Virus record (IMG/VR): IMGVR_UViG_3300031851_000113
Location: 1 to 30,388 of that record
Strand: one strand, 5' to 3'
Length of the DNA: 30,388 nucleotides
Source of the DNA: a virus
In this document: piece after piece, positions 1 to 30,388 of the stretch
Position numbering within the stretch: the stretch's first letter is position 1
Layout of the letters: each line of letters begins with the position of its first letter
The notes under the pieces: model-generated
The model's input: the letters and a program-made list of their open reading frames with translations, nothing else
The model's database searches: none
What the model was told of the DNA's origin: nothing
Made by a program: the position numbers and the translations under genes

Positions 1-47
1 AACTTCTTACCAAGTACATCCGAGAGTTCGTCGAACATCACGCTTAA
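1..47 (+). CDS. 3' end of an upstream gene (partial)
   Basis: An open frame runs in from the left edge and stops with TAA at 45-47. It reads LLTKYIREFVEHHA. It lies 4 bases before the gp33 start, the usual tight spacing of this operon. In cyanophages this slot holds a replication, recombination or sigma-factor gene, but 14 residues are too few to assign one. It could also be chance. Confidence 0.35.
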   Translation, partial: LLTKYIREFVEHHA

Positions 48-51
48 TCTT

Positions 52-312
52 ATGCCAAACACTGAAAAAGTAGACTCACTAATAAAAGAAAAGTTTCTTT
101 GCCAGTCAAAATTTGCACAAGACATTGAACATTTGGTCGCGACTTCAAGGATTAACTACATCGAAGCAATCGTAACTTATTGCGAAGAGAATGGTATTGA
201 GTTTGAATCGGTAGGCAAACTAATTTCAAAACCCCTAAAAGAAAAACTTAAGTGTGAAGCGACTGAACTTAATTTTCTTAAAAGAACCAGTCGTGCTAAA
301 TTAACTTTCTAA
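52..312 (+). CDS. 33: gp33-like late-transcription co-activator
   Basis: This 86-aa protein resembles the short cyanophage form of T4 gp33 (112 aa in T4). In T4, gp33 bridges RNA polymerase and the gp45 sliding clamp so that gp55-directed late promoters fire. The sequence is small, charged and helical. It has a Lys-rich C-terminal third (SKPLKEKLKCEATELNFLKR) that I recognise from cyanophage gp33. The clamp-binding hydrophobic tail of T4 gp33 is not obvious; the protein ends RTSRAKLTF. Its position directly upstream of gp59 and gp32 agrees with the conserved order 33-59-32. There is no clear Shine-Dalgarno, so translation may be coupled to the gene upstream. The call rests on similarity by eye and on synteny. 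Confidence 0.72.
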   Translation: MPNTEKVDSLIKEKFLCQSKFAQDIEHLVATSRINYIEAIVTYCEENGIEFESVGKLISKPLKEKLKCEATELNFLKRTSRAKLTF

Positions 313-906
313 ATGATGACACCGCTAGATGTTTATAAGACATACCTAGCATTCAAAAATCATTTCACTAAAGAAAATTATGATTACTTTCAATATTGTG
401 GAAAGTCTCGCGCCTCTAAGGAGGCCTTCCACAAAAGAAAGGATAGATATTTCTTTGAACGCATGTCAAGGAAGAAAAGTGATGATGAAATCAAACAGTA
501 TTTTCTTGCCAACTTTGTTGAATGTAATGATCCCAGTAGACTGTGGATTGGTGAAATTATTGAATCAGGCGAGTCTAATTACCAAAATTGGTTAAAGAGA
601 TCTCAGAGTCTCACATATCTGTTTAAGACTGAAGTAGAAGTCTTTATTAACAAAAAGAATTTTGAACAATTATTTAAAGTAGACGGAACAAATCATCCAG
701 AAATTCTCAAGAAGTATTTGCAAGGTGCAATCTCCATAGAAACTATGGTGATTCTTAATTCGATTCTTGGATTCGCTCCAAACTTTGATAAAAAACTAAT
801 AGATCCTGTTTGGGAAACCACTAGTTTGCGTCTGAAAAAATATCAGTCTTTCCTAAATAATGATAGTAGAAAATTTAAAGAAATACTAAAACAAGTAGTG
901 TTATGA
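313..906 (+). CDS. 59: gp59-like loader of the gp41 replicative helicase
   Basis: This 197-aa basic, alpha-helical protein is slightly shorter than T4 gp59 (217 aa). T4 gp59 binds fork DNA and gp32 and loads the gp41 helicase onto gp32-coated lagging strand. The N-terminus (MMTPLDVYKTYLAFKNHF) and the following YDYFQYCGKSRASKEAFHKR segment match the family start, where 'Y-x-x-YLALKxHF...YDYxKY.GK' is typical. The start abuts the gp33 stop with no gap; ATG 313 and ATG 316 are equally possible. The 3' end overlaps the next gene as ATGA (903-906). Together with gp33 and gp32 this is the expected replication/late-transcription group. Confidence 0.88.
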   Translation: MMTPLDVYKTYLAFKNHFTKENYDYFQYCGKSRASKEAFHKRKDRYFFERMSRKKSDDEIKQYFLANFVECNDPSRLWIGEIIESGESNYQNWLKRSQSLTYLFKTEVEVFINKKNFEQLFKVDGTNHPEILKKYLQGAISIETMVILNSILGFAPNFDKKLIDPVWETTSLRLKKYQSFLNNDSRKFKEILKQVVL

Positions 907-1235
907 GCGAATTTTTCGATTCAGATATCGTAAAAGAACAAGTTAAGGAAATGGAAGATCTCCAAAGAGAGATCGTAAAAAAGACAATGCAAAGTCCATA
1001 CATGGATGCTTCCGAAAAAAGGGAACATGTTGGACTTATGAAACAATTTTTAGAAAAACAAAAAAATCTATGTTTCAGGATCCAACTTTCTAAAGATCCA
1101 CAAGCTATGGAGATGCATCAAAGAATCAAAGAAGCTGCAATGATGTTAGGGATGGATCCTTCTGGTGGCATTAATGAGTTCTTTGAAAAAATGGATGAAA
1201 CGTTAACCTACCTGGAAGAAATTGCAGACGAGTAA
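903..1235 (+). CDS. DUF1825 family protein
   Basis: This 110-aa protein starts MSEFFDSDIVKEQVKEMEDL and continues with EKREHVGLMKQFLEKQKNL. This is the pattern of the DUF1825 family, short alpha-helical proteins nearly confined to cyanobacteria and their phages. Function is unknown. It is highly charged, has no Cys-pair or membrane segment, and probably folds as a helical hairpin. It overlaps the gp59 stop by 4 bases (ATGA), implying coupled translation with the replication genes. Its presence is one of the strongest host markers in the window. Whether it binds gp59 or gp32, or acts on the host, is not known. Confidence 0.8.
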   Translation: MSEFFDSDIVKEQVKEMEDLQREIVKKTMQSPYMDASEKREHVGLMKQFLEKQKNLCFRIQLSKDPQAMEMHQRIKEAAMMLGMDPSGGINEFFEKMDETLTYLEEIADE

Positions 1236-1237
1236 AA

Positions 1238-1507
1238 ATGGGACATCAGTATATTATTACATCTTCTTATTGTTATCACGATAACAGGATTGTGGATATG
1301 TTTTTCATCAATGGTATACCATTTACTTTTGATGATATAACTAGAATGCAAAAAGATGACCCATATATTCAAGTCGAAGCTGATGGAAACCAAACCTATA
1401 CCATGGAGGATATGTATAAAGCCTCCGTATATTTGGTTATGGAAGAGTGCCATCCACTCATTTTTGAGTTAGACTTGAAGAACCCGGAAGAACTTCCGAA
1501 GAATTAA
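1238..1507 (+). CDS. conserved hypothetical protein between DUF1825 and gp32
   Basis: An 89-aa soluble acidic protein that I do not recognise. It is rich in aromatic residues and His near the start (YIITSSYCYHDNR) and has a predicted alpha/beta character with no membrane segment. ATG follows the DUF1825 stop by two bases, so it is likely co-translated. The gene ends 9 bases before the promoter of gp32. The in-frame length, operon spacing and lack of a better frame support a real gene. Confidence 0.65.
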   Translation: MGHQYIITSSYCYHDNRIVDMFFINGIPFTFDDITRMQKDDPYIQVEADGNQTYTMEDMYKASVYLVMEECHPLIFELDLKNPEELPKN

Positions 1508-1516
1508 AACCAGGGC

Positions 1517-1545
1517 TTGACATCCCTTCTTGCTATCGGTAAGAT
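1517..1545 (+). promoter_or_regulatory. sigma70-like promoter for gp32
   Basis: TTGACA (1517-1522), a 17-base spacer and TAAGAT (1540-1545) form a near-consensus host-type promoter. It ends about 47 bases before the gp32 ATG. A GGAGA ribosome site sits at about 1580-1584. This allows high gp32 expression independent of the operon upstream. Confidence 0.75.
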
Positions 1546-1592
1546 AAAGTCGTCCCAAAGGCCAAATCCCACCAAATACGGAGAATACAAAC

Positions 1593-2549
1593 ATGTCTTT
1601 CGCAAATCTCAAGAAACAATCCCGCTCTGGTTCTCTGACCGAGAAGTTGATTAAAAAGGTCGAGAAACTGAATAGTGGAGAGAAATCTTCTGATGATCGC
1701 TTCTGGAAACCTGAAGTGGATAAGGCAGGAAACGGTTATGCTGTAATTCGATTTCTACCCGCACCTCAAGGGTGTGAACTTCCTTGGGCACAAGTTTGGA
1801 GTCATGCATTCCAAGGCCCTGGTGGTTGGTATATCGAAAACTCTCTAACCACATTGGGACAAAAAGACCCAGTATCCGAGCACAATCGTACCCTGTGGAA
1901 CAGTGGTCGTGATTCCGATAAAGAAGTTGCTCGTAAACAGAAACGTAAACTTGCACACTACGCTAATATCTACGTTGTCACGGATCCTACGAATCCACAA
2001 AACGAAGGTCGTGTGTTCCTTTACAAGTTCGGTAAAAAGATTTTTGATAAGATCAGTGAGGCAATGCAACCTCAATTTGTAGATGAAGAGGCAATCAATC
2101 CCTTTGACTTCTGGGCTGGTGCTAACTTCAAACTGAAGATTCGTAAGGTTGAAGGTTATTGGAACTACGACAAGTCTGAGTTTGCAGAACCATCCGTTCT
2201 TCTTGACGATGATGATGCGCTTGAGAAGATGTATAACAACCTCAACGACTTGAATGAGTTCTCTGATCTAAAGAACTTTAAAGACTATGCTGCTCTTCAG
2301 AAACGTCTTGATTATGTCCTTGGTAACAAAGGTGTTCCCAAGATGCAAGATCAGGAGACCCAAGAGGAAGATGCACAGTGGGAACGCGAACGTAAGGGAG
2401 ACTTCTCTGAGTCTCAGTCTTATAACGCACCTGCAGCTGCCAGTAGTGGTGGTTTCAATGATTCTGACATCACACCATCATCATCAACTGAAACCGATGA
2501 AGATGCAAACGACGCACTAAGTTACTTCCAAAAACTCGCAGAATCCTGA
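1593..2549 (+). CDS. 32: gp32 single-stranded DNA-binding protein
   Basis: At 318 aa it is close to T4 gp32 (301 aa). It coats ssDNA during replication, recombination and repair and contacts gp59 and the polymerase. The basic N-terminus (KKQSRSGS, residues 7-14) corresponds to the cooperativity (LAST-type) region. The OB-fold core includes RFWKPEVDKAGNGYAVIRFL (36-55) and the strongly conserved NIYVVTDPTNPQNEGRVFLY (125-144). The C-terminal tail from about residue 255 is acidic, Ser-rich and disordered, ending DEDANDALSYFQKLAES, the usual protein-interaction tail. The whole chain has one Cys (C61), so the T4 zinc ribbon (three Cys and one His) is absent. The gene has its own promoter and a terminator. 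Confidence 0.96.
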   Translation: MSFANLKKQSRSGSLTEKLIKKVEKLNSGEKSSDDRFWKPEVDKAGNGYAVIRFLPAPQGCELPWAQVWSHAFQGPGGWYIENSLTTLGQKDPVSEHNRTLWNSGRDSDKEVARKQKRKLAHYANIYVVTDPTNPQNEGRVFLYKFGKKIFDKISEAMQPQFVDEEAINPFDFWAGANFKLKIRKVEGYWNYDKSEFAEPSVLLDDDDALEKMYNNLNDLNEFSDLKNFKDYAALQKRLDYVLGNKGVPKMQDQETQEEDAQWERERKGDFSESQSYNAPAAASSGGFNDSDITPSSSTETDEDANDALSYFQKLAES

Positions 2550-2589
2550 CCTTGTGCAAACTCGGTTAACTATTCAATAAAATACTAGA

Positions 2590-2619
2590 AAGGAGGGTGT
2601 TATTACCCTCCTTTTTTTT
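2590..2619 (+). terminator. Rho-independent terminator after gp32 (between convergent genes)
   Basis: A 9-bp perfect stem AAGGAGGGT / ACCCTCCTT (2590-2598 with 2605-2613) with a 6-base loop is followed by T's to 2619. The hairpin overlaps the stop codon of the convergent gp53 gene (2618-2620). It may therefore also stop minus-strand transcripts, although the T-tract on that side is weaker. Confidence 0.92.
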
Positions 2620-4984
2620 ATACTCCAGATAGTTTAGGATTATATGCTCTAGTTAGTTTGGAATTGACACTTGTACTTAAGTTCTTATCATATCTCATTG
2701 CCTTTCGTAAATCATCTTTGATTAGAGTTATATATTCCGGTCTTGGAAGTCGAAGCAACCTCTTCTCTTCATTATTTTGAACTTCATATTCATAGTTAGT
2801 TACTGGTTTTGCAATTGTAGAACCTTTCAATTCCTGAATTACTCCATCGTTATCCATGTATTCAAATGCTTTTGTGAGTTGCAATTCCCAGTTTGTTCCA
2901 CTCCATCTGTAGACTTTATTATTAGATTGGTAAACATCTCCAACTTTTGTTTGAACTACAGAGTCGGGTTCAATATCAAATGATACTGAAGGAACTTCAT
3001 AATAATTTGTACCTGGATCTATTATAGTTACTCCTATTACTTCACCATCTTTGAATGAAGTAATACCAGCTGCTGACCTGAAGGTAGGTGGAAGTTCAAT
3101 GGTAACTACAGGAGCAACAGTATAACCGAAACCTGCTTGAGTAATATCAAATGAGGTTACATGGAAACCATATGTGCCTTGAGTTATGATTGCAGTTGCT
3201 GCAGCACTTACGGCAGTAAAAGGTTCTGCAATTGTTACCACGGGTGCAGTAGTGTAACCAAATCCAGTTTGAGTAATGTTAATACTCTGCACTCTTCCTA
3301 GACTATCAAGAGTAGTAAATGCCTGTGCTTTTGACCTATTACTATATTGTCCCACCATATTATCAACTCCCCCAATAATCCAAATTACTTCTTTATCATC
3401 ATCTTTTACGAAAATGTCAGTAGGTTCGGGGACTTTGTTTGCAATGTAGACAGTTTCTGTATTGGTTATTGAACTAAGATCATATGCAATATCAAGATCA
3501 AATCCGTGAACTGATCCAGAATCTTGACCAACAACATAAAGTTTTTTACCATCATCACCAAAACTAAATCCAACTAGATCAAAGTCTTGAATAAGACTTC
3601 CAAGTTGTGTAGTTGATGCTAATGATGGACTTGAAATATTATATGGGTTAGTAAGATTAAAAGTCTTGATACTATCTGGATTATTACCATCCAAAATGAA
3701 CATCTTCAAACCATCTCCACTGAACCTAACTCCACCAGGAGCATCTAGAGTGAAAGAGGTGGAATAGATTGCAGTTGTAAGATCCCAAGCAACAACTAAC
3801 TGATAGTATGCAACCTTTTGTGTTCCACTTTGGCCACCAGTTACAAATAATGCACTACCATTGTTTGTAACATCAATACCATTACAGTAAGAAAACTGTC
3901 CACTAACATCTAAAGTTGGGCCTGCTACAACGGTAGCAATATCCCATGGAGTTGAGAGATAGAACTCTTTAACTTGATTGCTACCAGACATACTAGTAGT
4001 ATAGATTTTATAACCATCTGGTTTGATTGCCATACCATCGACATCACTACCCAGACCGATTGGAGATTTCTTGGTAAATCGAGAACCAACAACATAGTTT
4101 GGAGGTAAACCCACAGAAATCGATGGAGATGTGAGACCATATCCAATACCATTATCAACTATATTGATGGTTGTAACTCTACCTGTTGATGCACTTAAAG
4201 ATCCATCATCATCAAGTATCGAAGTTGATGTTGCATTTCTGGATGAGAATGGTTCACTAATGGTTACGGTTGGTGGGGTTCTATATCCCTTACCAGTATT
4301 AAAACCAACTGTTGTACTGAAACCGCTAATATGGAAATCTTCTATTTCTACAGTCGCAGTAGCTTGAATAGTTGTTGGTGGAGATGAAAAACCAATTTTA
4401 GGATTTCTTATATAACCTCTACCTGCACTAGAAATGGAAGCACCATTGACTTCAAAGTCAAGTATAGTTGGTACAACAGTAGCACCTATTCCTGGTAAGG
4501 TAATTACTGGGAAATTAACTCCTGGAGGAGTCTCTGTGACTATTTGATATTCTGGTGCATCATAATATGTTTTATCGACTTTAAGTCCAGCTGGGACTAA
4601 CAATCTACCGAAAACATCAACAGACTGTATGGTTTCGTAGTGATGGATCTCCAATAGTTTTTCTTCAGTATCATATTTTTCCATCATATAATTGTGAAGA
4701 TCCCCATTAGACAGAGGCCAGTCAGTATAATAATCTTGAACATTATTTACAAGTTTAACAACCCAATCTAATTCAGAGTCTCCGTATACTTTTTTAGCAA
4801 CTTGATCTGGTCTTTCATTTTCTTCTATTTTATAGAAATCAAATGAAGTAAAAACAGCCTCTAAATCTTCTCTGAGTTTAGTTCTTCTGAATAAATTTTT
4901 AGCTACGGTAACTTCATCATTGGATTTTGATCCTTTGAATCTATTAACGTATTGTATGTTTGGCAGTTCGTTGAAGTATCCCAT
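2618..4984 (-). CDS. 53: gp53 baseplate wedge subunit, enlarged
   Basis: This 788-aa version of a protein that is 196 aa in T4, where gp53 locks baseplate wedges together. The gp53 core is split between residues 1-150 (MGYFNELPNIQYVNRFKG; RRTKLREDLEAVFTSFDFYK; ERPDQVAKKVYGDSELDWVV) and the C-terminus from about 705 (NNEEKRLLRLPRPEYITLI). In between lie GxGY-type beta repeats at about 188-200, 231-243, 279-292, 574-586, 618-630 and a degenerate one at 657. They flank a block at 305-555 with five similar units of 45-50 residues ('DG.AIKPDG.KIY....V..Y.L..PWDIAT'), which looks like a beta-propeller. It lies 5 bases behind gp48 on the minus strand. The core call is firm; the propeller fold is inferred. 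Confidence 0.92.
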   Translation of the reverse strand: MGYFNELPNIQYVNRFKGSKSNDEVTVAKNLFRRTKLREDLEAVFTSFDFYKIEENERPDQVAKKVYGDSELDWVVKLVNNVQDYYTDWPLSNGDLHNYMMEKYDTEEKLLEIHHYETIQSVDVFGRLLVPAGLKVDKTYYDAPEYQIVTETPPGVNFPVITLPGIGATVVPTILDFEVNGASISSAGRGYIRNPKIGFSSPPTTIQATATVEIEDFHISGFSTTVGFNTGKGYRTPPTVTISEPFSSRNATSTSILDDDGSLSASTGRVTTINIVDNGIGYGLTSPSISVGLPPNYVVGSRFTKKSPIGLGSDVDGMAIKPDGYKIYTTSMSGSNQVKEFYLSTPWDIATVVAGPTLDVSGQFSYCNGIDVTNNGSALFVTGGQSGTQKVAYYQLVVAWDLTTAIYSTSFTLDAPGGVRFSGDGLKMFILDGNNPDSIKTFNLTNPYNISSPSLASTTQLGSLIQDFDLVGFSFGDDGKKLYVVGQDSGSVHGFDLDIAYDLSSITNTETVYIANKVPEPTDIFVKDDDKEVIWIIGGVDNMVGQYSNRSKAQAFTTLDSLGRVQSINITQTGFGYTTAPVVTIAEPFTAVSAAATAIITQGTYGFHVTSFDITQAGFGYTVAPVVTIELPPTFRSAAGITSFKDGEVIGVTIIDPGTNYYEVPSVSFDIEPDSVVQTKVGDVYQSNNKVYRWSGTNWELQLTKAFEYMDNDGVIQELKGSTIAKPVTNYEYEVQNNEEKRLLRLPRPEYITLIKDDLRKAMRYDKNLSTSVNSKLTRAYNPKLSGV

Positions 4985-4989
4985 GAGTT

Positions 4990-6525
4990 TTAGTATCCTA
5001 TTTCGTCATCATCAAGGTCTTCAAAATCACTAGTATATATTGGAGTTAATTCCTTAAATTGCAGAAGAATAGTCACAGCAACTGGTTGACCATCATCATA
5101 TGCTGCCCACATGTTATCGGGTGAATAGTCTGTATCAAATCCAGTTAATGCACACATTTTAAATTTAGGCATTGATTTATTTTTTTCATCACCTGTTGTC
5201 TTAAATTCAACTTGAAATACATTTGGTGTTTTTATGAAGTAATTTTCCCCAGTGTTTGAATTCTTAGGAGACATTCCTTGTTTAAAAAATCTAATAATTT
5301 TTCGTATCCGTATCGCTTCGTCCCTACTTCTCGCAGTCATTCGATATGCCAGTCCAAAATCTCTAAGTACAGGTGATCTGAACAATAATTCCATATTAGG
5401 GTTTGGAATAACACCTGCACCCCTTGCAAGAATTGTTTCTGCTGAAACATTAGCTCCTGCAGCTTTTAGAATATTGCTTGATATGACTGAGGATAGTAAT
5501 TGTTTTCCTGATGTAGAATTATTTACACCACCTGCTGCATCTAAAAGACCCTTCGCCGCAATACCGGCTCTGGCGCCGCCAGTTATACCACCTAAACCAA
5601 TACCACTACCAGCGCCGCTAGCACCAAGAGCTGCCAAACCAGCACCGCCTGCAGCAGCCAAACCGGCAGCAGTAAGATATCCTCCCGTATCCCCCAATAC
5701 CTTCTGAGTCAATCCAGCAGAAAGAGTGTTCATAGTATCTTCACCAAATTGAACGTTTCTCTTTTCCACAAAACTTTGGGGCATGGGAAGTATCACAGTA
5801 CCTTTAAGTTCTTTCTTTCTATATTCCTCACTATAATCGGTGCCTTGTAATAATCCTTTTGTAAAAACGTTATACTGTGATGCTGGTGAATTTGGTCCTT
5901 GTTGTCCAGAAGTAAGTTGCGGGTCAGCAGCAAATTCAACTGCATTTGGAGGTGCGTATGAAATCTGCTGTATAAGAACCGTATCCATAGATTTGGATTG
6001 AGGACCTTCCAAGGAAAGTGGATATACTAATGTTTGCTGCTTGAAGGAATCGGGGATGCTAGGATAAAAGTTATTGTTTGCTCCTACTTTATTTAAGTTA
6101 CCTCCACCACCAGTAATAACATCAAGGGCGGATTGGAAGTCGGTCAAGAGACCACCAGTTAGGTTATCTACTATTTCGCCGGCCCCGGGCCCGCTGGGAT
6201 CATTTACTGGATCGTCAATCCAAGGAGGGGGGGCATTTTTTGTCTGTTTAGCCCAGGCTGCAGCGGATGGATCCAAATTTGCCTTGATACTTTTCAAGCT
6301 CTGTAGATTTAAATTATAAAAATTAAGTACTCCTATGTTTTTATTAAAATCATTACCTTCCCAAATTGGTGCGGTTCCAACGGTTTTATCCTTACCCTTG
6401 GATGATACATACTTAGTAGCTCTTACTCTAATATTATTAGTTGCGTCCACAGTGATCTTATAGGTAACAGTACCACCCAAGTTATCTGTTACTGTTAGAC
6501 CTTCTTCGATGATTTTCTCTGCCAC
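4990..6525 (-). CDS. 48: gp48 baseplate tail-tube cap
   Basis: This is a 511-aa protein (T4 gp48 is 364 aa). gp48 sits on gp54 and starts tube polymerisation. The signature is the C-terminal tube-like domain: NPNMELLFRSPVLRDFGLAY, then RSRDEAIRIRKIIRFFKQGM and FFIKTPN-type sequence (residues about 375-440). A Gly/Ala-rich stretch at about 281-340 (GLAAAGGAGLAALGASGAGS) is unusual for a baseplate protein and resembles a hydrophobic linker or membrane-active segment. The start is GTG at 6525; there is no in-frame ATG nearby and no strong Shine-Dalgarno. A CTAAATA box lies 29 bases upstream. It is followed after 5 bases by gp53. Confidence 0.9.
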   Translation of the reverse strand: MAEKIIEEGLTVTDNLGGTVTYKITVDATNNIRVRATKYVSSKGKDKTVGTAPIWEGNDFNKNIGVLNFYNLNLQSLKSIKANLDPSAAAWAKQTKNAPPPWIDDPVNDPSGPGAGEIVDNLTGGLLTDFQSALDVITGGGGNLNKVGANNNFYPSIPDSFKQQTLVYPLSLEGPQSKSMDTVLIQQISYAPPNAVEFAADPQLTSGQQGPNSPASQYNVFTKGLLQGTDYSEEYRKKELKGTVILPMPQSFVEKRNVQFGEDTMNTLSAGLTQKVLGDTGGYLTAAGLAAAGGAGLAALGASGAGSGIGLGGITGGARAGIAAKGLLDAAGGVNNSTSGKQLLSSVISSNILKAAGANVSAETILARGAGVIPNPNMELLFRSPVLRDFGLAYRMTARSRDEAIRIRKIIRFFKQGMSPKNSNTGENYFIKTPNVFQVEFKTTGDEKNKSMPKFKMCALTGFDTDYSPDNMWAAYDDGQPVAVTILLQFKELTPIYTSDFEDLDDDEIGY

Positions 6526-6553
6526 TTATGTCAAGTAATGAGATTCTTGCTAT

Positions 6554-6560
6554 TATTTAG
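6554..6560 (-). promoter_or_regulatory. late-promoter-like box upstream of gp48
   Basis: CTAAATA on the minus strand, just downstream of the stop of the preceding minus-strand gene and 29 bases before the gp48 GTG. It resembles the T4 late consensus TATAAATA and recurs before other structural genes in the window. Confidence 0.55.
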
Positions 6561-6561
6561 A

Positions 6562-6999
6562 CTACTTTGGTGAACGTATATATTTTGCGTAAGATATTGA
6601 AGTCAAAACAGGTAACTCTGTTGAAGTAACTTCATATAAATTACTCTGCATTTCGGCCCAGGTATAATTTCTGGGGTCCTTAAAATGTATATTATATCCT
6701 CGGAATCCCCATCGAAATACTTCTAGGCATTCGATTAGTGGGTGTTGATCGTACTTAAGATCTCTCGTCTTTGCCTTGTATAAAAACGTATAATATTTTC
6801 CTTGATCTGGTACAGGTGTAACTGTATATTTCAGTGTATCCATGATCAACATCATGCGATCTTCTACATCTTGTTCTGCATTAATTTTATCTTTTATTGG
6901 ACTAATCCTATCATCACTTAGAATAGGTTCATCACCTTTTGCAATTAGATCTGAGAGATCTTGTTCTGCTCTTTGTTGCTTTAGAGTCTTTCTTGGCAT
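6562..6999 (-). CDS. conserved hypothetical protein between gp4 and gp48
   Basis: A 145-aa soluble protein of a type I associate with marine T4-like phages, with no known function. The N-terminal 40 residues are charged and probably helical (MPRKTLKQQRAEQDLSDLI). The C-terminal domain is aromatic-rich: GKYYTFLYKAKTRDLKYDQH, then a short segment with FRWGFRGYNIHF and SYAKYIRSP. This looks like a compact alpha/beta fold. It overlaps the gp4 stop by one base (TAATG) and so is co-translated with gp4. A structural or assembly role is an inference from context only. Confidence 0.7.
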   Translation of the reverse strand: MPRKTLKQQRAEQDLSDLIAKGDEPILSDDRISPIKDKINAEQDVEDRMMLIMDTLKYTVTPVPDQGKYYTFLYKAKTRDLKYDQHPLIECLEVFRWGFRGYNIHFKDPRNYTWAEMQSNLYEVTSTELPVLTSISYAKYIRSPK

Positions 7000-7445
7000 T
7001 ACTTGATACCTAGATCTTTTTCTGTCATGATCTTGAATTCATAGTTACGATCATCACAGAATTCCTGTGCAGCTTTCCACTTTGCTTGATTAACTGCCCA
7101 GGTTTTAACTTTATATACCCATTGTTTTGTCCTTCTTTTGGGATTCTGTTCGGGCATTTCCACTTCTTTTTGTGGTTTGACTTCAATTACCATCGATCTT
7201 TTTTTACCAAACTTATCAGTGTATCGAACAAGGAAGTCTGGATAGTAACGATGAATCTTATTATCAATTGGAGAAACATATGGAATGCAGAACTCCTCGG
7301 ATTGCCACTGGTTTACATTTTCATTGAGATCACAGTATCTCATAAATTTTCGTTCCCAGAGTGAACGATAAACAATATTCGCTGGGTCACCTTTATACTT
7401 TCGGGGATTCTCTGGGCGGTATTTTCCCTTATAACTCATATACAT
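6999..7445 (-). CDS. 4: gp4 head completion protein
   Basis: A 148-aa protein, matching the T4 gp4 length (about 150 aa). In T4 it acts on filled heads before tail joining and has a nuclease-like fold. Conserved stretches are YRPENPRKYKGDPANIVYRS, LWERKFMRYCDLNENV, HRYYPDFLVRYTDKFGKKRS and MVIEVKPQ; the PDF...EVKP pattern is that of PD-(D/E)xK nucleases (D in PDF, E and K in EVKP). I chose ATG 7445 because AAGGAT lies about 8 bases upstream; ATG 7439 (MSYKGK) is the alternative. The open frame runs back to 7607, but that extension would overlap gp54 on the opposite strand and has no family match. A TATAAATA box precedes it. Confidence 0.9.
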   Translation of the reverse strand: MYMSYKGKYRPENPRKYKGDPANIVYRSLWERKFMRYCDLNENVNQWQSEEFCIPYVSPIDNKIHRYYPDFLVRYTDKFGKKRSMVIEVKPQKEVEMPEQNPKRRTKQWVYKVKTWAVNQAKWKAAQEFCDDRNYEFKIMTEKDLGIK

Positions 7446-7464
7446 AGTATAGATCCTTAAAAAA

Positions 7465-7472
7465 TATTTATA
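7465..7472 (-). promoter_or_regulatory. T4-type late promoter TATAAATA for gp4 operon
   Basis: A perfect TATAAATA on the minus strand, 19 bases from the gp4 ATG, immediately adjoining the divergent gp54 start. In T4 this octamer is the gp55-recognised late -10 element. It would drive gp4, the 145-aa gene, gp48 and gp53. Confidence 0.72.
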
Positions 7473-8375
7473 GTGGCCACTAACGCTAATTTCAGATACG
7501 AAGTAGATCCTCTTCACATCAAGATGACTGAGGGTAAAACTGATACTAGATCTGGGACCATTGGCGGTGCCATGGATTATGTTGGAGAAATTGCACAATC
7601 CAGTCAATTCAAACTAAATTTATATTTGAGCGGGCAAGGCACTGATGGTGATAATGACTTGAACAAGTGGTTGAAAGAGTGTGGATTATATGGGAATAAT
7701 GCTAACGATGATAGATTAAAATATGATTTGTTATGCCATCAAGCACAACTACCTGGAACACAATTTGATCTTGCTACAGAAAGGGGAGGATTTCAAGGAG
7801 TAACCGAAACTTTTGCAAGACATAGACAGTTTACACAGTTTGCAGTATCTTTTTACATTGACACTAATTATCATATTATCCGAGTATTTGAAGAGTGGAT
7901 GAACTTCATCAATCCTCTACATACAAGTGCAGGAAAGTCAAAACAAGGTAGTGCTGCAGGAAGTTTGTTTCGATCAGCTGATCAAGATAGAAATAATTTC
8001 TTTAGAATGAGATATCCCAATACTTATAAGAAAGATATTTCTATTACTAAATTTGAGAGGAATGCCGGATTTAAATTACAGAACGTTTATACCAAAGAAC
8101 AACAAAGCAACCACTTGACATATAACTTTGTTAATGCCTTTCCCATTCAGATTGGTGCAGTTGATATGTCTTATGGAGCATCTCAGTTACTAAAGGTAGA
8201 TGTTGTTTTTAACTACGACAGATATACTACGATGAAACATAATGCTAGTAATCCTGCTCCATCACCAACCAATCTTGCACCAGAAACACAGGAACAATTA
8301 AACCAACAACTACTATCTACGTTCCCAGATGTGTCTGGGTTCGTATCGTCATCTGTCAATAGTGGGCTATCCTGA
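7473..8375 (+). CDS. 54: gp54 baseplate tail-tube initiator
   Basis: A 300-aa protein (T4 gp54 is 320 aa) that sits on the hub and templates the tail tube together with gp48. Recognisable segments are LLCHQAQLPGTQFDLATERG (about residues 86-105), FYIDTNYHIIRVFEEWMNFI, FRMRYPNTYKKDISITKFER and the C-terminal AFPIQIGAVDMSYGASQLLK followed by VDVVFNYDRY, all typical of the gp54/tube fold. The start is GTG at 7473 (GTG GCC ACT); an in-frame ATG at 7524 is a weaker alternative because it would remove family-like sequence. In T4, 48 and 54 are adjacent; here they are divergent and separated by gp4. Confidence 0.92.
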   Translation: MATNANFRYEVDPLHIKMTEGKTDTRSGTIGGAMDYVGEIAQSSQFKLNLYLSGQGTDGDNDLNKWLKECGLYGNNANDDRLKYDLLCHQAQLPGTQFDLATERGGFQGVTETFARHRQFTQFAVSFYIDTNYHIIRVFEEWMNFINPLHTSAGKSKQGSAAGSLFRSADQDRNNFFRMRYPNTYKKDISITKFERNAGFKLQNVYTKEQQSNHLTYNFVNAFPIQIGAVDMSYGASQLLKVDVVFNYDRYTTMKHNASNPAPSPTNLAPETQEQLNQQLLSTFPDVSGFVSSSVNSGLS

Positions 8376-8380
8376 GCTCT

Positions 8381-8387
8381 CTAAATA
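8381..8387 (+). promoter_or_regulatory. late-promoter-like box upstream of gp26
   Basis: CTAAATA, five bases after the gp54 stop and 21 bases before the gp26 ATG, in a gap of only 33 bases. Same motif as at 17369 and 24119. Confidence 0.55.
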
Positions 8388-8408
8388 AAATTACTGAATT
8401 GAATAATT

Positions 8409-9137
8409 ATGCCATTACCTAAGATTACTGCACCAACTTATCAATTAAAGTTACCTTCTACTGGACAAACAATTAAATACAGACCCTTTTTAGTTAAAGA
8501 AGAAAAAGTTTTGATTCTTGCTCTTGAGAGTCAAAACGTACAACAGATTACCATAGCAATTAAACAGGTATTGTCTGAGTGCATCATAACTAAAGGAGTA
8601 AAAGTAGAAGATCTTCCTTCTTTTGACATTGAATATGTTTTCTTAAATGTTCGTGCAAAGTCTGTTGGTGAAGCAATCGATCTAATTGTTACCTGTCAGG
8701 ATGACGGAGAGACTGAAGTATCTGTAAAAATCTTTGTCGATCAGGTAAATGTAGAATTTGCAGAGGATCATTCTCCTGAAATTAAATTAGATGATTCTGT
8801 AAGTTTGAAGATGAAGTATCCTTCATTGGATCAATTTATCCAAAATAATTTTGATTTCCAAGATCAGGAGTCGATGAGTACGATCGAAAAATCATTTGAA
8901 ATCATTGCAGATTGTATTGATACTGTGTTCACTGCAGAAGAAGCTTGGTCTTCATCTGATTGTACTAAAAAAGAATTGTTGGAGTTTATTGAAGGAATGA
9001 ATTCTTCACAATTTAAGATGGTAGAAAAGTTTTTTGAAACTATGCCAAAATTAACTCATACCTTCACAGTCAAAAATCCAAAAACAAAAAAAGAAAATAA
9101 TGTTACGTTGGAGGGTTTATCGAGTTTTTTCGGCTGA
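8409..9137 (+). CDS. 26: gp26-like baseplate hub protein
   Basis: A 242-aa protein matching the T4 gp26 family (208 aa in T4), needed for hub assembly. The N-terminus (PLPKITAPTYQLKLPSTGQT, then IKYRPFLVKEEKVLILALES) is diagnostic: 'P.....P....LPStg..i.yRPFlvKEEKiLLiA.es'. The middle contains FDIEYVFLNVRAKSVGEAI. The C-terminal third is helical, with KTKKENNVTLEGLSSFFG at the end. Near its 3' end, T TTT TTC at 9125-9131 is a classic -1 slippery site that would fuse this protein to the next ORF. A CTAAATA box lies upstream. Confidence 0.87.
   Translation: MPLPKITAPTYQLKLPSTGQTIKYRPFLVKEEKVLILALESQNVQQITIAIKQVLSECIITKGVKVEDLPSFDIEYVFLNVRAKSVGEAIDLIVTCQDDGETEVSVKIFVDQVNVEFAEDHSPEIKLDDSVSLKMKYPSLDQFIQNNFDFQDQESMSTIEKSFEIIADCIDTVFTAEEAWSSSDCTKKELLEFIEGMNSSQFKMVEKFFETMPKLTHTFTVKNPKTKKENNVTLEGLSSFFG
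9125..9131 (+). promoter_or_regulatory. candidate -1 ribosomal frameshift site at the gp26 / 60-aa ORF junction
   Basis: In the gp26 frame the bases read T TTT TTC, an X XXY YYZ heptamer, two codons before the TGA at 9135. The downstream ORF is exactly in the -1 frame and open from 9101 through the heptamer to its stop at 9320, so a slip would give a fused protein of about 302 aa. The 60-aa ORF has no ribosome-binding site close to its ATG. I did not find a clear downstream pseudoknot by eye. Confidence 0.45.
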
Positions 9138-9139
9138 TA

Positions 9140-9322
9140 ATGTCTCATATCAGTCTTGAGGCATACTATAGAATAAACTTCGCTTTGATGCAGTTCCATA
9201 AATACAGCTTGACTGAGATTGAAGACATGATGCCTTGGGAAAGAGAAATTTATCTTACCCTTTTGAGATCTCATATTGAAGAAGAAAATTTAAAGGCACA
9301 ACAACAAGCTAATGCAGGTTAA
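9140..9322 (+). CDS. 60-aa conserved tail/hub assembly protein downstream of gp26
   Basis: A small helical protein (MSHISLEAYYRINFALMQFH, then SLTEIEDMMPWEREIYLTLL). The 'y.lteie.M.pwEReiy..lL..h..ee' pattern is common in small proteins encoded right after gp26 in marine T4-like phages. It also resembles the C-terminal parts of tail assembly chaperones. It holds the position of T4 gene 51 but is far shorter than T4 gp51, so I give no symbol. It starts 2 bases after the gp26 stop with no Shine-Dalgarno. It is made either by coupled re-initiation or as a -1 frameshift extension of gp26. Its end overlaps the next gene by 11 bases. Confidence 0.72.
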   Translation: MSHISLEAYYRINFALMQFHKYSLTEIEDMMPWEREIYLTLLRSHIEEENLKAQQQANAG

Positions 9323-11048
9323 TAACTTACCAAATCTAAGTGTAGCAGCTCCCAGATCTGCTGGAAAAATATCTTCACAGAGTATTTCTGGAGGAAAGAC
9401 CTTAGGTTCTGGTATAGTTGATAGTGCCGCTAATAATATTGTAGGATTTAAAAAAGCAGGAACATCTGCCGTAGCACCAAAAGTACCTAATATTTCTTCA
9501 TTACTTCAAACTATTTCTTCCAACATCATCAGTTCTGTAGAGAATATTACTGGTAATGTTAAGAATGTAATTCAGGGCGGAATTACTAACGTAAAAAATG
9601 TATTTGGTAAAAAAGAAAGAGAAGAAGATCCAAACAAAATAATGTCAGAGTTCTTAGGACTCTATAAAAAAGCATTAGATTATGTTAAATTCTTTGCAGA
9701 TCCTAAACAACTCCGAGGATTTGATAAAGCAATTAAGTTATATCAAGATAGTCTAAAATCTACAGGAGATACTGTAGTTACTATCAGGAAGTTCATCAAA
9801 AAGATGATCAAAGACTTCCTAAAATTGAAGAATGAACTTTCCAGTATGGGTGGAGGTGGAGGTGGTTTTGCATTACCATTGCCCATACCTGGTCGCAGAA
9901 ACAAACCCAGCCCTAGACCTAGAACTCGTACAAGAGTACCTAGAGGTGGACGTGGTAAATTAGGTTTAGGATTATTAGGTCTTGGATTGTTGGGTGGTGG
10001 CGCAATGGCCGCTCAAAAGTTTATAGGTGGAAATGAAGAAAAAAGACAAACTGCAACTGGAATAAGTGGAGAAATTGTTGCAAAATTTGATTCAGTTCTA
10101 CAAAAATTTGATGAAGCTGTAACCAATTTAGAATCTCTAATATCGGGTAGTGGTGAAAAGGGAGATGGTAAAGATAAAAAAGGTGGCGGTGGTTCGGGTG
10201 GTTTTAGATCTGGTGTTGGTAATGTAGATGCTGCTACTATTAAAGCAGATACCGCAGAAAAGAAAGCATTTATTGCAACAGTTAGAGAAGCAGAAGGTAC
10301 ATCGGGAGAACAAGGTTATAACACAGTTTATGGTGGTGCTGTTGTGCCAGAATTGACCCAAATGACTTTGGGTGAATTGCACGAAGCTACTAAACTTGGT
10401 GGTACTGATAGGCTTCCTGAGAGATTGGGTGGTGGTGTCATTCCCTTCAAAAAAGACAAACATAATTCATCTGCTTCTGGTGCATTACAATTAATGCCTA
10501 ATACTTTGATGGGATTGATGAATAGTGATAATTTTGATAAAGATACTATATTTACTCCCGAAGTCCAAAATCAAATGATTTTGCAGTTAGCTGCCGAACG
10601 TGGCATTGATGTTCAAAATATGGACGTGTCACAAATGCGTAAGGCTGGTGGTATTTGGGCTGGATTGACACCACAGTATAATCAAACAACAAGAACTGCC
10701 TCTGATAGTATGAAACTATATGATGATAATCTTATAGAGGCGCGTAAAACAACATCAAGTCCATATTCAGTCCCAGAAGGACAAATGGGTCCAGTAATTG
10801 AACCAAAACCCGATAAAGTATCATCATTAACTCCACAATCCGCGACTTATGTAAGTCAAGTGCCTGGGTCAAATAGCGTTACAATTATTCCTATGGGAGG
10901 TGGTGACTCGGGTCCTCAGGAAAGAACATCACCACCACCTCCAGTTCAGGTTGGAAGTAGTGAAAATCATATTAACTTCAATTTATCGCCGGAAGATTCA
11001 GACAATATTCATCCAATGCATACAAAAGCTACCCTCAACATCTGCTGA
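9312..11048 (+). CDS. hub/tape-measure-like protein with lambda-R-type transglycosylase domain
   Basis: This 578-aa protein has four parts. Residues 1-180 are helical and Lys-rich (LYKKALDYVKFFADPKQLRG). Residues 181-240 are a Gly/Arg-rich stretch with a hydrophobic patch (KLGLGLLGLGLLGGGAMAAQ). Residues 317-470 look like the lambda endolysin R family (GH104-type lytic transglycosylase): AFIATVREAEGT with candidate catalytic Glu328, GYNTVYGG, SASGALQLMPNTL, and GIWAGLTPQYNQ, matching lambda's 'SEGT...GYDVIVGG...GAGRYQLL...IWASLPG'. The last 100 residues are Pro/Ser-rich linker. It lies between gp26 and gp27, where T4 has other hub genes. The likely role is a virion-borne peptidoglycan-cutting enzyme at the hub or in the tube. 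Its partner downstream shares sequence motifs. The enzyme call rests on motif similarity by eye. Confidence 0.72.
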   Translation: MQVNNLPNLSVAAPRSAGKISSQSISGGKTLGSGIVDSAANNIVGFKKAGTSAVAPKVPNISSLLQTISSNIISSVENITGNVKNVIQGGITNVKNVFGKKEREEDPNKIMSEFLGLYKKALDYVKFFADPKQLRGFDKAIKLYQDSLKSTGDTVVTIRKFIKKMIKDFLKLKNELSSMGGGGGGFALPLPIPGRRNKPSPRPRTRTRVPRGGRGKLGLGLLGLGLLGGGAMAAQKFIGGNEEKRQTATGISGEIVAKFDSVLQKFDEAVTNLESLISGSGEKGDGKDKKGGGGSGGFRSGVGNVDAATIKADTAEKKAFIATVREAEGTSGEQGYNTVYGGAVVPELTQMTLGELHEATKLGGTDRLPERLGGGVIPFKKDKHNSSASGALQLMPNTLMGLMNSDNFDKDTIFTPEVQNQMILQLAAERGIDVQNMDVSQMRKAGGIWAGLTPQYNQTTRTASDSMKLYDDNLIEARKTTSSPYSVPEGQMGPVIEPKPDKVSSLTPQSATYVSQVPGSNSVTIIPMGGGDSGPQERTSPPPPVQVGSSENHINFNLSPEDSDNIHPMHTKATLNIC

Positions 11049-11054
11049 TAACTA

Positions 11055-13013
11055 ATGGCTCCCCGTAATCTATCTCCAAAAGTAAAAAAGAGTGCTGCTA
11101 AGATATTGAGTCTTGCTCGTAAATCGAGAGGATCAATGCAGATGAATCAGATGAACTTTGTTCGTACTTCAAAGTTCATTAAAAAAGAATCTGCAAGAAT
11201 AAGTAAGCCTAAAATTGACAAGAGAAAATTAAAGAAACTCTTAAACACTGATTTTTCCAGTATCGCAGGTAATGCTGGCGGTGGTGGTGGTATCGGTGGA
11301 CTGTTAGGACTGGGTGGATTTGGAGGAGGCGGGGGAGGCCGTGGTGGTCGTCGTGGAGGCAAACCGCCATCGAGAAGAGCCCAACAAAGATACAGAAGAA
11401 GATTTGGAAATAGAGCTGGTAACAGAAGATTTGGTAGATTACCTCAGTTTGGTAGAGGAGCGGGAGGTGTTCGTGGTGGTTTTGGAGTAAGAGGTGGATT
11501 ACTCGGTGCTGCGTTTGCAGGACTTGAATATGGAGGAAGAGTATCTGAAGGACAAACACAGACACAAGCAATAACAGGAACTGCTGCATCTACTGCTGGT
11601 GGTATTGCTGGTGCATACGCAGGTGGTAAAGCAGGTGCATTGGCAGGTGGTGCTATTGGTGCTTTCTTTGGTGGAGTTGGTGCAGTACCAGGTGCTGCTA
11701 TTGGTGGAGTCCTTGGTTCACTAATTGGGGGTTTTGGTGGATCTATGTTGGCTGGTGGTGCGGCAGATAAAGTTACTGGTGCAGATAAACTTATTGGTAA
11801 AGATGGTAAAAAAGAACAAGAAGAATTAAAAGAGAAAACAAAAATTGATCCACTCGAAGTAACCTTAGATAAATTCGATAGTGTAGTGGAGAGATTTTCA
11901 AAAGCAATTCTGAGTCTTAATCTTGCTGGTGAAGAAGAAGAAAAATCTGACGAAGAAATAGCTGTTGAGAGATATGGCGAAGACGTAGTTGAGGCTTTTA
12001 AAAGGACACAAGATACAGCAAGAAGAAACGAAGAAAAAGCAAGAAAAAAAGAAGAAGAGAAACAAAAAGCGATAACCGATATTAAAAAAGGTCCTTTTGG
12101 GGACATACTTGCTGAAACAATGTTTCCTGGGGAAAAGGAAGATGCTACTGCAAAAACACTCAATGCCCTAGGAGTTCCGCAAGAATATCAGGGTATAACT
12201 GCAATGATGATAGAATCATTAGTAGGTGGTATTGCAATGAGTAGAGGAAGAGGAGTTCCTGCTCGTCCAATTCGTCCACTCACAAAACCAACATCAATAA
12301 AAATCGGAGATCGGGTCGGACCAGATATATTTCCAGTAAAACCACCAGTATCTACTTCATCAGTAAAACCGACAACGCAGGTAACAGGACCACTAAGTAA
12401 ACCAAAACCTAGAGTGTTGTCGGAAGCTATGAATAGTGCTGGAAACACTAGAGCTAAACTCGGGGAATTTAATGATGTTGGTAGAGCTCAGTTAGATGCT
12501 ATGAGAGATATGTTAGGAGGTTCTTTGGGGAAAGGTTATAAAAAACCACAAGTTGAACCTATACAAGAGATGATTAAAAGAGCACTTAAATCTAATATCA
12601 AACCGGAATTTAATCCATCATCATTAACAGAACCTCTAACCAATTTTATGCCAAAAGGTGGCACACAATTGAAATTGGATATACCAAAAATATCAACCGA
12701 CAAAAATCCATTCAAACCTTCTAGGACAATAGAAAAGAACTATGGTGATCAATCTTCTGCTGTTGGTATAGATCAATCTTTGGATTCTGGCATAAAGCAA
12801 TCTTCTGCTGGTATAAATCAATATACAACTTATAACGGACCAAATAATACAATTGCCCTAATACAGGGTGGTGGAAACAGTCTACCGCAACCACCTTCAC
12901 CACCAACGATGATGGCATCTGCTTCACTCCCACCACTACCATCACCATCAGCTCGGGAAATTGCAGACAAGTTCCAAGAAAGAATATTATTAAATACTTT
13001 AGCAGCAACTTAA
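11055..13013 (+). CDS. Gly-rich hub / tape-measure candidate
   Basis: A 652-aa protein of unknown family. Residues 1-65 are strongly basic. Residues 74-150 are extremely Gly/Arg-rich (GGRGGRRGGKPPSRRAQQRY). Residues 165-235 form a Gly/Ala zipper-like hydrophobic segment (AGGIAGAYAGGKAGALAGGA) like those of tape-measure proteins thought to enter the host membrane. Residues 290-350 are a charged coiled coil. The remainder is Pro-rich and disordered. It shares with its neighbour a motif (LDKFDSVVERF here, AKFDSVLQKFD there) and a near-terminal NNTIALIQGGGNSLPQ (SNSVTIIPMGGGDSGPQ there), so the two are probably paralogous. Size and position before gp27 suit a tape measure (T4 gp29 is 590 aa) or hub component. 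Not proven. Confidence 0.6.
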   Translation: MAPRNLSPKVKKSAAKILSLARKSRGSMQMNQMNFVRTSKFIKKESARISKPKIDKRKLKKLLNTDFSSIAGNAGGGGGIGGLLGLGGFGGGGGGRGGRRGGKPPSRRAQQRYRRRFGNRAGNRRFGRLPQFGRGAGGVRGGFGVRGGLLGAAFAGLEYGGRVSEGQTQTQAITGTAASTAGGIAGAYAGGKAGALAGGAIGAFFGGVGAVPGAAIGGVLGSLIGGFGGSMLAGGAADKVTGADKLIGKDGKKEQEELKEKTKIDPLEVTLDKFDSVVERFSKAILSLNLAGEEEEKSDEEIAVERYGEDVVEAFKRTQDTARRNEEKARKKEEEKQKAITDIKKGPFGDILAETMFPGEKEDATAKTLNALGVPQEYQGITAMMIESLVGGIAMSRGRGVPARPIRPLTKPTSIKIGDRVGPDIFPVKPPVSTSSVKPTTQVTGPLSKPKPRVLSEAMNSAGNTRAKLGEFNDVGRAQLDAMRDMLGGSLGKGYKKPQVEPIQEMIKRALKSNIKPEFNPSSLTEPLTNFMPKGGTQLKLDIPKISTDKNPFKPSRTIEKNYGDQSSAVGIDQSLDSGIKQSSAGINQYTTYNGPNNTIALIQGGGNSLPQPPSPPTMMASASLPPLPSPSAREIADKFQERILLNTLAAT

Positions 13014-13014
13014 A

Positions 13015-14277
13015 ATGTCAGTAGCATTATCAGGACTAGAAGTAATTGGTGCAGAAATCCTTACCCGTAGTGGAAAGAGGTTCGATTTTTCTAGTGGAAT
13101 CAATACCATTGACTATTTTGAAGATATCTTATCTCCATGCTGCACGATGAGAATCAATATACAGATATCTGTTAGGATGGTTAACAGTCTACCCATTCGT
13201 GGTGGAGAGAAGGTAGTTTTAAAATTACAAACAAGTAGTGGTATAGTTGATAGAGACGGGGATAAAGCTTTTTATGTAAAGAAGATAGAAAATTATGCTG
13301 CTAGTGGCACGAAAGAAGTTTTTGATATGTGTCTAGTAAGTAGAGAAGGACTTACTAATGAAACTACTAGATGTGAAAAAAAATATCAAAAACTTACTAT
13401 TGATCAACATGTAAAATCTATTTTGAAAGATGTCTTAATTACAAATAATTATGAAGATAAGAACATAGAAAAAACATCAAATACATATAGTTTTATTGGA
13501 AATCAGAAAAAACCTTTCTATATTCTAAATTGGTTACTACCTAAAAGTATTCCTATTGCTGGAAAGTCTGGTACAGATGGAACAAAAGCTAAGGGTGTTT
13601 CTGGATTTTTCTTTTATGAAAATTCGGAAGGTTTTAATTTTAAGAGTATTGAAAAACTTATAGGTGGAATTGATGAACTTCCTTTTGTAGAATACACTTA
13701 CGGAAATGTTTCTAAAGAAAATAGTATTCGTACAGAATTTAACATTCTAGATTATAAAATGGTAAGAAATATTGATCTTATAAATTCATTGAGAACCGGA
13801 ATGTTTTCAAATGTTACATTCTTTTACGATCCATACGAATATAAGACAGATTTTTATCAATATAACCTAAAAGAAGAAATACTTGATAAACTAGGAGAAC
13901 AAGATGATATTGATGTTCCTGGTGGGTTCGAGGATTCTCCTACAAGGATTCTAGTCAGAACATCAGACAGAGGTATCTTAGATCCCAATGATATTGCTGC
14001 TGACTCTGGTAGAGATAACGCCGACATGGCAAAATCTTTCGCTAGATATAACTTGCTTTTTACTCAGTCAATAAATATGACAGTACCGTGTAATATAAAC
14101 TTAAAAGTTGGTGATGTTATTTCTGCCAAATTTCCAAAAGTTTCTGACTCTGATCTTCCAGAAAAAGATAGGGAACAAGGTGGTAAGTATCTTATTAAAA
14201 GTTTAAGACATCACTTTGAAGGAAATGCGAATGCAACTTATTTAAGGTTAATTCGTGATTCATACGGTATTTCATAA
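13015..14277 (+). CDS. 27: gp27 baseplate hub subunit
   Basis: A 420-aa protein (T4 gp27 is 391 aa). A gp27 trimer forms the torus that joins the gp5 spike to the tail tube. Recognisable are the start (GLEVIGAEILTRSGKRFDFS), NTIDYFEDILSPCCTMRINI, the QHVKSILKDVL helix, and the C-terminal NLLFTQSINMTVPCNINLKV, GDVISAKFPK and GGKYLIKSLRHHFEGN, which match the late tube-like domain ('gkYlI.sl.H.f....t.l.LiRDs.g'). It starts one base after the preceding stop. The gene order 27 then 5 corresponds to physical partners in the hub. Confidence 0.88.
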   Translation: MSVALSGLEVIGAEILTRSGKRFDFSSGINTIDYFEDILSPCCTMRINIQISVRMVNSLPIRGGEKVVLKLQTSSGIVDRDGDKAFYVKKIENYAASGTKEVFDMCLVSREGLTNETTRCEKKYQKLTIDQHVKSILKDVLITNNYEDKNIEKTSNTYSFIGNQKKPFYILNWLLPKSIPIAGKSGTDGTKAKGVSGFFFYENSEGFNFKSIEKLIGGIDELPFVEYTYGNVSKENSIRTEFNILDYKMVRNIDLINSLRTGMFSNVTFFYDPYEYKTDFYQYNLKEEILDKLGEQDDIDVPGGFEDSPTRILVRTSDRGILDPNDIAADSGRDNADMAKSFARYNLLFTQSINMTVPCNINLKVGDVISAKFPKVSDSDLPEKDREQGGKYLIKSLRHHFEGNANATYLRLIRDSYGIS

Positions 14278-14287
14278 AGGAAAAACT

Positions 14288-14515
14288 ATGGAAAGTATAG
14301 AACAACACATTAACAAGGACAAAGAAATCCTTGAAGACCCTACAGTCTCTCCACAACAACGTCGTCATATTGAGAGCGAATTGCACGACTTGGAAGATTA
14401 TGCAGAGAATCATAAGAAAGAAATTGAAGCAGGTGATCATCATGATCCCACCCCATTAGAAATATATTGTGACACACATCCAGACGCAGATGAATGTCGG
14501 ATTTACGAGGATTAA
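14288..14515 (+). CDS. small CP12-like protein in the hub operon
   Basis: A 75-aa acidic protein. The last 20 residues (PLEIYCDTHPDADECRIYED) match the C-terminal module of cyanobacterial CP12 ('sLEqYCddnPdAaECRlYDD'), including the two Cys separated by eight residues (C61, C70). CP12 uses this redox-active loop to bind GAPDH and, with PRK, shut down the Calvin cycle. The N-terminal half is helical (SPQQRRHIESELHDLEDYAE) and lacks the CP12 core motif AWD-VEEL and the N-terminal Cys pair. I chose ATG 14288 because AAGG lies 7 bases upstream, just past the gp27 stop; the longer frame from 14255 would overlap gp27. Its place between gp27 and gp5 is odd for a metabolic gene. Confidence 0.68.
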   Translation: MESIEQHINKDKEILEDPTVSPQQRRHIESELHDLEDYAENHKKEIEAGDHHDPTPLEIYCDTHPDADECRIYED

Positions 14516-14519
14516 TTAA

Positions 14520-17372
14520 ATGATCGACGAGTCTTTTATAAAATCTAATTTTATCGGTAAAGACGGATTCATCTGGTGGATCGGTCAGATAGCTCCTGCA
14601 GATTCATGGAGAACCGGTAAGTCTAGAGTCGATACTCCTAAAGATGAAGGTTGGGCTTATAGATGTAAGGTAAGAATTATTGGTTATCATAGTTTCGATG
14701 ACCAAGTATTGCCCAACGAGGATTTACCTTGGGCACATATCCTAACTAGTGCCGATTCTGGTGCTCCTGGCCAGGGTGGTTTTGGTAAGACACATGGACT
14801 TGTCGGAGGAGAATCGGTTTTAGGATTTTTCTTAGACGGAGAAGAAGGACAACAACCAGTGGTTGTATCTACTTTTTATAGAACAAAAGCAGTACAAAAC
14901 CTAAAAGTTCCCACTCCATTTAAAGCTTTCAGTGCGATGACTGGGACGTTGACCCAGACTCCAACTAGAAAAAAACCTCCTAGTGAAAGTACATCAAAAG
15001 AAATTGAGAAAAAGAGCGTAGAAACTGGTCCTGCGTTTACTTTCAAGGATAATAATGCTAACCAAGCTTGGTGGAATTCTCCTACTGGATCTCTTGGTTT
15101 AGAACTAGATTCAAAAGCCTATCTTGGTACTGGTGGAGGTTCCGAATACGTTAGTAATCCGTTGTTAAGTGATGAGTTATTCGGAACTCCAGATCTCGCT
15201 GAAATGGGATTTAATAAAGCATTTTTTGATGCAGGTCCAGTAACAACATCAAATGGCTGTTTAACTGATATTCTTGCACAAATTCAATCGGGTCTTAATA
15301 GTTTACTAGGATTTATCAACGGTTTAGAAAAAACTGCTTTAGGGTATATCGATCCAGTAAGAAATTTAATTGTAGATATAAGTGGTAGTATTCAATCAGT
15401 TACTCGGTTGACAATGGGTCTAGTTAGATTCGTTGTTAACGGAATTAGAGAAAATATTGTTAAATTAGTCGGATGTCTATTTGAAGTATTTGCAATCACC
15501 ATACCTCTACCTCAGTGGATGCAACTATCTGAGGCAGCAAAACAGATTTTAGATCTCATCTTCTGTTTGTTTGAAAAACTTTTTGGTCCCCTTGAAGAGT
15601 TTATTCAAGGTTTAATCAATGAAATGATCGGAGATTCTTTCAATGCTGCGTCTTGCGCTGTTGAAGAGTTTCTTGCTGCAACCATCGGTAAAGTCTCAGA
15701 ACTGATGGAAGACGTACTAGGCGATCTCATGAGTGGTCTAGATTGGTTAGTTGATGGTATAGGAGATATTTCGGGATACATCCGTCAGGGTGTTGGTATG
15801 ATCCAACAACTACTCAGTTTCCTTAACTGCGATGGTTTATTATGCAATAAACCTGGTACATGGGATCCATTTGGTAATATAGAATTCCCGGATACTGATG
15901 ATTGGAATCAAACTCTTGCAAATATTGATATACTCTTTGGATATGGGGATGAGATAAACGATGTTGCTGGATTATTATCATTATTTGGAGGGGATACTCC
16001 ATTTACTGATTGTAGGGACAAAAATATTAATCCACCAGATCAAGGTGCGGCTCCCAGACTTCCACCCGGAACTAAGTTTTATAAGTGTATCCCACCAGAA
16101 ATTGTAATCTATGGTGATGGTGTAGGAGCTGAAGCTGTACCAGTCATCGATCCTGAATCAGGAAAAGTTCTTACAGCTGTTGTAACTAAACCGGGATCAG
16201 GTTACAAACAACCACCAAAAGTAAAGATTGTTGATAAAACAAATTATGGAAATGGTGCAACCGCAAAAACTAGAATTACCGGCGGATCTGTAAGTGACAT
16301 TTATATTACTGATCCTGGTTCTGGATATTGCCCAACAAATCTATCCATAACATTACCAAAACCACCCAGAGATCCAGAACTACCACCAGAATGTGGTAAT
16401 AGTACAGATTGTCCGCCAGGATTTGTTTGTGTTGATGGATATTGTGTTCCTGGATGTAATGACACTAGGGATTGTCCGCCTGGATTTAGTTGTGTTGATG
16501 GTGCGTGTATTCAAACATGTTCTATAGATGCAGATTGTCCACCAGGATATGTTTGTGTTGATGGTCAATGTGTGAGAGAAGATACACCTCCTGATGGCAT
16601 ATTCATTGATCTTCCTGAAATTATTGGTATAACAACGATTCCAATTGGCATTGTTACAGATATTGTTATCACTCGTCCCGGTACTGGATATACTGATGGC
16701 GATACAATACAAATAGGAGATGGTTGTGAATATACCCCAATCTTAACTGAAAATGGTTCAATTATTGGTATCGAAAGTTTATATCCGTGTGATCAGGAAT
16801 TCTTTACAAATCCACCCATTACAATCATTACTAGTACTGGTTCGGGTGCAGAGGCATTCCCTGTTGTAGAATATAAACCACAATATACAGTGGACAATCA
16901 AGATATTGTTGGTCTCACAAGTATTAGAACTGTTATTAATTGTGTAGGCATTAGAGATTTAGTCTTTGTTGGATGGGTCAATGGATCTCCATATTATGGT
17001 CCATACCATGAACATGAAAACAAGAGAATGGTTGGACCAGTACATACTGATAGACCACATCCAGTCATCTATGATACTAAAGAAAGAAGTATCTCTGTCG
17101 CTAATGTGTTTGCACCAACTACGAGTACAACTATAAGTGCTTCGGATAATTTAACCCCACTATCTCCACAAACTTCTACACAAACTTCCACCACTACACA
17201 AACTACCACACAAACACAGGTCTCTACACCTACACAAACTACCACACAAACACAGGTCTCTGCACCTACACCGACGCCTACACCAGATCCAACCCCACCA
17301 CCATCCAGTCCTCCCCCATCATCACCACCTTCAGGAGGGGGTGGCTCTGGAGGCGGTGGATATGGTTACTAA
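14520..17372 (+). CDS. 5: gp5-like baseplate hub spike protein without lysozyme domain
   Basis: A 950-aa protein (T4 gp5 is 575 aa). Residues 1-125 are the gp5 N-terminal OB-fold (DGFIWWIGQIAPADSW; WAYRCKVRIIGYHS; DLPWAHILTSADSGAP; GESVLGFFLDGEEGQQPVVV). No lysozyme motif follows. Instead there is a linker, a long amphipathic helical region (about 245-440), GxGY beta repeats (558-570, 600-612, 721-733), three Cys-rich repeats (625-684), a GPYHEHENKRMVGPVHT His-rich segment (827-843), a Thr/Gln/Pro-rich tail (880-930) and a Gly-rich end. The T4 beta-helix is in a separate gene downstream. It starts 4 bases after the CP12-like stop. The gp5 assignment is firm for the OB-fold; the functions of the other domains are unknown. 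Confidence 0.88.
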   Translation: MIDESFIKSNFIGKDGFIWWIGQIAPADSWRTGKSRVDTPKDEGWAYRCKVRIIGYHSFDDQVLPNEDLPWAHILTSADSGAPGQGGFGKTHGLVGGESVLGFFLDGEEGQQPVVVSTFYRTKAVQNLKVPTPFKAFSAMTGTLTQTPTRKKPPSESTSKEIEKKSVETGPAFTFKDNNANQAWWNSPTGSLGLELDSKAYLGTGGGSEYVSNPLLSDELFGTPDLAEMGFNKAFFDAGPVTTSNGCLTDILAQIQSGLNSLLGFINGLEKTALGYIDPVRNLIVDISGSIQSVTRLTMGLVRFVVNGIRENIVKLVGCLFEVFAITIPLPQWMQLSEAAKQILDLIFCLFEKLFGPLEEFIQGLINEMIGDSFNAASCAVEEFLAATIGKVSELMEDVLGDLMSGLDWLVDGIGDISGYIRQGVGMIQQLLSFLNCDGLLCNKPGTWDPFGNIEFPDTDDWNQTLANIDILFGYGDEINDVAGLLSLFGGDTPFTDCRDKNINPPDQGAAPRLPPGTKFYKCIPPEIVIYGDGVGAEAVPVIDPESGKVLTAVVTKPGSGYKQPPKVKIVDKTNYGNGATAKTRITGGSVSDIYITDPGSGYCPTNLSITLPKPPRDPELPPECGNSTDCPPGFVCVDGYCVPGCNDTRDCPPGFSCVDGACIQTCSIDADCPPGYVCVDGQCVREDTPPDGIFIDLPEIIGITTIPIGIVTDIVITRPGTGYTDGDTIQIGDGCEYTPILTENGSIIGIESLYPCDQEFFTNPPITIITSTGSGAEAFPVVEYKPQYTVDNQDIVGLTSIRTVINCVGIRDLVFVGWVNGSPYYGPYHEHENKRMVGPVHTDRPHPVIYDTKERSISVANVFAPTTSTTISASDNLTPLSPQTSTQTSTTTQTTTQTQVSTPTQTTTQTQVSAPTPTPTPDPTPPPSSPPPSSPPSGGGGSGGGGYGY
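16392..16577 (+). repeat. three tandem Cys-rich repeats inside gp5
   Basis: Protein repeats of 20-21 residues: CGNSTDCPPGFVCVDGYC, CNDTRDCPPGFSCVDGAC and CSIDADCPPGYVCVDGQC (residues 625-684). Consensus C-x5-CPPG(F/Y)xCVDGxC-x3. Twelve or more Cys in about 60 residues suggests disulphide-bonded small knots, rare in phage tail proteins. Confidence 0.9.
17196..17267 (+). repeat. two tandem 36-base repeats in the gp5 Thr/Gln tail
   Basis: A 36-base unit starting ACACAAACTACCACACAAAC occurs twice head to tail (17196 and 17232) with almost no change, encoding TQTTTQTQVS(T/A)PT twice. The near-identity at DNA level points to recent duplication or slippage. Confidence 0.8.
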
Positions 17373-17375
17373 ATA
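17369..17375 (+). promoter_or_regulatory. late-promoter-like box upstream of the beta-helix gene
   Basis: CTAAATA overlapping the gp5 stop codon, 25 bases before the GTG start at 17401. Confidence 0.55.
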
Positions 17376-17400
17376 ATAAAAAAAAGTTGCCTTATATTTA

Positions 17401-17964
17401 GTGTCAGAAACACCACAACCCAAAGAATCTTATCAAAAATTTCAAGGATACCAATTCAAATCTGGTATGCCAGATGGTGCTGAACGTATTATTGATTGGG
17501 AAGTTTTAACTGATAACGCGCAGGGTATTAAATTCTGCACGGACGGAGCTCACTTTCAACTAAATTATAAAACAAGTTATGAAATGTGTGGTCAAGATTG
17601 CACTAAGGGTGAACCCGCAAAAATTATTCGCGCAAAGAATGGAGATATTCACCTTGATGCAATGAATGGTGATATTTATCTAAAAGCAGCGAATATTAGA
17701 CTTCAAGCTACAGACTCAATTGGAGAAGTAACTATTGTTGCTGGTAAACAGATTGCCTGCAGCTCTGGAATTCATAATGTTTCGGCGACGAAAGTAACTA
17801 TAAGTGGATCTCAAGACGTTGCTGTGACCGGCACCACAGTTAATAGTCACGGAAAACTCCAAAATACACAGTCCCAAGCAACTGACGAGAAACAGGCATC
17901 TTTCTTAGGTCAGATTATGTCCGCAATTAAAAAATTCAAAAAACTCTTGGAGTGTGCATCTTAA
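17401..17964 (+). CDS. gp5C-like beta-helix spike protein
   Basis: A 187-aa protein whose middle (residues about 73-150) reads KIIRAKNGDIHLDAMNGDIY, then LKAANIRLQATDS and further alternating beta strands (KVTISGSQDVAVTG). This is the triple-stranded beta-helix pattern of the C-terminal domain of T4 gp5, the membrane-piercing needle. In T4 this domain is part of gp5; here it is a separate gene directly downstream of gp5. Residues 1-70 contain a cysteine cluster (C46, C63, C67) and probably attach it to the hub. The start is GTG with no clear Shine-Dalgarno, 28 bases after gp5. The C-terminal FLGQIMSAIKKFKKLLECAS is a basic amphipathic helix. Fold call from pattern only. Confidence 0.75.
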   Translation: MSETPQPKESYQKFQGYQFKSGMPDGAERIIDWEVLTDNAQGIKFCTDGAHFQLNYKTSYEMCGQDCTKGEPAKIIRAKNGDIHLDAMNGDIYLKAANIRLQATDSIGEVTIVAGKQIACSSGIHNVSATKVTISGSQDVAVTGTTVNSHGKLQNTQSQATDEKQASFLGQIMSAIKKFKKLLECAS

Positions 17965-17967
17965 ATT

Positions 17968-18855
17968 ATGGCTAGTCCTATTCAACACGTTGGTGATAAG
18001 TTTATTGTAGGTGCTATTGACACTTCTTTTTTAGACGTATCATCTAGAATCTTACCAGGAACATCTGTTCTGAATGGCCCAGTTTACATTGGTATGCCAT
18101 TTTCTGTTGGTCTTGCTCGTGCAAACTGCATGATTGGACCACCATTGTTATCACTGGGTAGTCCTGCATCTTTGGAAGTTCTGGGTATTACTAATATCTT
18201 TGGTATCTTGAATGTATTCTCAATCAGTACATTCACTGGTCTCACTACAAAACTTGGAACTACAATTAAGAACGCGCTGAGTCTTAAGAATGGTATTGAT
18301 ATTAAAAATGCATTAGATCTTGGCAACACTATAAAAGTTACTAATGGAGTAGATAACGTCAACGGAATATTACATGTTGCTGGTGTTATTGATTGTGCAT
18401 GGCTAGATGGTAAGATTGCTGCTGCAATGCTTGCTCCTGGTAAAGGATTTGATATGCATCACCCAACCAAGAAAGGTTGGAGACTTGCTCATGCTTGCAT
18501 TGAAGGTCCAGAAGTTGGTGTATATCATCGTGGTAACCTTAAAGGTAATAACTATATTGAACTGCCTGAATATTGGAAGGGTCTAGTTGACTCTGAGACT
18601 ATTACAGTTCAACTGACTCCAATCGGAGTATATCAAGAATTATATTATGAAATGTCCGATTGGGGGACTAAAATCAAGGTTCTAAATAATCAAGGTGGTG
18701 CAGTAAACTGTAGTTATCTGGTCTTTGGTGAAAGAAAAGATCTAGAAAAGTTATATGTTGAGTATGAGGGGAAGATTGAAGATTATCCAGGCGATAATTC
18801 CCAGAGATCTATTGTTGGATATAACTATGATTATAGAAAAGGAGTAAATGGATAA
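17968..18855 (+). CDS. virion protein with fibre-type C-terminal domain
   Basis: A 295-aa protein. The N-terminal third (ASPIQHVGDKFIVGAIDTSF; GPVYIGMPFSVGLARANC) is beta-rich and glycine-turned. Residues 90-125 contain short beta repeats (TTIKNALSLKNGIDIKNALD) like those of trimeric fibres. The C-terminal domain (about 158-268: GFDMHHPTKKGWRLAHACIE, GPEVGVYHRGNL, IELPEYWKGLVDSETITVQL, FGERKDLEKLYVEYEG) is a module I recognise from many phage tail and fibre proteins ('HacIEGPE.gVY.RG...g...I.LPdYW..LV...tItV.LTpig'). Three bases follow the beta-helix stop. A role at the tip of the spike or as a fibre/baseplate attachment is an inference. Confidence 0.68.
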   Translation: MASPIQHVGDKFIVGAIDTSFLDVSSRILPGTSVLNGPVYIGMPFSVGLARANCMIGPPLLSLGSPASLEVLGITNIFGILNVFSISTFTGLTTKLGTTIKNALSLKNGIDIKNALDLGNTIKVTNGVDNVNGILHVAGVIDCAWLDGKIAAAMLAPGKGFDMHHPTKKGWRLAHACIEGPEVGVYHRGNLKGNNYIELPEYWKGLVDSETITVQLTPIGVYQELYYEMSDWGTKIKVLNNQGGAVNCSYLVFGERKDLEKLYVEYEGKIEDYPGDNSQRSIVGYNYDYRKGVNG

Positions 18856-20474
18856 TGGCTGCAGATCCTAAAGCAATTGAAAAAAGACTTCGTGATCAAT
18901 CTACTCAGATTAAAGGTCAGGTAGATCAATTACAAGAACTACTAACCATTCAGGATGCAATCCTTGATGAGTATGATGAACTTATTGAGAAATGCGATAA
19001 GAAAAATTACCCTTTAGTTCAAGATATCAACACAAAAATTAAAGCAGTTTCCGATGCATATAAGGCAAGGATTGCTGAAGGTTGTCTAAGTGATCTTAAC
19101 TGGGTATTACAAGAGAGTAAAACTTTAGAACTCGATCAATTCGATGATGAGGTAGAGGTTCAAACTTGGATGGTAACAAAAGATCCTGCACAAAGAGTTC
19201 AGTTGAATAGATACGGACTAAAGTATTACAGATACCCTAAAGATAGGGACTATGGTTCTAATATTACAGGGGAAGTGGAAAATGCAAATATTGATCAATT
19301 TACCACAGTTCTTGTAGTATTTGATTCTGACACTGGTTATGAGGTCGATGGGACATCAACTGTACTTCGCGATGTTAAGGCTGGAGATGTCGTAACTGAT
19401 GACTTAGATGATCCACAAATCTTTATAACAGGAAACTTACCGACTGTTATTGGTATAGGAACAACTTCATATCCTGGAATTAGATCAGATTTTACTGGAT
19501 TCTGTACTTCAGTTGATAATAGAATTTATTCTGATGCTCTTCAGGGAACTGTTCTCGATTATGCTCAGGCTGGAGATTTCATTTATGATTTTTCTGGTAA
19601 TGGATTACTACCTGCTAATGGTGTAAAGATCCTTAGTATTGGAACTGTTAAAGTTCCATTCGCTGTTGATGGTAATAATACTGGTGGTGGAGGTGAAGTA
19701 ACATCAAAAGTTGCAACGATTGATGGAACTGTTAATGGTTCTGCTAGTAATGTAACCTTTACTGTAGGTATCGTTTCCACCTATCAAGCCGCATATCTTA
19801 GTGCGGCTCCTCAAATAGCAGGTGTTCAAAGTTCTTTCACTTTTGTTAGAAATACAGGGGGAGATATTCAATTTGATGCCGCTTCAAATCCTATTGATCC
19901 AGTGAAAATCGGTACTATTCGAGGTAGTGGTGATTATGGTAAGGGACATAAGTTAGAAAGACAAAATAATGGTGACCCAGAAAAAACCAAAAAATGGAGA
20001 GAAGTTCAACAGGAACCAGAACCGGATATAGGATCCAGTTTTGAAGAATATTGGGTTGGTGCATTATCATGGCCTCAATGGGCAGAGAGTGATGGAGAAA
20101 CTAGAGGTCCTGCCGTATATGTTGCCGAAGGATTTACTGCAACGCTTAGTATTGGTGGAACTATGGTTTCTGGAGAGTTGTCGATGACAGCAATACCACC
20201 ACCAGGATCAAATCCAAACAGTGGTACATGTAACAACTTGACTGCAGCAATTGCTACTGCGGAGAGTGAGATGACATCAACAATCAATACAAACACTCCA
20301 AAAATTGACTATCTATTGAAAGGATCTAAGACCTTAAGGAGTCTCAGAGGTGATGATCAAACTTCGGCATGGTCCTACCTACAGGGAATTGGATATCAGA
20401 ACAAGAAATCCGCAGAAAACAAATCGAATGCTGATGAAATAGGGGATTTCAACTGGTCAGAGCTTGACGACTGA
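18855..20474 (+). CDS. virion structural protein, function unknown
   Basis: A 539-aa acidic protein that I do not recognise beyond cyanophage structural context. Residues 5-75 form a strong coiled coil (KRLRDQSTQIKGQVDQLQEL). The middle is beta-rich with GIGTTSYPGIRSDFTG-type strands and Gly-rich turns (NNTGGGGEV). Residues about 395-430 carry a Trp-rich stretch (FEEYWVGALSWPQWAESDGE). The C-terminal region is helical (LTAAIATAESEMTSTINTNT). It overlaps the preceding stop by one base (TAATG), so it is co-translated with the putative spike proteins. It is the last gene of the structural run before the accessory cassette. Confidence 0.7.
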   Translation: MAADPKAIEKRLRDQSTQIKGQVDQLQELLTIQDAILDEYDELIEKCDKKNYPLVQDINTKIKAVSDAYKARIAEGCLSDLNWVLQESKTLELDQFDDEVEVQTWMVTKDPAQRVQLNRYGLKYYRYPKDRDYGSNITGEVENANIDQFTTVLVVFDSDTGYEVDGTSTVLRDVKAGDVVTDDLDDPQIFITGNLPTVIGIGTTSYPGIRSDFTGFCTSVDNRIYSDALQGTVLDYAQAGDFIYDFSGNGLLPANGVKILSIGTVKVPFAVDGNNTGGGGEVTSKVATIDGTVNGSASNVTFTVGIVSTYQAAYLSAAPQIAGVQSSFTFVRNTGGDIQFDAASNPIDPVKIGTIRGSGDYGKGHKLERQNNGDPEKTKKWREVQQEPEPDIGSSFEEYWVGALSWPQWAESDGETRGPAVYVAEGFTATLSIGGTMVSGELSMTAIPPPGSNPNSGTCNNLTAAIATAESEMTSTINTNTPKIDYLLKGSKTLRSLRGDDQTSAWSYLQGIGYQNKKSAENKSNADEIGDFNWSELDD

Positions 20475-20492
20475 CTCAGATCGCGTTATGAT
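20464..20492 (+). promoter_or_regulatory. sigma70-like promoter at the head of the accessory cassette
   Basis: TTGACG (20464-20469), a 17-base spacer and TATGAT (20487-20492). It overlaps the last codons and stop of the 539-aa gene and lies 24 bases before the next ATG. It is the best host-type promoter in the right half of the window. Confidence 0.68.
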
Positions 20493-20516
20493 ACGTGGGT
20501 AACGCAATCAAACCCG

Positions 20517-20690
20517 ATGCAAGTCAGTCGTGAAACCCTCCAAGAGTTCAAATTTCTTCTGGAAGATTCTGCAGAATATTTCTGTGATGAAAACATGATC
20601 AGTGGTGAACTATTTTGGACGATGGTCGAGTGTTATGCTACTGCAAAACTCGCAGAACTTGAAGGTGAAGTTCTTCCTGACATGGTATGA
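20517..20690 (+). CDS. small conserved protein (57 aa)
   Basis: Encodes MQVSRETLQEFKFLLEDSAE and then YFCDENMISGELFWTMVECY, ending EGEVLPDMV: acidic, helical and soluble. I recall similar short proteins in other cyanophages but know no function. It is the first gene behind the promoter at 20464 and overlaps the next gene by 4 bases (ATGA), which supports it as a real, coupled gene. No clear ribosome site. Confidence 0.65.
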   Translation: MQVSRETLQEFKFLLEDSAEYFCDENMISGELFWTMVECYATAKLAELEGEVLPDMV

Positions 20691-20848
20691 AGTACATCGT
20701 TCAGTACGATAGACCTAAAAAGAAAGGCACTGCACTTCAACGTGCAACTTTCTTTGATATTCGTGACGCAATGATGTGGGAAAGACACATCAGGAACGAA
20801 ACCAACTGTAAAAACGTAGAACTAGTCCCCATTTTCACAGATGTTTGA
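20687..20848 (+). CDS. small conserved protein (53 aa)
   Basis: Encodes MKYIVQYDRPKKKGTALQRA followed by TFFDIRDAMMWERHIRNETN and ends NVELVPIFTDV: basic, beta-alpha-beta in appearance. ATGA overlap with the gene before and an 8-base overlap with the aminotransferase after it indicate a tightly coupled operon. Function unknown; its strand-helix-strand pattern resembles that of the 58-aa protein at 23900. Confidence 0.62.
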   Translation: MKYIVQYDRPKKKGTALQRATFFDIRDAMMWERHIRNETNCKNVELVPIFTDV

Positions 20849-21785
20849 AAGAGTTCCCTGGTACAAGTCTCAACCCCAAAATAACAAGATCAATCTATCT
20901 AATAACATTTGTTATGATCCGAAACACTCCCTAAAAGTGAGTGAACTGATTCGAGAAAATGGTAATGGTTTTAGTCAATACGCCAACGAATCAAAAATTT
21001 ATGATTACTTAAGTGAATTTTATGGGGTAGAAAAACAAAAGATTGCTATCGGTATGGGTCTGGGTGAACTAATTCCTCGGATCTTCAATATTTTTAGAAA
21101 CAAAAAGTTTTCTATTGTCACACCTACCTGGATGATGGCAACAGGATTCTGTGAAGTTAATTGCATCGAATACGTCGAAGGTATTGATCTCAGTGCAGAC
21201 ATCCTGTACATTGCAAATCCTAATGGTCAGGATGGGAAAATCATATATCCAGATATGATAGATTCTCTATGTGATGCTTTTGAATATGTCATCATTGATG
21301 AAGCCTATGCAGACTTTTGCGTTCCCACATGTTCAGCTCTCGATCTGGCTGTCACTAGAAACAACGTTATCGTATGCAAAACTTTTAGCAAGTCTCTTGC
21401 TCTACCTGGAATTCGTTTCGGTTATTGTTTTGGTGGTAATGATGTTATCTGGAGACTTCAACAACTACGCCCCTCGGGAGTGGTAAATAGTATCGTAGAA
21501 AAGACAGGTCTAGAACTTCTAGGTCTTATTGAAGATCATGTAGAACGTATGGTCGAAACTAGAAACTATATTGAATCTAAGTATGATTGTTCTCCTTCAA
21601 ATGCAAACTTTGTACTATTGAAGAATAAAGAATCTTTCCTAGATGGATTTCAATATAGAATAATCAACGGACTTCATCGTATGTCTTTAATGGATCTAGA
21701 CACATTCAAATGTTATGAATCGATATCAGACGTTCACCAAAGTAGAGAACGCAAATCTAATCAATTCAACACTTCGCAGTATTGA
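20841..21785 (+). CDS. HisC-like PLP-dependent aminotransferase (class I/II)
   Basis: A 314-aa protein, somewhat short for histidinol-phosphate aminotransferase or CobD-like enzymes (about 350 aa). Visible fold-type I landmarks are GMGLGELIPRIF (PLP phosphate loop, about 71-82), IANPNGQDG (124-132, with Asn126), VIIDEAYADF (150-159, Asp153 binding the pyridine N), KTFSKSLALPGIRFGY (180-195) with Lys184 as the Schiff-base lysine and Arg192, and the C-terminal RMSLMDLDTF where the substrate-binding region should lie. The last 24 or so residues look unlike the family and overlap the radical SAM gene in another frame. Substrate unknown. Its pairing with the radical SAM gene suggests a shared pathway acting on an amino acid or amino sugar. 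Confidence 0.82.
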   Translation: MFERVPWYKSQPQNNKINLSNNICYDPKHSLKVSELIRENGNGFSQYANESKIYDYLSEFYGVEKQKIAIGMGLGELIPRIFNIFRNKKFSIVTPTWMMATGFCEVNCIEYVEGIDLSADILYIANPNGQDGKIIYPDMIDSLCDAFEYVIIDEAYADFCVPTCSALDLAVTRNNVIVCKTFSKSLALPGIRFGYCFGGNDVIWRLQQLRPSGVVNSIVEKTGLELLGLIEDHVERMVETRNYIESKYDCSPSNANFVLLKNKESFLDGFQYRIINGLHRMSLMDLDTFKCYESISDVHQSRERKSNQFNTSQY

Positions 21786-22455
21786 ATTATGTATCACAAC
21801 TGCATGTAATCGTGCGTGTTCGTTTTGTCCTCATGCATGGGGATTCAAAACTGAAGATACTAGAGAAAAGTTTGTAAGTCTAGAAACTGTAGACAGATTC
21901 ATAGAATTCGCCTCTGTATATAATAACCAGATTACTTTATGTGGTATGGGTGAACCCACAATGCACCCATATATTAAACAAATTTTAGATAAATTTCAAA
22001 AAGTTGATAACAAAACAATCCTAGTTACTAATGGATATAAACTCCATGAAGTTGTAGACCATCTTGGACATATTCGTCCTAGAGTAAGTCTATATGAACC
22101 AATGGATCTTCCAAATATTGATATGGATGTTATCAATTACTATGAAGAGGGTGAGAACGTGAACTTCAATCAAAGAAGTTATGCTAAGGGAATTAAAAAA
22201 CCCTGTTATCTACCATCATATAAAATGGTTGTAGATACTAGTGGTGGTATTTTACCTTGCGATAATAACTGGCAAGAGGTCGAATACCTTGCTAATATCT
22301 TTGATTATGATCTAGAAACTGTATGGTTGGATAAGTTCAACACATTCAGAACTAACTGTTCTGAAGATCGATCTCTTAATAAGTATTGCCGTAACTGTGA
22401 TGCAGGTGGTATATTATATGGGTCAGAAGAAATGCAACTCCTTACTAATCAATGA
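21715..22455 (+). CDS. radical SAM protein with SPASM/twitch-like C-terminal cysteines
   Basis: A 246-aa protein. The SAM-binding 4Fe-4S motif is CNRACSFC (C31, C35, C38), followed by the GMGEPTMHP segment (77-85, the 'GGE' type SAM-binding strand) and VTNGYKL (104-110). The C-terminal part has C164, C182, C215, C225 and C228 (ILPCDNN...NKYCRNCDAGG), suggesting an auxiliary Fe-S cluster as in SPASM or twitch enzymes that modify peptides or act in cofactor and sugar pathways. The start at 21715 overlaps the aminotransferase by 71 bases; there is no later ATG before the Cys motif. Reaction unknown. It overlaps the next small ORF as ATGA. Confidence 0.85.
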   Translation: MNRYQTFTKVENANLINSTLRSIELCITTACNRACSFCPHAWGFKTEDTREKFVSLETVDRFIEFASVYNNQITLCGMGEPTMHPYIKQILDKFQKVDNKTILVTNGYKLHEVVDHLGHIRPRVSLYEPMDLPNIDMDVINYYEEGENVNFNQRSYAKGIKKPCYLPSYKMVVDTSGGILPCDNNWQEVEYLANIFDYDLETVWLDKFNTFRTNCSEDRSLNKYCRNCDAGGILYGSEEMQLLTNQ

Positions 22456-22625
22456 GACCTGAAACACGACAATCTATGGAAATGCTTTGGTCTGCAAAGT
22501 GGAATCTACCAAAAGCAGCGAAGAATTGTGGATTGACAGAAAAGGAAATGAAAATCACATTCAACGAATATTGTGCATTTCATCCACCAACTTACGAATA
22601 CGAGGGACTGTCGCCTAACGGTTAA
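22452..22625 (+). CDS. small helix-turn-helix-like protein overlapping a tRNA gene
   Basis: A 57-aa protein: MRPETRQSMEMLWSAKWNLP, then KAAKNCGLTEKEMKITFNEY and a C-terminus rich in Pro and Tyr. The 'LPKAAKNCGLTEKEMK' segment has the spacing of a helix-turn-helix. ATGA overlap with the radical SAM gene supports translation. Its last seven codons and stop lie inside the tRNA-Ile gene (from 22604). It resembles short cyanophage proteins I have seen elsewhere, but no function is known. Confidence 0.6.
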   Translation: MRPETRQSMEMLWSAKWNLPKAAKNCGLTEKEMKITFNEYCAFHPPTYEYEGLSPNG

Positions 22626-22675
22626 GGCCCACTGCTTATAACGGTGTGACCTGGGTTCAACTCCCAGCAGTCCTA
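22604..22675 (+). tRNA. tRNA-Ile (anticodon UAU)
   Basis: A full 72-nt cloverleaf folds by hand. The acceptor stem is GGGACTG with CAGTCCT (one G-U closing pair) and discriminator A. The D stem is GCCT/AGGC with a GG-containing loop. The anticodon stem is CACTG/CGGTG with loop CTTATAA, so the anticodon is UAU. A 4-nt variable loop and the T arm CTGGG TTCAACT CCCAG complete it. It reads AUA codons. CCA is not encoded. The 5' 22 bases are shared with the preceding ORF, and it is 4 bases from the tRNA-Leu. Confidence 0.88.
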
Positions 22676-22679
22676 TTTT

Positions 22680-22764
22680 GCGAGTATGGCGGAATCGGTA
22701 GACGCACCAGACTTAAAATCTGTTGAGAATTAATCTCGTGGGAGTTCAAGTCTCCCTACTCGCA
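22680..22764 (+). tRNA. tRNA-Leu (anticodon UAA)
   Basis: An 85-nt class II tRNA. The acceptor stem GCGAGTA pairs with TACTCGC (discriminator A), the anticodon loop CTTAAAA carries UAA, and there is a long variable arm (TTGAGAATTAATCTCGT) and a T arm GGGAG TTCAAGT CTCCC. It reads UUA, a codon favoured by an AT-rich phage. CCA not encoded. Confidence 0.96.
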
Positions 22765-22768
22765 TCCG

Positions 22769-22776
22769 AATAAATA
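22769..22776 (+). promoter_or_regulatory. possible late-type box upstream of cpeT
   Basis: AATAAATA, 4 bases after the tRNA-Leu and 16 bases before the cpeT ATG, in an A-rich gap. It is close to TATAAATA but is AT-rich enough to occur by chance. Confidence 0.3.
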
Positions 22777-22792
22777 AAAAAAAGTTTTGATT

Positions 22793-23260
22793 ATGATTGA
22801 AGAATTTTGCAGTTATTTTGAAGGATACTTCAATAATCAAATGCAGGCTTTCAACTACCCAAGAGAGTTTGCAATGATTGAACTTAATCATCGTCGTATC
22901 GAAGGAACTAACAGATTTACTGTTACTCAAGGATATGTAATGGATGGAGATCCCTACAGGTCTGTAGAGATTGAAGTTATTGATGATTCAAAAAATAATC
23001 AAGTAATTCTAAAAACTTATAAAGACGATGAACACATTCCTGGATGTGACTGTGTTTTCCAAAAAGTTGATAATGAGTTTCATGGAGATATTACAGGTAA
23101 AGAGTGTTTTGTTCAACGTGGTATTAAAAATACATACATGCAGTCTTCCGCTAAACTAGGTGACGGATACTATCATGTAATTGATCAAGGTTTTGATCCT
23201 GACAATGATGGACAACTTTGGGGATCACGTCACGGTCACTTTGAATTTGATAAAAAATAA
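22793..23260 (+). CDS. cpeT: CpeT-like phycobiliprotein lyase (auxiliary metabolic gene)
   Basis: A 155-aa protein of the CpcT/CpeT family, which attaches or hands over phycoerythrobilin/phycocyanobilin to phycobiliprotein cysteines. Family features visible are an N-terminal helix with FEGYFNNQMQAFNYPREFAM, a central beta-barrel with DGDPYRSVEIEVIDD, GCDCVFQKVDNEFHGDITGK, then ECFVQRGIKNTYMQSSAKLG and the closing DQGFDPDNDGQLWGS + HGHFEF, the CpeT hallmark ('..DrG.dp.t.e.vWGs..GpfeF'). I chose ATG 22793; the open frame also has TTG at 22787. cpeT is a known cyanophage-borne gene and suggests a host with phycobilisomes or phycoerythrin. Confidence 0.85.
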   Translation: MIEEFCSYFEGYFNNQMQAFNYPREFAMIELNHRRIEGTNRFTVTQGYVMDGDPYRSVEIEVIDDSKNNQVILKTYKDDEHIPGCDCVFQKVDNEFHGDITGKECFVQRGIKNTYMQSSAKLGDGYYHVIDQGFDPDNDGQLWGSRHGHFEFDKK

Positions 23261-23265
23261 TTGTT

Positions 23266-23886
23266 GTGAAAATACAATATTTCAATGATCTAGATCGATT
23301 TCCTTATATTATTATAGATGAGTTCTATAACGAATCGGAGATTGAAGAACTTTGGGAAGAATTGGACTACATGTGCAATTCTAGAAGACTTATTTTGGCC
23401 TCAAAGGATAGAGGTGCGGCGCATGATAATGGTAAATTATTAAAGTTTAATCATTGCCAATATCTAGACTCAATGTATACGAATAGGTCACAATCAAATA
23501 TTTTAGATGTAACTACAAAGTTATTCATGGAGGAAAAAAGAATTCTTGAAGATCATCCTCATTGGTACTTTAAGGATATGTCGAGAATTAACCTAGACTT
23601 CACTCAGGTTAGTTATTACGAACATAAGGATGAATATCAAAGTCATAGAGATCGTGCAATTTTTACTTCTCTGACTTGGTTCTACAAAAAACCAAAGAAA
23701 TATTCTGGTGGTGATTTTTGGTTTGAAGATTTCAACTTTGGACTAGAATGCTTAAATAATAGGTCAGTAATTTTTCCATCAATTATAAGACATGCGGTAA
23801 GACCCATTAAAATGGAGGAAAAGTTTATGGGACAGAAATGTGGAAGGTTCTGTATTTCTCAATTTTTGTGTACTAAATTCCAGTAA
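23266..23886 (+). CDS. 2-oxoglutarate/Fe(II)-dependent oxygenase
   Basis: A 206-aa single-domain dioxygenase of the type frequent in marine T4-like phages. The double-stranded beta-helix core runs from about residue 110. The iron ligands are likely His127 and Asp129 (YQSHRDRAIFTSLTWFY) and His176 (FPSIIRHAVRPI), and the 2OG-binding Arg is R194 (CGRFCISQF). KKYSGGDFWFED (residues 144-155) is the typical 'y.GGel.f.....' strand. The start is GTG at 23266, five bases after the cpeT stop, without a strong ribosome site. The substrate (protein residue, nucleobase or small molecule) cannot be read from sequence. Confidence 0.85.
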   Translation: MKIQYFNDLDRFPYIIIDEFYNESEIEELWEELDYMCNSRRLILASKDRGAAHDNGKLLKFNHCQYLDSMYTNRSQSNILDVTTKLFMEEKRILEDHPHWYFKDMSRINLDFTQVSYYEHKDEYQSHRDRAIFTSLTWFYKKPKKYSGGDFWFEDFNFGLECLNNRSVIFPSIIRHAVRPIKMEEKFMGQKCGRFCISQFLCTKFQ

Positions 23887-23899
23887 TTACAAATCAAAA

Positions 23900-24076
23900 A
23901 TGAATATTAAACTGTGGTATAATGCTTCTATGGGTCAATGGCGTTGGACATTGACAGATAAAAATTTGAATATGGAATCGGGACAAAGACCAGATTTACG
24001 TGATGCTATGAATGATGTTGCTAATACTGTTGAATATTTGTTGAGTAAAAGTGAATCAAAACCTATTAAAATATAA
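23900..24076 (+). CDS. small conserved protein (58 aa)
   Basis: Begins MNIKLWYNASMGQWRWTLTD and contains MESGQRPDLRDAMNDVANTV followed by EYLLSKSESKPIKI. It has the strand-strand-helix shape of other short cyanophage proteins ('lWyd....WrWtL.....mesGqr.dLrdAmnDVa'). The longer in-frame start at 23840 would overlap the oxygenase by 47 bases and adds a sequence that does not look conserved, so I chose the ATG at 23900, 13 bases after the oxygenase stop. Function unknown. It is the last gene before the terminator. Confidence 0.68.
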   Translation: MNIKLWYNASMGQWRWTLTDKNLNMESGQRPDLRDAMNDVANTVEYLLSKSESKPIKI

Positions 24077-24081
24077 TCATT

Positions 24082-24113
24082 AAAAAACCCCCATTAACCA
24101 GGGGGTTTTTTTT
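24082..24113 (+). terminator. Rho-independent terminator ending the accessory cassette
   Basis: AAAAAACCCCC (24082-24092), an 8-base loop and GGGGG followed by eight T's (24101-24113). The GC stem is 5 bp, extended by A-T pairs. It separates the accessory cassette from the fibre gene and its CTAAATA box. Confidence 0.92.
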
Positions 24114-24118
24114 GGCGT

Positions 24119-24125
24119 CTAAATA
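24119..24125 (+). promoter_or_regulatory. late-promoter-like box upstream of the giant fibre gene
   Basis: CTAAATA, followed by TAAAAA, six bases after the terminator and 36 bases before the ATG at 24162. AGGA at 24150-24153 is a good ribosome site for that ATG. Its position between a terminator and a structural gene makes it the most convincing CTAAATA box in the window. Confidence 0.62.
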
Positions 24126-24161
24126 TAAAAAGAATAGATTTGTCACTGTAGGAATCCCGAG

Positions 24162-27100
24162 ATGCCCCTAAGTAGATTAGAGAATTTCCTAAAGAATGCT
24201 GAAGGTAATATACTGTATGTGAACCCTTCGGACTTCGATGCAACCGATAGTTACGAAAATAGAGGTAACTCTCTAACCAGACCTTTCAGAACAATTCAGA
24301 GAGCACTGATTGAGTCTGCTAGATTTTCGTATAGAGCAGGAAGAAATAACGATAAGATTGATAGTACGACGATCCTAGTATATCCAGGCACACATTATAT
24401 TGATAATAGACCTGGGCATTCTATTCAATCTGCTGGGGCATCAGCAACCTTCAAGAGATTTATTAATAATTCTTGGCAAGAAAGTGGGGCAGAACTAACA
24501 GAGTTCAACGAAAATACTAACTTTGATATTTTTGACGAAGAAAATGAACTATACAAGTATAACAGTGTAAATGGTGGAGTTATTCTGCCCAGGGGTACGT
24601 CTATTGTTGGTCTAGATTTAAGAAAGACTAAGGTTAGACCACTATATGTACCCGATCCACTCAATGATAGTGTACCAGCAACAGCAATTTTCCGTGTTAC
24701 TGGTACTTGTTACTTCACTGCGTTCTCATTCTTTGACGCTGATCCTTCAAGAAGTGCATATACCGACTCTACTGCTAAAAAAGTAAATCCAAGATTCTCC
24801 CATCACAAACTCACTTGTTTTGAATATGCTGATGGTGTTAATAATGTTTTATTAGGTAATGAGGTTACTGATTTAACTGACCTAGAAATGTATTACTTCA
24901 AGGTCACTTATGCTTATGGTGATTCTGGAGGTAGAGGACTTGCTGATTATCCTGCAACAGGATCTCTTGAGTTTGAACCATCTATCGATGAATTTAGAAT
25001 TGTTGGCGATTTAACAGCAAATCCATTAGGCATTACTAGTATTAGATCTGGTGATGGTGTTATTCCAACTCAAACTATCACTGTTGTTACTAATAACAAT
25101 CATGGATTGTTTAAGGATACTCCGATTCTAATCTCTGGTATTAGTACCAACGTTAATTCTTACAATGGATCGTTCGTTGTTAAAGACGTTCTAACTAACA
25201 CCAAATTCACCTATGAGACCACATCAACTCCAACCAATGTTCTCCCTGGTCAGGACAAATTCAACAACTCACAGATCATTGTAGAGTCCGATAGTACGTC
25301 TTCTGCATCTCCATATGTATTCTCCTGTTCACTAAGATCAGTTTTCGGTGTTAATGGTCTACATGCTGATGGTAGTAAAGCAACTGGATTCAAATCCATG
25401 CTTACTGCTCAGTTTACCGGAATCTCTCTCCAGAAGGACGACAATGCGTTCATTCTATTTGATGAGACAACTAACATCTATAATGATAATGATACCGTAA
25501 GCGACGATCAGAAACCATTACACACTAATTCTAGAGCAATCTACAGACCCGATTGGGAAAACTTCCATATGAAGTGCTCGAATGATTCTATCATTCAGTG
25601 CGTTTCAATCTTCGCTATTGGTTTTGCAAAACACTTTGTTGCTGAATCTGGTGGTGACCAATCTATCACCAACTCTAACTCCAACTTTGGACACATCTCT
25701 CTTGAAGCTTCTGGTTTCCAAGCAAATTCCTTTGATAGAGATGACGTAGGTTATATCACGCACATTATTCCACCTAGAGAACCAGATAGAAGAACTTCCA
25801 ACATTACTTGGTTGCCGCTTGACGCAACTAAGATTGTTGCTGCCGGACAAACTTCTAAACTATGGTTAGCAAACTTTAAGTCTCAAGATGTTCCTCCACC
25901 AGGTGAATTAGACTCTTATAAAATTGGTGGTAGAAGAGAAGATAAAATATACCTTCAAACAATTACAGGTACTGCGGTAAGTACCTTTGCGTCTCCTATT
26001 TTCATGCAGGTTCCTGCCGGCATTTCCACTGAGGGATTTAAGACGTATCCTGTTGGTCGTGCTGCTGGTATCAACAGCATCTCTTCCAATATCATAACAC
26101 TTCAAGAAAATCACCAACTATTCAATGGTGAAAAAATTAGAATCTATAGTGATACAGGTGAAATGCCTGCAAATCTTGAAGCAAATAAAATCTACTTTGC
26201 ATTAACAAGTGGACTAAATGCAAACCAGCTCAAAGTCTCCACAAGTGTTAATGATTCTGAATCGGGTAATAACATCACCGGAATTTCTAATGGTGGTGGT
26301 GAACTCAATGTTCTTAGTACCGTTGCTGATAAAGTAACAGGAGAAGCTGGACACCCAATTCAGTTTGATAGTTCAGAAGGTCAATGGTATTTAAACTCCT
26401 CAAACTCAACCTTTGTTAACCAGGTTTATACTGGTATTACTGGTCTTGGTACTGCTATAACAGGAGAAATAACTGGCGGCACATTTATTAAAAGAGAAAT
26501 TGATAATAGAGGTCTAGAGGAAAGAATTTATAAGATGCGTTATGTCGTTCCTAAGGAATTTAAGAACGGTCGTCAACCATCAGAAGGTTTCATTCTTCAA
26601 GAATCTAAGAATGTTGGTGTTGGATCTGCATCATTCCTAGATGTTAGTGTTACTGATCCAACTCAACTTAGAAATCCACGCATTATCACCACTGCTACCT
26701 ATAACGGTGCAACCGAACGTGCAACAATTAAGACTGAACTAGCGCACAACTTTAGTATAGGTGACCAAGTTACCATCAAAAATGTACTGAGTGTAAACAA
26801 TTCTACTGGTACTGCTACTACCGCATATAATGGAACTTATGAAGTTTATTCAATTGATGATCCAAGAAGATTCCAAGTTTCTGTAGTTACTGGCGACCCT
26901 GGATTATTCCTTAACTCAGTCAACGAGAGAACTACACAACAACAAGTTGAAGCATTACCAACAGTACAGAGAAGTAGATTAAGAGACTCATTATACATCT
27001 ACAATTCTAGACAGATCAAGGAACATATTCCTGGTGCTGATGGTCAAGACGGTGTATATGCAATCACTGCTATTTGTGGTTCTATTCAACCAGAACAGAA

Positions 27101-30100
27101 TATTGGTTACGGTGTAAGTAGTAAGAAATTCTCACAGAATATTGTAGATCTTTATCCACAACAGGACAGAGACAACTATTCTTCCGACCCACAACCTGCA
27201 ATCTCTCATGCTCGGAAGTCTCCATTAGGTAAAGTTCTTACTAACGACAGAAGATTCTCTATCACTAGAGAATCTGGTGATATTTTCTTAGAAAATAATA
27301 ACTTCGCAATTGCTGTTAGTAACGCATCGATTACTGGTACGGGTAATACTACAATTTCCCTAACTCTTTCAAGAGATCACGGATTTAATAAAGTTAAAAC
27401 CCTGACGATTCAATCACCTGGTAGTGGATATAACAATTCTGCTGGTGTAACCACAACAATCTATGCTGCAGATACTACACCTCAAAGTGGTGCTGGTGAA
27501 GGTTTAGTGGTTAGAGCAAATGTTTCTACTGGAAATACAGTTGGATCCGTTCAGATTGTAGAACCTGGTGGTGCATATGGTATTGGCGATACGATGACGG
27601 TATCAGCATCTCCTGCTGGTAATCCATCAACTTTTGCACTTCTCAGAGTTGATGAAATTTACAATAACATTGGAGACTCACTAGAACTATCTGGTTTTGC
27701 TGATTCGCAAATGAATGGCGTCTTTAAGATTATTGACGTTCCTAATGCTACTACAGTCACCATTGAACATGATTATCTAAACACTAGTGTTTATAAGACT
27801 AGAAACGATAATAGATTGCCACTTGTCACTTATGCAGGTAAAGGTCTAATCCTTGATAGTCTTGATTACAACCCAGAAGTTGGTGTTGCAACTGTTACTG
27901 TAGAAAATTCACACAATTTCTTACCTGGTAATACATTCAGAATTGTTAATAGTGGAAATCCGTTCTTTAAGAGATCGAAGTATCAAGTTCTTGAGAATAT
28001 AGGTTTAACTACTTTCTCATTCTCTGCGGGAGTTTCTACTGATGCTCAAACAATGGCATCTGGAACTACAATTCAAAGATATGGTCTTTCTTCTCAAGGT
28101 AAACCAGTGGGTGCTGGTGAAGAAAATCTGGGTGGTAGATCAACCCCAATGTATGTTGGTGTTCAAACCGCACTTGCTTCTGGAATTAGTAAGACTGATA
28201 TAAGTATTACAGTTTCAGATTCTCAAGGTTTTGGTCTTGGCGATTATATAACCTTAGGTGAAGAGGTTCTAAGAGTTAAAGCAAATCCAAGTGGCAATAC
28301 ACTGCAAGTAAGTAGAGGTCAATTCTCCACACCTGCAAAAGCAGCTATCTCTGGTCAAATTATTCAGAAGATCAACATTCTACCAATGGAGTTACGTAGA
28401 CACTCCATTCTTCGTGCATCTGCACATACATTTGAATATCTAGGTTTCGGTCCTGGTAACTATTCAACTGGTATGCCTCAGGTTCAGGATAGAATTCTGA
28501 CTGAAGATGAAGTTCTACTTGCACAAGCAAGAGAACAAGATGGTGGTGCGGTTGTTTATACTGGTATGAATGATCGTGGTGAATTCTTCACTGGTGCAAC
28601 TAAAGTAAATGGAACTACTGGTGAAGAAACTACATTTGGTGCGCCAGTTGTAAACTTCTTCGGTGACGAAAGTAAGAGTGAGGTTATTAGTGCAAATAAT
28701 GGTATTTTCGATGACCTGATTGTTAAGAATGCAATTACTGTTGAAGGTGGTGTGAACCAAAATAGAACATCTCAGTTCTATGGTCCTGTAGCATACACTA
28801 ACAAGGTAACTGTTTCTTCCGAAGAAGGATTAGAAACTAATGTATTCTTCTTGAAAGGTGAGGCTGCACAACCTAAAGAAATGACAGTTGGTATTTCCAC
28901 ACCAACCGTTGGTAAAAGTGCGGGTGACATCTCATTTAAAGCACAACCTACTCCTGGTGGATACATCGGACATGTATTTTCTGAGGGCGATTGGAGAAGA
29001 TGGGGAGTTATTTCCAAGTTTAAGGATGAAACTTTCCTCACAGTAGACAGAGTTGCTATTGGTGCAAGTAGTGCAGATTACCCACATAATATTACATCTG
29101 ATGCGTTCCAAGTTAATGGAACTACCAGAATACAGAATCTCTATGTTGGTGGTGCGGTTACATTTGCTGCAAACCAAACATTCTCTGGTGTATCTTACGA
29201 GACCATTGAAGTTAGAGATGAGATTACTTTCCCAGTATCTTATGCTGGTACAGATAACTACGTTATTAAAACTGAAAATGCAAACGCGATTGCACAGTTC
29301 TCTAATGTAGAAATTACTGGTGCTGCGTTTACCTTCGGAAGTAATACCCAAGTTACTGTAGAGAACTCCTTTGAATCTAATTACACTGGATTCTCTACAT
29401 TCAAGGGAACTGTTGCAATGGGTCAACTAGAAGTCGTAGGACTTGCTAGTGCTGCAACAGGAATCTTTACCTCTGTAGAAACTCAGTTCCTACAAGTTGG
29501 TACATATGCAAGTATCAAGGCAGGATATGCCACTGACTTCTATGTTGAAGAAGATCTGTCAACTAAAGATCTATTTGCTAATGTTGGTATTATTACAACA
29601 CTTGAAGGTACTAGTTTAACTTATGATACTATTACTGGAACTGATGTCTTTGCAACTGGATTACGTGCTACTAAATTAGCAACTCCAAATGCTAGAGTCA
29701 ATACTGGTATTGTTACCACACTGATTGTTCCTTCAGCAACCACTGTTATGCCTGAAGGTGGTACTGCTGCACAAGCAGGATGGGCGGGACTTAGTAAAGC
29801 ATATGTTGGTGTTGGTATTGTTACCACCTTGATTATTGCTTCAAGTGGATACAATGAAGATCCTTCTGGTGGAGGTACTAATTCTGCTGTAGATGGTTGG
29901 ATAGGTGCTCCACAGGCATACATTAACTCCGGTATTGTCACAACAATATCAGGTACTACTGCGACATACACTGTTGTAAATGCTCAAAACGTTTACTCAT
30001 CATATATTGCTGGACAATCTGGTGGTGATCCTGCTGGTGCTGGTCTTCTTTATGTTGCAAATGCGGAAGTCGGATCCAAACTCTGGTTAAGTGGAACTGC

Positions 30101-30388
30101 TGCGGGTGAAGGTTTAAGAGCAAACGTTGGTGTTATTACTTACTTTGGTACTGGAGCGCAAAATGTATTAGGCAACGCCCCTGGCGGTAGTATGAACATT
30201 TACGCTGGTGACTCTGGTTTAGTCAGGTCATCACAGTTCCAGTCAACAATCGCTCAAGGTGCTGCACCATTTACAGTTGTATCCACAACTAAAGTTACTA
30301 ACCTGAATGCTGATTTACTTGATGATAAGACTGCAACTGCTGCAGCAACTCCTGATACTATTATGTCTCGTAATAGTAGTGCAAACAC
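24162..30388 (+). CDS. giant virion structural / tail-fibre-like protein (5' part, runs off the right edge)
   Basis: Open without a stop from ATG 24162 to the window end: at least 2,075 residues. Frame continuity was checked at several points. The N-terminus (PLSRLENFLKNAEGNILYVN; NRGNSLTRPFRTIQRALIES; ILVYPGTHYIDNRPG) is a well-known start of the giant structural proteins of cyanophages, with a pectate-lyase-like flavour. Further on are repeated beta modules with 'HGLF..T.I.ISG...YNG.F.V' sequence and, near 27410, GSGYNNSAGV. The late part (29,500-30,150) has GIVTTL repeats and ends with NLNADLLDD, the start of a typical fibre 'NADtLDG' element. It probably forms a fibre or baseplate-attached trimer used for host contact. 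The AGGA ribosome site and a CTAAATA box support the start. Confidence 0.85.
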   Translation, partial: MPLSRLENFLKNAEGNILYVNPSDFDATDSYENRGNSLTRPFRTIQRALIESARFSYRAGRNNDKIDSTTILVYPGTHYIDNRPGHSIQSAGASATFKRFINNSWQESGAELTEFNENTNFDIFDEENELYKYNSVNGGVILPRGTSIVGLDLRKTKVRPLYVPDPLNDSVPATAIFRVTGTCYFTAFSFFDADPSRSAYTDSTAKKVNPRFSHHKLTCFEYADGVNNVLLGNEVTDLTDLEMYYFKVTYAYGDSGGRGLADYPATGSLEFEPSIDEFRIVGDLTANPLGITSIRSGDGVIPTQTITVVTNNNHGLFKDTPILISGISTNVNSYNGSFVVKDVLTNTKFTYETTSTPTNVLPGQDKFNNSQIIVESDSTSSASPYVFSCSLRSVFGVNGLHADGSKATGFKSMLTAQFTGISLQKDDNAFILFDETTNIYNDNDTVSDDQKPLHTNSRAIYRPDWENFHMKCSNDSIIQCVSIFAIGFAKHFVAESGGDQSITNSNSNFGHISLEASGFQANSFDRDDVGYITHIIPPREPDRRTSNITWLPLDATKIVAAGQTSKLWLANFKSQDVPPPGELDSYKIGGRREDKIYLQTITGTAVSTFASPIFMQVPAGISTEGFKTYPVGRAAGINSISSNIITLQENHQLFNGEKIRIYSDTGEMPANLEANKIYFALTSGLNANQLKVSTSVNDSESGNNITGISNGGGELNVLSTVADKVTGEAGHPIQFDSSEGQWYLNSSNSTFVNQVYTGITGLGTAITGEITGGTFIKREIDNRGLEERIYKMRYVVPKEFKNGRQPSEGFILQESKNVGVGSASFLDVSVTDPTQLRNPRIITTATYNGATERATIKTELAHNFSIGDQVTIKNVLSVNNSTGTATTAYNGTYEVYSIDDPRRFQVSVVTGDPGLFLNSVNERTTQQQVEALPTVQRSRLRDSLYIYNSRQIKEHIPGADGQDGVYAITAICGSIQPEQNIGYGVSSKKFSQNIVDLYPQQDRDNYSSDPQPAISHARKSPLGKVLTNDRRFSITRESGDIFLENNNFAIAVSNASITGTGNTTISLTLSRDHGFNKVKTLTIQSPGSGYNNSAGVTTTIYAADTTPQSGAGEGLVVRANVSTGNTVGSVQIVEPGGAYGIGDTMTVSASPAGNPSTFALLRVDEIYNNIGDSLELSGFADSQMNGVFKIIDVPNATTVTIEHDYLNTSVYKTRNDNRLPLVTYAGKGLILDSLDYNPEVGVATVTVENSHNFLPGNTFRIVNSGNPFFKRSKYQVLENIGLTTFSFSAGVSTDAQTMASGTTIQRYGLSSQGKPVGAGEENLGGRSTPMYVGVQTALASGISKTDISITVSDSQGFGLGDYITLGEEVLRVKANPSGNTLQVSRGQFSTPAKAAISGQIIQKINILPMELRRHSILRASAHTFEYLGFGPGNYSTGMPQVQDRILTEDEVLLAQAREQDGGAVVYTGMNDRGEFFTGATKVNGTTGEETTFGAPVVNFFGDESKSEVISANNGIFDDLIVKNAITVEGGVNQNRTSQFYGPVAYTNKVTVSSEEGLETNVFFLKGEAAQPKEMTVGISTPTVGKSAGDISFKAQPTPGGYIGHVFSEGDWRRWGVISKFKDETFLTVDRVAIGASSADYPHNITSDAFQVNGTTRIQNLYVGGAVTFAANQTFSGVSYETIEVRDEITFPVSYAGTDNYVIKTENANAIAQFSNVEITGAAFTFGSNTQVTVENSFESNYTGFSTFKGTVAMGQLEVVGLASAATGIFTSVETQFLQVGTYASIKAGYATDFYVEEDLSTKDLFANVGIITTLEGTSLTYDTITGTDVFATGLRATKLATPNARVNTGIVTTLIVPSATTVMPEGGTAAQAGWAGLSKAYVGVGIVTTLIIASSGYNEDPSGGGTNSAVDGWIGAPQAYINSGIVTTISGTTATYTVVNAQNVYSSYIAGQSGGDPAGAGLLYVANAEVGSKLWLSGTAAGEGLRANVGVITYFGTGAQNVLGNAPGGSMNIYAGDSGLVRSSQFQSTIAQGAAPFTVVSTTKVTNLNADLLDDKTATAAATPDTIMSRNSSAN
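29577..30150 (+). repeat. degenerate GIVTTL repeats in the giant fibre protein
   Basis: The motif (V/T/S)GI(V/I)TT(L/I) recurs at about 29577, 29700, 29807 and 29925, with a weaker copy (NVGVITYF) at 30120. Spacing is 105-125 bases for the first four. Units contain short beta strands and Gly/Ala turns, as in repeated shaft segments of trimeric fibres. Confidence 0.65.

What the first reader, a model, noticed from the sequence alone, without database searches (positions are those of the whole stretch)
14288..14515. CP12-type redox tail on a small protein encoded between gp27 and gp5
The last 20 residues match the GAPDH-binding C-terminal module of CP12, including both Cys and the ECR-Y-E/D-D ending, but the AWD-VEEL core is missing. 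Known phage cp12 genes belong to metabolic gene sets. Here it lies inside the baseplate hub operon, between two physically interacting hub proteins. It may be a minimal Calvin-cycle inhibitor expressed late, a virion-delivered inhibitor injected with the hub, or a co-opted hub chaperone.
Basis: partly seen in the sequence, partly recalled or inferred. Interest (0 to 1): 0.7.

Follow-up and report, generated by a model that had tools for sequence, protein, structure and literature searches.

The report
Cyanophage CP12 Calvin-cycle inhibitor gene
This small viral gene is the well-known cyanophage copy of CP12, a protein that is thought to shut down carbon fixation in the infected cyanobacterium; it sits at a genome position already reported for such genes, so the find is real but mostly ordinary.

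Summary
The ORF at 14288-14515 encodes a genuine CP12 (Pfam PF02672, E 3.8e-12, 47.2 bits against a cut-off of 22.7). It is homologous over its whole length, not only the last 20 residues, to the 72-aa CP12 of marine picocyanobacteria. All 32 host CP12s read here also lack AWD_VEEL, so nothing was trimmed away. Relatives occur in about 370 phage records, all cyanophages or marine viruses, many already annotated as CP12. Sullivan et al. 2010 reported cp12 'near gp5'. The closest listed isolates, S-SCSM1 (84%) and S-CAM9, carry it in the same hub context. Hub-chaperone and virion-delivery readings fail or weaken: S-PM2, a Stenotrophomonas phage and a Vibrio phage keep the orthologous tail protein without cp12; the gene has moved between hub and other sites several times; S-SCSM1's record marks neighbouring proteins, but not CP12, as virion proteins. 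One small finding remains: elsewhere cp12 usually has its own T4-late-like promoter about 30 nt upstream (20/23 loci), but tight hub loci like this window mostly lack it (3/35 have it), so here it is probably transcribed with the late hub operon. Best explanation: a phage auxiliary metabolic gene that inhibits host GAPDH.

The parts
14288..14515 (+). [quoted passage not shown]
   Evidence: PF02672 E 3.8e-12; phrog_627 E 6.9e-41; 374 phage records with a match
14435..14512 (+). codons 50-75, GAPDH-binding C-terminal module DHHDPTPLEIYCDTHPDADECRIYED with C61-P65-C70 and the acidic penultimate residue E74
   Evidence: acid at position 74 in 92/92 phage and 32/32 host proteins
14288..14434 (+). 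codons 1-49, N-terminal helical hairpin (predicted helices at residues 4-15 and 22-41), shared with marine host CP12
   Evidence: full-length host alignment; AlphaFold2 mean pLDDT 89.5
14520..17372 (+). downstream neighbour: gp5-like baseplate hub / spike protein
   Evidence: phrog_1922 E 4.8e-98
8380..8387 (+). TCTAAATA, T4-late-like promoter motif 29 nt before the gp26 start; putative promoter of the hub operon that runs into cp12
   Evidence: consensus match only

Best explanation
It is a cyanophage auxiliary metabolic gene, cp12. The protein folds as an N-terminal helical hairpin plus a C-terminal loop closed by a C61-C70 disulfide when oxidised. Its acidic C-terminus enters the NADP site of host Calvin-cycle GAPDH (Gap2) and inhibits it, so carbon flow turns from CO2 fixation to the pentose phosphate pathway and nucleotide synthesis. 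Shown here: family membership, conserved module, purifying selection, restriction to cyanophages, mobility of the gene between sites. Inferred: disulfide formation, GAPDH binding and inhibition (from characterised CP12s). Also inferred: in this phage it is co-transcribed late with the hub operon, because its usual own promoter is absent.
For: PF02672 hit over the full length. Full-length alignment with 32 host CP12s, best 52.9% identity, with C61, P65, E69, C70 invariant and position 74 always acidic. Purifying selection, median dN/dS 0.12. The tail was found only in cyanophages and unassigned marine virus records. The AlphaFold model's top five PDB hits are full-length CP12 chains from GAPDH complexes, at weak E 0.08-0.24. 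Literature: phage cp12 is highly expressed in light infection (PMC5082946). [quoted passage not shown] The C-terminal Cys pair is the one needed for GapDH2 binding (PMC9623430). The penultimate acid contacts a GAPDH arginine in Chlamydomonas (PMC4436894).
Against: No binding, inhibition or expression data exist for this particular protein. Without an N-terminal Cys pair and AWD_VEEL it may not recruit PRK. Its position in a late operon argues against an early switch in this lineage; P-HM2 cp12 is a middle gene.
Confidence: 0.93

Rival explanations
1. The CP12 is packaged with the hub and injected with the virion, acting on GAPDH at the very start of infection.
For: It is encoded between two hub genes with 10-nt and 4-nt gaps. 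NMNAT-like, non-structural proteins have been detected in cyanophage virions (PMC9602691).
Against: In the closest listed isolate, S-SCSM1, with the same hub context, the record marks genes 213, 214 and 217 '(virion protein)' but not CP12, gene 216; the hub protein 215 is also unmarked, so this is moderate evidence. S-CREM2's six non-structural virion proteins do not include CP12, but its cp12 is divergent. The gene also lives far from the hub.
Confidence: 0.03
2. A co-opted hub assembly chaperone that kept a CP12-like tail by descent.
For: The position next to the hub proteins is retained in 61 of 80 close relatives.
Against: The same tail protein exists without cp12 in S-PM2 (29-nt gap to gp5), Mendera (overlapping gp5) and Vibrio K469. 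Hub and other-site copies interleave on the tree, with 7-9 changes of site. L004 is 88% identical and not at the hub. The GAPDH module's Cys pair and proline are conserved in all 92 phage copies.
Confidence: 0.01
3. An ordinary CP12 expressed early or middle from a promoter inside the upstream gene, so the late-operon part of the best explanation is wrong.
For: Some tight-hub relatives have sigma70-like matches inside the upstream gene, for example L035 11/12 and L044 10/12. P-HM2 cp12 is a middle gene.
Against: The window's best sigma70-like match within 150 nt is only 7/12, no better than shuffles.
Confidence: 0.3

Closest known systems
CP12 of Synechococcus phage S-SCSM1 (QFG06480.1) and S-CAM9 (AOV60389.1)
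   Same: 84% and 82.7% identity; same hub context, with the hub or tail gene upstream and gp5 downstream; already annotated as carbon metabolic regulator CP12
   Different: Minor substitutions only; S-CAM9 has a wider gap to gp5 (56 nt) and a TTAAATA motif at -26
T4-GC 337 cp12 of T4-like cyanophages (Sullivan 2010, PMC3037559), e.g. S-SSM5 and P-HM1
   Same: Same family, 228-nt gene in many genomes, cyanophage-only; 'near gp5' is one of its published positions
   Different: In S-SSM5 it has its own sigma70-like and late-like promoters and is followed by 2OG oxygenase and cpeT; in P-HM1 it sits next to talC
Marine picocyanobacterial CP12 (host, 72 aa)
   Same: Full-length homology, no AWD_VEEL, no N-terminal Cys pair, same C-terminal module
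   Different: Host proteins lack the EIEAG spacer found in the phage protein, except in 2 of 151 host genomes; hosts and phages form separate clades
Canonical CP12 (S. elongatus type, plants)
   Same: C-terminal GAPDH-binding module
   Different: Canonical CP12 has AWD_VEEL and an N-terminal, PRK-docking Cys pair (PMC9406205); this one has neither

Membership tests
CP12 (PF02672) | Profile score above the curated cut-off over most of the model | tested here: met
   47.2 bits against 22.7, profile 3-70 of 70; 9 of 9 members of alignment A1 match at E 0.01 or better
CP12 (PF02672) | C-terminal Cys pair CxxxPxxxxC | tested here: met
   C61-P65-C70, invariant in 92 phage and 32 host proteins
CP12 (PF02672) | Acidic C-terminal end (penultimate Glu/Asp) that contacts the GAPDH NADP site | tested here: met
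   E74-D75; Glu or Asp at position 74 in all 124 sequences; contact reported for Chlamydomonas CP12 (PMC4436894)
CP12 (PF02672) | Central AWD_VEEL core (canonical CP12 only) | tested here: not met
   Absent in the window, and absent in all 32 marine host CP12s read; recognised CP12 variants lack it (PMC3906501)
CP12 (PF02672) | N-terminal Cys pair (canonical CP12 only; PRK docking) | tested here: not met
   Only C61 and C70 are present; also lacking in marine host CP12s
CP12 (PF02672) | Redox-dependent binding and inhibition of GAPDH | not testable with these tools
   Needs biochemistry; only single-chain folding was available
Virion (hub-carried) protein | Present in purified virions | tested here: inconclusive
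   Not marked as a virion protein in S-SCSM1 although 213, 214 and 217 are; no data for this phage

The most novel reading that the evidence does not exclude
In one branch of cyanomyoviruses, including this phage, cp12 has lost the promoter it usually carries and become part of the late hub operon. CP12 would then be made only late in infection, as a late Calvin-cycle brake rather than the early or middle switch described for P-HM2.
Probability: 0.45. Interest if true: 0.35.

Novelty: already known. Interest (0 to 1): 0.17.

Why it matters
Phage CP12 is part of how cyanophages are thought to stop CO2 fixation while keeping the light reactions running, which matters for ocean carbon budgets. 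The gene itself is known. What may be worth testing is the contrast between cp12 copies that carry their own promoter and copies fused into the late hub operon, since it predicts a different timing of the carbon-fixation shutdown in closely related phages.

Tried and rejected
(1) Two Stenotrophomonas phage matches to the whole protein looked like the refuting case; they vanish when either half is searched alone, so they are taken as chance. Klebsiella and Mycobacterium matches appear only at E up to 10. (2) A genome-contig search with the single protein found nothing. With an alignment, six of nine loci were cyanophage-like CP12 in records named Euryarchaeota, Rhodopirellula or Nonlabens, probably contamination or mis-binning. 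(3) A sigma70 promoter scan of the window's 12800-15000 stretch gave no more sites than shuffles. (5) Thompson 2011 and Stanley 2013 are not held, so they are known here only through papers that cite them. (7) A first extraction of host CP12s failed on reverse-strand loci and on a wrong pattern and was corrected. (8) The idea of a phage-specific loss of AWD_VEEL was rejected, because the hosts lack it too.

Full report
The ORF at 14288-14515 encodes a 75-aa protein ending in PLEIYCDTHPDADECRIYED. Pfam CP12 (PF02672) matches residues 2-74 with E 3.8e-12 and 47.2 bits against a cut-off of 22.7. Sequence searches of the PDB return CP12 chains, including those crystallised with cyanobacterial and Arabidopsis GAPDH. 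The ORF lies between a phrog_350 tail/hub protein (13015-14277, E 1.1e-98) and a gp5-like hub protein (14520-17372, phrog_1922 E 4.8e-98), with gaps of 10 and 4 nt. The upstream protein has no Pfam match, so 'gp27' is a positional name; S-SCSM1's annotators call its counterpart 'baseplate hub protein'.

The similarity is not limited to the tail. CP12 was found above cut-off in 78 of 81 genomes of the host family reached through Prochlorococcus loci. The 32 host CP12 proteins extracted, 72 aa in all but one, align with the window protein from end to end: MKSIDEHIQKDQSEIE...HDPTSLELYCDANPDADECRVYDD against MESIEQHINKDKEILE...HDPTPLEIYCDTHPDADECRIYED, best identity 52.9%. None of the 32 has AWD_VEEL or an N-terminal Cys pair. 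The AlphaFold model (mean pLDDT 89.5) has helices at 4-15, 22-41, 43-47 and 56-63, and its top five PDB matches are full-length CP12 chains, though with weak E-values of 0.08-0.24.

The gene is widespread and already annotated. tblastn finds it in 374 phage records. The last 30 residues alone match 368 records, all Synechococcus phages, cyanophages, Prochlorococcus phages or unassigned marine viruses. Many are annotated 'CP12' or 'carbon metabolic regulator'. The closest listed isolates, S-SCSM1 (84%) and S-CAM9 (82.7%), have it in the same hub context. Sullivan et al. [quoted passage not shown] Lopez-Calcagno et al. 2014 (PMC3906501) describe cyanophage CP12s as similar to the C-terminal region of CP12.

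The hub link is positional, not functional, on present evidence. Of the 80 closest IMG/VR relatives, 61 lie at the hub junction and 19 elsewhere. Other sites include a region with psbD-like, RNase H-like, thyX-like and PhoH-like genes (L055) and, in a phage-like contig of a Prochlorococcus single-cell genome, next to psbA and a glutaredoxin (L106); these neighbour names were read from the sequences by eye and not searched. In P-HM1 cp12 precedes talC. On a maximum-likelihood tree, hosts form one clade (100/100), while hub and other-site copies interleave and need 7-9 changes of site across bootstrap trees; with only 77 columns many forks are open. L004, not at the hub, is 88% identical to the window protein. 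Conversely, the orthologous hub exists without cp12: in S-PM2 the tail protein is followed directly by gp5 after 29 nt, in Stenotrophomonas phage Mendera the two overlap, and Vibrio phage K469 shows no gene between the tail protein and the next ORF. A hub chaperone is therefore very unlikely. For virion delivery, S-SCSM1's record marks genes 213, 214 and 217 as virion proteins but not 216, CP12; the paper's list of non-structural virion proteins does not name it. A small protein can be missed, and hub protein 215 is unmarked too, so this is moderate evidence.

Selection and mechanism. Pairwise dN/dS among phage copies has a median of 0.12 over the gene, so the protein is kept by selection. Across 92 phage and 32 host sequences, C61, P65, E69 and C70 are invariant and position 74 is always Glu or Asp. 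In characterised CP12s the oxidised C-terminal loop puts the acidic end into the GAPDH active site (PMC4436894), and in Synechocystis the C-terminal Cys pair, not the N-terminal one, carries most of the physiological effect (PMC9623430). Phage cp12 is among the most highly expressed genes of P-HM2 in light and belongs to its middle cluster (PMC5082946). S-RSM4, which has cp12 and other carbon genes, stops host carbon fixation 2 h earlier than S-PM2, which has none (PMC10665884, citing Puxty 2016). GAPDH inhibition by this very protein is inferred, not shown.

One contrast was not described in the papers read. Where cp12 sits away from the hub, or at the hub with a spacer of about 26 nt or more before it, a T4-late-like motif ([ACT]TAAATA) lies 22-45 nt before its ATG in 20 of 23 distinct loci, usually at about -28 to -34; in tightly packed hub loci it is there in only 3 of 35 (Fisher p 1.3e-9; expectation from shuffles about 1.2 in each class). 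S-SSM5 and QB2 add a strong sigma70-like promoter (TTGACA-17-TAGAAT and TTGACA-17-TATAAT). The window has neither: its best sigma70-like match is 7 of 12, no better than shuffles. TCTAAATA does lie 29 nt before the first hub gene (8380, gp26 at 8409), another motif lies at about -25 of the gene at 13015, and the next is associated with the gene after gp5 (-32 of 17401). The simplest inference is that cp12 here rides on late hub transcripts. Caveats: related loci are not independent samples, so the p-value overstates the case; the motif definition was chosen after seeing some of the sequences; motif matches are not proof of promoters; and the classes were defined partly by spacer length, so a short spacer leaves less non-coding room for a promoter and the contrast partly restates the compact layout.

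Verdict: a real CP12, a known auxiliary metabolic gene at a known site. Interest is low, with a modest testable point about expression timing.

Noticed in passing
window 16380-16600 (inside gp5, 14520-17372): Three tandem Cys-rich repeats (ECGNSTDCPPGFVCVDGYCVPGC...DCPPGFSCVDGAC...DCPPGYVCVDGQC) in the hub/spike protein, matching Pfam DUF7107 just over its cut-off (25.3 against 24.6 bits); unusual-looking for a phage baseplate protein.
   Followed up: no
L104 (G002:C13) and L139 (G007:C1): Two of 151 host-family genomes carry the phage-type EIEAGDHHDP spacer in CP12, otherwise missing from host CP12; a possible phage-host exchange or the donor lineage of the phage gene.
   Followed up: partly
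window 20841-22455: An aminotransferase class I/II gene overlapping a radical SAM/SPASM gene, lying between structural genes and cpeT.
   Followed up: no
window 22787-23886: cpeT-like and 2OG-Fe(II) oxygenase-like genes; in S-SSM5 the cp12, 2OG oxygenase and cpeT genes are contiguous before gp5, here they are split by gp5 and other genes.
   Followed up: partly
L093-L098: Cyanophage-like cp12 on contigs filed under Euryarchaeota and Rhodopirellula MAGs and a Nonlabens isolate; probably mis-binning or contamination.
   Followed up: no
L084 5900-6000, L086 4900-5000: Tandem sigma70-like and T4-late-like promoters directly before cp12 in S-SSM5 and QB2, the same double arrangement reported for S-PM2d psbA in PMC5931967.
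   Followed up: yes
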